DNA of 64,000 bases. It comes from Methanothermobacter tenebrarum (GTDB lineage Archaea; Methanobacteriota; Methanobacteria; Methanobacteriales; DSM-23052). Both the position numbers and the translations under genes were made by a program. The notes beneath the pieces were generated by a model, which was not told the origin of the DNA, made no database searches, and saw only the letters and a list, made by a program, of their open reading frames with translations. Of the stretch, positions 1 to 64,000 are shown one piece after another; the first letter of the stretch is position 1; each line of letters begins with the position of its first letter. The stretch spans positions 82,501 to 146,500 of the forward strand of contig NZ_QLOE01000001.1 of assembly GCF_003264935.1 (NCBI RefSeq), read 5' to 3'.

Positions 1-265
1 CCACCCAGTACAATAAATTAGAAAATACTGCAAAAACATGTGGTGGGAGATAACCAAAAATTTTTTTTATTTCATCCAATATATAAATTTTACCCCTATT
101 TATAATATACTCCTAAAAAAGTTAGTCCAATTATAAACCCCCCAAGAAAGTGAGGGACCATGCTACCTATGAAATTTTACCAGAAGAATGGTAAAAAAAT
201 TATTTAGTAATGGATAAAACCAAAAAAGGATATTAAATCACGGGGAAAATTGAGTTAATAGGGGA
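1..265. other. AT-rich intergenic leader before nadA, no gene seen
   Basis: I see no convincing reading frame, repeat array or RNA gene here. The stretch is strongly AT-rich with several T- and A-tracts, and a TATA-like run (atatataaattt, about 80-91) that could serve a promoter, but it lies far from nadA. The sequence just before nadA (ggggag at 261-265) is its ribosome site. Confidence 0.4.
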
Positions 266-271
266 GTGTAC

Positions 272-1183
272 ATGAACCAATTACAGAAAGAGATCATAAA
301 ACTAAAAGAGGATAAGAACGCTATAATATTAGCTCACAATTACCAGAAAAAGGAGATACAGGAAATAGCGGATTTTTCAGGGGACTCATTAGAATTATGT
401 ATAGAGGCTTCAAAAATTCACAAGCCTATAGTAGTATTCTGTGGTGTGGATTTCATGGCCGAAACAGCCAATATCTTAAACCCTGATAAGAAAATATTAA
501 TCCCTGATAAAGAAGCAGAGTGTCCCATGGCCCATATGCTCACCCTAAAGGAATTGAAAAAAGCCAAAAGGGAGCACCCAGATGCCGCGGTAGTATTATA
601 TGTTAACACCCTAGCTGAGGCAAAAGCTGAAGCAGACATATTATGCACTTCAGCAAATGCAGTGCAAGTGGTCGAAAGTCTAAAAGAGGACAAGATATTA
701 TTCGGACCCGACAAAAATCTAGCATGGCATGTTTCACAACACACCGACAAGGAGATCATACCAGTACCAGAAGACGGTCACTGCTACGTTCACAAAATGT
801 TCACAACAGAACAGGTCAAAAAACTAAAAAAAGAACACCCAAATGCAGAAGTGTTAATACACCCAGAATGCGATCCAGAAGTCCAAAAACTAGCAGATAG
901 AATATTAAGTACTGGGGGGATGCTGAGAAGAGTTGGGGAATCCCCAAATCAAGACTTCATAATAGGGACAGAAGTAGACATGACTACCAGAATCAAAATG
1001 GAATTCCCAGACAAAAACCCCATACCATTATTCAAGGAGGCTATTTGCGAACCCATGAAATTACACACACTCCCCAAAGTGAAAAAATCACTCCTAAATG
1101 AAGAATACGCGGTCAAAGTCCCAGATAATATAGCGAAAAGGGCTAGAAAGGCCGTGGAAAGGATGTTAGAATTATCAGCATAA
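272..1183 (+). CDS. nadA: Quinolinate synthase NadA
   Basis: Condenses iminoaspartate with dihydroxyacetone phosphate to quinolinate, the second step of de novo NAD synthesis, using an oxygen-sensitive 4Fe-4S cluster in the cytoplasm. Seen: 303 residues, normal family length; the N-terminal AHNYQ motif near residue 21, DFSGDSLEL, GVDFMAETA, then cysteines in AECPMA (about 84), GHCYVH (about 170) and ICEPMK (about 260), the three-domain cysteine pattern known to hold the cluster. I prefer ATG 272, six bases after GGGGAG; the in-frame GTG at 266 abuts that site. The gene stands alone and converges on the DUF362 gene with two bases between stops. No nadB or nadC is visible here. Confidence 0.95.
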   Translation: MNQLQKEIIKLKEDKNAIILAHNYQKKEIQEIADFSGDSLELCIEASKIHKPIVVFCGVDFMAETANILNPDKKILIPDKEAECPMAHMLTLKELKKAKREHPDAAVVLYVNTLAEAKAEADILCTSANAVQVVESLKEDKILFGPDKNLAWHVSQHTDKEIIPVPEDGHCYVHKMFTTEQVKKLKKEHPNAEVLIHPECDPEVQKLADRILSTGGMLRRVGESPNQDFIIGTEVDMTTRIKMEFPDKNPIPLFKEAICEPMKLHTLPKVKKSLLNEEYAVKVPDNIAKRARKAVERMLELSA

Positions 1184-1185
1184 GA

Positions 1186-2289
1186 TCATATTTTTATAAG
1201 ATGATAGTCTCTGGATCCAAGGCCAATCTTTTCTGCATATACTAGCTGGTATCTTGCATCAACTTCACTCCACACTCCCCTGAACTTATCAGCATTTTCC
1301 TCGAAATTCTTCTCAAGCATGGAATTTTTGAAACCCATTTGACTGTTTACAAGATCGTAACTTGCGGCATCTATTGCAACAGGATCCTTAGATGCTAAAA
1401 TCCCTATATCGGGCACGATCGGATAATCACTCCAAGCTACACAATCACAATCAGGCGTTATATTCGTAAGAAAATTAAAATATAAAATTTTAGCCTCTTT
1501 ACCCTTAACAGCACCCAATGAATACTCCATCATCCTCTCAATGAATACTGGCACGTCCTTCTCCCAATTAAGATCATAAACCTCGTTTGGACATGTGTCC
1601 ATACAATTCATACAAGCTATACACTTCTCATAGTCTATCTCCACACCATCCTCGGCGAGTTTGAGAGCCCCAATAGGACAATTATCCACACAAACACTAC
1701 AAAGATCACAATCACCATCTATTATAGGCTTTGCGCATTCGTGCTGTTCTAGTTTCCCCTCTATGGTCGCGCAGCCCATCGCAAGATTTTTAAGAGCACC
1801 ACCAAAACCACTTATCCCATGACCTTTAAAATGTGACACTACAACCATCCCAGAAGCTTCATAAATGTCTCCTGCTATCCTCACCACATCGAAATTTTTC
1901 TGGCCCACTTTCACAATCCTTTCATTTTTGCCTTGGAGTCCATCTGCGATTATAATCGGCGCCCCAACAACAGCATAATCAAAGCCGTTTAGTATTGCAG
2001 TAACGAGATGTTCAACTGAATCATGCCTTGAACCATAATATAAAGTGTTGGTGTCTGTTAAGAAAACCTTCTTGGCGCTTTCTTTAACCTTGTCAACAAT
2101 ATACCTTAGAAGTATTGGGTTTACAAAAGAATCATTCCCCCTCTCGCCAAAATGGACTTTCACAGCTACTAGATCATCTTCTGAGAACATCCCATCATAT
2201 ACTTTGTCAAAAAGTCTCTGTATTTTACTCCCTTTATTCTCATCGGCGGATCTAGCCCTTAAATCCGCGAAATAAACCTTAGAGGCCAT
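1186..2289 (-). CDS. DUF362 iron-sulfur protein with two 4Fe-4S motifs
   Basis: A 367-residue protein of the DUF362 family, widespread in anaerobes and of unproven function, probably a redox or iron-sulfur protein in the cytoplasm. Seen: an N-terminal DUF362 domain with the VAVKVHFGERGN signature near residue 43 and a SHFKGHGISGFGGALKN stretch near 155-170, interrupted at about 190-235 by a bacterial-type ferredoxin module with two clusters, CDLCSVCVDNCP and CIACMNCMDTCP. The C-terminal part continues the DUF362 fold. The ATG is preceded by GGTGATCTATT, an almost ideal ribosome site. Divergent from the ferritin-like gene. Family assignment is solid; the reaction is unknown. Confidence 0.85.
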   Translation of the reverse strand: MASKVYFADLRARSADENKGSKIQRLFDKVYDGMFSEDDLVAVKVHFGERGNDSFVNPILLRYIVDKVKESAKKVFLTDTNTLYYGSRHDSVEHLVTAILNGFDYAVVGAPIIIADGLQGKNERIVKVGQKNFDVVRIAGDIYEASGMVVVSHFKGHGISGFGGALKNLAMGCATIEGKLEQHECAKPIIDGDCDLCSVCVDNCPIGALKLAEDGVEIDYEKCIACMNCMDTCPNEVYDLNWEKDVPVFIERMMEYSLGAVKGKEAKILYFNFLTNITPDCDCVAWSDYPIVPDIGILASKDPVAIDAASYDLVNSQMGFKNSMLEKNFEENADKFRGVWSEVDARYQLVYAEKIGLGSRDYHLIKI

Positions 2290-2362
2290 AATAGATCACC
2301 AGTCCATATTATCCTTTTTTTATCATCCACATTATTTCCCAATTATCCCCCCATAACTTGAT

Positions 2363-2380
2363 ATAAATTATATATAAGCT
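2363..2380 (+). promoter_or_regulatory. TATA-type promoter of the ferritin-like gene
   Basis: The run aaattatatataagc lies about 45-60 bases before the ATG at 2423. Archaeal start sites fall about 25 bases after the TATA centre, which would give a leader of roughly 20 bases carrying the GGGG ribosome site at 2414-2417. Inferred from position only. Confidence 0.5.
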
Positions 2381-2422
2381 TGATGATAAAAATACTATCA
2401 AATTATTGTGTGTGGGGATTTA

Positions 2423-2830
2423 ATGGATAATAATGAAATAATAAAACTTCTAAATATTGACTTTAAAGGAGAACTTGAAGCTACAATGCTCTACACTTAT
2501 AACGCTTTTGTAATAGATGACTGCGAGATAAGCAGATTGACAGAGGGTATTGCAGCGGATGAAATGAGACATATGTGGTGGCTCGCTGAGCTAATAACAA
2601 AAAGGGGCGGTAGACCTTCAATGGAAATCGGAAAAATAGAATACATGGAAGAAGATGTGAAAAGAGCCCTTAAGGTGCAAATACAAAAAGAAACAGAGGG
2701 TATAGAAGAATATGAGAAACATATACGGTTAATAGATGACGAAGAAGTTGTAGGGGTTCTAAAACATATAATAGATGAAGAAAAAAGGCACAGGAAAGAA
2801 TTTAAGGAAAAACTAGAAAAACTCGGATAA
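2423..2830 (+). CDS. Ferritin-like (rubrerythrin/bacterioferritin fold) protein
   Basis: A 135-residue all-helical protein expected to bind a di-iron centre and take part in iron storage or peroxide handling. Seen: helices with carboxylate/histidine pairs: ELEATMLYTYNAF near residue 15, ADEMRHMWWLAEL near 45, a KETEGIEEYEKHIR stretch near 95 and DEEKRHRKEFKEKL near the C terminus. These give the four Glu plus ExxH/RH ligands of a ferritin-like di-iron site. There is no rubredoxin domain, unlike full rubrerythrins. ATG 2423 is chosen because GGGG precedes it by five bases; an in-frame GTG at 2408 lies before that site. Single gene with its own promoter. Confidence 0.8.
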   Translation: MDNNEIIKLLNIDFKGELEATMLYTYNAFVIDDCEISRLTEGIAADEMRHMWWLAELITKRGGRPSMEIGKIEYMEEDVKRALKVQIQKETEGIEEYEKHIRLIDDEEVVGVLKHIIDEEKRHRKEFKEKLEKLG

Positions 2831-2832
2831 GA

Positions 2833-3273
2833 TTATTCTATATTTTCCAGAATTTTTTCTTTTATAATCCTTCGGGTTTTTTCAGATATTTTAATAGGAC
2901 CCCAAGGTCTCATGTAGCCAAAGTATGGATCCTCGAATATCTCCCCATTGAGTTCAACTTTATGATCATATCTTGGGATGAAGTGGCAGTGAAGCCATGG
3001 TGGGGGACTATTCTCCCGATAGAATGTATTCATCAGGAACCCCCAATTAAATAATGTGGCGCCAAAAGCCTTTTTAACGGCCTTTTCAAGCTCCTTTATG
3101 ATAATGCGTAATTCAATCCATTCATCCTCCTTTATGTTACCTAGGAATTCCTCCTTCCTCTTCAAGGCCACAACACAGCTTCCAAGATTGCCCTGGTTAG
3201 GTGACAAGAATACAATCCAATGATCCCTTTCATAAAGATAATCGCCAAAGTTATATCTTTCATCTAGTTTCAT
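2833..3273 (-). CDS. HIT-like nucleotide-binding protein
   Basis: A 146-residue protein resembling the histidine-triad (HIT) superfamily of nucleotide hydrolases and transferases. Seen: an N-terminal DHWIVFLSPNQGNLGSCVVALKRK strand-helix region like the family core, and near residue 106 the motif WLHCHFIPRY, in which His-x-His is followed by a hydrophobic residue and Pro-Arg rather than the full His-phi-His-phi-His triad. The triad is therefore degenerate and the activity uncertain. Last gene of a leftward group with the 92-residue protein, the MetX-like hydrolase and the ferredoxin; the ATG follows GGGGGGTGTTCACCC. Known: HIT proteins act on dinucleotides such as Ap4A. The link to the neighbours is inference. 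Confidence 0.6.
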   Translation of the reverse strand: MKLDERYNFGDYLYERDHWIVFLSPNQGNLGSCVVALKRKEEFLGNIKEDEWIELRIIIKELEKAVKKAFGATLFNWGFLMNTFYRENSPPPWLHCHFIPRYDHKVELNGEIFEDPYFGYMRPWGPIKISEKTRRIIKEKILENIE

Positions 3274-3299
3274 GGGTGAACACCCCCCATTTGGGAGGA

Positions 3300-3578
3300 T
3301 TAATCTTCGAGGATGCTGGAAAGGTAAACTGTCATTTCTATCTCTTCTCTTGCTATGAAATCCTCCAGGCGAGTTTTAGCCTCCTCAGAGCCGAGAGGAT
3401 AATATTTATCCTCGTAATAAACTGTTATCAATAATCTGTCGTCTTGTATTTCTATTTCCTCTTCAAGTTTCCTTGCAAGTTTTTCCATTAAGCTTCTTTC
3501 AAGTCCGAATACAATATATTTTATATAATTGAGGGATTTGCCCTTATCAAAGCCGAAATCGACAATTTTAACCTTCAT
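3300..3578 (-). CDS. Small conserved-looking protein of unknown function
   Basis: I do not recognise this 92-residue protein. It is acidic and appears mixed alpha/beta: a strand-like MKVKIVDFGF start, a helix around RSLMEKLARKLEEEIEI near residue 28-46, a strand (LLITVYY), and a C-terminal helix. No cysteines, no membrane segment. ATG 3578 follows GGAGGGGTGAAT and lies two bases after the stop of the MetX-like gene, so the two are almost certainly translated from one message. An in-frame GTG at 3584 would overlap the ribosome site. Confidence 0.6.
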   Translation of the reverse strand: MKVKIVDFGFDKGKSLNYIKYIVFGLERSLMEKLARKLEEEIEIQDDRLLITVYYEDKYYPLGSEEAKTRLEDFIAREEIEMTVYLSSILED

Positions 3579-3580
3579 AT

Positions 3581-4555
3581 TCACCCCTCCACTGGTAGGT
3601 GGGGTTCTATGAACTTTCTAAGTTCTCCTTGGATCTTTTCAAGTTCATTCACGCCAAGATGCCCGCAGATGGAATCATAGATTATAGTCTTTGAATTTTT
3701 AATCATCTTTGAAAGCGGAATAGTATCAATAGATGGTGGAAAATATTGATCCTCTTTTATACCCACAACTAGAGTATCTGCTTGGATATTCCCTAATTGA
3801 CCTTCTAGGTTGAATCTCATAGCAGCATTGTTCCTCCATATGATATCATTTGCATCAAGTTCCATGCCCTCTTCTCCAGCTTTTATCATTGAATCCAGAA
3901 GCTCCATATTATCTAAGCTACTATAATATTCTCTGGAAAATCCATAAAAGTACATGAACATTGAAGCGAGGCAAGTCCCCAAACTGGGATTTTCCCTGTA
4001 TCTTCCATCATTATAGGCCGGATCCGCTTTTATAAGCTTGTTCATATATTCGAAGATGGCATAGTTAATGCCCCTAACCTTAAATGTTGTAACAAGTAAT
4101 ATCAGGAAATCCATGAAATCTGGATAAGATACACCCCATTCAAGGGCCTGGAAACCCCCCATGGACGCGCCGATAACACCTTTAAGTTTCCGAATCTTGA
4201 ACTTTCTCCTAATAAATTCATAGTGGAAATTAACCATGTCCTTAATGGTATATTGGGGGAATTCTATTCCAAGACCGGTTGTTGACGGTGAACTCGACCT
4301 AGGAGATCCTAAGGATGTTGGGGCTATTATAAAGAACTCCTCTAGGGGTTTGCCTTCCCCTATTAAGGGTAGTAGTCTTTTCACTGATAGGTAGTCCCCA
4401 CTCCACCCATGGATGTGGAGTAGACCATTAATGATAAAACCCTCAGGGTCAACCTTGGGCGTCCCTATACAAGTATATTCTACTTTAAGGTTTTTTAGTG
4501 TTTCACCAGATTCAAAGGTGAACTCTGGCAAGACAAAATATGAAGGTCTGATCAT
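3581..4555 (-). CDS. MetX-like alpha/beta hydrolase (homoserine O-acetyltransferase family)
   Basis: A 324-residue alpha/beta hydrolase related to homoserine O-acetyltransferase. Seen: LHIHGWSGDY near residue 48 (oxyanion region), the nucleophile elbow GASMGGFQALEWG near 130, an acid in VVGIKEDQYFPP near 270 and the catalytic His in CGHLGVNE near 298. So Ser, Asp and His are all in place. It is shorter than typical MetX (about 360-380) and the substrate-specific regions differ, so acetyl transfer to homoserine is not assured; another acyl transferase or hydrolase is possible. It sits one base after the ferredoxin gene and two bases before the next, in a leftward four-gene group. Known members of this subfamily are often annotated only as alpha/beta fold hydrolases. 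Confidence 0.75.
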   Translation of the reverse strand: MIRPSYFVLPEFTFESGETLKNLKVEYTCIGTPKVDPEGFIINGLLHIHGWSGDYLSVKRLLPLIGEGKPLEEFFIIAPTSLGSPRSSSPSTTGLGIEFPQYTIKDMVNFHYEFIRRKFKIRKLKGVIGASMGGFQALEWGVSYPDFMDFLILLVTTFKVRGINYAIFEYMNKLIKADPAYNDGRYRENPSLGTCLASMFMYFYGFSREYYSSLDNMELLDSMIKAGEEGMELDANDIIWRNNAAMRFNLEGQLGNIQADTLVVGIKEDQYFPPSIDTIPLSKMIKNSKTIIYDSICGHLGVNELEKIQGELRKFIEPHLPVEG

Positions 4556-4556
4556 C

Positions 4557-4772
4557 TTAATCCCTATAAACCTTTATAGCCCCGCTCGGGCAATTTTCCA
4601 TGGCATCTTCAGTGCATAACGGATCATCCATTTCTAATTTCTGCAAGTCAGAAATTTCAACATCTTTTATCGACGAGAGCCCGTCATTGGTAAATTCAAA
4701 AACTTCAGGACAAATATCAATACAAGTACCACAAGAAACACACATTGTACGATCAAGTTCCAAAAGATACAA
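4557..4772 (-). CDS. Small 4Fe-4S ferredoxin
   Basis: A 71-residue single-cluster ferredoxin, an electron carrier. Seen: CVSCGTCIDICP near residue 11-22 and, after an acidic loop, CTEDAMENCPSGAI near 50-64. The CxxC..CxxxCP plus distal CP arrangement is that of monocluster archaeal ferredoxins, with a possible disulfide from the extra cysteines. Start: GGGAGGTG is followed after six bases by TTG 4772, which I prefer; an upstream in-frame GTG at 4781 overlaps the ribosome site. First gene of the leftward group with the MetX-like hydrolase one base away, which suggests a redox partner role, though none of the other three looks like a redox enzyme. Confidence 0.85.
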   Translation of the reverse strand: MYLLELDRTMCVSCGTCIDICPEVFEFTNDGLSSIKDVEISDLQKLEMDDPLCTEDAMENCPSGAIKVYRD

Positions 4773-4856
4773 TAATACCACCTCCCATCATATCCCTTAT
4801 AAATTCATTTATGTTATAAGAAAATAATAAAGGAAACCGGGGGGTAAACTCCCAAA

Positions 4857-5198
4857 ATGTTAACTAGAAACAAAGCCAAGGAATTGCAGGATAAACTGAT
4901 CATCATATACAAGTTCATCTCTCACCAGAAACATCTAAGAGGATTCTTTAACTACAAACCATCCATAAAATCAGATTCTATTAAAAGACTCCTTAAAAGT
5001 CCAGAATCCGATAGAATATTAAAAGAGGCTATAATTGAACTAGAGAAGATTATAGACCCTAGCGTGGAGGAATCAGAAGATCTATTCTATAAGATCTTGA
5101 ACAGAGAGGATGTTGAATTCATAGCCAAAAGATATGGGATGAAGGATTCATGGGACCTTAATAAGCTAGACATTGAAAAACTCCTCAAGAGGATTTGA
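4857..5198 (+). CDS. Hypothetical helical protein
   Basis: I do not recognise this 113-residue protein. It is charged and appears almost wholly helical, with no cysteines and no membrane segment. Several leucine/isoleucine heptad-like stretches occur (IKRLLKSP, ILKEAIIELEKII near residue 55-68, LDIEKLLKRI at the C terminus). Single gene starting at an ATG behind a GGGGGGTAAACTCCC stretch; its 3' end overlaps the M48 protease gene by 14 bases tail to tail. Codon use resembles the neighbours, so it is likely genuine. Confidence 0.6.
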   Translation: MLTRNKAKELQDKLIIIYKFISHQKHLRGFFNYKPSIKSDSIKRLLKSPESDRILKEAIIELEKIIDPSVEESEDLFYKILNREDVEFIAKRYGMKDSWDLNKLDIEKLLKRI

Positions 5199-6549
5199 TG
5201 GAATCTATGAAACCACGTATAACATCCCTCGCAGATTCCAATAATGGACTTTTAACCTTTCCAATTTTAAGATTCTTTAACCGCCTTATCCTGAAATATA
5301 ATGGTGGATGAGGATCCCAGAAAAGCCATGAGAATATCCTATCAGCACCCCTCTCAAACCTCCTATATCCTATCTTCTGCAATGCCATTGCAAGCTTCTC
5401 AGGCTTGCCGATAACAACCGCGGATAAAAGGTCCGCTCTAGCTTCGAAAAACTTCGCCACGAAGAATATAAGCCAAAAGATGACAAGGACGTATAATAAT
5501 GGTGCCATGGCTACAAGGGGTAAAAGCACTGTCAACCTTAATATAAATTCTCCAGAAATTATACCGAAAAGTACTATTGGATCCCTACCCATAAGATGGG
5601 CCAACTCATGACCTATAACACTAAGCAATTCCTCATCATCCAAACGGGTTAAAAGGCCCGTTGTTAAAAGTATAAGGCCTCTACGGGGGCTGGGGCCTGT
5701 GGCAGCGGCGTTAGGGAGCATGGTATTAGAGATCACTATTTTGGGTGTGGGTATCTTGAATTTGGAAGCGGCGGATTTAACAAGGTCATAAACATTGATA
5801 ATCTTCGATTTTTCATTTAAAGGCGTGCACTCGAAACCATACCTTCTGAGAACATCCCTGCCAAGCTCGCAAGTTGGCGACTCCCCCAATGCCAAGGACT
5901 TATCATAAATCTCCTTTTTTATATTAATTAGAAGATCGCCGAAAACTTCCTGGAAAAACTTCAAATCTCTACTTGGTAACTGATACATGAGTATATGGAC
6001 AAATGGGTTCTCTGGGGTTATCTGCCATTCACCCATAATCGAATATAACCTGTCAGAGAATAGAATAAGGGAAAACTGCATAAGCAAGATTATAATAACA
6101 GCATAAAATCCCAATAAAATGAACAATAAAATATTAACACCAAGGAAAACAATGAAAAGAACTAATAGGTTGCTGCCAAAAAGCGCCTTGGATATCCTCC
6201 TAGTTAATGATGAAGGTTTCTCAGGGATTATATCTTGTCCCTCAACCCACGCGAAATATAATGTACTCTTCCTTAACTCTTCCTCAAATAATTGTATAAG
6301 GAAAAAAATATCATCATACAATTCCTCCACCTTATCCTCTAGACTGGGAGGATAACTAAAGCTTATCTTAATTTTTTCTCCAACCTGCAAATCACCATTT
6401 ATAACCCCAAGGGGATACTCCACTCTGAAAACCAGCCTATCATATACTATCCTAGCATCCTTGAAATCAGAATATCTGAGTATAAATTCTAAAAGATCCA
6501 CATAATATGCTGGCGCAACCTCAACTTTTATAATAAACTCCCTTAACAT
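5185..6549 (-). CDS. M48-family membrane zinc protease (HtpX-like)
   Basis: A 454-residue membrane metalloprotease of peptidase family M48, expected to cut misfolded membrane proteins. Seen: a soluble N-terminal region of about 130 residues, two close membrane segments near 133-170 (rich in Leu/Ile/Phe), then a cytosolic catalytic domain with HELAHLMGRD near 320 (HExxH zinc motif), a further hydrophobic pair near 340-370, and the glutamate ligand in FFEARADLLSA. The preceding MLPNAAATGPSPRRGLILLTTGLL is typical of HtpX and Ste24 relatives. The N-terminal domain is larger than in bacterial HtpX, as in some methanogen homologues. Start: ATG 6549 is five bases after GGAG; ATG 6552 is an alternative. 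Confidence 0.85.
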   Translation of the reverse strand: MLREFIIKVEVAPAYYVDLLEFILRYSDFKDARIVYDRLVFRVEYPLGVINGDLQVGEKIKISFSYPPSLEDKVEELYDDIFFLIQLFEEELRKSTLYFAWVEGQDIIPEKPSSLTRRISKALFGSNLLVLFIVFLGVNILLFILLGFYAVIIILLMQFSLILFSDRLYSIMGEWQITPENPFVHILMYQLPSRDLKFFQEVFGDLLINIKKEIYDKSLALGESPTCELGRDVLRRYGFECTPLNEKSKIINVYDLVKSAASKFKIPTPKIVISNTMLPNAAATGPSPRRGLILLTTGLLTRLDDEELLSVIGHELAHLMGRDPIVLFGIISGEFILRLTVLLPLVAMAPLLYVLVIFWLIFFVAKFFEARADLLSAVVIGKPEKLAMALQKIGYRRFERGADRIFSWLFWDPHPPLYFRIRRLKNLKIGKVKSPLLESARDVIRGFIDSIKSS

Positions 6550-6608
6550 CATATCTCCAAGGAAAACTTTAGAGTATATAAGTACTAAACATTATATAAA
6601 GTGATTGA

Positions 6609-7379
6609 ATGACTAATAGGAGATTCACAAGCTTAGAAAATCCCACAAACAAGGAAACCTACAAGATAATAAAAGAAGGCCTCCGTAAAAGGGCCATGAT
6701 CATCATATTCTCATGTTGCAGGGTACACTATTATGGTCGTGCCAAGAGCAGACTAGGCCTTGGAGAAAGACTAATAATAATAAAACCTGACGGGTCATTT
6801 CTAATACACCAGGATCGGAAGGTCGAACCAGTTAATTGGCAACCACCAGGATCGAAGGCAAAAGTAAAAATAGAAGATGGGAAGATCCTAGTTGAGAGTA
6901 GAAGGAGGAAACCAGCCGAGAAACTCACAGTAGAAATAGAAAGGGTTCACACACTCTCCTATTACCTCGTCAGGGACATCCATGAATTGGAAGTGGCAGG
7001 CCATGAAGAAGACATGTGCCAGCTCATACTAGAATCCCCAAATATTATCGAAAAGGGATTCAGGCCCATAGCAAGGGAATACCAGACATCAAATGGTTTC
7101 ATAGACATACTGGGGAAGGACGAGAACGGATCATTAATGGTATTAGAATTGAAAAGCAGAAGAGCGGGTGTAAGTGCCGTGAGGCAACTTAAAAGATACT
7201 TAGAAGATTTCAAGAACGATAAGCATGGTGTAAGGGGTGTTCTAGTCGCTCCATCAATAACACACGACGCCAAGGAATTGCTAGAAGCAGAAGGACTAGA
7301 ATTCAAGAGCCTAGAACCGCCACAGGAACTGAAAAAAGACAATAAGATAACATTGGACGATTTTATATCTTCTCGATAG
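6609..7379 (+). CDS. nucS: Endonuclease NucS (EndoMS)
   Basis: Mismatch-directed or flap-acting DNA endonuclease of archaea and actinobacteria; it works with the sliding clamp. Seen: N-terminal DNA-binding domain with [31 protein letters not shown] (signature region near residue 38-70), and a RecB-like nuclease domain with the active-site series GFIDILG (Asp), LELKSRR (Glu-x-Lys) and a Gln in [10 protein letters not shown]. The length, 256 residues, is normal. The C-terminal tail [14 protein letters not shown] resembles the PCNA-binding peptide region of NucS. SD-like GTGATTGA abuts the ATG. It converges on the VWA gene with a 17-base overlap. Confidence 0.92.
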
Positions 7380-8457
7380 TCTCTGCAAGTTGTCTGAGGC
7401 TCCTAACCTCTTTTACACTAGCACCTGCATCCATATAATATGACACGCAACTGTCAACAACATCCCACTTACTTTTATCCTCAGGATTCAGTATTAGAAC
7501 TTTACGACAACGCTGACAAATTTCTTCCAAGACCATGGCACTCAATGGGACGTTACCTTCACGTGGCCCGGCCCAGTCCCGGCAGTCACTTAATATTATA
7601 ATGTAGGAGCGTGGTGGGAACACAACCTTCTCCTTGAACTCCTTAAATGCGGTGTACATATTTGATATGCCATGTAACATCATATTCTGTTGTCTGGAAA
7701 CCCTCAAATTCTGGAAGGCTGTTAGGAGATCGTCCTCTTGTAGTGCTTTTGTTGTTTCAACAATTTTATTATCAAAGTCGAAGAAACGTGAATTATAGAA
7801 TGTGTGTTGTGCTGCGTAGATTATGCAAAAAAACCAATTACTTATCCAGTCACAGGAGCCGCTAACATCACATAGAAAGATATGCTGACTCTTTTTAATC
7901 GAAGGTTTTTTATTGACGAGTTCTATGAGCGCGCCACCATATTTAAGGTTTTTACGAATGCTCTTCCTTATATCGGGCCGGCCCATCTTTGAACCTTTAA
8001 ATCTTCTAGATCTTCTATTAGCGATTTTAAGGCCAAGTTTCTTGCATAATTCAAATATTCTAGTGTCAAAGAAGTCTAGTCTGCTAACATCCATTTCAAG
8101 TAGCGATCTTTCATCATGGTCAAGATCGATAAGATCTTCAATTGGGGGCTGGAAGTCTATCTCTTCTTCGATTAGGACCATTTCCTTTGGGTTTTCAACT
8201 TTTATCTTTGATTCCTTCCTGTCTTTTAACTTTGTCTCTTCTACTTCCTCTTTTTCTATTCCATGGAAGACTTCATCGAAAGCTTCTTCAAAAACTTCTA
8301 ATTGTCTTTTATCCTTCACATAAACAGATGCAAGAGCCCATTTAAGATGAGATCCTCCCTTGAAAATGTTATATACTGAATAGGCTAGTTTCGTGCTCCT
8401 TATGCTGACTGGGATTCCTTTTTTTCTGAGAGCTTGGGAAAGCTCCAATATCTTCAT
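7363..8457 (-). CDS. CoxE-like von Willebrand factor A domain protein
   Basis: A 364-residue VWA protein of the type paired with MoxR ATPases. Seen: an N-terminal helical part (about 1-95), a very charged linker (about 70-110), and a C-terminal VWA domain starting near 185, with a metal-ion-dependent adhesion motif DVSGS (DxSxS) in [10 protein letters not shown] and a second acidic site in ILSDCRDW near 295. Known: MoxR/VWA pairs act as chaperones that insert metals or assemble enzyme complexes (for example CoxD/CoxE). The matching MoxR gene is on the same strand at 9563-10426, but 1.1 kb of decayed sequence separates them. The target complex is not evident. Confidence 0.8.
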
Positions 8458-8482
8458 GGAAATTCAACCCCTTCTTTTCTAG

Positions 8483-8858
8483 ATACTACCAACCTTCAAA
8501 GCTAATAACTTGAAGCACTATTATAATGTCTATTCTGAGAATATAAAATCCTTGTATCGGATTATTCCATTAGGGGGAATCCAAGAATCCACGCTAGAGG
8601 CGTATAATATTCCATTTAAGGACATTTTATGCTCGCTAATTTTTTCCAGACATTATACCACAGCGCCAAAAAAAAGCACAAAATTCCACAATTGAAAGTA
8701 TTAGAAAAAAATTTGGAAGTTGCATTATTACAGTTATCTAGAGACTATCACTCGATAGCATTAACTGAAATATCCAATACAGTCACTGTTTAGATAAAAA
8801 AAAATTACTCCAATCCATCTTTGATAAACTAAACGCCCTTATAAACCTAGTAGTATAA
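8483..8858 (+). pseudogene. Probable decayed small gene, two frameshifts
   Basis: Three reading-frame pieces follow one another without a gap. The first runs from about 8483 to the TGA at 8693 and includes RIIPLGGIQESTLEAYNIPF. The second continues from the A8 tract at 8668-8675 to TAG 8791 and includes IPQLKVLEKNLEVALLQL. The third begins around 8787 and reads LDKKKLLQSIFDKLNALINL to TAA 8856. Each jump is in the same direction, consistent with two single-base losses next to A-tracts. No ribosome site precedes the first piece; the in-frame TTG at 8510 is unsupported. I do not recognise the product. Sequencing errors are an alternative, but such breaks are seen only in this interval of the window. 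Confidence 0.5.
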
Positions 8859-8971
8859 GATTTCACTGTGCCCTTCCATATGTATTCATCCTCAAAAATA
8901 TGGGGACCAATAATAAAATAATATACTTCAGATAAAAGTATAATAGATCTTATGGGGGGGAGGTTAAAAAA

Positions 8972-9252
8972 ATGATTGAAGTAGAAGGAATGATGAGTAA
9001 AGAGAGTCCAATAATGATAGTATTTGATGGTAAATTTCTCGAATTTTTTTCCGATCCGGAATGAAATTCAAACACGCGAAATATCCTATAAAATGGATTA
9101 AAAAGTTAAAAATAACAGAAGATAGGGGAATACGGACTTTAAGGTATACCATGAATTTTTTAGCTCCGGTTGGGTTTTTCCCATTTGAAAGTGGCGGTGA
9201 AAATCTTGATGAACTAGTAGACGCAGTTAATACCGCAATTGACACATTCTAG
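8972..9252 (+). pseudogene. Frameshifted small gene (PH-domain-like?) or two overlapping ORFs
   Basis: An excellent ribosome site (GGGGGGGAGGTT, 8954-8965) precedes ATG 8972, but the frame ends after 30 codons at TGA 9062. A second frame begins with ATG 9061, overlapping that stop as ATGA, and runs 63 codons to 9252 (MKFKHAKYPIKWIKKLKI, then a strand-rich middle and a GENLDELVDAVNTAIDTF helix). Joined, they give about 93 residues of strands ending in a helix, as in small PH-like domains. A one-base loss would explain the break; alternatively two tiny coupled genes exist. The PH-like idea is a visual impression only. Confidence 0.5.
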
Positions 9253-9562
9253 AGCCGAAAGTCGTGAAATTTTTCAATGAAAAGACCAACAGTCCCAATC
9301 TATGAATTCAAAAAGAGGAGTCCTATCAACCTTTTTTCTGAAAAACCTCGTGGCCACACAAACCCCCCCATAATAGAATAAAAAAAAGGATGACCATTAA
9401 ATACTTTCCCGCGCCTTATAAAATCCACCATCTTTTTAAAATCTCAGGCGCTAGAGGAAGGCCCCGTACACTATAGGGCGAGAAGATCACTATGTATAAA
9501 AATTCCAATTTTTTCATTTGAGGTTGGGAGGACTATCAAAATAAGGTTTATAACGGTTTAAC
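9253..9562. other. Intergenic stretch downstream of moxR, nothing firm
   Basis: I see no convincing gene. A 34-codon frame from ATG 9277 lacks a ribosome site. A short inverted repeat aggtt/aacct lies at about 9544-9564 next to the moxR stop. The stretch contains C7, A8 and T-rich tracts and probably belongs to the same decayed interval as the two broken genes before it. Confidence 0.4.
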
Positions 9563-10426
9563 CTATGCAATTTTATCTGATTCATGAAGATTTAAATCCA
9601 TAGCCTTCTTTTTATCATGTTGATTTTTGAACACAACCCCAATGGTGTCTTCGAATGTTTTACGGTTAATTTTTTCAATTCCAAGAACCATTAACGTTTT
9701 AACCCAATCTACTGTGGCCCTTATGGATGGTTTTTTCATCACATCCAACTTCCTTATCTCATGGATAACCTCAACAACCTCTTTTATAAGTTTTGGGGGT
9801 GCTGAGGGCACTTGACTCTTAACTATTTCCATTTCCTTCTCTGGACTTGGATAATCTATGTAAAGGTAAAGGCAACGATCCCTGGTCTCATCAAGAAGGT
9901 TCCTCTGGGAATTAGAGGTTAAAAATACCATGAGATCATTCTTCAAATCAAAGGTTCCAAGATCGTTAACTGTAATCTGTTTCTCGCCTAAAGCTTGGAG
10001 TAGAAAACTTTCAACCTCCTCATCAGCTTTGTCTATCTCATCTATAAGTATAAGGGATGGCCTATCATTTATAAAAGCTGAAAGTAGAGGCCTCTTGATA
10101 AAGAAATCCTCCTTGAAAACATCCTCATCAACACCAGTTATTCTAGCTTTCTCAAGCGTTAAAAGCTGTTTCTGATAATTCCATTCACCAACAATCTGCT
10201 CGAATGTTATACCCTCATAACATTGTATCCTAAAAAAGTCCAAACCAAATGCACTGGCAACCTTTTTTGCAAGTTCAGTCTTACCAGTGCCTGGAGGACC
10301 TTCCACTAGAACGGGCTTCTTCAAATTAAATGCTAAAAAGATTACAACTAGGATATCATCATCAGCTATATAACCTTCACGTCGCAGAGACTCCCTTATC
10401 TTCTCCATCTCATCATAAGGATCCAT
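9563..10426 (-). CDS. MoxR-family AAA+ ATPase
   Basis: A 287-residue AAA+ ATPase that acts as a chaperone with a VWA partner. Seen: Walker [11 protein letters not shown] near residue 39, Walker [12 protein letters not shown] near 130, sensor 1 FLTSNSQRN near 172, an arginine-finger region [10 protein letters not shown], and a C-terminal lid with [16 protein letters not shown] near 238. These are MoxR features, including the conserved ETRDRCL and RATVDW segments. Start ATG 10426 lies eight bases after AGGAG; the GTG at 10432 is too near that site. Its likely partner is the VWA gene at 7363-8457 on the same strand; whether both share one transcript across the decayed interval is unclear. Confidence 0.88.
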
Positions 10427-10585
10427 AATCACTACTCCTAAAAAAACATGGGGGATACAATCTAACCCCAGATTAATTGTTATATAATCATCACCTATAA
10501 TATTTTACTTCACAAAAAAATGTTCCCTCCACAAGTGCTTAGTATCCTACAATATTTTGGGCGGGGACATCTCGTGGGGTTTAAA

Positions 10586-11401
10586 ATGAACCTAGGAATA
10601 TGCCAAATGAAAGTAGTGAATAAAAAAGAGGAAAATATTAAAAAAGCAGAGAATATGATCAGAAAACTCGCCGAGGAAGGATCCGAGACCATAATACTAC
10701 CAGAAATGTTCAACTGCCCATATGATAACAGCAGATTCCAAGAATATGCCGAAACACAAGACGGCCCCACAATAACTAGGCTAAAAGAAGTCGCAAAAGA
10801 ACTCAAAGTCCATATCATAGCAGGTTCAATACCTGAAAAAACAGGAGAGGGCATATATAATACTTCATTCATCATAAACCCAGAGGGGGATATCATAGGA
10901 AGGCACCGGAAGATCCACCTATTCAATATTAACATACCAGGTAAGATAACATTCAGAGAATCAGACACACTACTAGCTGGAGAAAATCCAACAATAATCA
11001 AAGTAGGCAATGTGAAGATAGGGGTAGGTATATGCTATGATATAAGATTCCCAGAACTTTCAAGGATAATGACGCTCAAAGGAGCCAGTATACTCGCATT
11101 CCCAGGAGCCTTCAACATGGTAACAGGCCCTGCGCATTGGAAGACGCTGATAAGGGCTAGGGCGATAGATAACCAAGTATTCGTGGTTGCAGCATCCCCT
11201 GCACGTGATAAAAAAGCAGAGTATGTGGCCTATGGCCATTCGATGGTGGCGGATCCTTGGGGGTCAATCATATACGAGGCTGGGGCTGATGAAACCATTA
11301 AAAACGTTGAGATAGACCTTTCACAAGTGGAAAATGTTAGGAGAAGATTACCACTATTAGAAAATAGACGCCCAGAAATCTATGATGAACATCCACACTA
11401 A
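10586..11401 (+). CDS. Nitrilase-superfamily amidohydrolase (omega-amidase-like)
   Basis: A 271-residue carbon-nitrogen hydrolase. Seen: the Glu-Lys-Cys triad in order: Glu in ILPEMFNCPY near residue 41, Lys in GRHRKIHLFNINIPG near 112, and Cys in VGVCYDIRF-like GVGICYDIRFPEL near 150; then the family tail AHWKTLIRARAIDNQVFVVAAS near 190 and GHSMVADPWG. The pattern matches the Nit2/omega-amidase branch, which hydrolyses alpha-ketoglutaramate or alpha-ketosuccinamate, but the substrate is inference. ATG 10586, giving MNLGICQMKV, fits the family N terminus and follows GTGGGGT; a longer in-frame start at 10520 adds unconserved residues. Confidence 0.88.
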   Translation: MNLGICQMKVVNKKEENIKKAENMIRKLAEEGSETIILPEMFNCPYDNSRFQEYAETQDGPTITRLKEVAKELKVHIIAGSIPEKTGEGIYNTSFIINPEGDIIGRHRKIHLFNINIPGKITFRESDTLLAGENPTIIKVGNVKIGVGICYDIRFPELSRIMTLKGASILAFPGAFNMVTGPAHWKTLIRARAIDNQVFVVAASPARDKKAEYVAYGHSMVADPWGSIIYEAGADETIKNVEIDLSQVENVRRRLPLLENRRPEIYDEHPH

Positions 11402-11509
11402 AAAGGGGGGGGTGGTACCTCATGTCCTCATATGAGAAAATTTATATAACCTATCATAATGTAACCTCTCTTTTTAATGGGATCAAATTTAAACTGGGAG
11501 GATCTCCCC

Positions 11510-12028
11510 ATGGTTAATGAAAAACATGATAAGATCAACATGATCAAAAGTCTTCCAGCCACACCCGAATCAGTTAATATTCTTATCAACCTTCTAGAAG
11601 ACGAAAGTCATCCTGTAAGATTTGCCGCGGCCGAAAAATTAGCCGAATTTGGCGAAATATCCATTGATAGGCTCATCAAATTACTAGATGAGAAGAGGGG
11701 GCCTATAAGGAGGTATATAGTATATGCGCTTAAGAAGATAGGCGATCCTAAGGTTACAGACCATTTTATCAAAGCACTTGAAGATAAAGATTGGGGTGTT
11801 AGGAAATTCGCTGCACGGGCTCTCGGAGAATTAGGCGATAAAAGGGCCGTGGAACCCCTCATAAAGGCCCTTGAGGATGAAGATTGGGGTGTGAAACTTG
11901 CGGCTGTAAGATCCCTCGGCGACTTGAAAGATAAGCGGGGGATAGAACCCATGAAAAAGGCGAGAAGGAAAGGGGATAAAGAGTTTAAAAAGGCTGTTAA
12001 TCAAGCTTTAAGGAAAATACAGTCATGA
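11510..12028 (+). CDS. HEAT-repeat (PBS-lyase type) protein
   Basis: A 172-residue helical-repeat protein, probably a protein-binding scaffold. Seen: four or five HEAT-like repeats of about 31 residues, each ending in a pattern like VRxAAAxALGxLGDxRAVEPLIKALEDEDWGV; the clearest are near residues 35-65, 66-96, 97-127 and 128-158. Two repeats share an almost identical LEDKDWGV/LEDEDWGV phrase, pointing to recent duplication. ATG 11510 is seven bases after GGGAGGAT; an upstream in-frame ATG at 11477 lies before that site. Monocistronic. Known: E-Z type HEAT proteins occur as phycobilin lyases and as unknown archaeal proteins; no lyase substrate exists here, so function is open. Confidence 0.82.
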   Translation: MVNEKHDKINMIKSLPATPESVNILINLLEDESHPVRFAAAEKLAEFGEISIDRLIKLLDEKRGPIRRYIVYALKKIGDPKVTDHFIKALEDKDWGVRKFAARALGELGDKRAVEPLIKALEDEDWGVKLAAVRSLGDLKDKRGIEPMKKARRKGDKEFKKAVNQALRKIQS

Positions 12029-12136
12029 TCTGATTCTACTGCCTTGATTTTCGAGGCTGAACAATCGGTGGATTTATCACCATCATCCTAAAAATACATA
12101 AATACCGCCCTATGATAGTATGAACTGAGGGGAATA

Positions 12137-12748
12137 ATGCCACGTAAACATCTACTAGTAGCTGCTGGTTTAATCATAATCTTTCTCATAATATTCTTTA
12201 AACCCCCAGGGGATAATAAACCTAAAACATTCTCCAAGGATAATGTTTCCTTTGTTTACCCTGCTGATTGGGAAGAAGCGCCCTCCCTCACCTATCCGGC
12301 TGATTGGGGGGAAACTAATGTTACAAATGTCTCAGAAGAACTAGGAGAAATGTTAAATTATTCAATGTTCAGCGTGCGCGATACCCATGACAAAAAAACC
12401 CGTTTCGATGTATTGGATGTTGGCTCGGCAAGTTCTCTAGAAGAACTTGTGAATTTCTACAAGAGCGCTAGAAGCGGGAAAACATCCTATTATAAGCCAA
12501 ACACGGGATTAATGATAATCCATGAAGGTTCCAAGATAGACTCCGAAAATTCCCTGACAATAAATGGGATGAGAGCATATCAGATAATCTCAACATCACA
12601 TAGTGGTAAATATAAATATGTAGTTATCTTTATCGAGAAGATACCAGGAGAAAAATATTACCAGATAGTATTCAGTTGTAAGATCGAAAAATTTGAAGAG
12701 GAAAAAAAGAACTTCGAGTTCATAATAAATAGTCTCAAAATCACCTAA
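12137..12748 (+). CDS. Membrane-anchored PsbP-like protein
   Basis: A 203-residue extracytoplasmic protein. Seen: a positively charged MPRKH start followed by one hydrophobic segment (about residues 6-25), a short Lys-rich link, then a globular domain rich in strands that begins VSFVYPADWEE and has NGMRAYQIIS near 138 and YYQIVFSCKIEKFEEEKKNFEFIINSLKI at the C terminus. This is the outline of PsbP-like domains common in methanobacterial surface proteins. The phrase YPADWEE is repeated as YPADWGE 13 residues later, so the N-terminal strand seems duplicated. The ATG follows GAGGGGAATA. No lipobox cysteine is seen. Role unknown. Confidence 0.65.
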   Translation: MPRKHLLVAAGLIIIFLIIFFKPPGDNKPKTFSKDNVSFVYPADWEEAPSLTYPADWGETNVTNVSEELGEMLNYSMFSVRDTHDKKTRFDVLDVGSASSLEELVNFYKSARSGKTSYYKPNTGLMIIHEGSKIDSENSLTINGMRAYQIISTSHSGKYKYVVIFIEKIPGEKYYQIVFSCKIEKFEEEKKNFEFIINSLKIT

Positions 12749-12848
12749 ACACTATATTCCAGAAAAATTCCCCCCATATAAGGGTGGATTCCAAAAAATT
12801 TCCCGAATCTCACAAATTTACCCCCCTAATAATATTATATAGGTGGAT

Positions 12849-13598
12849 ATGACCGGCACATTCAAGATAACCACAGACCTCGAAATTTGTGACTTGGCAC
12901 TCTTAATAGAAGATACAATGATAATCGCAGACCTACACCTGGGATATGAACAATACCTCAACAAGAAAGGGTTCATGCTCCCCAGCTTCCAATTCAAGAA
13001 GATAATAGACAGGATCAATAAAATAAGAGAATTATCAGGTGCCAAGAATATTATAATAAACGGTGATCTAAAACACGAATTCGGTAAGGTCACCTACCAA
13101 GAAAACAAGGAACTTAAAGGACTACTAGATTATCTAGAAGAAAATTTCAAAGAAATCACCCTAATAAAAGGCAACCACGACCCCATCATACCATACATAT
13201 CACACTTGAAAAACTTTAAAATATCAGATTCTATGAAATTTCAAGATCATCTCATAACCCATGGCCATTTCATCCCAGAAAAAATAGAAACCCAAACGAT
13301 AATAATAGGCCACGAACACCCTTGCGTGGGCCTTAGGAGCGGTGAAAGGATAGAAAAGATCAAATGCTACCTTAAAGGTCCATTCAGGGGCAGGGAATTA
13401 GTTGTTATGCCATCATTCAATTTTGTAACTGAAGGATCAGACATACTACATGAAGCCATAATCTCACCCTTTCTAAAAGAAACAAGACTATCACAATTCA
13501 GGGTATATGCAGTGGAAAACTTCAAAGTATTCGATTTCAGGACAGTAGAGGACATTACTAAGATCATGGAACAGCAAGTGACAAGGGGATGGAGATGA
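12849..13598 (+). CDS. Archaeal metallophosphoesterase
   Basis: A calcineurin-type phosphoesterase of about 249 residues, in the group annotated as ICC-like phosphoesterases. Seen: metal-binding motifs in order: ADLHLG near residue 29 (DxH), NGDLKHEFG near 65 (GD), KGNHD near 105 (GNHD), THGHF near 140 and [12 protein letters not shown] near 155 (GHEH). All five are present, so it should be active, but the substrate is unknown. The start is ambiguous: ATG 12849 lies two bases after AGGTGG, and GTG 12843 overlaps that motif. The gene is coupled to lhr by an ATGA overlap at 13595-13598. Relatives next to Lhr helicases occur in archaea, suggesting a nucleic acid role; that is inference. Confidence 0.85.
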
Positions 13599-16174
13599 TA
13601 AAAAAACAAGACAAAAAATACAACTCCAAACAGATATATAGGATACTCCATCCATGGGTTAGGAAATGGTTCAAGAGCCGATTCAAGGATTTCACAGAAG
13701 CACAAAAATACGCAATAAAAGAAATACACCAAGGGAAAAACGTCCTAATATCTTCTCCAACAGGCTCAGGGAAAACACTCACAGCATTCCTATCAATAAT
13801 AAGTGAATTAACTAGACTGGCTGAAAAGGGAAAACTAGAAGACAAAATCTATTGCATCTATGTATCCCCCCTCAAGGCCCTTGACAATGATATAGAAAAG
13901 AACCTCGAAGAACCCCTACAAGAGATCCAAAAAATAGCAGGTAAAAAACTTGGCATAAGAAAAGCTGTGAGGACAGGTGACACAACACAAACTGAACGTT
14001 CAAAAATGCTCAGGAAACCCCCACACATACTCATCACAACACCTGAAACCCTCTCAATCATACTAGTAGCCCCAAAGTTCAGGAAAAAACTATCCCATGT
14101 AAAATATGTTATAGTTGATGAAATACACGCTCTAGCAAATAACAAGAGGGGAGTTCACCTCTCACTAAGCTTGGAACGTTTACAGCATATTATAGGAGAC
14201 TTCACAAGGATAGGATTATCAGCTACAGTACACCCACTAAAGAGGATTGCGAAATTCCTCGTAGGATACAATGAAGGCAAACCCCGTGATTGCCTAATAA
14301 TCGACGTAGACTACAAGAAAAAATTAGACCTAGAACTCATATGCCCAGTAGATGATATAGTGGCCGCAGACCCCGAAGAAGTTACCAACGCCATCTATGA
14401 CATACTTGACAAACTTATAAGCGAACATAAAACAACCTTGATATTTACCAATACCCGAAGCGGCACAGAAAGCGTAGTCTACAACCTGAAAAGTCGCTTC
14501 CCCAACAAATACTCGGATGATAATATAATGGCCCACCATTCATCCCTATCAAGGGAACTAAGACTAGAAGCCGAAGACAGATTAAAAAAGGGCGAACTGA
14601 AGGCTGTGGTATCATCAACATCACTAGAACTTGGCATAGACATCGGATACATCGATCTTGTAATACTCCTAAGTTCTCCCAAGTCGGTTTCAAGGGCCCT
14701 GCAACGTATAGGAAGAAGTGGGCATCGATTACACGAGAAATCGAAGGGTCGTATCATAGTAACTGACAGGGATGATCTAGTTGAATGTGCTATGATACTC
14801 AAGGATTGCCTCGAGGGAAAAATCGATGAAATAGAAATACCAGAAAATTGTTTGGACGTATTAGCCCAACACTTATATGGGATGGCCATAGAACACAAGT
14901 GGGATGCCGAATACGCCCTAAAAGTCGTGAGGAGAAGCTACTGTTACCGGAACCTTTCAAAGGAAGACTATATGAAAGTTTTAAAGTATCTTGCAGGAGA
15001 ATATGCGGACCTTGAAGAACGTTATGTCTATGCGAAGATCTGGTTAGACCATGAAAATAGGGAGTTCGGACGTCGCGGAAAACTTGCAAGGATGCTCTAT
15101 TCCACAAACATTGGCACAATACCAGACAGGAGTTCAGCTGTTGTGAAATGTAAAGGGAAAGTTGTTGGTAGAATAGATGAAGAATTCCTTGAAAAGCTGC
15201 GAAAAGGGGACACATTCGTATTAGGGGGGAAAATCTACCGGTTTAATTATACCAGGGGCATGACAGTTAATGTAACCCCAGCCTCTGGACCTCCAACAAT
15301 ACCATCATGGTTCTCGGAACAATTACCACTCTCATTTGACTTAGCAGTTGACATACAACGTTTTAGGGATATTATAGATGCCAAATTCCATTATGGGGAG
15401 AGTAAAAATGAAATAATAGATTTCATAGCTGATTACCTTCACCTTGATTATAATGCAGCCCATGCAATCTACCAGTACTTCAGGGAACAATACCTCTATG
15501 CAAAGATACCTAGCAAGCGCCGTTTACTCGTTGAATTCTATAAAGGATTTGGGGGGAGAAAATTCATAATATTCCATAGTCTATTCGGAAGACGAGTTAA
15601 CGATGCACTATCCCGTGCCATAGCATATATCATCGCTAAAAAATACAAGAGGGACGTTATGATATCAGTGACAGATAATGGGTTCTATCTAAGCTCTGAT
15701 GGTAAAATGGGTGGACTAGAATCATTACAAAAGTTAGACCCTGAAAACTTGCGGAGGATCCTTACAGAGGCCATTGACAAGACAGAGATCCTAACAGGCA
15801 GGTTCAGGCACTGCGCCGCGCGTTCACTCATGATACTCCGCCGATATAAAGGTAAGGAAAAATCGGTTGGGAGACAACAAGTAAAAAGCAGAATATTATT
15901 AAATTTTGTCAAGGAATTGGATGAAAACTTCCCAATCTTAAAAGAGGCTAGGAGAGAAGTCCTAGAAGACTACATGGATATAAAAAATGCTAAAAAGGTC
16001 CTCACATGGATAAGAGATGGTACCATGAAGATAGAAAAGATAGACACGAAGATACCCTCACCATTTGCATTCAACCTAGTCGCACAAGGATATCTTGATG
16101 TTCTAAAATATGAGGAAAGGATAGAATTCATAAAAAGGATGCATAAGGCCATCATAGAGCGGATAAAGACTTAA
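13595..16174 (+). CDS. lhr: Lhr-family DEAD/DEAH helicase (Lhr-Core)
   Basis: An ATP-dependent superfamily 2 helicase of 859 residues that unwinds DNA and RNA:DNA in repair. Seen: Walker [13 protein letters not shown] near residue 53, motif Ia [11 protein letters not shown] near 92, TTPETL near 146, Walker B VDEIHAL near 170, motif [11 protein letters not shown] near 205, motif [11 protein letters not shown] near 288, motif [13 protein letters not shown] near 340 and motif [11 protein letters not shown] near 375. The C-terminal half (winged helix plus Lhr domain 4) ends at the usual Lhr-Core length, without the bacterial extension. ATG 13595 overlaps the phosphoesterase stop as ATGA. Converges on the methyltransferase with a 23-base overlap. 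Confidence 0.93.
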
Positions 16175-16835
16175 CTAGGCGTAGCATCTCATTTGCCGAT
16201 GGTCTGAAAATATAATCCACCCTTTCTAGTCTAGCATCAACGTTTTCAGGAAGATTCTCTAATGTCCGCTCCAAATAGATGGACTTTCTACCATCTTCCT
16301 TCACAAGAGGGTATATCCTCACTTCACCCTTCGAGACCCTTAACATTTCATTGATACTGTCCAAGTGGAATTTCCAGTCAAGTCTATGATCATAGATATA
16401 GAGTAGGTGAGAGCAGAGCACAAGATGGAAACTGTCACTTGGAAATGGTAGCTGCCTGACATCAGCCATTATATACCTTTCACCCCTCCCCCTCCTATAA
16501 TCTGATATGAAAATTTTACAAGCCTTTAAACGTTCCCTGAACATTTCATCAGGATCCTTATAAAATTTCCAAATATAGGATCCTCCTTTTGACAAGGCCC
16601 TTTTAAGGACTTTTAGGTGATCAGCGCACATCTGGTAGAGTATCCTAGGACTTTTGTCATATGATATGTCAACTGCCTTCACATCAAATCCTAGCTTGTG
16701 CATGATTGGGGTGAATGAGCTCGCACCCGCGGCACAATCTAATATATTCTTGTCTTCTAACCTTTTAAGGTTTAAATTGAACATATGAATGTATTCTCGG
16801 CATGTTCTCCCAGTGAATATCGGCCCTTTAACCAT
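16152..16835 (-). CDS. SAM-dependent methyltransferase
   Basis: A class I methyltransferase of about 227 residues. Seen: a SAM-binding start [15 protein letters not shown] near residue 30-45, the acidic strand-2 end VKAVDISYD near 50, and [24 protein letters not shown] near 125-150, typical of Methyltransf_11 enzymes. The motif I glycines are partly replaced (DCAAGAS), but the site looks usable. The start is uncertain: ATG 16835 overlaps the rmlB stop by eight bases; ATG 16862 would overlap by 35. Last gene of the dTDP-rhamnose operon, so it may methylate a rhamnose-containing glycan; that is inference from position. Confidence 0.75.
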
Positions 16836-17838
16836 ATAACCGTCTGCCATACATTTTATCATAATATTCTTGGTATTCGCCGGTTTTGATATTCTCCCAC
16901 CATCTCCTATTCTGGATATACCATTCTATTGTTTTCTCTAGTCCTTCCCTGAACTTATATCTTGGCTTCCATCCTAGTTCTCTTTTTATCTTTTTAGAGT
17001 CCATGGCGTATCTCCTGTCATGTCCTGGCCTGTCCTCCACGAATCTTATGAGGGATTCATCTTTTCCAAGTATTTCTAGGATGAGTTTTACAACTTCTAT
17101 ATTCCTTTTCTCGTTACCCCCGCTTATATTGTAAATTTCTCCTGGGCTCCCATGGTGAAGCACCAGGTCTATGGCCCTGCAATGATCATATACATGGATC
17201 CAATCTCTTATGTTCATCCCGTCACCATAGATTGGTAGGGGTTTGTTTTCGAGGGCGTTTGTTATCATGAGGGGTATGAACTTTTCCGGGAATTGGTAGG
17301 GGCCGTAATTGTTGGATGAACGTGTGATATTCACTGGGAGATTATAGGTTTTATGGTAGGCCCTCACAAAGAGGTCTGCTGAGGCTTTGCTCGCAGCATA
17401 TGGACTGTTAGGTGCTAGTGGTGTTTCTTCTGTGAAATAACATTTTTCACAGGACCCGTAAACTTCATCTGTTGATATTTGTATATATTTTTGTATATTA
17501 TGTTTTTTAGCGGCTTCTAGTAATGTTTGTGTCCCTATTACATTAGTTTTTAAGAATTTAGTGGGATCTTGGATGCTCCTGTCAACGTGTGATTCCGCCG
17601 CGAAATTTATTATAGCATCAACTCCCCGGCTGAGATCATCCACTAATTTCCTGTCTGTGATATCGCCTTTCACAAACTTGTAATTTGGATTATTCTCGAT
17701 TTCTCGGAGGTTTTCGAGGTTTCCACAGTATGTGAGAGCGTCCAAGTTTATTATTTCATATTTGGGGTGCTTTTTTAGCATGTATTTTATGAAGTTACTT
17801 CCTATGAACCCTGCGCCACCCGTCACTATAATCTTCAT
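16828..17838 (-). CDS. rmlB: dTDP-glucose 4,6-dehydratase RmlB
   Basis: Converts dTDP-glucose to dTDP-4-keto-6-deoxyglucose, second step of dTDP-rhamnose synthesis. Seen: a 336-residue short-chain dehydrogenase fold with N-terminal GGAGFIGSNF (GxxGxxG, NAD binding), DALTYCGNLENL near 33, NFAAESHVDRSI near 80, STDEVYG near 123 with the Asp-Glu catalytic pair typical of RmlB, and YAASKA near 148 (YxxxK). IRDWIHVYDH and the C-terminal RPGHDRRYAMD are family signatures. Nine bases after the rmlC stop, in the leftward order rmlD-rmlA-rmlC-rmlB. Confidence 0.96.
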   Translation of the reverse strand: MKIIVTGGAGFIGSNFIKYMLKKHPKYEIINLDALTYCGNLENLREIENNPNYKFVKGDITDRKLVDDLSRGVDAIINFAAESHVDRSIQDPTKFLKTNVIGTQTLLEAAKKHNIQKYIQISTDEVYGSCEKCYFTEETPLAPNSPYAASKASADLFVRAYHKTYNLPVNITRSSNNYGPYQFPEKFIPLMITNALENKPLPIYGDGMNIRDWIHVYDHCRAIDLVLHHGSPGEIYNISGGNEKRNIEVVKLILEILGKDESLIRFVEDRPGHDRRYAMDSKKIKRELGWKPRYKFREGLEKTIEWYIQNRRWWENIKTGEYQEYYDKMYGRRLYG

Positions 17839-17847
17839 TTTATCAGC

Positions 17848-18408
17848 CTATAACTTTATGGGCTTCTCCTTTAAGGTCTTCCAACTTTTGTCCTTTTCTG
17901 ATAATATGATCCCATCTACTTGGTTTATGGGCCATTTTATTGACAGGCTGGGATCATCCCAGCGTATGCCACCCTCATATTCCGGATGGTAAAGATTTGT
18001 GCACTTGTAATTTACTATTGCATAATCTGAGAGGACTAGGAAGCCATGTGCAAACCCTTCAGGTATGTAAAATTGTCTTTTATTCTCCTCGGATAATATG
18101 ACAGCTTCCCATTCCCCATATGTTGGCGAGTCTTTGCGGAGGTCTACTGCAACATCGAAGATTTTCCCTTTTATGACTCTTACAAGTTTGCCCTGGGGCT
18201 TCTTATACTGGAAGTGCAAACCCCTTAATACGCCCTTCTTTGACTTTGATTCATTATCCTGGACAAATTTTACTTTTAGTCCAGCCTCCTCGAATTCTCG
18301 CATATTATATGTTTCCATGAAGTATCCTCTTTCATCTTCAAAGACTAATGGTTCAATAACAAGGGCGCCTTCAAGTCTTATCTGGGTGAAATTGAACTTT
18401 CCTACCAT
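17848..18408 (-). CDS. rmlC: dTDP-4-dehydrorhamnose 3,5-epimerase RmlC
   Basis: Epimerises dTDP-4-keto-6-deoxyglucose at C3 and C5, third step of dTDP-rhamnose synthesis. Seen: a 186-residue cupin with FEDERGYFMETYN near residue 20, VQDNESKSKKGVLRGLHFQ near 45-62 (the RGLHFQ motif holds the catalytic His), a conserved VDLRKDSPTYGEW near 80 and IPEGFAHGFLVLSD near 112. ATG 18408 follows GTGATAAA and lies four bases after the rmlA stop; an upstream in-frame start at 18429 would overlap rmlA. Cytoplasmic. Confidence 0.95.
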   Translation of the reverse strand: MVGKFNFTQIRLEGALVIEPLVFEDERGYFMETYNMREFEEAGLKVKFVQDNESKSKKGVLRGLHFQYKKPQGKLVRVIKGKIFDVAVDLRKDSPTYGEWEAVILSEENKRQFYIPEGFAHGFLVLSDYAIVNYKCTNLYHPEYEGGIRWDDPSLSIKWPINQVDGIILSEKDKSWKTLKEKPIKL

Positions 18409-18412
18409 TTTA

Positions 18413-19282
18413 TCACTTTTCTTGCACAAGCTCGGCTAAATATCTTCCATAATCAGTATTTTTAAGCTTTTCTGATTGTTCAAGTACTTTTTCTTCGTCT
18501 ATCCACCCCTTGTTGTATGCTATTTCTTCTAGGCATGCTATATAGAACCCTTGTCTTCTCTGGATTGTTTCAACGAAACTGCTTGCTTCGAGCAGTCCAA
18601 TTGGGGTGCCAGTGTCTAACCAAGCCATCCCTCTTCCAAGTATTTCAACCTTTAATTTCCCCATTTTGAGGTATGCTTGGTTAACTGATGTTATTTCTAG
18701 TTCGCCCCTATCAGATGGTCTTATTTCCTTGGCGATCTCAACGACTTGATTGTCATAGAAGTATAAACCTGGGACAACATAATTTGACCTCGGCTTTTTG
18801 GGTTTCTCCTCTAATGATATGACATTCCCCTCATCATCAAATTCAACCACGCCGAATGCCCTTGGGTCCTTAACATAGTATCCGAAGATAACAGCACCTT
18901 CTTTGAGTGAAGCGGCCCTTTCAAGTATTTCGGTGAAACGATGACCATAGAATATGTTATCTCCGAGGATGAGGGCTACCTTTTCGTCCTCGATGAAATC
19001 TTCCCCTACCAGGAACGCGTCCGCTATCCCCCTGGGCTCCTCTTGGACCTTATATGAAAATTTAACACCAAATTGGCTACCGTCACCTAGAAGATCCTTG
19101 TAGAGTGGTAGATCACGGGGTGTTGATATCACAAGGATATCCCTTATACCTGCAAGCATAAGAACAGATAATGGATAATAAACCATTGGCTTATCATATA
19201 CTGGGAGTAGTTGTTTCGAAACAGCCCTTGTTATAGGATAAAGACGAGTGCCTGACCCCCCAGCAAGTACTATACCTTTCAA
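18413..19282 (-). CDS. rmlA: Glucose-1-phosphate thymidylyltransferase RmlA
   Basis: Makes dTDP-glucose from dTTP and glucose-1-phosphate, first step of dTDP-rhamnose synthesis. Seen: 289 residues, N-terminal [13 protein letters not shown] nucleotide-binding loop, [16 protein letters not shown] near 25, [18 protein letters not shown] near 83, LGDNIFYG near 107 (metal-binding Asp), [20 protein letters not shown] near 160 and WLDTGTP near 222. It starts with TTG 19282, whose bases overlap the rmlD stop (TTTTGA), with GGGGG nine bases before. Length and motifs are those of bacterial RmlA, so the operon may have been acquired long ago; codon use now looks native. Confidence 0.96.
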
Positions 19283-20112
19283 AATTTCAACCCCCTAAGA
19301 TAGTCTTGGAGAGCCAACCTATAATCCCTTAGGGTAGGGAATCCTTCCATTTTCCAATTATAGTTTTTTAGAATGGAACATTTAGGCCTCTTGGCAGGTC
19401 TTTTAAAGTTGTTACTATCAACGGGTTCTAGGCTTATTTCTATGTTAGCTTTTTCAAACACTTCTTTTGCAAATTCATACCATGAACAGTGGCCAGTGTT
19501 GGTTATATGGTAAATTCCATAGGCTGGTCTTTTGATGAGTTCTCCTATGGCTTCCGCAAGGTCTAGGGTGTAAGTTGGGGATCCTATCTGGTCATGAACT
19601 ACTTTTATCCTTTCTTTTTCTTCGGCCAAGTTTATGATTGTTTTTACGAAATTTTTTCCATGTTTCCCGAACAGCCATGATGTTCTTACGATGTAGAATT
19701 TGTTTGTAAGGTGTCTTACACATACTTCTCCGAGATATTTGGTCAGCCCATAGAAGTTTATAGGGTTTGGCTTGTCGAATTCATAATAGCCTTCTCTTTT
19801 TTCACCATCAAAAACATAATCCGTTGATATGTAAACTATTGGAGCTTTGACCTTGGAGGCGGCTACTGTAACATTCCTTGTACCGAGGACGTTAACTTTG
19901 TAGGCATCGTCTTTGGCTGATTCTGCGGCGTCAACGTCTGTGAATGCTGCTGTGTGTATTACCATGTCTGGTTTGGATCTGCTGATAAAATCTAATAGAT
20001 CTTCTAGGATGGTAATGTCTACCCTTTTTGTGATTAGTTTATGGTCATCTGTGAGTGTTTTTACTATGTCTCTGCCGAGCATGCCGGTGGCGCCGGTTAT
20101 GAATATTCGCAT
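19279..20112 (-). CDS. rmlD: dTDP-4-dehydrorhamnose reductase RmlD
   Basis: Reduces dTDP-4-dehydrorhamnose to dTDP-rhamnose, the last step of the pathway. Seen: a 277-residue short-chain dehydrogenase: [13 protein letters not shown] at the N terminus (GxxGxxG), [12 protein letters not shown] near 62, [18 protein letters not shown] near 97, Tyr-x-x-x-Lys in YGLTKYLGE near 126, [13 protein letters not shown] near 148 and [14 protein letters not shown] near 178. ATG 20112 overlaps the end of the HAD gene by 16 bases; ribosome site weak, suggesting coupling. Confidence 0.95.
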
Positions 20113-20780
20113 GTTATCATGTTCTTTTGGATTATTCTTATGAATTTTTCTTTATCTTCTAGGCTTTTAAACACATGGTCTGCCCCAGCTGCTTTTAATT
20201 CCTTGATGGTAAAGTCTCCTGTGGCCACGCCGACTGTGATTGTGCCAACTTTTTTCCCGGCTTTTATATCCCTTGGGGTGTCCCCTACTATTATGCTTTC
20301 TTTGGGGTTTATTTTATTGTAGATTTTCTCCGCTCTTTTAAGGGCCAGTCTTAGTAGAGCGCTTCTTTGACATCCTTCATCCCCAAAGGCTCCGAAGCCG
20401 AAATAGTCATTGAATCTTGCCTTTTTGAGTTTGATCCATGCTATATCCTCTATGTTACCTGTGACTATGCCCTTGGGGATCCTCATATCTTCTAGGAGGT
20501 CCAGTATTTCTCTGGTCCCCCTGAGGGGTTTTATTTTTTCTCTTTTCACATTCTTTATATAATGGTCAACTATCCTCTCTCTGATATTCTCGAAATCGCT
20601 AATTCTTATACCGTTTTTCTTCGCGATCTGGTATATTATCTGCTTATCTGTCATGCCTTGAAGATTTGGAATGTCTAATGTGATATTCTCCCCATATAGG
20701 TCTTTAAATGCTTGTTTGAATGAATAGAAATGACAATGTGAACCTATGAGCAATGTTTTATCAATATCAAATAAAACCAC
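20097..20780 (-). CDS. HAD-superfamily phosphatase (phosphoglycolate phosphatase-like)
   Basis: A haloacid-dehalogenase family phosphatase of about 227 residues. Seen: motif I LFDIDKTLLIGS at the N terminus (DxD nucleophile), an alpha-helical cap with NLQGMTDKQIIYQIAKKNG, motif II VTGNIE near 118, Lys in RLALKRAEKIY near 165 and motif IV IIVGDTPRDIKAGKKVG near 180. Start: GTG 20780 places motif I at the very N terminus as usual; TTG 20783 is equally possible and the frame stays open up to 20834. First gene of the rml operon (16-base overlap with rmlD). Substrate unknown; a sugar-phosphate role is inferred from context. Confidence 0.82.
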   Translation of the reverse strand: MVLFDIDKTLLIGSHCHFYSFKQAFKDLYGENITLDIPNLQGMTDKQIIYQIAKKNGIRISDFENIRERIVDHYIKNVKREKIKPLRGTREILDLLEDMRIPKGIVTGNIEDIAWIKLKKARFNDYFGFGAFGDEGCQRSALLRLALKRAEKIYNKINPKESIIVGDTPRDIKAGKKVGTITVGVATGDFTIKELKAAGADHVFKSLEDKEKFIRIIQKNMITCEYS

Positions 20781-20907
20781 CAATATAATACCATCCCATA
20801 ATTTTTTTAGAGTCCAATAAAATATTATGAACATGATATAAAATATTAGTTTATTTAGGCGCCCCTATAAATTCCAGAATTATTTACCAGGGATAAAGTG
20901 GATTGGT

Positions 20908-21309
20908 ATGAAGATAGTTTTAAAACCAGTGGGTGTTGTGAGATCCCCTTATAAGGATGTTTCAGAGGCTCCATCACAAGGAATATATGCCAAGGAGGAG
21001 AGTGTCATCCATATTTTCCCAGAATTCCAGGAGGCACTAGATGGCATAATAAGATATAAACATTTTTTCATCCTATATTGGTTAGACCGGGCTGAGCGCA
21101 ACATTCTCAAGGTCATACCAAGGGGTGGTGTGAAAAAGAGGGGTGTTTTCTCAACTAGGGCCCCTTCAAGGCCTAATCCAATAGGTTTATGCCTTGTTGA
21201 ATTGAAGAAGGTGGATGATGGCGATCTTGTTGTGTGGGGTTTGGATGCTGTTGATGGTTCCTATGTCATTGACATAAAACCATACTTTAAGGATATAGAC
21301 TCGCCCTAA
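20908..21309 (+). CDS. TrmO/TsaA-family tRNA methyltransferase-like protein
   Basis: A 133-residue protein of the YaeB/TsaA/VirR family. Known: bacterial TrmO uses SAM to methylate the N6 of threonylcarbamoyladenosine at tRNA position 37. Seen: VGVVRSPYKDVSEAPSQG at the N terminus, the FFILYWLDRAE strand near 55, and GVFSTRAPSRPNPIGLCLVEL near 84-104, which is the SAM-binding family signature. It consists of the single barrel domain without the C-terminal extension of E. coli TrmO, as in most archaeal members. It converges with the flavodoxin gene with a four-base overlap. Confidence 0.85.
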   Translation: MKIVLKPVGVVRSPYKDVSEAPSQGIYAKEESVIHIFPEFQEALDGIIRYKHFFILYWLDRAERNILKVIPRGGVKKRGVFSTRAPSRPNPIGLCLVELKKVDDGDLVVWGLDAVDGSYVIDIKPYFKDIDSP

Positions 21310-21782
21310 TCTTCCTTTTTAATATTTTCTATGAAAGATTCTATTTTATGATCATAGGCTTCATTTTTGATCTCTGATTCCCTAATATCCAATGTTGCTG
21401 TTGGTTCTTTGTCTGTTATCTTTTTCATGGTCTCTATTGTATTCTCGAATCCTGTGCCACCGTAGGTGCAGAAGAAAGCTACATGCTTAAATTTTCCCTT
21501 GTTCTCTTTTAGGTAGGTGCTTATGGGGACTGATGGTCTACCACCCCATATTGGTGTTCCTATGATTACAAGGTCATAGTCTTGGGGGTTTTTGTTATAA
21601 GGTTTCAATTTTGTGTCCTTTCCCCTTATAGCTTGGTAGGCTGATCTTAAGAATCCTATTATCCCTGAACGATTTTGTGTATCCTCTATTTCTTCGATGT
21701 CGCATCCAATTTCTGATGCTATTTTTTTAGCGATCTTTTGGGTATTCCCAGTCCGCGAATAATATACTACTAGGGTTTTCAT
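21306..21782 (-). CDS. Flavodoxin
   Basis: A 158-residue FMN-binding electron carrier. Seen: the phosphate-binding loop VVYYSRTGNTQKIAKKI at the N terminus (residues about 4-20), IIGTPIWGGRPSVPISTYL near 72-90 with the Trp that stacks on FMN, and FFCTYGGTGFENT near 103-115. No ribosome site precedes the ATG, but a TATA-like ctatatatg at 21807-21816 lies about 30 bases upstream, so the mRNA is probably leaderless or nearly so. The upstream region carries the G-tract/inverted-repeat element described separately. Confidence 0.88.
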   Translation of the reverse strand: MKTLVVYYSRTGNTQKIAKKIASEIGCDIEEIEDTQNRSGIIGFLRSAYQAIRGKDTKLKPYNKNPQDYDLVIIGTPIWGGRPSVPISTYLKENKGKFKHVAFFCTYGGTGFENTIETMKKITDKEPTATLDIRESEIKNEAYDHKIESFIENIKKED

Positions 21783-21828
21783 GTTGAATAATATTTGTTC
21801 TTGTTTACTATATATGTGTGGGGGTGGT

Positions 21829-21910
21829 GGTGGCTTCCAGCATGTCTTTTGGGGGGGTGAAAATTAATTTGATGGGGGGGAGGTGTAAAACTCTCCCTCT
21901 GGAAGCCACC
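21829..21910. repeat. 12-bp perfect inverted repeat with G-tract arms and T8 tail
   Basis: ggtggcttccag (21829-21840) is matched by ctggaagccacc (21899-21910), a perfect 12-bp inverted repeat with a 58-base spacer, followed at once by T8 on the + strand. The spacer and the flank hold three G7-G8 runs, two of them followed by TGAA. It lies between the 3' end of moaB and the flavodoxin promoter. It could be a regulator site, a terminator or a small RNA; nothing in the sequence decides. Confidence 0.55.
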
Positions 21911-21988
21911 TTTTTTTTGCAGAAAAAAATAGTTTTTTTGGGGGGGGTGAAGTTGCATTCATATCTTAAAATGTTCTCATATATAAAC

Positions 21989-22516
21989 TTAACGGTTTTG
22001 GTGTTCTTTCACATGTTTGATAATATGTCCGAGCTCATCTATGATAATATTTAACCCCATCTTAACTGCATTAGGGGAACCTGGAAGTGCTATTATAAAA
22101 GAATCCTTGTATATGCCTGCAGTGGCCCTTGTTAAGATCGCACCAGCCCCTAATTCCTTATATGATTCGTATCTAAAAATCTCCCCAAAACCTTCCAATT
22201 CTTTCTCGAATAATCCTCTTAGAGTTTCGATAGTAATATCCTTTTTGCTGATCCCAGTACCACCAGTTGTGAATATGACCATAGCACCCTTGCGGATCAT
22301 ATCATTCACTGCTTCTATAAGATTCTCTGGATCATCACCTATAAGCTTATATCCTATGACCTGATACTTATCCTTTAAATTTTCATAAAGTATTTTGCCT
22401 GAAATGTCAGTGGATGGTGGTTTTTCAACTGTTCCATGTTCCCTTGACTGGGAATCACTTAAGGTTATTATAGCACATTTTATCATGGATGGTGCGATTC
22501 TCCTATGCTCCTCCAT
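21989..22516 (-). CDS. moaB: Molybdenum cofactor biosynthesis protein MoaB/MogA
   Basis: Adenylylates molybdopterin before metal insertion, needed for the tungsten or molybdenum pterin of formylmethanofuran dehydrogenase. Seen: 175 residues with AIITLSDSQSREHG near 14, a conserved SGKILYENL, DDPENLIEAVNDMI near 70, the signature FTTGGTGISKKDITIE near 87-102, FRYESYKELGAGAILTRATAGI near 118 and ALPGSPNAVKMGL near 145. This is the MogA/MoaB fold. ATG 22516 sits seven bases after AGGAG; the start at 22537 would place that site inside the gene. Single gene, divergent from nob1. Confidence 0.92.
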   Translation of the reverse strand: MEEHRRIAPSMIKCAIITLSDSQSREHGTVEKPPSTDISGKILYENLKDKYQVIGYKLIGDDPENLIEAVNDMIRKGAMVIFTTGGTGISKKDITIETLRGLFEKELEGFGEIFRYESYKELGAGAILTRATAGIYKDSFIIALPGSPNAVKMGLNIIIDELGHIIKHVKEHQNR

Positions 22517-22620
22517 CGTCCTACTCCTCATGCTCAAAACCTTTCATTCTCTTTTTTATCATGATATAATTAAGGTTATTATCAAAAAGAAGGGAATAAT
22601 ATACTTTAATTACCTTAAAT

Positions 22621-22712
22621 GGTGGGGGTAGGGTTTTTCTTTGGATTGGAGGCGGCTTCGATTCCAAATTGGACGACCAAAATAAGTTTGAATGTCCTAA
22701 CCCCTACCCATT
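22621..22712 (+). ncRNA. Putative structured RNA with a three-way fold
   Basis: A TATA-like aataatatacttt (22596-22607) is placed about 25 bases before a GC-rich block in otherwise AT-rich DNA. The block folds on paper: closing stem GGGTAGGGTT (22626-22635) with AACCCCTACCC (22699-22709, one bulged C), inner hairpin TTTGGA (22640-22645) with TCCAAA (22663-22668), and GGAC (22671-22674) with GTCC (22694-22697). A separate TATA-like stretch at about 22808-22822 seems to serve nob1, so this may be an independent small RNA rather than a leader. No match to tRNA, H/ACA or C/D boxes was found by eye. Existence is inferred. Confidence 0.4.
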
Positions 22713-22855
22713 CTAAGTATATGTTCTTAAGCATTTAAAAACCTTTCGCCCAATCTAATAAAAAGGGTATAACAATGCCAAACAATAAAATGAAAACTTT
22801 AAACCCCACCAAATATTATAATAAGATACCATAAATTTGATAATAGTGTGAAAAG

Positions 22856-23362
22856 ATGAAACTAAAAAAATATCATAAAATATTAGATTCTTCTGCATTC
22901 ATAGGAGGATACACCCCATCCGATGAAAAAAATTATACAACACCAGAAGTCACAGAAGAACTAAAAGACCTAAAATCAAGGATACTCCTCGAAAAATCGT
23001 TAGAAGAAGGCAAACTTAAAATAATCAACCCCAAAAAAGAATACATCGAAAAGACTGAAAAACTCGCTGAAAAATCAGGTGACATCCTAAGATTGTCAAA
23101 GACCGACAAAAAAATCATAGCATTAACCCTACAATTAAAAAACGAAAATAAAAAAGTGATGATGATCACAGACGACTACTCCATCCAAAACATCATGAAA
23201 ATAATAAAAATCCCCTTCAAAAGCGTCATAACAGAAGGCATAAATAAAATATACCAATGGGAAAAAATCTGTATAGGATGCAAAAAAAGATACCCACCAG
23301 ACCACCCCTCCATACAATGCGAAATCTGCGGCTCCAAAATCATAAAAAAGAAAAGGAAATGA
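22856..23362 (+). CDS. nob1: Endoribonuclease Nob1 (PIN domain plus zinc ribbon)
   Basis: Cuts the 3' end of the 16S rRNA precursor during small-subunit maturation. Seen: 168 residues; PIN domain with catalytic acids in KILDSSAFIGG (residue 10), PEVTEELKD near 31 (Glu), LSKTDKKIIALTLQ near 80 (Asp) and MITDDYSIQNI near 103 (Asp pair); then a zinc ribbon near 140-163, CIGCKKRYP...CEICGSK. Length and order match archaeal Nob1. Head of a long rightward operon that continues through DUF2117 and the marker genes to mtnA; DUF2117 starts six bases downstream. Confidence 0.92.
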   Translation: MKLKKYHKILDSSAFIGGYTPSDEKNYTTPEVTEELKDLKSRILLEKSLEEGKLKIINPKKEYIEKTEKLAEKSGDILRLSKTDKKIIALTLQLKNENKKVMMITDDYSIQNIMKIIKIPFKSVITEGINKIYQWEKICIGCKKRYPPDHPSIQCEICGSKIIKKKRK

Positions 23363-23368
23363 TAAACC

Positions 23369-24487
23369 ATGAAAATCGGTGTAGTAGTCCATGGTCCACA
23401 GATTGTAGACTCAGGATACGCCCTCAAAATAATAAAATTCCTAGAAAAATATGGGAAAGTCAAAGCACTACTCGGAGGCACAATGGGAAGAACAGCAGTA
23501 TACGACGCCCACCTAGAAAACCTAATCGACATATCCAAAAAGAGACTCCCAAGCCAATCAATAGACAAACTCGCAAAAGAAGACCACGACATAATCTTCC
23601 TACTCAACTATGGGAAATCAAAAATCACAGGCCACGGATTCGGCTACAAAGTCTTCATGAAAACAAAAACAAAACCAAAACTCATACAAATCGAAAGACC
23701 CGGTGAAAAAGACGGTACAGTAATCCCATGGCACAAGGCAGTGGAACCACTCGCAAAAGAAATCGCAGACAAAATAGGCCTCCAACTAATCAAACCAGAA
23801 AAAATAATAAAGGAGTTATCCCCCGAAAACCACGAGAAAACCTCTGGTAAACGAGTATACAGGAAACTAGTAGGAGTATCCAAAGACGAAAACATCTTCG
23901 TAAACGGTATCGTAATCGGCAAAGCAACATCAGAAAATGTCATACTAGTCGCAGAGGATGGAATAATAAAAAAGATCATCGGCGGCAAGCTAAAAAAACA
24001 TGGAGTCGAAAAACTTGGACCAATAAACCTGGACGAGGCCATAGTCAAAACAGGACTCCTCAGAAGAGCTGATAACATCAAACCAAGGAAAGTCAAAAAA
24101 AGAAAACCCAAAAAGAAACTTAAAGTAGCATTCCTAGATCATGCAGCAGAGGACATATACAAACTAAAAGATTCAGATTTGGTCGTGACAGTAGGAGATG
24201 ACACAAGCCTAGTGGCCGCTGACATACTCTACAGGTTTGACGTGCCCATCATCGGGATCACAGATGGTGACATTGACAAAGTGGTGGAAAAAGGCTTCAA
24301 AACAAAAGGGTCCATGATAATAGAATTCGAAAAAGGATTAGATGATATAATAGGCCGCAAAATCTTCAATGAAATCTTTAAAAGGAAGTATACAATTGAA
24401 ATAGAGGATATAGAAAATCTTAAAAAGAAGATATTAGAGATTATAGATAATATGGATGTGGATTACCTTATAAAAAAAATAAAATAA
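23369..24487 (+). CDS. DUF2117 family protein
   Basis: A 372-residue archaeal protein of unknown function. Seen: N-terminal [42 protein letters not shown] (a Rossmann-like opening with the signature GTMGRTA near 41), a middle domain, a very basic linker [15 protein letters not shown] near 252-266, and a C-terminal part with [17 protein letters not shown] near 280 and [18 protein letters not shown] near 300, like a nucleotide-handling DHH or kinase-like domain. Known mainly from methanogens. Six bases after nob1 and 19 before mmp2, so co-transcribed with them. No reaction can be given. Confidence 0.8.
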
Positions 24488-24506
24488 TAGGTTTTGAGGT
24501 GGGCAA

Positions 24507-25496
24507 TTGGATCTAGATTCAATTATAGAATCCGTGAAAAACTATGAGGGAATAACACGTAAAAAACCCATAAAAGAAGTTGTATCACTACTCAATGACG
24601 TTGACAAGGTATCAGGAAAAACATATATTAGTTTTGGAGATGACGCATCTGCAATACGCATCGGGGACGGTAAACTACTCCTAATAGCCGCTGATGGCAT
24701 ATGGGGGCGGCTAATGGAAGCAGACCCATACTGGGCAGGATACTGCTCAGTACTAGTCAACGTTAATGACATCGCAGCCATGGGAGGCACCCCCATTGGA
24801 ATGGTTAACGTACTATCAGTAAAGGACAAAGAAACCTGCAGGAAAGTCATGGAGGGCATAAAAGACGGCGTGGAAAAATTCGGAGTACCAATGGTAGGCG
24901 GCCACGTACACCCAGACACGCCCTACAACGCCCTAGACGTTTCAATAACGGGCCTAGTTTCTGAAGATGCCATCATAACAAGCTGTGATGCGAAACCAGG
25001 GGATAAGATAATAATAGGTATAGACCTAGATGGCAGACAACACCCAAGCTTCCCACTCAACTGGGACACCACAAGCCACAAGAAACCAGAACTTGTAAGA
25101 GCCCAGATAAAAATAATGGAAGAAATCGCATCAAAAAAATTATTAACAGCCGGCAAGGACATAAGCAACCCAGGGACCCTAGGAACCCTTGGAATGCTCC
25201 TGGAAGCGTCAAATGTTGGCGCGACCATCGAATTAGAGAAGATCCCCAAGAAGAAGGGCATCAAATGGGAAGATTGGCTGCGATTATACCCAGGCGCCGG
25301 TTTCGTCCTCACAACAAAACCGGAAAACACAAGGGAATGTATAAGCTTATTAGAATCAGTTAACATAACTTCAAACGTCGCCGGGGAGATAATAAACGAA
25401 AAAAAACTTTACATCACCCTAGATGATGAAAAAAAGACACTATTTGATTTTGAAAAAGACCTAATAATGGGTATACAAGAAGAAACCCAAAAATAA
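24507..25496 (+). CDS. mmp2: Methanogenesis marker 2 protein (AIR-synthase-like)
   Basis: A 329-residue member of the PurM/SelD/ThiL/HypE ATP-binding superfamily found in methanogens. Seen: N-terminal [61 protein letters not shown] region (residues about 46-110), which is the PurM ATP/Mg signature ([12 protein letters not shown]), [20 protein letters not shown] near 131, and a C-terminal AIRS_C domain with [24 protein letters not shown] near 212. Starts with TTG behind GAGGTGGG. The substrate is unknown; the family likely phosphorylates or activates a carboxamide or thio-group. Its position directly before mmp3 suggests work with the same enzyme target, methyl-coenzyme M reductase, by inference. 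Confidence 0.88.
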
Positions 25497-25508
25497 GGGG
25501 GAGGACAA

Positions 25509-27053
25509 TTGTTAATTAAAATCAACGGCCAAGAAATCGAACTACCAGAAGGCTCCACAGTAAAAGATGCTATAAAAGCCACAAAAGCCCCCCACATAAA
25601 AGGTTCGGTCATAAGCATCATAAAAGGAAAAGAAGAATTCGAAAAACACATCAACAAATACAAGATCAAAACAACAGCAGGAAGCATCATAATCGAAATA
25701 CTAGAAGATGAAAAGATCAACCCACTCATAAAAGCATGGAGAGAAAATTACAAAAAATTCAAAGGCCAGAGGATAAGATGGACAACACCAGATGAGGTAG
25801 CCATAGGCCCCATCAAAACAAGCCTAGAACCCACACACCAAGAACACCAATACGATAAAAATGAAGTAATATTAAGCCTTTCAGGTTTCAGCCCAGAATC
25901 CACACACGTAATATTCAGCAAAGATGAACACTCAAGCATATACGGGGCACCACCATACAACAGGGGAGTTTTCGCGAAGATAACAGGAGGCAGAAGAACA
26001 TTACTACTACTCACAGAAGACGACTACATCAAAGAAGTCGAACCAGTAATAGAACGCAGAAGCATAGTGGAAAGCGCGGCCGTAACAGACCTTGACACCA
26101 TACTAGAAGATGGAAACCAAGTATTCACTTACGTCAAAGTAAAGCCCACCGGAGATTCCCCAGAATCGGTCGAACACTTCTTCTCATTACTAGAGGATGG
26201 TAAAGTCAAAGTAGACTACGAATCAAATTCTTTCATAGGATTCTACGCATTAGAAGGCATCAGGAAGGGCGTGGAGCGCATAGAACAGAGAAAAAGGGGG
26301 AGCGTAACCCTCAGAAACAGGGGACGAGGAGCTGGACGCGTATACATCTACAGGGAAGACAGGGTTTCAACACCATCACACAACCTAATAGGAACAGTCC
26401 AAAAGGGGATGGAACTAGTAGACATAGCAGGACAAGGAGACTACATAACAATAGAATGCGAACCAGGCCGCATAATGACAGTTAACATGACACAAAAAGA
26501 AGCGGAAAAATACTTGGAAGAACATGGCATAGAACAGATAAGAGACGGCCTACAAGACGACAAAGCCATCATAGTAAAACAAGACCCCAAATACACAATG
26601 GACATCCTAAAAGAGAAGAAGGTTAAAACATTCGGCGTCGAAGAAGAAAAATTAATAGAAATAGAAATGGATAAAAAAGCACCACGCTCAACATGGTACT
26701 TCAAAAAAATCTCAGGGCTCATAGACTCGCCAATAGGATCAATTGAAGTCCACTTCGCATTCCCAGGCATGAAAGTAGTAATGTTCAAAGGCGATAAAAG
26801 CGAAGCCAAGGGCATAATACCAGAAAACACCCCAACAGGATGTGTCAAAGCAGGAGAAGTAGGAGTGACTAACATGTCACGCCACCACGTGGGCCTAATA
26901 GGAGTAAGACTCGAAGACAATGACGAATTCGGCCCAACAGGCGAACCATTCAACGCCACCAACATAATAGGGAGGATAACAAAGGGCTTGGAAAATGTTG
27001 AAAAATTCAAAGAAGGAGATACAGTCTATGTTAGAGAAAAAAAGCCAAGATGA
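25509..27053 (+). CDS. mmp3: Methanogenesis marker 3 protein (UPF0288)
   Basis: A 514-residue methanogen-specific protein, one of those associated with the ATP-dependent activation complex of methyl-coenzyme M reductase. Seen: an N-terminal ubiquitin-like stretch ([22 protein letters not shown]), a central part with cyclophilin-like features ([11 protein letters not shown]; then [21 protein letters not shown] near 300), and a C-terminal part with [36 protein letters not shown] near 395 and [36 protein letters not shown] near 455-490. The TTG start follows GGGGGAGGACAA. It overlaps mmp6 by 26 bases. Known association from literature memory; the sequence shows only family membership. Confidence 0.9.
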
Positions 27054-27459
27054 ATCCACGAGGATGATAATACTAGGGCCGAATGCAAACCTAAGCCCTG
27101 CCGAACTCGTCCACAAAATACATATGATGGGTTTACCCCTCACAATAAAATCCACCTGCTATGGTGCGCTAATCCACGGAGAAAAAGAACTCGTGGAAAG
27201 AGCCGCCAAAGAGATAAGAGAATTCGACCCAAACAACATATTCCTAAAAGAGAGGGGATTCCCACCAGGAGACCCTAGAAGGTGCAGGGCACATAGGGGT
27301 GGTGCGAGAGAAGGCTTCCACCAACTCGAAAAAGAATTCAAACTATTAGGATATGTGAGCGAAGCCCTCTCCAAGCCACAAAAGGTAAGCCTCCATGAGA
27401 AAAAAAGAATAGACATCAACACATTCAAGAAAATAGCCAAGAATATAATGAGGGTTTAA
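27028..27459 (+). CDS. mmp6: Methanogenesis marker 6 protein
   Basis: A 143-residue methanogen-specific protein. Seen: [39 protein letters not shown] near residue 10-48 with one cysteine, a basic [24 protein letters not shown] block near 80-105, and a C-terminal helix. The pattern is that of the mmp6 family. ATG 27028 is chosen because GGAG lies nine bases before it, inside the mmp3 end; the longer frame from 26995 has no ribosome site. One base separates it from the DUF2111 gene. Likely part of the same MCR-maturation set. Confidence 0.85.
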
Positions 27460-27460
27460 A

Positions 27461-27823
27461 ATGGAGATAACCCCATCATCAACCGGTAAAGAACTCGAAG
27501 AACTCGCAACTTGCATACATGAACTTGTAGGACGCCTACCCCTCACAATAAGAAGCAGAGAAAAAAAAGGCCTCAGAATAGAAGAGGGCAAAATATTGGA
27601 CTACAATTACACAGGACCAGTACTTGAAAAGGTCCTGAAAACAGGGAAAACAGCAAGAGAAATCCCAGAGACGGGATCATACAAGGGCACGCCAGTCATC
27701 GTAGTCCCACTAAAAGAAAAAGGGGAAGTTATAGCGGCCATAGGTATCGTGGACATAACAAAAGGCATATTCACCGACGTTAGGGAAATTTCGAGAAGAC
27801 CAACTAGGGGAAAGGAGGATTAA
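27461..27823 (+). CDS. DUF2111 family protein
   Basis: A 120-residue archaeal protein of the DUF2111 family found with the marker genes. Seen: MEITPSSTGKELEELATCIHELVGRLPLTIRS at the N terminus, then KKGLRIEEGKILDYNYTGPVLEKVL, a GSYKGTPVIVVPLKEKGEVIAAIGIVDIT core near 75-104 that resembles small-molecule sensor folds (roadblock/GAF-like strands), and a C-terminal EISRRP tail. One base after mmp6, three bases before mmp5. I assign the name from the VVPL...AAIGIVD pattern. Function unknown. Confidence 0.75.
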   Translation: MEITPSSTGKELEELATCIHELVGRLPLTIRSREKKGLRIEEGKILDYNYTGPVLEKVLKTGKTAREIPETGSYKGTPVIVVPLKEKGEVIAAIGIVDITKGIFTDVREISRRPTRGKED

Positions 27824-27826
27824 GAG

Positions 27827-28273
27827 TTGAAAGTGGCTATATTCCCACCAAACTCCCTTATACTAGCAGATCTCGTGGAGAGAAAAGGCCATGAGCCACT
27901 AGTATTGCAAAAGGAGATAAGAAAGAAGGTGACAGACCCCGAGATCGACTCACCACCATTCAACATAACACAAGAAGACCCCCTCAAAGGGCTTAAATAC
28001 GCGGCAATAGAAGTCCCCTCAGGCGTGAGAGGCCGCATGTCAATATTCGGCCCCCTAATCGAAAAAGCTGACGCTGCCATAATCATGGAGGACGCTCCAT
28101 TCGGTTTCGGTTGCATGGGATGTTCAAGGACGAATGAATTATGCGTATACTACTTAAAACAAAAAAAGATACCCATACTAGAATTAAAATATCCGAGGAC
28201 TCGAGAAGAGACAATAGAAGTAGTTAATAAGATAAACACGTTTTTAGACGAATTGGAGGCTGAAAATGGTTAA
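27827..28273 (+). CDS. mmp5: Methanogenesis marker 5 protein
   Basis: A 148-residue methanogen-specific protein. Seen: [33 protein letters not shown] at the N terminus, a [48 protein letters not shown] core near 66-112 that holds the [11 protein letters not shown] cysteine cluster, possibly a metal or iron-sulfur ligand set, and a C-terminal helix. TTG 27827 follows GGAGG by eight bases. It overlaps mmp15 by eight bases. Marker number is assigned from order and pattern; I am fairly but not wholly sure of it. Confidence 0.78.
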
Positions 28274-29498
28274 AATAGCCCAAATATCATGTGGTACAGA
28301 ATACAGTGGCGTTCAAAAGGAGATAGAAAGGGCGGCTGAGACCTTTGGAGCCGAAATAGTCATCCCAGAAACGGATCTAGATTATATAGATGAAGCTTAT
28401 GAAAAATTCGGCTTTGAATGTGCAAGTTCAGGTATAAAACTCATGATAGCAAGGGCGATGTCAGTCGTGGAAGGAAGAACAGACGCAGACGCCGTATTCA
28501 TAGCAACCTGTTTCAGATGCGCTGAAGGAGCCCTTGTAAGAAACGAGATAAGAAGATTCATCCAACAAAACACAAGATTACCAGTTGTAACCTACTCATT
28601 CACAGAAAGAACCAAAGCAGATGAACTATTCATTAGAATGGAAGCACTTTCAACCATAGTATCTAGAAAAAGCATATTAGCAAGGGAAAAACAGGAAGGC
28701 CTCACACTAGGGATAGACTCAGGTTCAACAACAACCAAGGTAGTGCTCATGGAGAACAATGAAATCATAGGAACAGGATGGACACCCACAACAGACGTTA
28801 TAAGCTCCGCGGAAGAAGGAATGAAAGAAGCCTTCAAGGAAACAGACTACAAACTAGAAGACATAGAAGGGATGGGAGTCACAGGATACGGTAGACTCAC
28901 CATAGGAAGACACTTCAACGCAGACCTAATACAAGAAGAGTTAAGTGTGAACTCCAAAGGCGCAGTATTCCTAGCAAACCACCAGAAAGGTGAAGCAACA
29001 GTCATAGACATAGGAGGAATGGACAATAAGGTTATAACAGTACATGACAGCATACCAGACAACTTCACAATGGGGGGGATCTGCGCAGGAGCCTCAGGAA
29101 GATTCCTAGAGATAACAGCACGCAGACTAGGAGTAGAGATAACAGAACTGGGCTCACTCGCCATCCAAGGAGACTACCGTAGAACACCCTTAGACAGTTA
29201 CTGCATAGTATTCGGAATCCAAGACCTCGTAACAGCACTAGCAGCAGGAAGCACCAGAGAAGACGTGGCAGCGGCAGCATGCTATTCAGTAGCAGAACAA
29301 GTCTACGAACAACAACTCCAAGAAATCGACGTGAGAGAACCAGTAATACAAGTAGGTGGGACATCACTCATCGAAGGACTAGTAAAGGCCATGAGCGACA
29401 TCCTAGGAGGCATAGACATAATAGTACCAGAAAATTCCCAATACATAGGAGCGGTTGGAGCCGCCCTACTTGTATCAGGCATGGCAAAAACAGAATAG
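28266..29498 (+). CDS. mmp15: Methanogenesis marker 15 protein (BadF/BcrA-type ATPase)
   Basis: A 410-residue ASKHA-fold ATPase like the activators of 2-hydroxyacyl-CoA dehydratase, which use ATP to push electrons to a low potential. Seen: an N-terminal 140-residue extension with cysteines ([18 protein letters not shown]), then the ATPase domain with [15 protein letters not shown] near 152 (phosphate-1), [10 protein letters not shown] near 207, [12 protein letters not shown] near 246 (phosphate-2), [12 protein letters not shown] near 270 with the bridging-cluster Cys, and [13 protein letters not shown] near 365 (adenosine). This fits an ATP-driven reductive activation of Ni(II) F430 in MCR; that role comes from family and literature knowledge. 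Start ATG follows GGAGGCTGAAA. Confidence 0.9.
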
Positions 29499-29507
29499 GG
29501 GAAAAAG

Positions 29508-30074
29508 ATGAAAGTGGAATGCTATGATCGTGAAGGCGCCGAAGCATATGAACTAGTAGTAAAACAGGTACTCCAAGACCTGCAACTCGGAAGAGCAATA
29601 GAGGACCTGCAAATATTCGCAGACCCCAGAGAACCAGTATTTATAATAGTGGTCAAATTCGCCAAGGCAGCATCCCCAGTTTACCTAGAGGATATGGCAA
29701 TACCAGAATATGACAAAGAAGAAAACAAACTCCACCTACGCATAACAGATGAAACATACCTCCCCCAGTTACTTGAAAAGCTCTGGAGACTAGAAGGAAG
29801 AGAAAAAATACAACAACCAACAAGATTTGAGATAATAATCGAAAACCCTACTGTCAAACTAGAAGGCCTGATTGTCCACGACCCCCAAGAGACCCTCAGA
29901 AAGAAAATATATGATGCAATATTCAGGATAATACCAGAGGGTTTCCGCGTTATAAGGGACATTTCCACTGATAATATAATAGCAATGGTATGCACCGATG
30001 AAATACTCCAAGAAGAATGGATAAAAAAAGCAGATAACATGATCAAAAAAGTGGGAGCTGAAAGAAGATGGTAA
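29508..30074 (+). CDS. mmp17: Methanogenesis marker 17 protein (DUF2102)
   Basis: A 188-residue methanogen-specific protein. Seen: a VECYDREGAEAYELVVKQVLQDL opening, LQIFADPREPVFIIVVKFAKAA near 43, a KLWRLEGREKIQQPTRFEIIIENP stretch near 90-115, and a C-terminal IPEGFRVIRDISTDNIIAMVCTDEILQEEW. No cysteine cluster. Nine bases after mmp15, overlapping mmp7 by seven bases, so it is translated with both. Named from its family pattern and position; function in MCR activation is literature-based inference. Confidence 0.85.
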   Translation: MKVECYDREGAEAYELVVKQVLQDLQLGRAIEDLQIFADPREPVFIIVVKFAKAASPVYLEDMAIPEYDKEENKLHLRITDETYLPQLLEKLWRLEGREKIQQPTRFEIIIENPTVKLEGLIVHDPQETLRKKIYDAIFRIIPEGFRVIRDISTDNIIAMVCTDEILQEEWIKKADNMIKKVGAERRW

Positions 30075-30928
30075 TACCACGCCAGACAAGATTCGCCCAC
30101 ATAACAAAGGCCCACCCATGTTTCAATGAGAAAATCCACGACAAAGTAGGTAGAATACACCTACCCATCGCCCCAAAATGTAACATACATTGCAAATTTT
30201 GCACCAGAGAGATAAGCGAGTGTGAAATGCGCCCAGGGGTAACAGCAAGGGTCATGAGCGTGGACGACGCCATAAAACACGTTGAAAAGGTCACGAAGGA
30301 GATGCCGATATCTGTAATAGGCGTCGCCGGTCCAGGTGACGCTCTAGCCAATGAAGAAACATTCGAATTCTTCAAACGAGTCAATGAGAAATTCCCAGAC
30401 CTTATAAAGTGTATGAGCACCAACGGCCTCTTACTCCCAGAAAAGGCGGATGAACTAGCCAAACTCGGCGTAAAAACAATAACAGTCACAGTAAATGCAA
30501 TAGACCCAGAAATAGGCGAGAAAATATACTCACATGTCATATACAAGGGGAAAGTTTACAAGGGAAGAGAAGCCTTCAAGATACTCTCCAAAAATCAACT
30601 CGAGGGCATAGAAAAGGCCGCCAAAAACGGTATCATAGTCAAAGTCAACACAGTACTCATACCAGGATTAAATGACAAACACATCACTGATATAGCCCGA
30701 GAAGTTAAAAAGAGGGGAGCATCCCTAATGAACATAATACCACTAATACCCCTAGCTGAGATGAAAGATTATCCCAGGCCAACATGTGCACAGATAGAAA
30801 AAGCAAGAGCCGAAGTAGAAAAGATAATACCAGTATTCAGGGCTTGTATGCAATGTCGTGCAGACGCCTATGGTATACCAGGCAAAAAAGACAAACACTT
30901 AGACATTACACCAGCAAGCCACTACTAA
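30068..30928 (+). CDS. mmp7: Methanogenesis marker 7 protein (radical SAM)
   Basis: A 286-residue radical SAM protein related to the NifB core. Seen: HLPIAPKCNIHCKFCTRE near residue 28-45 with the CxxxCxxC motif, VAGPGDALANEETFEFFKRV near 92, CMSTNGLLLPEKADELAKLGVKTITVTVNA near 118-147 and VKVNTVLIPGLNDKH near 195; the C-terminal ACMQCRADAYGIPG near 261 adds two cysteines as in NifB. The similarity fits with complex nitrogenase-like L-clusters reported for the MCR activation machinery. ATG 30068 lies inside the end of mmp17 after GGAGCTGAAAGAAG. Followed 15 bases later by mtnA. Confidence 0.88.
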   Translation: MVIPRQTRFAHITKAHPCFNEKIHDKVGRIHLPIAPKCNIHCKFCTREISECEMRPGVTARVMSVDDAIKHVEKVTKEMPISVIGVAGPGDALANEETFEFFKRVNEKFPDLIKCMSTNGLLLPEKADELAKLGVKTITVTVNAIDPEIGEKIYSHVIYKGKVYKGREAFKILSKNQLEGIEKAAKNGIIVKVNTVLIPGLNDKHITDIAREVKKRGASLMNIIPLIPLAEMKDYPRPTCAQIEKARAEVEKIIPVFRACMQCRADAYGIPGKKDKHLDITPASHY

Positions 30929-30943
30929 ATATGGTGATCCCCC

Positions 30944-31873
30944 TTGAAAACCATTAAATGGGAAAAAAACCATCTACTACTAATAGACCAACGCAAACTA
31001 CCAGACAAACTCGAATATTTCAAATGTGAAAATTACAAGGATGTTATATTCGCCATAAAAAATATGGTGGTGAGGGGAGCACCAGCCATAGGAGTGGCAG
31101 CCGCCTTCGCAGTCGCACTAGCAGACCTCGCCAATGAAGACCTTGAAAAGGCCGCCCAGGAGATTAGAAATTCACGGCCAACAGCAATAAACCTCCAATG
31201 GGCAGTTAAAAGAACACTATCCTCTGATTCCCCACTAGAAGAAGCCCTCAGAATATACAGGGAGGATATGGAGACTACAAGGGCTATTGGGGAGCACGGG
31301 GCTGCTTTAATCGATGATGGAGATACTATTCTCACACATTGTAACGCCGGAGCCCTTGCATGCGTAGATTATGGAACAGCCCTTGGAGTTATAAGGGCAG
31401 CCCATAACAAGGGTAAACGCGTGAAAGTATTTTGTAATGAAACAAGGCCATTGGGCCAAGGAGCCCGTTTAAGTGTATGGGAGCTTCAAATGGAGAACAT
31501 CCCTGTAAAGCTTATAGTGGATAGTGCCTCTGGTTACCTTATGCAACAAGGAGAAATCGATAAGGTGATTATTGGAGCTGATAGGATCGCCAAGGGTGGT
31601 GTTGTTAATAAGATAGGCTCATTGATGGTTGCATTAGCTGCTAAAAGGTTTAAGGTGCCATTTTATGTTGCGGCTCCTATGAGTACCTTTGATGAGGAAA
31701 ATAGTATATATGATACTATCATTGAGGAGAGGGGCTCTGATGAGGTATTATATTATGGTGGTTGTAGGATAGCCCCAAAGGATACTGAGGTTTTTAATCC
31801 TGCATTTGATATTGTACCATCTGATCTTATAACTGCTATAATCACAGAGGATGGTATAATAGACCCCCTCTAG
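30944..31873 (+). CDS. mtnA: S-methyl-5-thioribose-1-phosphate isomerase MtnA
   Basis: Isomerises methylthioribose-1-phosphate to methylthioribulose-1-phosphate in the salvage of methylthioadenosine. Seen: 309 residues of the eIF2B-related isomerase fold: LIDQRKLP near 12, VVRGAPAIGVAAAFAVAL near 41, TILTHCNAGALACVDYGTALG near 123-143 (catalytic Cys), VFCNETRPLGQGARLSVWEL near 160, and the catalytic Asp in VIIGADRIAKGGVVNKIGS near 205. Starts TTG after GGTGATCCCCC. It is the last gene of the marker operon, 15 bases after the radical SAM gene mmp7, which would release methionine and 5'-deoxyadenosine or SAH rather than MTA; a shared nucleoside salvage link is inference. Ribose-1,5-bisphosphate isomerase is a less likely alternative. 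Confidence 0.9.
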   Translation: MKTIKWEKNHLLLIDQRKLPDKLEYFKCENYKDVIFAIKNMVVRGAPAIGVAAAFAVALADLANEDLEKAAQEIRNSRPTAINLQWAVKRTLSSDSPLEEALRIYREDMETTRAIGEHGAALIDDGDTILTHCNAGALACVDYGTALGVIRAAHNKGKRVKVFCNETRPLGQGARLSVWELQMENIPVKLIVDSASGYLMQQGEIDKVIIGADRIAKGGVVNKIGSLMVALAAKRFKVPFYVAAPMSTFDEENSIYDTIIEERGSDEVLYYGGCRIAPKDTEVFNPAFDIVPSDLITAIITEDGIIDPL

Positions 31874-32886
31874 GTTTTCTGGATTTTTGCATCGATTGCG
31901 ATTTGCCAAACCCCAGGACTCTTTGACTTGACCATTCTTTTGTGGAGTATTTTAACCTTAAATGGCTGCGCAGCCTCTAATAGATTTTTTATTGGGGTTT
32001 CGAAGTCCCTTGCAAATTCATAGTAATGTATTATTCCACCATCTTTTACCAGTTTTAATGCTAGGTCTAGGAATTCCTTTGCACTTGCTGGGAGATTCAT
32101 TATGATTCTATCAACTTTCTCGGGGATTTTCTCTGCAACCTCTCTTATGTCACCATGGCATGGTATGATTTCATGGGCCTTGTTTAATCTGATATTCTCT
32201 TTTAGGTATTCTATTGCTGTGGGATTGATATCAACAGCATAGATCTTGGAGGCTTTTTTGTATCTTGCGATGGCGAGGGAAAATGGTCCGACACCTGCAA
32301 ACATGTCAAGTACTATTTCTCCTTCTTTTACTTGCCTTGCGATTCTTTCTCTTTCATTGGCGAGCCTAGGGTTGAAATAGACTTTCTTTATGTCTAGTTT
32401 TATCCTTGTGGAGTATTCCACATGGATTGTTTCAGTTGAATGTTCACCTGCAAGATGTTCGAACTCCCTTATACGTTTAATGCCTTTAACTTTGCTTTTT
32501 TTCCTGAATACTCCTCGCTTTTTCGTGAATTTTAAAGCGGCCTCTCCTATCAAGTGTTTGTATTCTTCCAATTCTTCTGGGATTTCCAAAATTACAATGT
32601 CACCTATAATATCGAATGATCTTCTTATATCCGCAAGGAGTTCATCCTCTATTTTATCCTTTAAGATTTCCTTAAAGTCTCGTGGGCGCTTTTCCTTCTC
32701 TTTGAATTCCGTTTCAATGATTGAAGCGCTATCATGTATCATTTTAGGATCTACGGGTCCCTTTAGTGGTATGAAAACGAACTTTTCATCCCTTTTAATC
32801 TTAAAATTAGTATTTATAAGAGAATCCTTGACAAGTCTTTTTATTATGGTATTTGCGTGCCTTTTAGGAACCCTAAGAGCCTTCAA
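31870..32886 (-). CDS. trm5: tRNA (guanine-37-N1)-methyltransferase Trm5
   Basis: Methylates G37 of tRNA with SAM, preventing frameshifts. Seen: about 338 residues; N-terminal RNA-binding D1 part, a middle domain with [29 protein letters not shown] near 115, an [36 protein letters not shown] stretch near 150-190 and the SAM site [17 protein letters not shown] near 195, [17 protein letters not shown] near 218 and [17 protein letters not shown] near 265 (NLPxxxxxF signature). TTG 32886 is nine bases after GGGGAGG, which the longer start at 32904 would swallow. Converges with mtnA (four-base overlap). Confidence 0.92.
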
Positions 32887-32968
32887 AATAATTAACCTCC
32901 CCAAACTTAAATCTTACAAATAATATATAATATAGGATTTAAACTTGTACCAGGAGGGCGGGTCCCAT

Positions 32969-33751
32969 ATGCTCTATATTATAGGCCTAGGACTCTATGA
33001 TGAAGATGACATTTCAATCAAGGGCATGAAAACACTAAAAAGATGCGATAGGATATTCGCAGAATTCTACACTGCAAAATTAAAAGATCAGAAACTATCA
33101 ACAATAAGAGAGAAAACCGGGAAGGATGTTAAGATACTTGCAAGGGAAGAGATAGAGGAGGATATGACACCACTAAAATACGCCCAAGGAGAAGACGTGG
33201 CATTATTAGTGCCAGGGGATCCGCTAGTCGCCACAACACATTCCAACCTCATATTAGAGGCGCGTAAAAAGAACATTAAAACAAGGATCATACACTCATC
33301 ATCCATTTTCTCAGCAGCCCCGGGTCTAGCAGGCCTACAAATATACAAATTCGGTAAAACAACAACAATACCATTCCCAGAAAAAAACTATTTTCCACAC
33401 TCACCATACCTCACAATCAAAGATAATCTGGAATATAACGCTCACACCCTCATACTCTTAGATATAAAAGCTGAGGAAAACAGGTATATGAGTGCAAACG
33501 AGGGCCTAGAATATCTTCTAAGAGTTGAAAAAGAGAGAAAAGAGAACATAATCGACTTGAACACCCTTGCTGTTGTATTAGCCAGGGTAGGATCATCTGA
33601 TCCGTTGATAAGAGCCGACTTGATAAAAAGGTTAATAGTGGAGGATTTTGGAAGACCATTGCATTGTCTGATCATCCCATCAACTTTACACTTCCTTGAA
33701 GCAGAATATCTTATAGAAATAGGGGGAGCACCACCAGACATACTGAAGTGA
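32969..33751 (+). CDS. dphB: Diphthine synthase DphB (Dph5)
   Basis: SAM-dependent trimethylation step of diphthamide synthesis on the translocase EF-2. Seen: 260 residues with the tetrapyrrole-methylase fold: LYIIGLGLYDEDDISIKGMKTLKRCDRIFAEFYTA at the N terminus, VALLVPGDPLVATTHSNLILEA near 80, the HSSSIFSAAPGLAGLQIYKFGKT signature near 107-130, and SSDPLIRADLI near 212. ATG 32969 fits the family N terminus and follows AGGAGGGCGGG; the frame is open from 32945. Four bases before the methyltransferase gene. Confidence 0.95.
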   Translation: MLYIIGLGLYDEDDISIKGMKTLKRCDRIFAEFYTAKLKDQKLSTIREKTGKDVKILAREEIEEDMTPLKYAQGEDVALLVPGDPLVATTHSNLILEARKKNIKTRIIHSSSIFSAAPGLAGLQIYKFGKTTTIPFPEKNYFPHSPYLTIKDNLEYNAHTLILLDIKAEENRYMSANEGLEYLLRVEKERKENIIDLNTLAVVLARVGSSDPLIRADLIKRLIVEDFGRPLHCLIIPSTLHFLEAEYLIEIGGAPPDILK

Positions 33752-33755
33752 TAAA

Positions 33756-34316
33756 ATGAAACACCAAGACGCTGGTAAAACAACAAGGGACATACTAAAC
33801 GCAAAGAATGTCATAGAAGCCTTGAAAATAAAAGATGGGATGATATTAGTTGACGCAGGTTGTGGTGACGGTTTCATATCAATTGAAGCTTCAAAGGCCA
33901 TTGGCACCGGTAAAATCTATGCCATTGACATCTATGAAAAATCCATTAACATCCTAAAAAAGACAATAAAAGATAAAAACATAGAAAACATAGAGGCGAT
34001 AGTCGGGGATATAACAGGTAAACTACCAATCCCAGAGGCTACTGTAGACATATATCTCATGGCTAACGTACTACACGGTTTAGTAGCTAATAAGAGAATT
34101 AGACCAGCTATGATGGAGATAAGGAGGGTGCTGAAACCTGATGGTGCACTAGCCATTGTGGAATTCAAAAAAAGAAGCAGAGTTGGACCCCATCCCTCTT
34201 TAAGACTAGATCCTGATGAAACCTCTGATATTATAAAAGTTTATGGTTTTTACACGTTAAAATTAGAGGATGTTGGACCATACCATTATCTTCTATTGGC
34301 AAGGAGATCAGTATAA
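33756..34316 (+). CDS. Class I SAM-dependent methyltransferase
   Basis: A 186-residue methyltransferase. Seen: SAM motif I LVDAGCGDGFISIEA near residue 30, IYAIDIYEKSINILKK near 52, AIVGDITGKLPIPEATVDIYLMANVLHGL near 82-110 and a VLKPDGALAIVEFKK post-motif strand near 130. The tail YTLKLEDVGPYHYLLLARRS is typical of the UbiE/arsenite-type branch, but none of the arsenite methyltransferase cysteines is present. Four bases after dphB, therefore co-transcribed; a role in modification of translation components is possible but unproven. Confidence 0.8.
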   Translation: MKHQDAGKTTRDILNAKNVIEALKIKDGMILVDAGCGDGFISIEASKAIGTGKIYAIDIYEKSINILKKTIKDKNIENIEAIVGDITGKLPIPEATVDIYLMANVLHGLVANKRIRPAMMEIRRVLKPDGALAIVEFKKRSRVGPHPSLRLDPDETSDIIKVYGFYTLKLEDVGPYHYLLLARRSV

Positions 34317-35039
34317 TCGTGTATACTTTTGAAGATATTCTTGGAATTCATCATCTAGTATGCGCAGGGCCGTCATGTTAGCTGGTGAAGTTGCTGCTTT
34401 TTCCTCTACAAGGTTCCTGAGGGTTCCCATTTTTATGTGCTCTCTTACTTCCCTTATAACAAAATCTAGGGTTTCCTTATTGTAGTTGTAGAGTTCACTC
34501 TCATCTAATTCATATATTTTATATTTGTCTAATTGGTAAGAGTGGTTAGGTGTCATTAGAATGTTAAGGTAACTGTAGAATCTGCATATTGCATCTGTAA
34601 AAAGATCAACACCCATATAGACTAATATTGGTATGAATGGGGGTTCTGCATAGGGAAAACATAATATGGTGTCTGGTTTTATGCTTTCACGGATTTTAAC
34701 CACTAATCTTACAAGGTCCATTGGTTTTGTGAGTAATTCGTCCCCATTTGCTATTATCAGCTTTTTAAAGCCTATGTTTTCAAGTTCCATCGCACATTTA
34801 ACCCTCAAATCTAAGTATTTCGCACCATGGATTACAGCATATTCGTTCCTTGAAGGCTGGGCATTTTTTATTGTTTCCTTCACACTCCACTTGGCTATTT
34901 CAATGGGCACATTATAGGGGGTGGGCTGATCCCTTGCAAAGTCTATTTTTCTATAGTCTATGATTGTTGGGGTCTCTATTCCATCTATTATACCTAGACG
35001 GGCAGGTCCATCATGGATTTTTATCTCAAACTTTTTCAT
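34308..35039 (-). CDS. Short TgtA/ArcS-like tRNA-ribosyltransferase-related protein
   Basis: A 243-residue protein resembling one domain of the archaeosine enzymes (tRNA-guanine transglycosylase TgtA and archaeosine synthase ArcS). Seen: HDGPARLGIIDGIETPTIIDYRKIDFARDQPTPYNVPIEIA at the N terminus as in ArcS/TgtA2 beginnings, DTILCFPYAEPPFIPILVYMGVDLFTDAICRFYSY near 130-165 (barrel-like strand and helix), and a C-terminal helical part with NLVEEKAATSPANMTALRILD that matches the family tail. It lacks the zinc-binding and PUA parts of the full enzymes. ATG 35039 is nine bases after GAGG. The exact role is unclear; transglycosylase-like or lysine-transfer partner functions are guesses. Confidence 0.55.
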   Translation of the reverse strand: MKKFEIKIHDGPARLGIIDGIETPTIIDYRKIDFARDQPTPYNVPIEIAKWSVKETIKNAQPSRNEYAVIHGAKYLDLRVKCAMELENIGFKKLIIANGDELLTKPMDLVRLVVKIRESIKPDTILCFPYAEPPFIPILVYMGVDLFTDAICRFYSYLNILMTPNHSYQLDKYKIYELDESELYNYNKETLDFVIREVREHIKMGTLRNLVEEKAATSPANMTALRILDDEFQEYLQKYTRLY

Positions 35040-35094
35040 TTTTCTCATCCTCTATAAACCCCCCATAATTTTTTTTATCTTTTTTAGTGGCATA

Positions 35095-35127
35095 TAACCT
35101 CAAAGGGTGTAACCTAAAAGGTTACAC
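35095..35127. promoter_or_regulatory. Palindromic operator candidate before hdrCB
   Basis: gtgtaacct (35107-35115) and aggttacac (35119-35127) form a perfect 9-bp inverted repeat with a three-base centre. TAACCT also occurs directly at 35095-35100 and at 35143-35148, the last one running into the TATA box. The layout suggests a transcription factor with repeated half-sites controlling hdrCB, and perhaps the divergent gene at 35039. Seen directly; the regulator is unknown. Confidence 0.6.
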
Positions 35128-35146
35128 TTTTGTGATTTTTAGTAAC

Positions 35147-35156
35147 CTATATATAC
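35147..35156 (+). promoter_or_regulatory. TATA box of the hdrCB operon
   Basis: ctatatatac at 35147-35156 would place the transcription start near 35177 and a leader of about 45 bases before ATG 35224. The third TAACCT half-site overlaps its upstream edge, so binding there could block TBP. Position-based inference. Confidence 0.55.
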
Positions 35157-35223
35157 TGATCACTTCCAGACCCGAAATACGGGAACCAGTGACAACCCCC
35201 CCTAATGGTAGGGCGTGAAAACA

Positions 35224-36060
35224 ATGTCCATACTAGAACGCCTAAAAAGATTATTAATAGGTGAAGAAAAACCCGAAGAAAAAGAAACAGAGAAACCAGC
35301 GAAAGAAGAGGTTAAAGCCAAAGAGGAAAAGGAAACCAAAGAAGAGGTTGCTAAGGAAGAACCAGAAAAACCTGAAGAGGTTAAAGAAGAGGTTGCTAAG
35401 GAAGAACCAGAAAAACCTGAAGAGGTTAAAGAAGAGGAAGTCAGTGAAGAAACCGAGGAAGAGAAAGTTGAAAAAGAAGAAAAACCTGAAAGGAGTGATA
35501 TAATGACTCTGTTAAAAGGAGAAGAAGAACTTATAAGAAGAAGTGATGTAGACATGGAATTCTCCGAAAAAGTTAAAGCAGCTGGCGGAGAAAGCCTTGA
35601 ATACTGCTTCCAATGCGGAACATGCACAGGATCCTGCCCATCAGGTAGGAGAACACCCTACAAAGTACGGCAGATAATCAGAAAAGCAAACATGGGACTG
35701 AAAGACCAGCTCTTATCAGACCCAGCACTATGGATGTGCACAACCTGCTATTCCTGCCAGGAAAGATGCCCAAGGAAAGTCAAAATAGTTGACGTTGTAA
35801 AACTAATAAGAAACGAAGCAGCCAAAGCAGGATACATGTCCCCAGTACACAAGGCCGTCGGCTCATTCGTTATAAAAACAGGCCACGGAGTGCCAATAGA
35901 TGACACCACAAAACAATTAAGGGACGCTGTAGGCTTGGGAGAACTGCCACCAACAACACATTCATTCCCAGAAGCCCTCGAAGAAGTTCAGAAAATCATA
36001 AAAACGACAGGATTCGATTCACTTATAGGATACAATTGGGAAACAGGTGAAATAGAATAA
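35224..36060 (+). CDS. hdrC: Heterodisulfide reductase subunit HdrC with charged N-terminal extension
   Basis: Iron-sulfur subunit of cytoplasmic HdrABC, which reduces CoM-S-S-CoB while passing electrons to ferredoxin by flavin bifurcation. Seen: two 4Fe-4S motifs, [16 protein letters not shown] and [13 protein letters not shown], in the last 185 residues; a [15 protein letters not shown] tail. Before them lie 93 residues almost wholly Lys, Glu and Pro, containing an exact 45-bp tandem repeat (35341-35385 and 35386-35430; unit [15 protein letters not shown]). An internal ATG at 35503 has AGGAGTGAT seven bases before it and would give 185 residues, the length I recall for the Methanothermobacter subunit. 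The outer start (ATG 35224, or GTG 35215) has only GGTAGGGCG. Both forms may be made. Two bases before hdrB. Confidence 0.9.
35341..35430 (+). repeat. Exact 45-bp tandem repeat in the hdrC extension
   Basis: The unit from 35341 to 35385 is repeated base for base at 35386-35430 and is followed by a few more matching bases. Identity at third codon positions points to a recent duplication. It encodes a Lys/Glu/Pro-rich 15-residue unit. Confidence 0.9.
35491..35505 (+). promoter_or_regulatory. Internal ribosome site and start codon inside hdrC
   Basis: aggagtgat (35491-35499) is close to the ideal archaeal site GGAGGTGAT and is correctly spaced before ATG 35503, in frame with hdrC. Translation from here yields the canonical 185-residue protein starting [13 protein letters not shown]. 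Confidence 0.75.
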
Positions 36061-36079
36061 AATGGGGGAGGCTAGAAAG

Positions 36080-36997
36080 ATGGCATTCGCATACTTTTTA
36101 GGTTGCATAATGAACAACAGGTACCCTGGGATAGAAAAAGCAACACGCGTATTATTCGACAAACTAGGAATAGAATTAAAGGACATGGAAGGAGCATCCT
36201 GCTGCCCAGCCCCTGGAGTCTTCGGATCATTCGACAGGACAACATGGGCATCCATCGCAGCAAGGAACATAACAATCGCAGAGGGAATGGACGCAGACCT
36301 CATGACAGAATGTAACGGGTGCTTCGGTTCACTATTTGAGGCGAACCACTTACTCAAAGAAAACGAGGAAATGAGAAACAAGGTCAATGAAGTACTCAAA
36401 GAAGTTGGCAGAGAATACAAGGGAACTGTCAACGTAAGACACTTCGCTGAAGTATTATATAATGACGTTGGACTCGACAAATTATCAGAACTCATCAAAA
36501 AACCTCTTAATTTAAACGTGGCAGTACACTATGGTTGCCACTTCCTAAAACCAAGTGAAGAGATCGGTATTGACAACCCAGAAAATCCAACCATCTTAGA
36601 CGAGCTAGTGGAGGTTACAGGCGCGAAATCAATACCATACAAGGATAAGATGATGTGCTGCGGCGCAGGTGGAGGTGTAAGATCACGAGACCTAGAAGTG
36701 GCATTAGACTTCACAAGAGAAAAGATAATAAACATGCAAGAAGCAGGAGCCGATGTAATAGTTAATGTGTGCCCATTCTGCCACCTACAATTCGACAGGG
36801 GCCAGATAGAGATTAAGGAGAAATTCGGAGAAGAATATAACATGCCAGTACTTCACCTTGCGCAACTGCTAGGACTTGCAATGGATCTTGACATAAGAGA
36901 CATAGTCATAGACGCTCACAACGTTGAAGTGGATCCAGTGATAAGGAAGATAGAGGAATCTTTAGCCGAGAAAGATATCACAATAGGGGGAGAATAG
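36080..36997 (+). CDS. hdrB: Heterodisulfide reductase subunit HdrB
   Basis: Catalytic subunit that cleaves the CoM-S-S-CoB heterodisulfide at two non-cubane 4Fe-4S clusters. Seen: 305 residues beginning [18 protein letters not shown], then two CCG domains: [11 protein letters not shown] near 44 with ECNGCFGS near 82, and HYGCHFLKP near 155 with [13 protein letters not shown] near 198 and [13 protein letters not shown] near 236; these are the cysteine-rich CX31-39CCX35-36CXXC patterns of HdrB. ATG 36080 lies eight bases after GGGGGAGG; the ATG at 36062 is part of that ribosome site region. Follows hdrC in one operon. HdrA is not in the window. Confidence 0.96.
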
Positions 36998-37013
36998 AAA
37001 ATCCCCCATCTTA

Positions 37014-37040
37014 TCTTTTTCTCCCATTTTTTTCTTAGAA
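37014..37040 (+). terminator. T-rich terminator after hdrB
   Basis: tctttttctcccatttttttctt follows the hdrB stop by about 16 bases on the coding strand. Archaeal polymerase stops at such U-tracts without needing a hairpin. Inferred from sequence. Confidence 0.5.
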
Positions 37041-37103
37041 AATTACTTATATAACAAACACTCCTAGTTTTTATATAAACTTTAAATTTGAGGTGTATCC
37101 ATA

Positions 37104-37370
37104 TTGTTCATAGCAACATTGCGCGGAATCTATAAATACTCAGAATTGCCCGAAGAATACGTTAAATTTGCAGACTTCCACGCAGCACTAAAAAAGAAGA
37201 AGATTAAAGAAGATGATGAAATAGCGGTACTCAACATAGTAGGCACCAACAGCTACCACGTACTATTCCTAGAATCTTATAATAGCCTAGATGAGATCAA
37301 AGAAGAACTTAAAGAGGCAGGTGCCAAGATAAACTACACCACATTAAAGATACTGGAAGGACACATATGA
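37104..37370 (+). CDS. DUF749-like small archaeal protein
   Basis: An 88-residue protein that I place, without certainty, in the DUF749 family of methanogens. Seen: FIATLRGIYKYSELPEEYVKFADFHAAL at the N terminus, a central EIAVLNIVGTNSYHVLFLESYNSLDEI and a C-terminal strand TLKIL; a compact alpha/beta fold without cysteines. It starts with TTG 37104, seven to eight bases after GAGGTG. Its stop overlaps the next gene's ATG (37367) by four bases, so the pair is coupled. A promoter-like tttatataaac precedes it at about 37070-37080. Confidence 0.65.
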   Translation: MFIATLRGIYKYSELPEEYVKFADFHAALKKKKIKEDDEIAVLNIVGTNSYHVLFLESYNSLDEIKEELKEAGAKINYTTLKILEGHI

Positions 37371-37891
37371 CCCTACCAGTAGAACAAACCTGGATGGTAC
37401 TCCTAGGATTATTAACAGATTTGAAAAAGAGGGGATTGGAGGTACCTAAGAGTATAAACGAGGAAATGCGACTAGTAAAAGCATCAATAAACTTTTATAA
37501 GACAGACACGACCAATCCCAAGATGATAAAAGAATTAAAAAGAATAAACGAGATGCTAAACGAGATCCAGGAGACCCTACTAGAGATCGCAGAATCTGTC
37601 GACAAAGACTACCAAGGACAATGGATCGAAAAACTTAAAAGGGCCTCACTAGGGGAAGAAATATATAAGGTGCCAGAGCCGAGAGCACGCTTCATAATCG
37701 GGGCGCCACCAGGATTCTCACTTGCAAGGGTCCACCTCCAAGAGCCACTAGCAGAGGACAGAATCCAAGAAATAGCAGAAGAATACAAACTCATAATAGA
37801 ATTCGAAGAAGACGACCTAATAGCAGTCTACGGAGAAAAAGAGAATATAAAGAAGGCTCTCAAGGAGATAGGCTCCTTCTTCCACAAGTGA
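37367..37891 (+). CDS. DUF2096 family protein
   Basis: A 174-residue archaeal protein, probably of the DUF2096 family. Seen: an N-terminal helical half (WMVLLGLLTDLKKRGLEVP near 10-28, then helices KELKRINEMLNEIQETLLEIAESV near 55-80), and a C-terminal half with ARFIIGAPPGFSLARVHLQEPLAEDRIQEIAEEY near 108-140 and DDLIAVYGEKENIKKALKEIGSFF. No known catalytic motif. Coupled to the preceding small gene by an ATGA overlap. Function unknown. Confidence 0.7.
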   Translation: MTLPVEQTWMVLLGLLTDLKKRGLEVPKSINEEMRLVKASINFYKTDTTNPKMIKELKRINEMLNEIQETLLEIAESVDKDYQGQWIEKLKRASLGEEIYKVPEPRARFIIGAPPGFSLARVHLQEPLAEDRIQEIAEEYKLIIEFEEDDLIAVYGEKENIKKALKEIGSFFHK

Positions 37892-37949
37892 ACACCTCCT
37901 AGGGGGCTTCAATTTTACCTTTATAAAAATTCTATGGGGTGATAACGAG

Positions 37950-38597
37950 ATGAATATACTTGCACTTAGCGACCTCCATGGAATAAACCCAGAGACGCTC
38001 CACCAATACCTCCAAGAAAACAGAGTAGACCTGATAATAATAGCAGGGGACATAACACACTTCGGACCACCAGAACTTGCAAGAGACATCCTAGATGACA
38101 TAGCAGCCCATAAGATACCAGTACTAGCAGTACCAGGAAACTGCGACCCCCATGGTATACACTCCCATATAGAAAATTCCAAGGCACTGAACATCCACGC
38201 CAAAACCACCAATATAAAAGGACTCTCATTCTGTGGCCTGGGAGGGTCGAATCCAACACCATTCAACACCCCACTAGAATTTGAAGAAGATGAAATATAC
38301 CAAATCCTCAAAGGCACAATAAAAGATGATATAACAATCCTCATAACACACGCACCCCCATATGGGACACAAGCAGACAAACTACCAAATGGAGAACATG
38401 TAGGCAGCAAAAGCATAAGAAGGATAATAGAAGAACACCAACCAAAACTTAACATCTGCGGCCACATCCACGAGGGCAGGGGAGAAGACAGGATAGGGGA
38501 CACCATCATAATAAACCCTGGAGAAACCTCCAAGGGAGAAGCATGCCTAATAAAAATAGATGATAAAATAGATACAAAATTCATAAAACTAGGATGA
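37950..38597 (+). CDS. Metallophosphoesterase (YfcE/MJ0936-like)
   Basis: A 215-residue calcineurin-like phosphodiesterase. Seen: the metal-binding series LALSDLHG at the N terminus (DxH), IIAGDITHFG near 31 (GD), VPGNCDPHG near 62 (GNxD), ITHAPPYGTQ near 132 (GH-equivalent TH) and ICGHIHEGRG near 168 (GHxH), plus INPGETSKGEACLI. All ligands are there. Known relatives hydrolyse cyclic dinucleotide-like model substrates; the natural substrate is unknown. ATG follows GGGGTGATAACGAG. Single gene. Confidence 0.85.
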   Translation: MNILALSDLHGINPETLHQYLQENRVDLIIIAGDITHFGPPELARDILDDIAAHKIPVLAVPGNCDPHGIHSHIENSKALNIHAKTTNIKGLSFCGLGGSNPTPFNTPLEFEEDEIYQILKGTIKDDITILITHAPPYGTQADKLPNGEHVGSKSIRRIIEEHQPKLNICGHIHEGRGEDRIGDTIIINPGETSKGEACLIKIDDKIDTKFIKLG

Positions 38598-38701
38598 TCC
38601 CACCAGGAAAGAATCTTGTGAGGATAAAGAAGGAGGGGGGATCTCAAATCCCCACACACAGAATATGGGTACCTTTTTCTTATTATTAGGGGTGAAATCA
38701 T

Positions 38702-39622
38702 ATGATAATGGTCCAAGGAGAAGTGAGTGGTAAAAAATATACAGAACCATTCTCTAAGGGAGTTCTTGCAAGATCATTAACCAGAGCCGAAATGGACCCG
38801 AACAAGGCTTATACTTTCGCATCAAAGATAGAAGCTTACCTTAAAAAAAAGAACATAGACCTTATAACAATAGATGAACTAGTAGAGATAGTGTTCAATA
38901 AACTTAAAAAAGAAGACAAGGAGATAGCGGAAAAATACATGCTATGGAGGCGTATAAGGGAACATAAAGAACCCCTAATAATACTCATAGGCGGGGCGTC
39001 AGGTGTCGGCACATCATCAATAGCATTCGAGGTCGCCAACCGCCTCGGTATAAGGAACATGATAAGCACAGACATGATAAGGGAAGTAATGCGTAAAATA
39101 GTATCTAGGGATCTCCTCCCATCACTATATGAGTCAAGTTACACAGCATACCAATCACTTAGAATACCACCCCCACCAGAACTCGACGAGGTTCTAATAG
39201 GATTCCGAGACCATGTAGATACAGTTAGCGTTGGCGTGGAAGCCGTAATCGAGAGAGCCCTCAAAGAGGGTATAAGTATCGTGATCGAGGGCGTTCACAT
39301 CGTACCGGGATTCATACGCGAAGACCTCGTGAACAAAGAAAATGTTGCCATGTTCGTTCTAACAGTACCAGATGAAAACATCCACAAAGGGAGATTCTAT
39401 TCAAGATGCAGACAAACATGGGCCAGAAGACCCCTAAAAAGGTACATAAGCTACTTCTGGGCTATAAGGAGGATCCACAAGTACTTCGAGGCCCAGGCCA
39501 GGAAATATAACGTGCCCGTCATCGAAAACATTGACGTTGTAACCACAATCGATTCAATCATAAAATCCCTTACTAAGACAACAGTCAAAGGAGGCAAAGA
39601 AGTTGCCGAAGAAATTGGATAA
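38702..39622 (+). CDS. pgk2: 2-Phosphoglycerate kinase
   Basis: Makes 2,3-diphosphoglycerate from 2-phosphoglycerate and ATP, first step of cyclic 2,3-diphosphoglycerate, the potassium-balanced solute of thermophilic methanogens. Seen: 306 residues; an N-terminal ATP-cone-like region ([28 protein letters not shown] near 18-45), then a P-loop [21 protein letters not shown] near 98-118, [13 protein letters not shown] near 124, and [12 protein letters not shown] near 198. The combination is specific to this kinase. ATG 38702 follows GGGGTGAAATC. Overlaps the CBS gene by 20 bases. Cyclic DPG synthetase is not in the window. Confidence 0.9.
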
Positions 39623-40010
39623 AATAAAAATCAAAGATGTCATGACACCAGATCCCATAACAGTCAAACCCTCAGAGGACGTGGTTTTCGCATTCGAAAA
39701 ACTGATGAAACATAAAATAAGCGCACTACCAGTTGAAGACCAAGGAAAACTCCTAGGTATAGTGACAGCAACAGACCTAGGCCACAACCTCATACTAGAC
39801 AATTACAGGCTAGGCACAAGGGTAGAAGAAGTCATGGTAAAGGATGTTGCCACCATATCCCCCAATGAAACCCTAAAGGATGCTATAGAGAAAATGTCCG
39901 AATATGGTGAAGACGAGGGCATCATAAATCAACTGGTAGTATTAGAAGATGATAAAATCGTTGGCATAATCTCTGATGGTGACATCATAAAAGTCCTGAA
40001 AGAACTCTAA
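39603..40010 (+). CDS. Two-CBS-domain protein
   Basis: A 135-residue protein made of one CBS pair, which usually binds adenosyl nucleotides and senses energy state. Seen: CBS 1 [36 protein letters not shown] (about 11-47) with [12 protein letters not shown] 2 [26 protein letters not shown] (about 78-103) with [12 protein letters not shown]. The TTG start at 39603 has AGGAGGC seven bases before, inside the 3' end of the kinase gene, with which it overlaps by 20 bases. So it may regulate the kinase; that is inference. Confidence 0.85.
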
Positions 40011-40971
40011 GGACAGAATAGGTTACCACCCCTAATATTAGACATGCTGGTATCGTTAAAATCCAAGTATACCCTATATCCTTTATAACATCAAATTTTA
40101 ACGTGGAAGTCCCACGGGCCAAGCCAACCCCTATCACAGAACCGACAAGGGTCTGGGTTGGTGAGATTGGCATCCCATATGATATGAAGACAAAAGAGAC
40201 AATAGAAGCTGCTACCTGGGCCGAGAAACCCCTGGTGGGTACGAGTTCAGTAATGCGCCTACCTATAGTTTCGGTCACGCGATCGCCAACAAAAATTATA
40301 CCCATAACAAGTCCCAGAGCCCCAACAATCTTCAGAAAACTTGAACTCCCACCTGATAGGGTGAAAATAACGCCCATAGCCACGCCAAAATCTAGCGCGC
40401 CAACATTAAACGCGGAAAAAGACGAACTAAGCATTTGAAGGTATGCGAAAAGCTTTTCCAACCTGTCCCTGACAGAAATTCTCTTCACACGCCTGATAAC
40501 CCCTACTTTTATAACAGAATATGTTAAAAAGCCCGAGAAAAAGCCTATCATAGGAGAGAGAATCCAGCTTAAAATTATATAAATTACAGTGTTAAAGTTC
40601 AATTTGCTCCAACCAACACTCACAAGACCAACACCAATAACAGCACTAACCATAGCATCAGAACCAGAAATGGGTATACCACGCAACAATGTCACAGTTA
40701 TCCAAAGAGCAGCAGTCAAAATAACAGCAAAACCTGCAATCACACTAAAACTATCAGAGGGTATTATACCCTCACCAATAGTCCTTATAACATTACCACC
40801 AAAGAATAGAGCCCCTAGGAAAGCGAAAAAAGCACCTAAAAAAAGAGCCCTCCTCATACTCAAAGCACCGCTACCCACAGCAGTACCGACAGAATTACCA
40901 ATATCATTAGCCGCTATATTAAAGGCAAAATACAAACCCAAAATGACACTTACCAAGAGGAGAGAATCCAT
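39985..40971 (-). CDS. PiT-family inorganic phosphate transporter
   Basis: A 328-residue cation-coupled phosphate permease in the membrane. Seen: about ten hydrophobic segments and the two PiT signature repeats: FAFNIAANDIGNSVGTAVGSGALSMRRALFLGAFFAFLGAL near 14-55 and, in the C-terminal half, ISYGMPISPTQTLVGSVIGVGLARG near 260-290; GIPISGSDAMVSAVIGVGL near 98 is the matching element of the first half. No cytosolic PhoU-like fusion. Its 3' end overlaps the CBS gene by 26 bases tail to tail. The ATG directly follows an ataatattatat run without a clear ribosome site, so it may be leaderless. Confidence 0.9.
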   Translation of the reverse strand: MDSLLLVSVILGLYFAFNIAANDIGNSVGTAVGSGALSMRRALFLGAFFAFLGALFFGGNVIRTIGEGIIPSDSFSVIAGFAVILTAALWITVTLLRGIPISGSDAMVSAVIGVGLVSVGWSKLNFNTVIYIILSWILSPMIGFFSGFLTYSVIKVGVIRRVKRISVRDRLEKLFAYLQMLSSSFSAFNVGALDFGVAMGVIFTLSGGSSSFLKIVGALGLVMGIIFVGDRVTETIGRRITELVPTRGFSAQVAASIVSFVFISYGMPISPTQTLVGSVIGVGLARGTSTLKFDVIKDIGYTWILTIPACLILGVVTYSVLRVLSGLL

Positions 40972-41042
40972 ATATAATATTATCCACCATAGTGTTTATA
41001 AAATGGTAAGCTTAAAATATCAGATCAAAACAATAATATACA

Positions 41043-41353
41043 TGGGCTAGACCGGAGGGTTAGGGGTCCTCTGTAAGCGCAAATCCCCTATATGGCGCGG
41101 TCGAAGTCCAAGAGGCGGCAGACCAACTAGCTACTAGCCCAAGTGTTCAGTGCAGAAGCCTCGTCCCACAGGATCAGCGGTGATAGGGCCCCGGCTGGAG
41201 GGCTGGGGTTAACTATCTTAACCACGGGAACCGGGTCAGGCCTGGAAAGGAGCAGCCCTACCGTGGACAGCTGATGCTTGTGGGTCAGCGGGGTGGAGCT
41301 GGGCACTTGGATCACTAGTAACTAGGAGGACTGTCCACTCTTGGACAAGCCCA
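41043..41353 (+). ncRNA. 7S RNA (signal recognition particle RNA)
   Basis: About 311 nt. Ends pair: TGGGCT (41043-41048) with AGCCCA (41348-41353). The 5' part (gggttaggggtcctctgtaagcgc) is the Alu-domain U-turn region with the conserved TGTAA; the long helices follow. The SRP54/SRP19 region is clear at 41232-41262: gggtcaggcctggaaaggagcagccc, containing GTCAGG...GGAAAGGAGCAG, the universal domain IV core with a GGAA tetraloop-like segment. It forms the ribonucleoprotein that targets membrane proteins. The exact ends are estimates. A tRNA-Ser lies ten bases beyond, probably in the same transcript, as described for relatives such as Methanothermus. Confidence 0.9.
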
Positions 41354-41362
41354 CCCCATCTT

Positions 41363-41447
41363 GCCGGGGTCGCCTAGTCTGGTATGGCGTTGGCCTGCTA
41401 AGCCAATGATCCTTGGGATCGCGCGGGTTCAAATCCCGTCCCCGGCG
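41363..41447 (+). tRNA. tRNA-Ser (anticodon GCT)
   Basis: An 85-nt class II tRNA. The acceptor stem GCCGGGG (41363) pairs with CCCCGGC (41440-41446), with G as discriminator base, the usual identity element for serine. The anticodon stem TTGGC/GCCAA encloses CTGCTAA, anticodon GCT, reading AGC/AGU. A long variable arm (TGATCCTTGGGATC) follows, and the T-arm has GGTTCAAAT. CCA is not encoded. It reads serine AGY codons. Directly downstream of the 7S RNA. Confidence 0.95.
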
Positions 41448-41484
41448 CTCAAAAAAATCTTAAAATTGTCTGGGAGGTCTTATA

Positions 41485-41955
41485 GTGGACACAATGTATA
41501 TATGGCCAATTTTAACCCTGATATTGGCTCTGATTTTAATCTATAGGAAACCAAGGACAAAAAATTATATTATAGAATCTCTACTTTTAGCATTACTCAT
41601 GGTAATGGTTGGATTATCTTCTATCTGGGCTTTCATGGGCCATGCGTTCATGGGGGGTCAGATAGCGGCCTATATAGGTTGGCCGGCTGGTAGTCCATTC
41701 CAATTAGAAGTTGCAGTAGCTAACCTGTCTTATGGGATTCTTGGACTTTTATGCTTGAAGTTTAGGGATGATTTTTGGACTGCGACCATAGTAGGCTTTT
41801 CAGTCTTTTATCTTGGCGCGGCCTATATACACATCCAGGATATGTTCAGGGGAAATTATGCTCCTGGAAATGTTGGAGCCCCTTTATACTTTGATATAAT
41901 ATTACCCATACTGTTATTAGGGCTTCTGGCAGCTTACAAATTGACAAAGAAATAA
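41485..41955 (+). CDS. Small membrane protein (DUF6790-like)
   Basis: A 156-residue integral membrane protein with four or five hydrophobic segments: about residues 5-20, 32-52 (LLLALLMVMVGLSSIWAFMGHAFMG), 70-92, 100-120 and 133-152. The loop GGQIAAYIGWPAGSPFQLEVAVANLSYGILGL near 56-88 is a recognisable feature of the DUF6790 type. GTG 41485 is seven bases after GGGAGGT; an ATG at 41494 is possible. It follows the tRNA by 38 bases and may share its transcript. Function unknown. Confidence 0.7.
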   Translation: MDTMYIWPILTLILALILIYRKPRTKNYIIESLLLALLMVMVGLSSIWAFMGHAFMGGQIAAYIGWPAGSPFQLEVAVANLSYGILGLLCLKFRDDFWTATIVGFSVFYLGAAYIHIQDMFRGNYAPGNVGAPLYFDIILPILLLGLLAAYKLTKK

Positions 41956-41960
41956 GCTTT

Positions 41961-42839
41961 TTAGTGGTTTTTTTCATTGAATGGGCAGGCATGGACATTC
42001 ACTATCCTTATGAGGTCTATGTCCTCGATTATCTTTTTTTCGACCTTGTGGGATATGCAGTGGGCTTCTCTGAGGTTCATGTCACCATCAACTTCTATGT
42101 GAAGATCTACAGCGGCATAGGGTCCGAAATAGTTTATACGGACGTTGTGTATGCCCATAACACCCTTTATGGACATTGCGGATCGCCTAATTTCCGCCAT
42201 GATATTCCTTGAGGGGACCTTACCCATGATATTATTTATGTTTTCACGTCCAACATCAAAGGCCGTTTTCAGAACTATGAATGCTATTAGGATGGCTACA
42301 AGCGGATCTAGGAATTTTAATCCAAGATTGGATCCTATGACACCTACTAGTATAAGTGTACATGAGAATATATCGATCTTTTGGTGCTGTGCATCGGCTA
42401 TAATAGCGGGACTGTTAATCTTTTTACCTATACTCATCATATAATGTGTCATGATAGAATTCGCGATTATACCAACCAGTGCCATCACCGCAGCAATATA
42501 ATCAGGTGGTGTTGATACAATGAACAATTTCTTGTAAGCTTCTGATAGTATCTCATAGGCTACTATCCCTAGGAAGAGTACAACGACTAGGCCTGCTAGT
42601 GCTTCTGCTCTCCCATGACCATAAGGGTGCTCGATGTCAGCTGGCTTCAAACCGATTCTGAAACCTATGAATGTTATGATGGATGTTAGTATGTCGGAGA
42701 GTGTGTGGGCGGCTTCTGCGATGAGGGCTACACTCCCAGCCATGATTCCAACTATGAAATTTAACACGGTAAGGAGGATGTTACCTATTATACCAGTGTA
42801 TGCTGCTTTTTTACCGAGTTCGGCTCTTTTATCATCCAA
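41961..42839 (-). CDS. Cation diffusion facilitator (CDF) metal transporter
   Basis: A 292-residue metal efflux pump of the CDF family, moving zinc, iron, manganese or similar ions out against protons. Seen: six membrane segments in the first 200 residues, the metal-site pair AEAAHTLSDILTSIITFIG (HxxxD) near 41 and DAQHQKIDIFSCTLILVG (HxxxD) near 148, the HPYGHGRAEALAGL signature near 72-85, and a C-terminal cytosolic domain with IHNVRINYFGPYAAVDLHIEVDG and Cys/His residues at the end. With HxxxD at both sites zinc or iron specificity cannot be told. TTG 42839 follows GGATGTGA, overlapping the aminotransferase stop. Confidence 0.9.
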   Translation of the reverse strand: MDDKRAELGKKAAYTGIIGNILLTVLNFIVGIMAGSVALIAEAAHTLSDILTSIITFIGFRIGLKPADIEHPYGHGRAEALAGLVVVLFLGIVAYEILSEAYKKLFIVSTPPDYIAAVMALVGIIANSIMTHYMMSIGKKINSPAIIADAQHQKIDIFSCTLILVGVIGSNLGLKFLDPLVAILIAFIVLKTAFDVGRENINNIMGKVPSRNIMAEIRRSAMSIKGVMGIHNVRINYFGPYAAVDLHIEVDGDMNLREAHCISHKVEKKIIEDIDLIRIVNVHACPFNEKNH

Positions 42840-42846
42840 TGTGGAG

Positions 42847-43953
42847 TCACATCCATATTTTTTCGATTCTGTCCATAGCCTCTTTTATCTTCTCATAGGA
42901 TGTTGCATATGAAAATCTTATATGGTTTTTGCCATTAGGGCCGAATGCGCTCCCTGGGACGACAACAACACCCGCTTTTAGGGCTTTATTTGTAAACTTT
43001 ATCTCGTCACCTACATGGGGGAACATGTAGAATGCCCCACTTGGCTTGTTACATTCTATGCCCATGCTATTCAATCTCTTGAACATTAAGTCTCTACGTC
43101 TCCTGAATTCTGCCACCATACGATCAACAGCCCCCTGTGGGCCTTTTAGGGCTGCTAGGGCTGCTGCTTGGGATATTGATGGAGCGCAGGCGGTGTTATA
43201 TTGGTGGATTTTTAGGAGTTCTTCTATGATCTCGGTTGGGGCTGTGAGATAGCCTATGCGCAAGCCTGTCATTGCATATGTTTTGGAGAAACCATTCACT
43301 ATTATGGCATTTTCTGTGAATTGTCCTGGACTGTAATGTTTCTTTTCATAGATTATCTTCTCATAGACTTCATCTGAGATTATTATAATGTTTTTTTCTT
43401 CTGCCAATTCTGCTATGGCCTTGGTGTCATCCTTTTCCATGACCGCGCCTGTGGGATTGGATGGTGAATTTAATATTATGGCCTTTGTATTCTCACCTAT
43501 TAAGGATTCCACTCTTTCAGGGTTCATCCTGAAGTTTTTTCCTTCTAGGGGTACGGGTATGGGTTTGCCTTCTGCAAGTTTCACACAAGCGTCATATGAG
43601 AGAAAACCTGGATCTGGTATTAGGACCTCGTCTCCTTTATCTATTAGGGCTTGGGTGCACATGTAGAGTGCTTCACTCGCCCCTACAGTTACTATGATAT
43701 CCTCAGGATCCCTATTGATATTATTTTCAACCCTTAATTTTTCTGCTATAGCCTCCCTAAGCTCTAATATGCCCTTATTGGGGGTGTAGTGTGTGAATCC
43801 TTCTTCCAAAGCGTCCATTATAGCCTTCTTAGAATCTTCTGGGATGTTGAAGTCCGGTTCTCCGATTCCAAGGTTTATCATATCCTCTCCTTTGACTTCG
43901 AACATTTTACGGATCCTTGACAAACTTACACCCTTCAATCTCCTAGCATACAT
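42847..43953 (-). CDS. Class I/II PLP aminotransferase (aspartate-type)
   Basis: A 368-residue fold-type I aminotransferase. Seen: INLGIGEPDFNIPEDSKKAI near residue 27, YTPNKGILELREAIAEKL near 56, VTVGASEALYMCTQALIDKGDEVLIPDPGFLSY near 84-118, NSPSNPTGAV near 160 (Asn binding PLP), ISDEVYEKIIYE near 190 (Asp-x-x-Tyr) and the PLP lysine in NGFSKTYAMTGLRIGYL near 223. The type matches archaeal aspartate or broad-range aminotransferases; substrate not decided. ATG 43953 gives MYARRL; TTG 43962 is the longer option and overlaps the radical SAM stop. Co-transcribed with the radical SAM gene upstream and the CDF gene downstream. Confidence 0.88.
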   Translation of the reverse strand: MYARRLKGVSLSRIRKMFEVKGEDMINLGIGEPDFNIPEDSKKAIMDALEEGFTHYTPNKGILELREAIAEKLRVENNINRDPEDIIVTVGASEALYMCTQALIDKGDEVLIPDPGFLSYDACVKLAEGKPIPVPLEGKNFRMNPERVESLIGENTKAIILNSPSNPTGAVMEKDDTKAIAELAEEKNIIIISDEVYEKIIYEKKHYSPGQFTENAIIVNGFSKTYAMTGLRIGYLTAPTEIIEELLKIHQYNTACAPSISQAAALAALKGPQGAVDRMVAEFRRRRDLMFKRLNSMGIECNKPSGAFYMFPHVGDEIKFTNKALKAGVVVVPGSAFGPNGKNHIRFSYATSYEKIKEAMDRIEKIWM

Positions 43954-43958
43954 TAGTA

Positions 43959-45503
43959 TCAACTCTCACATGGCCTCTTAAGGCACTTATAACATGAGCC
44001 CGATTCACAATAGGATGTTAACTTATCTTCCTTCATTTTTAAATATTCTTCCATTATAAGATCATCCCTAAGACCAACATCTATTTTACTCCATGGCAAT
44101 TCCTCTCCAAGTTCACGACCCCGAGATTTTAACATCCAATCCCTCAATCTTGTTTTACCCTGCCAACCCGCCTCTATCAACTTTGAAACTTCATGTCCGC
44201 CAGTAGAGAGCACATGTTGTATAAGGGCCAACCTTGGGCTCCCCATTTTAACAGGTAAACCCCGCAGTTCTGATTTCAAAAAACTCATCCTATTCTTTAT
44301 ATCATCTAGGTTGAAAGCCTCCCACTGGAGTGGCGTGTGAGGTTTAGGTACAAGGGGGTTTATACTAAATTTAACAGGCCCCAACCTAGACAATCCTCTT
44401 ATAAAATTTGCAAGCTCCTTAAGATCCTCCAAGGTTTCCCCAGGGGTCCCGATCAAAAAATACATTTTAACAGACAAACCCTTCTCAATAGCCATCCTGG
44501 TAACCTCAAAAACCTTATCATCCCTGATGGGCTTGTTCAACCTCCTCCTAATCTTCCAGGTAGATTCTGGGGCTAAAGTCACAGTCTTTAAGCCGCTTCT
44601 TGCAAGAACTTCCAGGAGATTCTCTGTCACAGACTCTATCCTGAGAGATGGCATACTAACCCTGAAACCCATATCAACTAATCCCTCACACAAATCATCT
44701 ATCCTAGAATAATCAGATGCAGCAGCACCTATCAATGATACGCTATCAAGGCCGGTGGCCCTCTTGCCACGCTTTGCAACATCAAAAAGTTTACCAAGGG
44801 ATGTTTCACGCTTCGGACGATAAAGGTACCCTGACATGCAAAACCTGCAACCACGAACACAACCCCTAGAAACCCCCAAGAGGAATGAACGGCCAAGAGC
44901 CGGCTCAAAACTAGGATCATCAGATTCGGAGACAATCTGACGAATCGGATGACAAGCATTATCCATATCCTCAACTATGACACGCTCAACAGGATTATCA
45001 GGCACGTAAACGCCCTTTATATCCTTGAACTCATCCAATTCTCCGCGAGGATCATCCAAGCCAATGAAAGTATCCACCAGCTCATCCAAAACAGGCTCGG
45101 CCTCCCCAATAACAAAAAGATCAACAAAATCCGCCAAAGGAAGAGGATTAGCAGTTACGGTCGGACCCCCAACAACCACCAAAGGCCCCCCACGCCTCCT
45201 ACTCTTACGAGGTTCTAAACCACCCTGATGCAACATCTCAAGAACCCTAAAATAATCCTCCTCATAATGTATCGAAAAACTTATAATATCAAAATCCCCG
45301 AGAAGACTAGAAGATTCAAAACTCCCACGATAAGGGTAAATAAACCTCTCACACCAAACATCCTCCCGAGAATTCAAAAAATCATAGATAATATGATAAC
45401 CCAACGATGACATAGCCACCCTATAAAAACTAGGATAGACACTAGCCACCCGCACATCCACAAAACGCGGATCCTTCACAACAACATTATACTCACGCAA
45501 CAT
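43959..45503 (-). CDS. Radical SAM protein with B12-binding-like N terminus
   Basis: A 514-residue radical SAM enzyme of unknown reaction. Seen: an N-terminal Rossmann-like, B12-binding-type domain (VASVYPSFYRVAMSSLGYHIIYDFLN near 19-44; VVVGGPTVTANPLPLADFVDLFVIGEAEPVLDELV near 108-142), the cluster motif GVSRGCVRGCRFCMSG near 205-220 (CxxxCxxC), a TIM-barrel with LAPESTWKIRRRLNKPI near 312, MYFLIGTPGETLEDLKEL near 345, and a C-terminal Cys-rich end with CESGSCYKCLKRPC. The order is that of the TIGR03960-like or YgiQ-related groups. The three terminal cysteine pairs may hold a further cluster. The B12 histidine is not evident, so cobalamin binding is unsure. Confidence 0.85.
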   Translation of the reverse strand: MLREYNVVVKDPRFVDVRVASVYPSFYRVAMSSLGYHIIYDFLNSREDVWCERFIYPYRGSFESSSLLGDFDIISFSIHYEEDYFRVLEMLHQGGLEPRKSRRRGGPLVVVGGPTVTANPLPLADFVDLFVIGEAEPVLDELVDTFIGLDDPRGELDEFKDIKGVYVPDNPVERVIVEDMDNACHPIRQIVSESDDPSFEPALGRSFLLGVSRGCVRGCRFCMSGYLYRPKRETSLGKLFDVAKRGKRATGLDSVSLIGAAASDYSRIDDLCEGLVDMGFRVSMPSLRIESVTENLLEVLARSGLKTVTLAPESTWKIRRRLNKPIRDDKVFEVTRMAIEKGLSVKMYFLIGTPGETLEDLKELANFIRGLSRLGPVKFSINPLVPKPHTPLQWEAFNLDDIKNRMSFLKSELRGLPVKMGSPRLALIQHVLSTGGHEVSKLIEAGWQGKTRLRDWMLKSRGRELGEELPWSKIDVGLRDDLIMEEYLKMKEDKLTSYCESGSCYKCLKRPCES

Positions 45504-45555
45504 ATCAAAACCTATTATATCACCACAACCCTAATTAACCTATAGGGTGGAAACC

Positions 45556-46017
45556 TTGACAAAAAAATATAAACTAGTAGCAGTAGGGGGGACATTCGAC
45601 AAATTCCACAAAGGCCACCAGACCCTACTAGAAAAAGCATTCAAAGTAGCGGAGACAGTAGCCATAGGAGTAACATCAGACAAATTCGCAGCCCAAAAAG
45701 ACCCAATAGAACCTTGCCAAACCAGAATAGAAAACCTGAAAAAATACCTTGAAAAGAAAGGATACGAAAACTTCTACATAGAAAAACTAGAAGACCCCTA
45801 CGGGCCCACCATCAATGACAAAAAATTCGAAGCCATAATAGTAAGTGAAGAAACACAACCACGAGCAGAGAAAATAAACAAAATCCGAGAAGAAAAAAAC
45901 CTACCCCCAATGGACATAATAACAATAAAAATGGTAAAAGCAGAAGACGGCCAACCAATATCATCCACAAGGATTAGAAGAGGAGAAATAGACAAAAAAG
46001 GCAAAATACTCAAGTGA
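45556..46017 (+). CDS. coaD: Phosphopantetheine adenylyltransferase, archaeal type
   Basis: Joins ATP and 4'-phosphopantetheine to dephospho-CoA, the fourth step of CoA synthesis. Seen: a 153-residue nucleotidyltransferase with VAVGGTFDKFHKGHQTLLEKAF near residue 8-29 (HxGH-type motif KGH), VAIGVTSDKFAAQKD near 36, EDPYGPTINDKKFEAIIVSEETQPRA near 78, and the ISSTRIRRG motif (ISSTxIR) near 138. Archaeal and eukaryotic PPAT differ from bacterial CoaD as here. Start: TTG 45556 follows GGTGGA by four to five bases; GTG 45547 is within that site. Four bases before the DUF84 gene. Confidence 0.9.
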   Translation: MTKKYKLVAVGGTFDKFHKGHQTLLEKAFKVAETVAIGVTSDKFAAQKDPIEPCQTRIENLKKYLEKKGYENFYIEKLEDPYGPTINDKKFEAIIVSEETQPRAEKINKIREEKNLPPMDIITIKMVKAEDGQPISSTRIRRGEIDKKGKILK

Positions 46018-46021
46018 TAAG

Positions 46022-46552
46022 ATGAAGGTCAAAGTCGGGTCACAAAACCCAGTTAAAATAAAAGCAACAAAAAATGTCCTAGAAAAAATCTACACAAAAG
46101 TCCAAGTCGAAGGAGTGAAAGTAGACCCAGGAGTCCCAAGCCAACCAATAGGATTAGAACAGACAATAAAAGGTGCCATAAACAGGGCCCGGAGAGCATA
46201 CCAGGACTGTGACTTGAGTATAGGAATAGAATCCGGACTGCTCGAAGCACCTTACACTCTCACCGGTTACATTGACCTACAATGGTGTGCAACCTACAAT
46301 GGCAAAACAATCACATTAGGAGTAAGCGCAGGATTTGAGTACCCACCAAAGGTCATAAAAGAAGTACTAGAAGGGGGAAAAGAAGTAGGAGATATAATGG
46401 ACAAAATCACAGGAATACAAAACCTTGGAGAAAAAACAGGCGCAATATACCACCTCACCAAGGGCCTACTAGACCGGACAGAAAACACAGAACAATGTAT
46501 ACTAATGGCCATGATACCCCGCCTAAACCCAAAACTCTACAAGATAGGGTGA
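46022..46552 (+). CDS. Inosine/xanthosine triphosphatase (DUF84/YjjX family)
   Basis: House-cleaning NTPase that removes ITP and XTP from the nucleotide pool. Seen: a 176-residue Maf/HAM1-like fold with VGSQNPVKIKATKNVLEK at residue 5-22 (SxNPxK), VPSQPIGLEQTIKGAINRARRAY near 41-63, IGIESGLLE near 72 (GIExG) and the MDKITGIQNLGEKTGAIYHLTKG stretch near 123-145 that marks this family. Four bases after coaD, five before the STT3-family gene; co-transcribed. Confidence 0.88.
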   Translation: MKVKVGSQNPVKIKATKNVLEKIYTKVQVEGVKVDPGVPSQPIGLEQTIKGAINRARRAYQDCDLSIGIESGLLEAPYTLTGYIDLQWCATYNGKTITLGVSAGFEYPPKVIKEVLEGGKEVGDIMDKITGIQNLGEKTGAIYHLTKGLLDRTENTEQCILMAMIPRLNPKLYKIG

Positions 46553-46556
46553 AATC

Positions 46557-48665
46557 GTGGATGAAAGGCTGAAAATCTACACAATAATCCTAATAATATT
46601 TTTCACGGGTTTCTTCACGCGTTTGGAAACAGTAGAACTTAAGTGTATGAACAGCACAGAAAAGGCGCACTTCACAGACGAAAAAGGCCTACCATACATG
46701 TACGAACCAGACTCCTACTACAACTACCGCCTCGCGGCCAACATATTAAACCACGGACACCCCGGGGACAAGATAATAAACGGCGAACCATGGGACCTCC
46801 ATTCATGCTACCCTCCAGGAGGGCCAGTCGATTATCCCCCACTAATACTATGGATCTCGATCATATTCTACAAATTACTGAACATATTCACCTCCATTGA
46901 TTTTATGGAAGCTTGTTTTTGGCTACCCGCGATCATAGGACCCCTAGCTGGAATCCCAACCTTCTTCATAGTTAGAAGATATGTTGGTGACCTTCCAGGT
47001 TTGCTGGCGGGAATATTATTGGTTTTGGCGCCATTCTATTTCTCCAGAACATTACCAGGATTTTTTGATACCGACATGTTCAACATCCTATTCCCAGTTC
47101 TTATCGTTTTCTTCTTTTGCAAAGCCACCGAAACAAACAAAAACTATATAGGGCCGATTATTTTATCATCTATCTCACTTGCAATATTCTCACTCGCATG
47201 GAACGGCTGGCCATACATATTCTGCATCATAATCATATCAAGCATATTCTACATGATATTCCTCAAAATCAAGGGAGAAGAAATAGTAGGTTTCGCCAAA
47301 AAAGTAATGGCTTTTATTATAATCTCTACTCTTTTCACGACATTGCTTAGACCACCAGATTATATCCCAATTTTCCAAGGTTTCTTCAACATGGTCTTTA
47401 AACCGGAATATGTTGGTAATTGGCCAAACGCTTATAAATCAGTGTCGGAGTTACAAGCTCCAGGCTTTGAGGGGTTATTGAATATTGGCCTTGGATTATT
47501 TGGGGCCATAATCCTTGGGAGCATCATGTTAAGAGAAAAGGTCAGAAGGGTTCATCTTCCACATTTTAGCTGGTATTTCTTCATTTTGATCCTAACATGG
47601 ATTATTTTGGGTAGTATAGCATATTTTTTAAGCGCACGTTTCGCATTACTGGCCATACCACCAGCCATGATACTTGTCGGATTACTCATTGGAATCATGA
47701 ATTCCTACCTTAAACATTCGCCATTTAGGCGATTAAATCAGTATAGAAAGGTTCTTATATCTTTTGTGGTAATTTTATTATTCACACTTTCCATTTTACA
47801 AGTATCTGGGACCTGCTTCAAACCTTGTTTAGATGATGATTTTCTACTTGCATGTGCTTGGATAAAAAATGAGACATCTCCATCCACTGTTGTAATTACA
47901 GAATGGAGTTATGGAAGCCCACTTGCGGCGCTTTCCCAAAGACCAGTACTTATCGATAACACGAGGCAAGGCAATCCTAGAAGTTATTGGGTTGATCATG
48001 CATTTGCAGTAGACAATGAAAGTTTATCCATCGGCATCTTCAGCATGCTATCTACAAGTGGAAACAAAGCCATAGAATTACTCGACAAGAAAACCAAGAA
48101 CACAAGCTTAACAGTAACTATCCTAGATGATATACTTGGTGTTGACAAAAAAGAAGCAGAAAAAATACTCCAAGAAAAATATAAAATGGATCCAAACTTC
48201 ACCAAGGAACTTCTCTCATATACCCACCCCACCAATAAACCATTCATCATACTAACATGTGATGATATGATATTAGCCGGAAAGTGGTGCGTCTATTATG
48301 GCTTCTGGGACTTTAACAAATCCCAAGGTTACAACTATACCTATTCTGTAGGTTTATCAAATGATACTGGCCAAATAAGACACTACACCAATAATGTTAC
48401 ACTAAACCTAGAGGATGGTGGGTTATGGCAAAACAAGAAACCATACAATACCATAATAAAAAATGGAGACTCCAAGAGGATAATAGCCGGTGATGATAAA
48501 AGTAATTTTTCCATAATAGTACTCTTAGATAAGAATTGGGCTATAATATTAGATAGAAGTTTTCAAGATTCACTCTTTGTAAAACTTGTAATACTCAAAG
48601 AAGAGACAAAACACATCAAACCGATCTACAAAAACAACTCCACCACAATCTGGGCCGTGAAATAA
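46557..48665 (+). CDS. STT3/AglB-family oligosaccharyltransferase-like membrane protein
   Basis: A 702-residue integral membrane glycosyltransferase of the GT66 (STT3/AglB) family, which transfers lipid-linked glycan to asparagine of surface proteins. Seen: about 12-13 hydrophobic segments in the first 440 residues; first acidic site YEPDSYYNYRLA near 49 (the D-x-Y-Y-x-x-R element), second DxD GFFDTDMFNILFP near 168, and a C-terminal soluble domain from about 435. The place of the family's WWDYG motif is taken by TEWSYGSPLAAL near 447. The W-Y-G core survives, but the W and D that contact the acceptor sequon are changed to E and S. It may be a specialised paralogue. GTG start follows AGGGTGAAATC. 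Confidence 0.82.
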   Translation: MDERLKIYTIILIIFFTGFFTRLETVELKCMNSTEKAHFTDEKGLPYMYEPDSYYNYRLAANILNHGHPGDKIINGEPWDLHSCYPPGGPVDYPPLILWISIIFYKLLNIFTSIDFMEACFWLPAIIGPLAGIPTFFIVRRYVGDLPGLLAGILLVLAPFYFSRTLPGFFDTDMFNILFPVLIVFFFCKATETNKNYIGPIILSSISLAIFSLAWNGWPYIFCIIIISSIFYMIFLKIKGEEIVGFAKKVMAFIIISTLFTTLLRPPDYIPIFQGFFNMVFKPEYVGNWPNAYKSVSELQAPGFEGLLNIGLGLFGAIILGSIMLREKVRRVHLPHFSWYFFILILTWIILGSIAYFLSARFALLAIPPAMILVGLLIGIMNSYLKHSPFRRLNQYRKVLISFVVILLFTLSILQVSGTCFKPCLDDDFLLACAWIKNETSPSTVVITEWSYGSPLAALSQRPVLIDNTRQGNPRSYWVDHAFAVDNESLSIGIFSMLSTSGNKAIELLDKKTKNTSLTVTILDDILGVDKKEAEKILQEKYKMDPNFTKELLSYTHPTNKPFIILTCDDMILAGKWCVYYGFWDFNKSQGYNYTYSVGLSNDTGQIRHYTNNVTLNLEDGGLWQNKKPYNTIIKNGDSKRIIAGDDKSNFSIIVLLDKNWAIILDRSFQDSLFVKLVILKEETKHIKPIYKNNSTTIWAVK

Positions 48666-48683
48666 AATGAAACCTGGGAAAAT

Positions 48684-48697
48684 CCTATCAGTATAGG
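48684..48697 (+). terminator. Short hairpin after the STT3-family gene
   Basis: cctat/atagg (48684-48688 and 48693-48697) forms a five-base-pair hairpin with a four-base loop shortly after the stop at 48665. No T-tract follows, so a terminator role is weakly supported; it may only protect the 3' end. Confidence 0.25.
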
Positions 48698-48815
48698 GGG
48701 GACACTATTCAGTTACAGATACTGCAAGAGCAACCGACAAAAAGTAAAGAAACTAAGCTGAACATCCCAACAACATATACTACCACATAAAACCCATTAT
48801 CACTCAGATAAAGTC

Positions 48816-48838
48816 AAAAAAAAGAAAGAAAAAATGTT
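48816..48838 (-). terminator. U-tract terminator of the pilin-like pair
   Basis: On the minus strand, just after the stop of the 56-residue pilin-like gene, the sequence reads TTTTTTCTTTCTTTTTTTT, a strong archaeal oligo-U terminator. Confidence 0.65.
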
Positions 48839-48840
48839 AA

Positions 48841-49011
48841 TTATAGTTTTTGGATGGTGGAATCACGGGCCCCGTTAATTACATCAGTGATGTTACCGGC
48901 GATAGAACCAGCAATACCTCTGACGTACACACCTACAACTATTACTATGATCAGTAGTGCACCGATGATCAATATCATCTCAGCGCTGACCTGGGCCTCT
49001 TCCTCTAACAT
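48841..49011 (-). CDS. Class III signal peptide (pilin-like) protein, 56 aa
   Basis: A 56-residue protein reading leftward. It begins MLEEEAQVSAEMILIIGALL, with a short charged leader, then QVSAEMIL, matching the Q-x-S-x-E motif of archaeal class III (EppA-type) prepilin signals, with processing expected before Q7. One hydrophobic segment (about 12-30) follows and then a short polar tail (GIAGSIAGNITDVINGARDS). No cysteine. The ATG is preceded by AGGGAA and by a TATA-like gtataattatt inside the end of the upstream gene. Lies 19 bases after the next pilin-like gene, same strand. A structural pilin subunit or minor pilin is likely. Confidence 0.75.
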   Translation of the reverse strand: MLEEEAQVSAEMILIIGALLIIVIVVGVYVRGIAGSIAGNITDVINGARDSTIQKL

Positions 49012-49030
49012 TTCCCTATGCTCTTAATAA

Positions 49031-49213
49031 TTATACTGTACCGCCGCTGAGGTTGGTTCTTACCTTTTGTATGTCTTCTTTACTACTGAGGTTTTGACCT
49101 TGGAAGTAGCTTCTGTATAATATTAGTGCTACTATTGCTATGACGATTACGCCACCGAATAGTAGTATGTATTCTGCTGCTCCTTGTCCTTTCTCATCCT
49201 TTAAGAATCTCAT
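49031..49213 (-). CDS. Class III signal peptide (pilin-like) protein, 60 aa
   Basis: A 60-residue protein: [20 protein letters not shown], then a hydrophobic segment to about residue 30 and a polar C-terminal half ([21 protein letters not shown]). The [13 protein letters not shown] stretch is the textbook class III signal motif, cut before Q10 by EppA-type peptidase. ATG 49213 is seven bases after GGGAGGTG; the in-frame TTG at 49216 is less likely. First gene of the leftward pair with the 56-residue protein. The third copy is at 49890-50066. Expected in an adhesive pilus; no EppA or pilus motor gene is in the window. Confidence 0.85.
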
Positions 49214-49291
49214 CAAATTACACCTCCCATATTACTAACTATTAATACAGTTTGTTTCATTATAAAAACTTTTCTAACATGAAAGTTTTTT

Positions 49292-49316
49292 CACAATATA
49301 TTTATAGTGTATTGTG
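49292..49316. promoter_or_regulatory. Inverted repeat around the TATA box of the winged-helix-like gene
   Basis: cacaata (49292-49298) and tattgtg (49310-49316) are perfect 7-base inverted arms with an 11-base spacer that contains tatttatag, the likely TATA box for the gene starting at 49348. A dimeric regulator bound here would cover TBP, so autoregulation is plausible. Two ttttcaca copies also lie close by (about 49287 and 49321). Confidence 0.5.
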
Positions 49317-49347
49317 TATATTTTCACATAACGATAGGGGGTCTAGG

Positions 49348-49893
49348 GTGCCGAGGAAATACAATATCGACCAGATCATACTCAGATTACTCGCTGATCA
49401 TGATCTTTCAAGGCAGGATATAGCTGAGAAGATCAGGGAAACCTTGAATAGGCCGGTATCTGATAAGAGCATTAATGAGGCGTTGATGAAACTCCTAGAA
49501 GATAGGAGGATACAAGTCGTAGATTATGATCTTAGTGTTTATAATGATGTTAAAAGGATACAATCCATAAAATCTGATGGTATAGTTTTTAGTCTCGTGA
49601 AAAAGGATCCGTTTGAGATATTTATGTTGTTTAAGAGGATAGACTCTGAGGATGTTGTGGGAGCTGAGAGGGCGTATAAGAAGCTTAAAGCGCTCTTCAA
49701 GGCGAAGATGGTGGTCGCAGGCATAAAAGATTATACCCTTTTTGACAGGATGATACATGAAATATTCCTCTTAGATCCTAAGAATAAAGAGAAAATAATT
49801 AGGAGATTGTCCTGGGCACTAAGCAATGAAAAAGGTTCACTAGATGAATTCAAGGATCTTGTAAATTATTTCAAGGTGAGAGATCATTACTAG
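49348..49893 (+). CDS. Winged-helix-like protein near pilin genes
   Basis: A 181-residue protein that I do not recognise by name. Seen: an N-terminal part (VPRKYNIDQIILRLLADHDLSRQDIAEKIRETLNRPVSDKSINEALMKLLEDRRIQV) with the helix spacing of a winged-helix DNA-binding domain, followed by about 110 mainly helical, charged residues with FEIFMLFKRI near 88 and LSWALSNEKGSLDEFKDLV near the end. No transmembrane part or cysteines. GTG 49348 is chosen because GGGG precedes it; the longer open frame from 49252 covers the promoter. It overlaps the third pilin-like gene by four bases, tail to tail. A regulator of the pilin-like genes is a fair guess. Confidence 0.6.
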   Translation: MPRKYNIDQIILRLLADHDLSRQDIAEKIRETLNRPVSDKSINEALMKLLEDRRIQVVDYDLSVYNDVKRIQSIKSDGIVFSLVKKDPFEIFMLFKRIDSEDVVGAERAYKKLKALFKAKMVVAGIKDYTLFDRMIHEIFLLDPKNKEKIIRRLSWALSNEKGSLDEFKDLVNYFKVRDHY

Positions 49894-50066
49894 TTTTCGG
49901 CTGAGAGATTCTCTCTTACACTGTTTAAGTCCTCAGAAGTTGAAAAAATATTCTGATCTTGGAAATATGAATAATAGATCCATAATGCTAAGATTGCGAA
50001 GACTATAACGGCCGCAAATAATAAAACATATTCCGCTGCACCCTGACCCTTCTCATCAAATATCAT
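49890..50066 (-). CDS. Class III signal peptide (pilin-like) protein, 58 aa
   Basis: A 58-residue protein: [20 protein letters not shown], a hydrophobic segment to about residue 28, and a polar tail (YYSYFQDQNIFSTSEDLNSVRENLSAEN). QGAAEYVLL is the class III motif with cleavage expected before Q8. It is clearly paralogous to the protein at 49031-49213: both have [10 protein letters not shown], a YxSYFQ turn and a DxxxVRxNLS tail. ATG 50066 lies eight bases after GGAGGT; the TTG at 50072 is too near that site. It has its own leftward promoter region at about 50075-50150. Confidence 0.85.
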   Translation of the reverse strand: MIFDEKGQGAAEYVLLFAAVIVFAILALWIYYSYFQDQNIFSTSEDLNSVRENLSAEN

Positions 50067-50174
50067 AATCAAAAACCTCCAGATATATTAGAGTTTAATT
50101 ACTAGATAGAGTATAAATTTATTATCAAGGATAATTATAGGGTAGAATAAAATGTTATGGGGAGGTTATTCGAA

Positions 50175-51353
50175 TTGATTTATTTCTTAATTACCCTTGG
50201 AGGAATGGGCCTGTTGATTATTGGAGTTTATCTTATGACCTTTGGCTTTGGCATACCTCCTAGTTTTGGTTTGTTCTTTTTGGGATTATGCTTATTCGTC
50301 ACTGGAATGCTTATGATAGTGCTATTCGCAGGGAGCATAGACCTACAATCACTAAAAGTCGAAACAGCCCCAATCCCTAAAAGAAAAACATCCAAAAAGA
50401 CGAAAGCAATTCCAAAGTCCGTGAGGAGGCCTCGAAAGGGCATCATGGAAAAACTAAAAACTGAAATAGAACCCGAAAAAGTGGTTGAAGAACCTCCCAC
50501 CAAACCAAAACTTAAAAAAGTAGAGACCCCCACCCAAGAACTGCCCAAAGAACCAAAAAAAGACAAAACACAAAAAACTGCTAGAAAGCCGCGTCCAAGC
50601 ATGGGAGAAAAGCTAAAAACCGAAAAAGAGAAGGAAACCCCAAGCAAGCCCACTAAAGCACCAACTCCAATCAAACCCATAAAGAAGCCCCAGCCCACAG
50701 AAAAACCGAAAACCGAAATAAAACCAAAAAAGGAGCCATCCAGCGAAAAAACCGATGAAAAACCCCCTAAAAAGCCAAAAGGTAAGGATTCTGATTTTGT
50801 TATAAAACGCCTACAATCCCTTAAAAGAAAGTATGTAGGAGATATTGAGGGCATTGATGAAGTTATAGAAGAGCGTCTAACCCCAATTAAAGGAGTTCTT
50901 GGCAAAATGAGAAGTACCATAATATGGTCATTCGATGCCCTTGACGTCCAAAACACCATGCAGGATATACTAACAGGAGCCAAAGAAAGCATAATCCTAA
51001 TGTACCCTTGGATCCGCAACCTAGACGTCTCAATATTAAAGAAATGTATGGACACAAAAAGCAAACTGATAATCCAAGAGGCCAGCCTAGACGATGAAGC
51101 CTCAGTAGAACTCATAAAACTCCTAATGGACAATAACGTGGATGTGAGGACAATGCCACACGTCCATACCGTCGCAGCTGTCGTAGATGATAAAAAAGGT
51201 CTTATAATCTCCACAGACCCCATATATGACAGCTTTGAAGTGGGTGTAATATACAATGATAAAAGATCAATCAAAGAAATAGAAAAGTTATTCGAAAAGG
51301 CTTGGAGCCTCTCCAAACAAATACCAATAAGGGGGGTAACCAATGAAACTTAG
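50175..51353 (+). CDS. Membrane-anchored protein with Lys/Pro linker and PLD-like C-terminal domain
   Basis: A protein of about 392 residues. Seen: two hydrophobic segments in the first 60 residues ([20 protein letters not shown] and [21 protein letters not shown]), a linker of about 140 residues made mostly of Lys, Pro, Glu and Thr ([18 protein letters not shown] and similar), then a folded domain from about 215: [64 protein letters not shown] and [20 protein letters not shown]. The last domain has the outline of phospholipase D-like or TrmB C-terminal sensor domains but lacks HxKxxxxD, so it is probably non-catalytic. TTG 50175 lies nine bases after GGGGAGG; ATG 50157 contains that site. 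Overlaps the UPF0173 gene by 11 bases. Confidence 0.65.
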
Positions 51354-52038
51354 ATGGTTTGGCCATTCAGCATTTGAGATAGTATCGGAAGAAGGAACCA
51401 AAATACTCATAGACCCATTCATAAGCAACAACCCAAACTGCGACATACCAGTAGAGGATTTAGAAGCTGACCTAATCTTTGTAACACATGGACACTTAGA
51501 CCACCTAGGCGATGCCATGGAGATAGCCAACCGAAGTAAGGCGCTGCTCGTAGGCACGCACGAAATCTCAGTCTTCTTCTCGAAACAGGGACTCGAAAGT
51601 GAAGGCATGAACATTGGAGGATCCCTAAAATTCGATAACATTAAAGTAACCATGGTAGATGCCAAACACACCTCTGACATAGACTTCACGGATGAAATAA
51701 TCCCAGGGGGCAGCGCTTGCGGGTTCATATTCCAATTAGAAGACGGTCAAAAAATATACCATGCAGGGGACACGGGCCTATTCACCGACATGAAAACAGT
51801 TATCGGAGAAATCTACAAGCCAGATATTGCACTCCTACCAATAGGCGACCGCTATACCATGGGACCAGAGGATGCTATAATAGCAGCCAAATGGATATCC
51901 CCCAAGGAGGTCATCCCAATGCACTATAATACCTTCCCAGTCATAGAACAGGACCCTAGCATATTCAAGGAAATTCTAGAAGAGGAAACACCCATAAAAG
52001 TTATAATATTAAAGCCTGGTGAAACATACAAAAAATAG
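51343..52038 (+). CDS. UPF0173 metal-dependent hydrolase (UlaG-like beta-lactamase fold)
   Basis: A 231-residue metallo-beta-lactamase fold hydrolase. Seen: [12 protein letters not shown] at the N terminus, [10 protein letters not shown] near 24, [13 protein letters not shown] near 46-58 (HxHxDH), VDAKHTSD near 105, [12 protein letters not shown] near 139 (Asp bridging) and [10 protein letters not shown] near 190. All five metal ligands are visible. Members of UPF0173 are near relatives of ascorbate-6-phosphate lactonase UlaG; substrate unknown. The ATG follows GGGGGG within the preceding gene. Sits between the PLD-like membrane gene and the arv-like GTPase, two bases from the latter. Confidence 0.85.
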
Positions 52039-52046
52039 AGTTGAGT

Positions 52047-52670
52047 ATGATGAATACTTTTTTCAGAAGATTATTAGACAAGCTGCTTCGAAGGAAGAGG
52101 AAAGTTAAAATAGGCTTATACGGGCATCCCAACTCAGGCAAAACTACACTAGCAAATACAATCTGTGAAGATTGGATTGGAAGACCCCTAGGGGTGATAT
52201 CGGACATACCACATGAGACAAGGTCTGTCTATAAACAGGAGGAAGTCGTAATCGAAAAAGACGGGGCCAAATTATACTTTGACATTATAGACACTCCAGG
52301 AGTGGCTACAAAAGTCGACTACAAGAATTTCCTAAAATATGGACTGTCAGAGAGAGAAGCCAAAGAAAGGGCTAAAGAGGCCACGAAGGGTATAATAGAG
52401 GCCATAAAATGGTTGGACGACGTTACAGGGGTTCTTCTAGTTATGGACTCCACAGAGGATCCGCTAACACAAGCGAACATAACAATAATAGGGAACTTGG
52501 AGGCGAGGAAGATACCATTCCTTATAATAGCAAATAAGATAGACTTGCCAGAATCATCAGCAGATAGAATATCAGCAGTTTTCCCACAACATACCGTCGT
52601 GCCAATATCAGCATTACACAAGGAAAACATAGAGGAATTATACATGGAAATGGTGAAAAAATTTAGGTAG
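52047..52670 (+). CDS. arvA: Era-like small GTPase (ArvA type)
   Basis: A 207-residue single-domain GTPase. Seen: G1 [14 protein letters not shown] near residue 22-35, switch region [12 protein letters not shown] near 55-65, G3 DIIDTPG near 79, a long insertion [28 protein letters not shown] near 95-122, G4 NKID near 162, and G5-like ISALHKEN near 188. A basic amphipathic N terminus ([15 protein letters not shown]) could bind membrane. Followed by DUF2073 and a zinc ribbon, the exact order of the arvA-arvB-arvC set that drives vesicle release in Haloferax, by my recollection. Start may be ATG 52047 or TTG 52041. Confidence 0.82.
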
Positions 52671-52681
52671 AGGTTAAAAAA

Positions 52682-53050
52682 ATGGAAGGCTTAAGGATGG
52701 ATTTTTTATCATCAAAGGCCCTTGAGGATAAAAGTAGCATTGAAAAGGTTTCAATGATCATAGAACGAGTGAAGGATGGTGACATCCTCGTACTAGAAGG
52801 GAGCCTCACACCCTCAGAAGAGGCTGAGCTCATCGAAACTACAATGAGGGAAATAGACATAGAAAACTTCGTGGGAATAGATATACACACTCTGGAAAAG
52901 GATGAAAAGACACTCTTTGGCTTCTCAAAGAAGAAGACAGTCGGACTCACCATAATCGGCCCAGCCAATGTCATGAAAACAGTGAAAAAGAGGTCTAATT
53001 TCCTTTCCATGATTGCGAAGATTGGTGATTCTAGTGCATCAGTGCATTAA
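52682..53050 (+). CDS. arvB: DUF2073 protein (ArvB/OapB type)
   Basis: A 122-residue protein, normally found next to the Era-like GTPase. Seen: [53 protein letters not shown] across the first 55 residues, then [53 protein letters not shown]. The pattern matches DUF2073. No enzymatic motif. ATG follows GAGGTTAAAAAA. It overlaps the zinc-ribbon gene by 17 bases. Role with ArvA in vesicle formation is transfer of knowledge from haloarchaea. Confidence 0.82.
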
Positions 53051-53321
53051 CTGCGGTGCCAAGTATAAAAATGTTGCAGAGCTCTCAGATGGATGCCCCA
53101 AGTGTGGTGGCAGATACTTCAAGTACACCCACAAGAAGAGGCAGGAGAATAAAAGTCCAGACGGTTCCATAGAAACTATAATGATACATGAAAATGGCAT
53201 CTACGAGGTTAATTTGACGCCTCTGCTCGAGGACGATTCCATAATAGTATCAGATGAAGAAGGAAAATATGTTATAGACTTAAATTTCCTCCTGAAAAAG
53301 CACTTGAAAAAAAGATCCTAG
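53034..53321 (+). CDS. arvC: Zinc-ribbon protein (ArvC/OapC type)
   Basis: A 95-residue protein. Seen: N-terminal zinc ribbon [32 protein letters not shown], with CxxC (Cys4, Cys7) and CxxC (about 21, 24), then a Lys-rich link and a strand-rich C-terminal half ([38 protein letters not shown]). The combination matches the OapC/ArvC family. GTG 53034 lies four bases after GGTGAT; the frame is open to 53013. Third gene of the arv-type operon. Converges on rqcH with a four-base overlap. Confidence 0.82.
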
Positions 53322-55264
53322 ACGAGATCGCACTTCCCAGGTGGGAGAACCCTCATAATATCCTCAAGGGTGAAAAGCTGATCAGGGTCTATCCTTTTAA
53401 GTATCTCCCTGGCTATGGCCTCTTTTTTAGTGTAACCGGGTTTTATTATAACATATCTTCTAGTGTGTTTTTTAAGGGCGTTTATAGGGCCGCTCATGAT
53501 CCTTGGACCTTCATAGTCTATTATGCCAACTGCTATTTCAAGTGGGACGCTCCTTATATAGTTTCGTCGACCTTTTATTACGAAGGCCCCCTTTGGTACG
53601 TATTCTCCTGGTGGTGGTGTCTTTGTCACTTGATTGGGGTGAACCCAATAAACGTCAAGGTGACTGTAGCCTTGTTTCCACGCGTTAGAAAATGATGCTG
53701 CGAATATTGCTGCTTCTTTTATCGTATTTTCCGGTATTTTCTCGCCTTTGCTTTTTATTATGACTGATGGGGCGCCGTGGATGTCTGAGTGGAGGTAGAG
53801 GTCCTTGTCTTCCATGTATTTTTTCACGAGTATCTCATTGGTTGTGGCGTCTCTACCAGCCAATACTAGGAATCCTTGGGATGAGATGAACCATCTGAAT
53901 TTTTCAAACCATTTAAGTTTCTTTTTCACTCTCTTTTCTGGTAGGCTTATCTTCTTGAGTGTTATCTCCCTCTTTTCCTTGATCTCCTCTATTTTATCCT
54001 TAGTTTGGCGGATAGCATCCTCGACTCCGCCTATTTTCTTCTTGGCCTTTTTGGCCTTTTCATAGTATGATTCGGCGTTCTCTTCGAGGCTTTTTGTCGC
54101 GTCTAGGGTTATTGTCTTGTCTTCTATTCTTATTGTGATCTTGCCTTTTCTGTCGAGTGATTCTATTAGCCGGGCTTCTGGTATGCCCTCTTTTTTACCC
54201 TTTTTCAGTCTTTTAAGTATTTCCTCGTATGGGTATTCTTTTCTGGCCTTTGATATGGTTTTGAGTAGGTTTTGGATTAGTTTATAATTTGAGTAGATTA
54301 GGTCGCCCTTTAGGGAGGATTCTTTGGCTTTCCTTTTGTAATTTTTAAGGGTTTCCTCTTGTATTTTCAGCCTCTTTTCGTATTTTTTTATTTTGTCTTC
54401 CCATGTTTCTTCTTTTTCCCTTTTTATTTTTTCTCGGATTTTTTTCGCGAAAAATTCGTCAGCGGCTTCATTATAGGTGTTGTAATATTCTCTTTTTTTG
54501 TTCTTGTATATTTCAAGTTCTAGTGGTACAACATCTTTGTCTTCGATGATGTTAGGTGTGAAATCCAACTTTTTGAGGGGTTTGAAGGTCTCATTAATTG
54601 CTTCATAAACTTTTTTAATATCATCTGTGTTTAGTCTGTTCGCTGGCAAGTTCTTCTGGATTCCGGCCTTTAGGAGAACTTCCTCGGCGTATAAACCCCC
54701 AAGTCCATTACGTGCAAGGGTTCTTACGATGTCAGTTTCTGATTCTTTTATCTGTTGGGTTAGCTGATCCATGTCAACTTCTAGTGGGTTTATGGCATGC
54801 TTTGGGGGATGCTTATAAGTTTCTCCTGGTAGGATTTTCCTCTCACTCCACACCTCCCTCCTAAGCGGGAATATTATCCTATCGTCTTCGTCTAGGAGTA
54901 TTATGTTACCTTTACCAAATAATTCAACTACTAGGGTGTATGTCCTATCCCTTTTTATCTTCAATTCCAATATTCTATCAAAATCATATTGTTCGATCTT
55001 TTTTATTATTCCACCTCTGAGGTGTTTGCGCAATAACATTGGAAATGATGGGGGTACCATCGGATTCTCTAAAGGGTAACGTGTTATATGCACCCTTACA
55101 CCAGCTTGTATAAGAAGATCCACTCTACCCTCATCTTTAACATGCAATCTTAAAATTATGGTATCCTCTAATGGCTGGTAGGCTTTATCAACCCTCGCAC
55201 CCTTTAATAGTCCATTTAATTCATGGGCTACTGCGAACACATCAACATTTGACATTGTCTTCAT
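53318..55264 (-). CDS. rqcH: RqcH/NFACT ribosome rescue protein
   Basis: Archaeal homologue of bacterial RqcH and eukaryal NEMF/Rqc2, which binds stalled large ribosomal subunits and may add C-terminal tails. Seen: 648 residues: NFACT-N (SNVDVFAVAHELNGLLKGARVDKAYQ at the N terminus, HITRYPLENPMVPPSFPMLLRKHLRGG near 60), two helix-hairpin-helix motifs (NGLGGLYAEEVLLKAG near 180), a long coiled coil at about 260-340 (EKTW...KRLKIQEETLKNYKRKAKESS), a second coil to about 440, and NFACT-R with WFEKFRWFISSQGFLVLAGRDATTNEILVKKYM near 458 and DIHGAPSVIIKSKG near 500. ATG 55264 after GGTGG fits the family start. Converges with arvC. Confidence 0.9.
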   Translation of the reverse strand: MKTMSNVDVFAVAHELNGLLKGARVDKAYQPLEDTIILRLHVKDEGRVDLLIQAGVRVHITRYPLENPMVPPSFPMLLRKHLRGGIIKKIEQYDFDRILELKIKRDRTYTLVVELFGKGNIILLDEDDRIIFPLRREVWSERKILPGETYKHPPKHAINPLEVDMDQLTQQIKESETDIVRTLARNGLGGLYAEEVLLKAGIQKNLPANRLNTDDIKKVYEAINETFKPLKKLDFTPNIIEDKDVVPLELEIYKNKKREYYNTYNEAADEFFAKKIREKIKREKEETWEDKIKKYEKRLKIQEETLKNYKRKAKESSLKGDLIYSNYKLIQNLLKTISKARKEYPYEEILKRLKKGKKEGIPEARLIESLDRKGKITIRIEDKTITLDATKSLEENAESYYEKAKKAKKKIGGVEDAIRQTKDKIEEIKEKREITLKKISLPEKRVKKKLKWFEKFRWFISSQGFLVLAGRDATTNEILVKKYMEDKDLYLHSDIHGAPSVIIKSKGEKIPENTIKEAAIFAASFSNAWKQGYSHLDVYWVHPNQVTKTPPPGEYVPKGAFVIKGRRNYIRSVPLEIAVGIIDYEGPRIMSGPINALKKHTRRYVIIKPGYTKKEAIAREILKRIDPDQLFTLEDIMRVLPPGKCDLV

Positions 55265-55368
55265 CAGCATCCACCACAGAAAAAATAGTCCCATGGTTTA
55301 GTGGCAAGTTTTATATTAAATTAGGTGATAACATCCTTTATGAATTTTTTCATGGAGGTAAGATTTAG

Positions 55369-55656
55369 ATGGACGTTGATGCCAAGATAACAGCAATTCA
55401 TAGCCTAGCAGGTTTTATAGCTGCTATAATCTCATTCATAGTATCAGGAGGTTCCATACCTGTGATCGGTAAAAATCAGGCGCTTGGAACATTTATAGGC
55501 CTTATTATCCTGCTCTTAACAGGGAATATTGCAGAGAGGATCTTTGAAAGGGAAGAAGTTGGCGGTTTCAAAGGATGGCTATCAAATGGTGTTCTCCCAT
55601 TCATATTCATCTGGTTTATGGTATGGGCAATCCTACTAACCACAACCACGATCTAA
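55369..55656 (+). CDS. Small membrane protein (EMC6-like)
   Basis: A 95-residue membrane protein with three hydrophobic segments: about 11-28 (SLAGFIAAIISFIVSGG), 38-54 (ALGTFIGLIILLLTG) and 73-93. Between segments two and three lies a charged NIAERIFEREEVGGFKGWLSNG loop that faces the cytosol. The arrangement resembles archaeal EMC6-like proteins, a small insertase component, but I name that only tentatively. ATG follows GGAGGTAAGATTTAG. It converges on the DUF2070 gene with a four-base overlap. Confidence 0.55.
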   Translation: MDVDAKITAIHSLAGFIAAIISFIVSGGSIPVIGKNQALGTFIGLIILLLTGNIAERIFEREEVGGFKGWLSNGVLPFIFIWFMVWAILLTTTTI

Positions 55657-57470
55657 AGGTTTAGATAGAATATCCATACAAGAACAAAAACCAATGCTAC
55701 CAGGAAGATTATCGGGGCCAGTATCCTGCTAACAGCCACAATAGAACTTATCGTTGATACAAGCTCGGTTGAATTAGTAGGGCCTAGAGTGTTAAGACTT
55801 TTCACCCTTGCAGTGGCACAGGCCACCTCCACAGGCTCTAGATCATCAATTGCAGATTCTACACATTCAATTATAGCCTTTATGATCTTATCCTTTTTCC
55901 GTTTACCCACAGGATTATGGCCTCCTGAAAGGGTGTTCACATAATGTGTGTCGGTGGTCATAACCTCGCCATCTTGGATGCCAAGGGACTTCACACTTTC
56001 AAGTATCTCCTCCCTGAAACCCTGGACCATATTATTCGCATCAAGGAGTATATACGCTGTCTTTTGGCCGTCCACTTCAACTAGGAGGACTTTCACACCA
56101 CTCTGACCCACACCATCCTCCTTTGACAACTCTTCTAGAGTGTTGGATGCGCAACCAACCTTCAAATCTTTCATGTCATTTGGACATTTAAGCCCCTCCA
56201 GAGCATCCATAAAATCAAAAACTTCACTGTTACCTGGCATGACCCTGCTCGCCTCTCCTTTAAACGAATTATGACAATCAACTAGTATAACATTCTTTGA
56301 ATTGCAACGACTCTTAGCGAGGTTTATAAGGGATAGGCCCACGCCAAAATCAATATCATCAAAACCATGCGGCGCCATAGTAGCTAACAAAAGTAGACTG
56401 TCACCGAAGAATTGCACTCCAATCTTAGCATTACCATTTTCCAGCCTATAGAATCTGCTAGCATGCCTATAATATTCCATACCATCCAGAGCATCCCTTA
56501 TAGCCCTTTCAATCTTTTCAATTTCTTTTGTAGATACTGGGTTGAAATCATGGGTTGATGGTCCATGTGCCACCATTGTAAAAGTGTTAAATTTTTCAGC
56601 TAGTAGTGTGGGCATGTTACCCCCACCGATACTACCAATTGGGCCAGGGTGCACAGATGGGCTCAGGAATAGGCTTTTAAGTTTCGAACCCTTCTTGAAT
56701 GCTATCACCCCTATTATGGTATCTATCGGTTCGCCTATTTCCTCGAATAGGCCCTCAAGGGCTGGTGAATTTTCAGTAATATGGGATAAGAATAGGCTTA
56801 AAAATTCTAGGGAGCCCACTCCAAGATTGCGGCGCATAGGAGATTCAACCACAAGTACAAAAGAGTAGATAGCCAATATTAGGATGGCTGCTGCTATTAT
56901 GGCCTTAACAAGGAATGCTACTATGCTGAAATACCCAATATTGGTAGTTGGAAAACTTAAAAATACCACAACAATATCCATAGAGATTATGAGAGCTGGT
57001 TGAGTTGCTGCGATAAGCATAGAATTCCAGAAACTGATATTAGAAGTGCCCCATATGACAAGGAGTCTGAAAGCGAAAATAAGGACAGAAGCCAAGACTA
57101 TGAAGTTTATAAGATCCATCCCAAGGAGGGTTGAGGCCAGACAACCGATAAGATATACTATTGAGAATATTAACATGGAAAAGAATGCGAGGAACATGGA
57201 CTGTTTCATTTTCATCCGCCGACCACCAAGAGAATTAACCCAAGGCTGGGTCAGGGCGCCGGCCATGATAGACCCAAATCCAAATATTATAACACCACTA
57301 GTGCCACCATCAACTATATCCTCAAGAAGGCCGCCCCTGATAGGATCTAATAGGAACCCAACAGCCCCTATAACAAAACTTAGAAATATCATCGAAAGTA
57401 GGGAAATCCTAGTAGGGGGCAAACTCATAATATACCTTGAAAGGCCTGTGATATTCTTCGTACTCGACAA
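55653..57470 (-). CDS. DUF2070 membrane protein
   Basis: A 605-residue archaeal membrane protein. Seen: about seven hydrophobic segments in the first 215 residues (starting ISLLSMIFLSFVIGAVGFLL), a long soluble domain from about 220 to 575 containing KLKSLFLSPSVHPGPIGSIGGGNMPTLLAEKF near 258-290, GPSTHDFNP near 298, VILVDCHNSFKGEASRV near 390 and DTHYVNTLSGGHNPVGKRKKDKIIKAI near 505, and a final hydrophobic segment (RILAPIIFLVALVFVLVWIF). The conserved HPGPIG, HDFN, DCHN and HYVNT blocks mark DUF2070; a metal-dependent activity is possible. Function unknown. TTG start follows GGTGGAG. Confidence 0.85.
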   Translation of the reverse strand: MSSTKNITGLSRYIMSLPPTRISLLSMIFLSFVIGAVGFLLDPIRGGLLEDIVDGGTSGVIIFGFGSIMAGALTQPWVNSLGGRRMKMKQSMFLAFFSMLIFSIVYLIGCLASTLLGMDLINFIVLASVLIFAFRLLVIWGTSNISFWNSMLIAATQPALIISMDIVVVFLSFPTTNIGYFSIVAFLVKAIIAAAILILAIYSFVLVVESPMRRNLGVGSLEFLSLFLSHITENSPALEGLFEEIGEPIDTIIGVIAFKKGSKLKSLFLSPSVHPGPIGSIGGGNMPTLLAEKFNTFTMVAHGPSTHDFNPVSTKEIEKIERAIRDALDGMEYYRHASRFYRLENGNAKIGVQFFGDSLLLLATMAPHGFDDIDFGVGLSLINLAKSRCNSKNVILVDCHNSFKGEASRVMPGNSEVFDFMDALEGLKCPNDMKDLKVGCASNTLEELSKEDGVGQSGVKVLLVEVDGQKTAYILLDANNMVQGFREEILESVKSLGIQDGEVMTTDTHYVNTLSGGHNPVGKRKKDKIIKAIIECVESAIDDLEPVEVACATARVKSLNTLGPTNSTELVSTISSIVAVSRILAPIIFLVALVFVLVWIFYLNL

Positions 57471-57580
57471 TTTAATTCTCCACCCCTAATCACCTAACAA
57501 TTTTAGACTATTCCATTATCAAGAATAAAAATATTTATGATGAACACTAATAATAATAGGTTCCCCCCAAGGTGATAAAA

Positions 57581-58141
57581 GTGGAAGCGAAACTTAAAAC
57601 GCCATTATCTGATGAGGACATTAAAAAGCTTAGAATAGGTGATGTCGTCTATATTTCAGGGACTATATTCACAGCCCGCGACCGTGCACATAAGAAAATG
57701 ATAAAAGAAGGGGCGCCATACAAGCTGGAAGGGACAGTAATATTCCACGCAGGGCCCATAATAAAACAAAAGGGGCCACTAGAAGGGGATATTATGGATG
57801 ACCCCCCAGTAGATCTCATAGTCGTAGGACCCACAACAAGCACTAGGATGAACCCATATCAGTCCAAGATCATAAACTTGGGCGTTAAGGCCATAATAGG
57901 CAAAGGTGGCATGGATAAGAACGTTCAAGATGCTCTAACCAGAAAATGTGCAGTTTACCTTGCAGCAGTAGGGGGATGCGCAGCACTCTACGGAGAAAAT
58001 GTTAAAAAAGTTAAGAGGGTTTACTGGCCAAATCTAGGCATCCCAGAGGCTATATGGGAACTTGAAGTCCAAGAATTCGGGCCATTACTAGTTGCCATGG
58101 ATTCCAAGGGTGAAAACTTGTATGAAAGGGTTAAATGTTAG
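57581..58141 (+). CDS. Class I fumarate hydratase beta subunit
   Basis: The C-terminal-domain subunit of the oxygen-sensitive 4Fe-4S fumarase, in the reductive branch of the methanogen citric acid pathway. Seen: 186 residues; [23 protein letters not shown] near 25-47 (family signature with TARD), [14 protein letters not shown] near 50, [13 protein letters not shown] near 85, [13 protein letters not shown] near 110, [16 protein letters not shown] near 125 and [22 protein letters not shown] near the end. The alpha subunit is not in the window, as usual for methanogens with split genes. GTG 57581 after AAGGTGAT; the GTG at 57572 overlaps that site. Confidence 0.9.
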
Positions 58142-58886
58142 CCTAGAGGGGATGATCGACACCCACATCCACCCAGGGCCAGATATAATACCTAGATTAT
58201 TGGATGATATTGAGGTTGCAAGAGAAGCCCAAATTGAAGGAATGGATGCCATAGTAATAAAGAATCATGTTGAACCAACAGCCTCAAGGGCTAGGATAGC
58301 ATCTAAGCTCACAGGTTTGAAAGTCATAGGCGGCGTGACACTCAACGAAACCATCGGGGGCTTGAATCCCAGTGCAGTGGAGGCATCAGCAAAACTTGGG
58401 GGCAGATTTGTGTGGATGCCGACAATTTCAAGGGAAAAAATTAACCTTTCAAATATAGGGGAAGTCCTAGAAGTTGTAGCGGAACATGACCTAGTACTTG
58501 CAACAGGACACCTTAAACCATATGAGATACTCGAGCTTATAGATCTAGCAAGATCTGCTGGGATACGAAGGATACTGGTCAATCATCCCTTGACTAGGAT
58601 AGTGGGTGCAAGTCTAGAAGAACAAAGGGAAATGTCAAGGGGAGCCATCCTTGAACATTGCCTTGTAACATGTTTCCATGAACAATTATCCATTGGTAGG
58701 ATTATAGAGGCCATAAAATATGTTGGATATAAGAAATGTATAATTGCCACAGACCTTGGCCAAGAACATAACCCATCCCCTGTAGATGGACTTAAATGGT
58801 TTATAGGATCTCTGATCCGAGGTGGGTTAAAAGAAAAGCATATCAGTTGGATGTGTTCATCAGCCCCCAAAAAATTAATATTTTAA
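58122..58886 (+). CDS. DUF6282 (amidohydrolase-like) protein
   Basis: A 254-residue TIM-barrel-like metal hydrolase relative. Seen: [16 protein letters not shown] near residue 10-25 (HxH as in amidohydrolases), [20 protein letters not shown] near 45, [21 protein letters not shown] near 68, VWMPTISR near 95, [14 protein letters not shown] near 123, [10 protein letters not shown] near 148 and [18 protein letters not shown] near 205 (terminal Asp). The His/Asp series supports metal binding. Start ATG 58122 lies within the fumarase gene, overlapping by 20 bases after GGGTGAAAACTTGT. Function unknown; the coupling suggests a carboxylate or amide substrate, but this is speculation. Confidence 0.8.
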
Positions 58887-59033
58887 AAAAGTTTCTCAAT
58901 GAAAGGAATAAAAGGATAAAAAAACATATTATAAAATGGGAATTTTTTTATAATGCTTGCCAACCCATAGTGGGGGGGGTAAGCTCTAGTATTAACATAA
59001 GGAGGTAAACTACTAGGATATTGGAGGATGAAA

Positions 59034-59531
59034 ATGCGCCGTTTTGAAAAACTAACATCAATTAGAGATTATATACCCATAAAGAAAAGGGAATCTGAGG
59101 ATAAGAATATTGGGTTGCTTGTTGATGGTCCTAACATGCTCAGGAAAGAGTTCAGCTTAGACCTAGACCTTGTTAAGAAGATATTATCAGAGTATGGTAA
59201 TATGAGGGTTGGTAAAGTCCTCTTAAACCAATACGCCTCTGACAAGCTTATAGAGGCTATTGTAAACCAGGGCTTCACTCCAATCGTCGTCGCGGGGGAT
59301 ACTGATGTTTACATGGCCGTGGAGGCCATGGAACTTATCTATAATCCTAATATTGACATAATAGCTTTAATGACTCGTGATGCTGATTTTCTCCCCATAA
59401 TCAACAAGGCAAAAGAAAATGGTAAACACACCATCGTCATCGGAGCAGAGCCCGGTTTCAGCGCCGCCTTGAAAAATGCCGCGGATGACGCGATAATATT
59501 AAAATCCGAAGAAAAAAAGCCAAAAGAATAA
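59034..59531 (+). CDS. NYN-domain protein (TIGR00288 type)
   Basis: A 165-residue PIN-like nuclease fold of the NYN/LabA family. Seen: [17 protein letters not shown] near residue 27 (first catalytic Asp), a helical part, [40 protein letters not shown] near 62-100 (second Asp pair), and [45 protein letters not shown] near 107-150 (third acidic site). The acids needed for RNA cleavage are present. ATG 59034 is six bases after GGAGG; ATG 59028 abuts it. Upstream of the PLP gene by 23 bases. An RNA target is likely but unknown. Confidence 0.85.
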
Positions 59532-59554
59532 AATATTGAGGGGGCCCACATATA

Positions 59555-60721
59555 ATGAACATGCTCATAAAAGGGCCTGAAGATGAAATACTAAAAAAAG
59601 AACAAGCCTTCAAAATAATCAGATCCACTCTAGATGAAAAGGGTAGAGAGGCGCTATACGACCTCACAGGCCTCGCAGGCGGGTTCCCCATAAAAAAAGA
59701 GGACAAAAAACTCCTCGAAACATATATAGGACCTGCAGTATACGAAGAAAAACTCCAAAAACTTGCATTAGAACATTTAGGTGGAGAAAAGGCCATAGCA
59801 TTCAACCGTACAACATCAGGGATACTAGCCACCATCATAGCCCTAACAAAACCCGGAGACAAAATCGTACACTACCTCCCAGAGTCCCCATCACACCCAT
59901 CAATACCAGAAAGTGCCAAAATAAGAGGCGCAGAATACCTAGAATTCGATAACATCAAAGAATTCCACACACCCCCAAGAACATCCCTCATCTTCATAAC
60001 AGGAGCCACCATGGACCACAAAATAACAGAAATAGAAGAATTCAAAAAGATAATCAGCCTATCAAAGAAAAAAAAGATACCAGTAATGGTCGATGACGCA
60101 TCAGGAGCCCGCATAAGGACAATAATATACAAACAACCCAAGGCAATAGAACTAGGAGCAGATCTCGCCATTACAAGCACAGACAAGCTCATGAACGGAC
60201 CCCGCGGCGGAATACTAACCGGAAAAACCAGACTAGTCAATAAAATAAAAACTATAGCATACAAGTTTGGCCTCGAAGCACAACCACCACTCATAGCAGC
60301 AATGGTAAGAGCATTAGAAGAATTCGAACCATCAAAGATCCTCAAAGCCATTAAAATAAGGGATGAAGTGCACAAAAAACTTAAAAAAGCCTTCAAAGGC
60401 TTCCAGAAAACCCCTACAGGTGTCATGATCCGCCCAGAGGAGATAAAAAAAGAAATACGAAGACACAACCTTAAAACAAGATTATCCCCAAAGGACACAT
60501 CATACCTCTGGGCCATGCTACTACTCCAAGAATACGGAATAATAACAATACCAGCTGCTGGAATGCCAGGAGCATCCCCAACACTCAGACTAGACTTTTC
60601 AGCACCAGACGCACAAAGACTAAAACCAGACCAGATAACAAAAATCCTAGAAGAAACATTCCAGAAATTATTAGACACCATAAAAGAACCCACAAAAGCA
60701 AAAACCATACTAGGAGGCTAA
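59555..60721 (+). CDS. SelA/SepSecS-like PLP enzyme (TIGR03576 type)
   Basis: A 388-residue fold-type I PLP enzyme of the MJ0158-like archaeal family. Seen: DLTGLAGGFPIKKEDKKLLETYIGPAVYEE near 36-65, AIAFNRTTSGILATIIALTKPGDKIVHYLPESPSHPS near 83-120, IFITGATMDHKITEIEEFKK near 145, VMVDDASGARIRTI near 177 (PLP-binding Asp), ITSTDKLMNGPRGGILTGK near 207-226 (PLP Lys in TDK) and GASPTLRLDFSAPDAQRL near 338. Known relatives were tested as archaeal selenocysteine synthase candidates but the reaction is unclear. Five bases before rtcA. Confidence 0.85.
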   Translation: MNMLIKGPEDEILKKEQAFKIIRSTLDEKGREALYDLTGLAGGFPIKKEDKKLLETYIGPAVYEEKLQKLALEHLGGEKAIAFNRTTSGILATIIALTKPGDKIVHYLPESPSHPSIPESAKIRGAEYLEFDNIKEFHTPPRTSLIFITGATMDHKITEIEEFKKIISLSKKKKIPVMVDDASGARIRTIIYKQPKAIELGADLAITSTDKLMNGPRGGILTGKTRLVNKIKTIAYKFGLEAQPPLIAAMVRALEEFEPSKILKAIKIRDEVHKKLKKAFKGFQKTPTGVMIRPEEIKKEIRRHNLKTRLSPKDTSYLWAMLLLQEYGIITIPAAGMPGASPTLRLDFSAPDAQRLKPDQITKILEETFQKLLDTIKEPTKAKTILGG

Positions 60722-60726
60722 AATTT

Positions 60727-61743
60727 TTGCTCGAAATCGACGGATCATTCGGTGAAGGAGGAGGAGCCCTTGTAAGAATATCCACAGCACTCGCAGCCCT
60801 AACATCAACCCCAATAAAAATATACAACATAAGGGCCAACAGGCCCAAAAAGGGCCTATCATACCAACACCTAACAGCAATCAAAGCACTAGCCAAAATA
60901 ACAGAAGCCAAACTAGAAGGGGCGGAAATAGGATCCACAGAAATCAAATTCACCCCACAAAAAATAAAAGGTGGAAACTTCTACTTCGATGTTAAAACTG
61001 CAGGTAGCATAGGACTAGTACTCCAAGCACTCATGATACCCGCAGCATTCGCAGAAGACAAAACAACATTCAAGATACGAGGTGGAACCGATGTCAAATG
61101 GTCACCACCAATAAACTACCTAGAAAATGTAACACTACCACTACTAGAAAAGATGGGCTACAAAGGAAAAATAAAACTACTAAAAAGAGGATATTATCCC
61201 AAAGGTGGAGGCATCATAGAAGCAAGAATACAACCCATAAAAAGACTAAAACCAATAAAATTGACAAAAACTAGGATAAAATCCATAAAAGGGATATCAC
61301 ATGCTGGCAGACTCCCATTACATGTTGCAGAGAGACAAGCGCGGGCAGCGCAAAAGATACTACAAGAAAATGGATTAGATGCAGAAATAAGAATAGAACA
61401 TTCCAATGATACGCTCTCCCCAGGCTCTGGTATAATACTCTGGGCTGAAGGCAACACCAGAATAGGGGCCAGCTCACTCGGCGAAAAGGGGAAACCGGCA
61501 GAAATCGTTGGAAAAGAAGCCGCAGAAGAGCTGATAAGATTCCTAGAAGAGGGAGCGCCGATAGATAAATACATGGGGGATCAGATCATACCATACATGT
61601 CAATCGCGGGAAAATCCATAATAAAAACGGTCGAATTCTCAATGCACGCCTATACCAACATACATGTCACAGAGAAAATTACAGGCAAAAAATTTAAAGT
61701 AAAGGGAGATCTCGGAAAACCTGCCACCATAGAATGCCCCTAA
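60727..61743 (+). CDS. rtcA: RNA 3'-terminal phosphate cyclase RtcA
   Basis: Converts RNA 3'-phosphate to 2',3'-cyclic phosphate with ATP, through an enzyme-AMP intermediate on histidine. Seen: 338 residues: IDGSFGEGGGALVRISTALAAL near 4-25, the YNIRANRPKKGLSYQHLTAIKALAKI stretch near 35-60, FDVKTAGSIGLVLQALMIPAAF near 84, RGGTDVKWSPPINYLENVTLPLL near 108, RGYYPKGGGIIEA near 143, and the catalytic His region APIDKYMGDQIIPYMSIAGKS near 277-297, though the adenylated His is usually placed about 20 residues later, in the FSMHAYTNIHV stretch. TTG 60727 after GGAGGCTAAAATTT. Coupled with the PLP gene. Confidence 0.92.
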   Translation: MLEIDGSFGEGGGALVRISTALAALTSTPIKIYNIRANRPKKGLSYQHLTAIKALAKITEAKLEGAEIGSTEIKFTPQKIKGGNFYFDVKTAGSIGLVLQALMIPAAFAEDKTTFKIRGGTDVKWSPPINYLENVTLPLLEKMGYKGKIKLLKRGYYPKGGGIIEARIQPIKRLKPIKLTKTRIKSIKGISHAGRLPLHVAERQARAAQKILQENGLDAEIRIEHSNDTLSPGSGIILWAEGNTRIGASSLGEKGKPAEIVGKEAAEELIRFLEEGAPIDKYMGDQIIPYMSIAGKSIIKTVEFSMHAYTNIHVTEKITGKKFKVKGDLGKPATIECP

Positions 61744-61748
61744 ATAGC

Positions 61749-62720
61749 CTATCTACCCAAATGTATGCACTCCCCTGAAACTATCTTCCTCAATTTCCCA
61801 TTATCCAATTCTAATATAAGGGCACCCTCACTGTTCACACCAACAGCTTCACCTCTCACAATTTCACCCAACTGCTTCCTGATCTCAACATAACTTCCTA
61901 TAGTCTTTGAAAATCTTCTCCACTCATTTAATATCTCAGGGAACCTGCCTCTTTTAAAATCCTCATAAACTTTCTCAAATTCGACTAAAAGCTTCCTAAT
62001 AAGATCAACAGAATCAACATCCACCCCAAGCTCCCTTTTAAGGGATGTGGCCCCTTCACGGAACTCTTCAGGGAACAAGTCCACGTCAACGTTCGTATCT
62101 ATCCCTATACCCACAACAATATATTCTATGGTGTTAAAACGAGCATGAGCCTCCGTCAATATACCGCAAACCTTCTTGTCCCCGATAAGTATATCATTGG
62201 GCCATTTTATCCCAACATCTAAACCAAACTCCCTCTTAAGGGTTTTAGCAACTGCAACACCGGTTACGAGGGTTAAATGGGGGGCCTTAGCCGGTGGTAT
62301 CTCTGGCCTTAATATTATTGACATCCATATACCGCCACGGGGTGATATCCACTTTTTACCCCGCCTACCCCGACCCCTTGTCTGGGTCTTTGCTATGACA
62401 ACAGTACCCTCACTAGCATCATCTTCTGCGAGCTCTTTAGCTATAATATTGGTGGAGTCAACCTCATCAAAACAATAGATCTCTCTACCAATATAACGTG
62501 TCTCCAAGCCCTCCTTTATCTTAGATGGTGATAGATCATCACTTGGCTCCTTTAACCGGTACCCTTCATCTGATTTCTCAAACTTATAACCCCTATCCTC
62601 AAGGATCTTAAGTATTTCCAAGACTTTATCAGGTTCAAGGCCTAATTTTGACGCCATCTCACCTACAGATGCGAATTTTTCCCTGTTTTCATAGAGGAAC
62701 TCAAGAACTTTATAATTCAT
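61749..62720 (-). CDS. birA: Biotin--protein ligase BirA
   Basis: Attaches biotin to the pyruvate carboxylase B subunit and may act as a repressor. Seen: 323 residues: an N-terminal winged helix (VLEFLYENREKFASVGEMASKLGLEPDKVLEILKILEDRGY across the first 48 residues), then the ligase domain with VDSTNIIAKELAEDDASEGTVVIAKTQTRGRGRRGKKWISPRGGIWMSIILRP near 88-140 (GRGRRG biotin/ATP loop), VGIKWPNDILIGDKKVCGIL near 173 (KWPND), VVGIGIDTNVD near 207, and a C-terminal SH3-like part. So it is the bifunctional BirA type. The ATG abuts the stop of pycA, with GGTGTTATAG as ribosome site. Confidence 0.93.
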   Translation of the reverse strand: MNYKVLEFLYENREKFASVGEMASKLGLEPDKVLEILKILEDRGYKFEKSDEGYRLKEPSDDLSPSKIKEGLETRYIGREIYCFDEVDSTNIIAKELAEDDASEGTVVIAKTQTRGRGRRGKKWISPRGGIWMSIILRPEIPPAKAPHLTLVTGVAVAKTLKREFGLDVGIKWPNDILIGDKKVCGILTEAHARFNTIEYIVVGIGIDTNVDVDLFPEEFREGATSLKRELGVDVDSVDLIRKLLVEFEKVYEDFKRGRFPEILNEWRRFSKTIGSYVEIRKQLGEIVRGEAVGVNSEGALILELDNGKLRKIVSGECIHLGR

Positions 62721-64000
62721 CTATAACACCTTTTTATTGGATGCCATATAATTTCCTATTGCCGCTGAAATCGCGGCAACCTTCTTTGAAGGCAGGAATG
62801 TTGATTGTAACCTGGTTACCATCTCTTTGTCCTCGATAACTATCCTCTTCATTTCTTCTTCTATCTGCTTCCTATGATGGTCTACAAAGTGTGTGTGGAG
62901 TTCGCCCCTATTGAAGGCCTCGTTCCTCATTATAGCTTTATGGAATGGTATGGTGGTCTTAACACCCAATATTATATACTCTGCAAGGGCTCTTTTCATC
63001 CTTTCAATGGCCTCTGCACGGTCACGACCCCATACTATAAGCTTTGATATCATTGAATCATAGTAGCTTGGTATCTCATAATTCATATAAACGCCACTGT
63101 CAACCCTAACCCCTATACCACCAGGTGACCTATAACCTGTTATCCTACCTGGTGTCGGCTTGAAATCTGATAGGGGATCCTCAGCGTTTATACGACATTC
63201 AATAGCATGACCTCTTATAGTTATTTCATCTTGCGAACAGCAGAGTTCTTCGCCGGCGGCGATCCTTATCTGTTCCTTCACTATGTCCACACCTGTTATG
63301 ACCTCTGTTATGGGATGTTCTACTTGCACTCTTGTGTTCATTTCAAGGAAATAGAAATCCCCATTGGAATATAGGAATTCAACAGTACCGGCATTAGTAT
63401 AACCTATATGCTTAGCGGCTCTGACAGCCGCCGCACCCATTTTCTCCCTGAGTTCGGGCGTCATTATAGGTGAGGGTGCCTCCTCTATCAATTTTTGGTG
63501 CCTGCGCTGTATTGAACACTCCCTTTCATTAAGGTGTATTATGTTCCCATGTTCGTCTGCCAGCACCTGGAATTCAATGTGCCTAGGCTTTTCAAGGTAC
63601 TTCTCTATATAAACAGTGGGGTCCCCAAAGGCTGATGATGCTACTGATTGTGTGGATTCGATGGCCCTTACAAGTTCGTCTTCCTCATAGACTGTTCTCA
63701 TACCTATACCACCGCCCCCGGCGGATGCTTTTACTATGACGGGGTAGCCTATTTCCTCGGCGATTTTAATGGCTTTTTCAGCATCCTTCACGCCCTCCAC
63801 CGTACCGGGGACCACGGGGACCTTGGCCTTTTTCATGAGTTTCCTCGCCCTTATCTTGTCGCCCATGGCCTCAATAACTGAACTTTTTGGGCCTATGAGT
63901 TTTATTCCATGTTTTTCGCATTCCATGCCAAGTTTTGGGTTTTCGGCTAGGAAACCGTAACCTGGGTGTATGGCCTCTGCACCAGATTTTTCGGCTATGT
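62721..64000 (-). CDS. pycA: Pyruvate carboxylase subunit A (biotin carboxylase), cut by window edge
   Basis: ATP-grasp subunit that carboxylates biotin on PycB, so that pyruvate becomes oxaloacetate for the reductive citric acid branch. The gene runs leftward and its 5' end lies beyond 64000; the visible part is about 426 residues including [20 protein letters not shown] at the edge. Seen: [14 protein letters not shown] (ATP loop), a [38 protein letters not shown] block, [38 protein letters not shown] with the catalytic E/N/R set, and [13 protein letters not shown]. The C terminus ([10 protein letters not shown]) is normal, and birA follows at once. In archaea the A and B subunits are separate; pycB is not in the window. 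Confidence 0.93.

Follow-up and report, generated by a model that had tools for sequence, protein, structure and literature searches.

Textbooks place HdrABC-Mvh and Frh, enzymes of hydrogenotrophic methanogenesis, in the cytoplasm, and purified Methanothermobacter HdrC runs at ~21 kDa. Solved structures of the soluble HdrABC complex (TIGR03290; PDB 8RVU and 5ODC) and of Frh from Methanobacteriales (PDB 3ZFS and 4OMF) show HdrC and FrhG in their core or short forms only. A longer N terminus of FrhG was dismissed as a misannotation in a cryo-EM paper (PMC3591093). Frh was for a long time believed to be membrane associated and is found in the membrane fraction after ultracentrifugation (PMC3087415); its mass above 900 kDa may be another explanation for this pelleting.

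Two other kinds of described systems are close to what we report here. Archaeal and bacterial SepF proteins (PF04472) carry a 12-residue N-terminal amphipathic helix and a flexible linker ahead of a folded core, and the membrane-binding domain of archaeal SepF binds vesicles with an affinity of 43 uM (M. smithii helix, MGFTDALKRSLGF; PMC8178401). The other kind comprises N-terminal proteoforms from alternative starts, which hdrC resembles in having two in-frame starts with ribosome sites and, apparently, one transcript. The predicted HdrC pair differs from these in being order-wide on a core energy enzyme and in having a parallel on a second one.

We analyzed hdrC of Methanothermobacter tenebrarum within a window of 64,000 nucleotides (the whole stretch of DNA under study). 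In the reading that we favor, with a probability of roughly 0.55, HdrC has two starts, its long form bears a membrane helix on an acidic arm, and this module is shared with FrhG.

Layout of hdrC

The hdrC frame runs on the forward strand from an outer ATG at 35224 to a stop codon at 36058-36060 (35224-36060; 279 codons including the stop). An inner ATG at 35503 separates an in-frame extension of 93 codons from a core of 185 aa (residues 94-278, 35503-36060, same strand). This core scores 242.6 bits against the TIGR03290 equivalog model (cut-off, 160) and so belongs to the HdrC family. It aligns over its full length with the 185-aa HdrC of M. marburgensis (PDB 8RVU), and its 4Fe-4S dicluster domains exceed the Pfam cut-off, with cysteines that are invariant in the alignment, as befits a two-cluster protein. 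In its core, and in having hdrB as the next gene, the locus thus matches that of soluble HdrABC; what sets it apart is the 93-residue helix-plus-acidic-linker, which neither the solved forms nor the sister lineage nor the other methanogens examined have.

Lys, Glu, and Pro account for 68% of the 93 extension residues and for 79% of residues 14 to 90. The extension also contains a 45-bp tandem duplication (35338-35437, forward strand; 2.2 copies, 100% identical by TRF). At an offset of 45, the longest exact match is 55 nt; in 300 codon shuffles, no match at an offset between 9 and 90 exceeded 18 nt. A preliminary description of this stretch had reported the 93-codon extension with both start positions, the exact duplication, and an inner ribosome site and ATG giving 185 residues, all of which are borne out by our analysis, and the length that it gave for the Methanothermobacter subunit agrees with the solved HdrC of M. 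marburgensis. Its statement that the extension consists almost only of Lys, Glu, and Pro fits residues 14 to 90 and fails for residues 1 to 13, which form an amphipathic helix.

hdrB, the next gene of the operon, lies at 36062-36997 on the forward strand according to the list of open reading frames, and its identity as HdrB is taken from sequence and neighborhood. Two ATGs in the hdrB frame are separated by six codons (36062-36080), and the second, at 36080 and preceded by GGGGGAGG, is the likelier start. Elsewhere in the window, a 398-aa protein encoded at 50157-51353 has two hydrophobic stretches followed by a long linker rich in Lys, Pro, and Glu and, after it, a folded domain, and is another membrane-plus-linker design near hdrC.

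A conserved helix and a variable acidic linker

The outer ATG and the codons up to codon 13 (35224-35262, forward strand) encode an amphipathic helix whose hydrophobic moment falls in the top 2.4% of 457 N termini. Across 84 distinct extended homologues, it follows the motif MS-h-h-x-R-L-K-x-h-h-x-G, with M in 84, S in 81, R in 72, L in 81, K in 81, and G in 66 of the 84 sequences, which are related by descent, so that these counts do not represent independent events. Within clades, the pN/pS of the helix codons is 0.10 to 0.57.

Codons 14 to 93 (35263-35502, forward strand) encode an acidic linker that is predicted to be disordered. AlphaFold, run on a 34-sequence alignment, places a helix at residues 3 to 12, gives residues 14 to 87 a pLDDT below 50, and returns a folded core. 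Among the extended homologues, the extension varies from 71 to 202 residues, and the mean net charge is +2 for the helix and -29 for the linker. Indels between close pairs are multiples of three in 145 of 171 cases, and tandem matches of at least 30 nt occur in 9 of 83 extensions. Judging from these comparisons, the linker drifts in sequence, partly through repeat slippage, and keeps its composition. We rejected the idea that the frame is open by chance, as may happen in A-rich DNA, on the grounds of the frame-keeping indels, the conservation of the helix, and the conserved ATG. One reverse frame is also open.

FrhG as a second carrier

In a census of 953 open reading frames, taken from the window and ~53% of a closed genome of a relative (G002), the helix-plus-linker module was found in only two genes, hdrC and frhG, and further carriers are possible elsewhere in G002. 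One additional match, TrpC, is presumably accounted for by the normal first helix of that protein.

The N terminus of FrhG reads MSLIARIKRFLGLEAKPEKEE and, like that of HdrC, combines an amphipathic helix with a linker rich in Lys, Glu, and Pro. The FrhG linker is shorter than that of HdrC, the inner start is a GTG, and the FrhG core is unrelated to HdrC. A helix of this general pattern followed by a variable linker was present in all 30 FrhG sequences recovered from the class, including those of the sister lineage and of Methanosphaera, where the HdrC extension is absent from the former and mostly from the latter; in two Methanosphaera frhG genes, the start would be TTG. The helices themselves vary in sequence (RIK, KIK, KLK, and IRK) and retain their amphipathicity.

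As in hdrC, the inner start of frhG has a strong ribosome site in many species. In Methanothermobacter (our genome included), Methanobacterium-like genera, and several others, the GTG follows GAGGAGGTTGA, which at ~-12 kcal/mol is among the strongest sites in this analysis. The Val at this start is at position 40 by our count and at position 39 in the cryo-EM paper (PMC3591093). Seven other genomes (G016, G019, G132, G005, G068, G040, and G042) have no comparable inner start ahead of the frhG core, and the long FrhG must therefore be made there. This comparison indicates that the FrhG extension is real and that translation probably begins at the inner start, too.

What the helix may bind

HdrC has the features by which SepF-type anchors are known, with an amphipathic helix at the N terminus and a flexible linker behind it. 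This linker exceeds that of SepF in length and acidity, binding of HdrC to lipid is only predicted, and a Pfam scan of HdrC did not find PF04472. The genome has a separate SepF, and HdrC is SepF-like in its working at most and not a SepF. A score that combines hydrophobic moment and charge, reportedly in the form of a published discriminant, gives 0.83 to 1.62 for the HdrC and FrhG helices, compared with 0.80 for M. smithii SepF. By analogy, the membrane may be what the helix binds, a point on which we are less sure than on the existence of the two forms.

The main rival keeps the same two forms and would have the helix dock in a protein groove (e.g., of Mtr, Eha, Mcr, or Fwd, or between Hdr and Frh), with the linker as a leash that raises the local concentration. 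R6, L7, and K8 are nearly invariant in HdrC (72, 81, and 81 of 84), tighter than a purely physicochemical membrane helix needs, and it is for this reason that we keep a protein partner as a serious candidate; the presence of related helices on two enzymes points the same way. However, the helices of FrhG differ in sequence yet stay amphipathic, and archaeal SepF has been shown to use a helix of this type for membrane binding. We therefore regard a protein groove as possible but rather unlikely. Docking to another complex was also raised in the preliminary description, and it stands as this rival; the helix more directly resembles known lipid-binding anchors.

Promoter, leader, and ribosome sites

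We scored ribosome sites by the duplex energy with the 16S tail (anti-SD, AUCACCUCCU). The inner site of hdrC, AGGAGTGAT (35491-35499, forward strand), reaches -9.8 kcal/mol, a strength matched by only 2.3% of the window's 353 internal in-frame ATGs and greater than that of 81% of the gene starts there. Synonymous recoding of the inner site reached it in 3.7% of draws. The outer site, AGGGCGTG (35210-35217, forward strand), at -8.3 kcal/mol outscores 66% of the window's 59 gene starts, and in relatives its position is occupied by AGGTGTG, so the earlier characterization of this site as weak was wrong.

Across the 84 extended homologues, the picture for the inner site is mixed. It is strong in Methanothermobacter and in Methanobacterium-like genera and weak (~-3.3) in many Methanobrevibacter, and a synonymous-codon test of the site gave p < 0.05 in only 19% of the 84, being mildly positive overall. 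hdrC thus has two conserved in-frame starts, each with a ribosome site of its own, as is expected of a gene for dual N-terminal proteoforms, with the inner site weak in the Methanobrevibacter just mentioned.

A TATA-like box, read from the sequence, lies at 35148-35155 on the forward strand, and 83 relatives have a similar box at a median of 75 nt upstream of the outer ATG. We rejected a separate inner promoter, as TATA-like octamers occur in only 3 of the 84 extensions. With such a box ahead of the outer ATG and nearly none in the extensions, a single transcript probably feeds both starts.

Roughly 20 bp upstream of the TATA box is a perfect palindrome, GTGTAACCTAAAAGGTTACAC (35107-35127), and comparison by eye shows a similar sequence in the same place in relatives. 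No second good copy was found in this genome, and a regulon was rejected for that reason. The palindrome is a probable operator for a regulator dedicated to hdrCB or to the divergent gene.

The 5' leader of the outer start (35175-35223, ~50 nt) is conserved in relatives as GGATTTGAGG..CC.ATGATT..CAAGGTGTG. RNAalifold found no consensus pairs in the leader alignment, though by eye a hairpin with compensating changes looked possible. Rfam returned two matches near the hdrC start, both far under the gathering score.

Spread and loss across the Methanobacteriales

Across 151 genomes of the order, intact hdrC genes are nearly all open frames of ~260 to 390 codons, the short frames being confined to Methanosphaera and a few others. 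The extension is present in 84 of 100 distinct hdrC loci, always with an ATG start, and these 84 share one layout of outer ATG, helix motif, variable acidic linker, and inner ATG, the inner Met being invariant in the alignment of extended HdrC. The preliminary description had named an upstream region out of frame in close relatives as an outcome that would tell against it, and the frame is open in all 84 distinct homologues. Its two suggestions of two isoforms and a disordered tether are both favored by this comparison, with dual translation still at the level of an inference. It had missed the conserved helix, the order-wide spread, the independent losses, and the module on FrhG.

In the only genome analyzed from a sister lineage of the same class (G151), hdrC starts at the equivalent of the inner ATG, directly behind the promoter. 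The simplest course suggested by this arrangement is that the extension arose between the promoter and the old start in an ancestor of the Methanobacteriales. It was lost in most Methanosphaera and in two further genomes (G005 and G100), where the inner ATG is the sole start; the Methanosphaera loss is seen in many genomes, and the losses in G005 and G100 each rest on a single draft assembly. One species placed in Methanosphaera (G124) keeps the extension. By eye, G100 appears to retain the leader, a ribosome site that has decayed, and a remnant of the coding sequence, and its outer ATG is destroyed, with CATATCA where relatives have CAATGTCA, so that this genome appears to be a natural knock-out of the outer start. 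Because the inner ATG became the only start wherever the extension was lost, we conclude from these comparisons that the inner start of hdrC is functional.

We also considered that the extension might be tied to CO2 reduction and lost together with it, and rejected this as a simple rule. G124, G137, and G141 have the extension without a MoaA-type match, G137 and G141 also without an FwdB match above the cut-off, and G005 and G100 lack the extension and have MoaA.

These observations bear on a second rival, in which only the long form is translated and proteases cut the linker, in the cell or during purification, to leave the 185-aa core. Long acidic linkers are easily cut, and the weakness of the inner ribosome site in many Methanobrevibacter suits this account. 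It does not accommodate the invariance of the inner Met in extended forms, the strong inner site in several genera, or the use of the same codon as the start where the extension has been lost, and we consider it improbable. The weakest proposal, that translation uses the inner start alone and that the frame ahead of it is an untranslated leader or a misannotation, as was proposed for FrhG, would suit the short forms in solved structures and the three lineages that live without the HdrC extension, but is very unlikely in view of the frame-preserving indels, the conservation of the helix at the amino acid level, the conserved ATG with its own ribosome site, and the frhG genes without any inner start. 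We know of no peptide from the HdrC extension. That both N-terminal forms of HdrC are made is nonetheless well supported by the comparative evidence.

Proposed mechanism and implications

In the two-start reading that we favor, one hdrC mRNA would be translated from two in-frame starts, each served by its own ribosome site. The inner start would give the classical soluble HdrC of 185 aa, and the outer start a long form in which a basic amphipathic helix of 12 residues sits on a long, disordered, and strongly acidic arm. The helix would most likely bind the anionic archaeal membrane from the cytoplasmic side, in the manner of the N-terminal helix of archaeal SepF, and the acidic arm, repelled by that membrane, would keep the complex at a distance. 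HdrABC-Mvh could thereby float near membrane partners such as Mtr or Eha. With the same module on FrhG, this would be a shared way of bringing part of the pools of two soluble electron-transfer enzymes to the membrane; Hdr and Frh translated from the outer starts would be membrane held, and those translated from the inner starts would be free. An effect on electron flow is what we would infer from such an arrangement. Counting against this reading are the several lineages that do without the HdrC extension and the weak inner site of many Methanobrevibacter.

Dual N-terminal forms and amphipathic anchors are both familiar kinds of feature. For their presence on HdrC throughout the order, with a counterpart on FrhG, we found no precedent in the open literature, a scope with most subscription journals outside it. 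Within that scope, no paper joined HdrC and Methanothermobacter with an "N-terminal extension," and none reported ribosome profiling of the organism.

We tentatively extend the proposal to the order, at somewhat less than even odds. The Methanobacteriales would make both HdrABC-Mvh and Frh in membrane-tethered and free versions, with one small subunit of each being translated from two starts, and the ratio of the forms would set the membrane share of the H2 and heterodisulfide pathway beside Mtr and Eha. The tether may have stayed hidden because the purified forms begin at the inner codon and the FrhG extension had been set aside as a misannotation. If the proposal is true, it would help to explain the long-found membrane association of Frh, and complexes purified in their short forms would give an incomplete picture. 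An order-wide tether on both enzymes would reopen the question of whether they work at the membrane, beside the Na+-pumping Mtr and the Eha hydrogenase.
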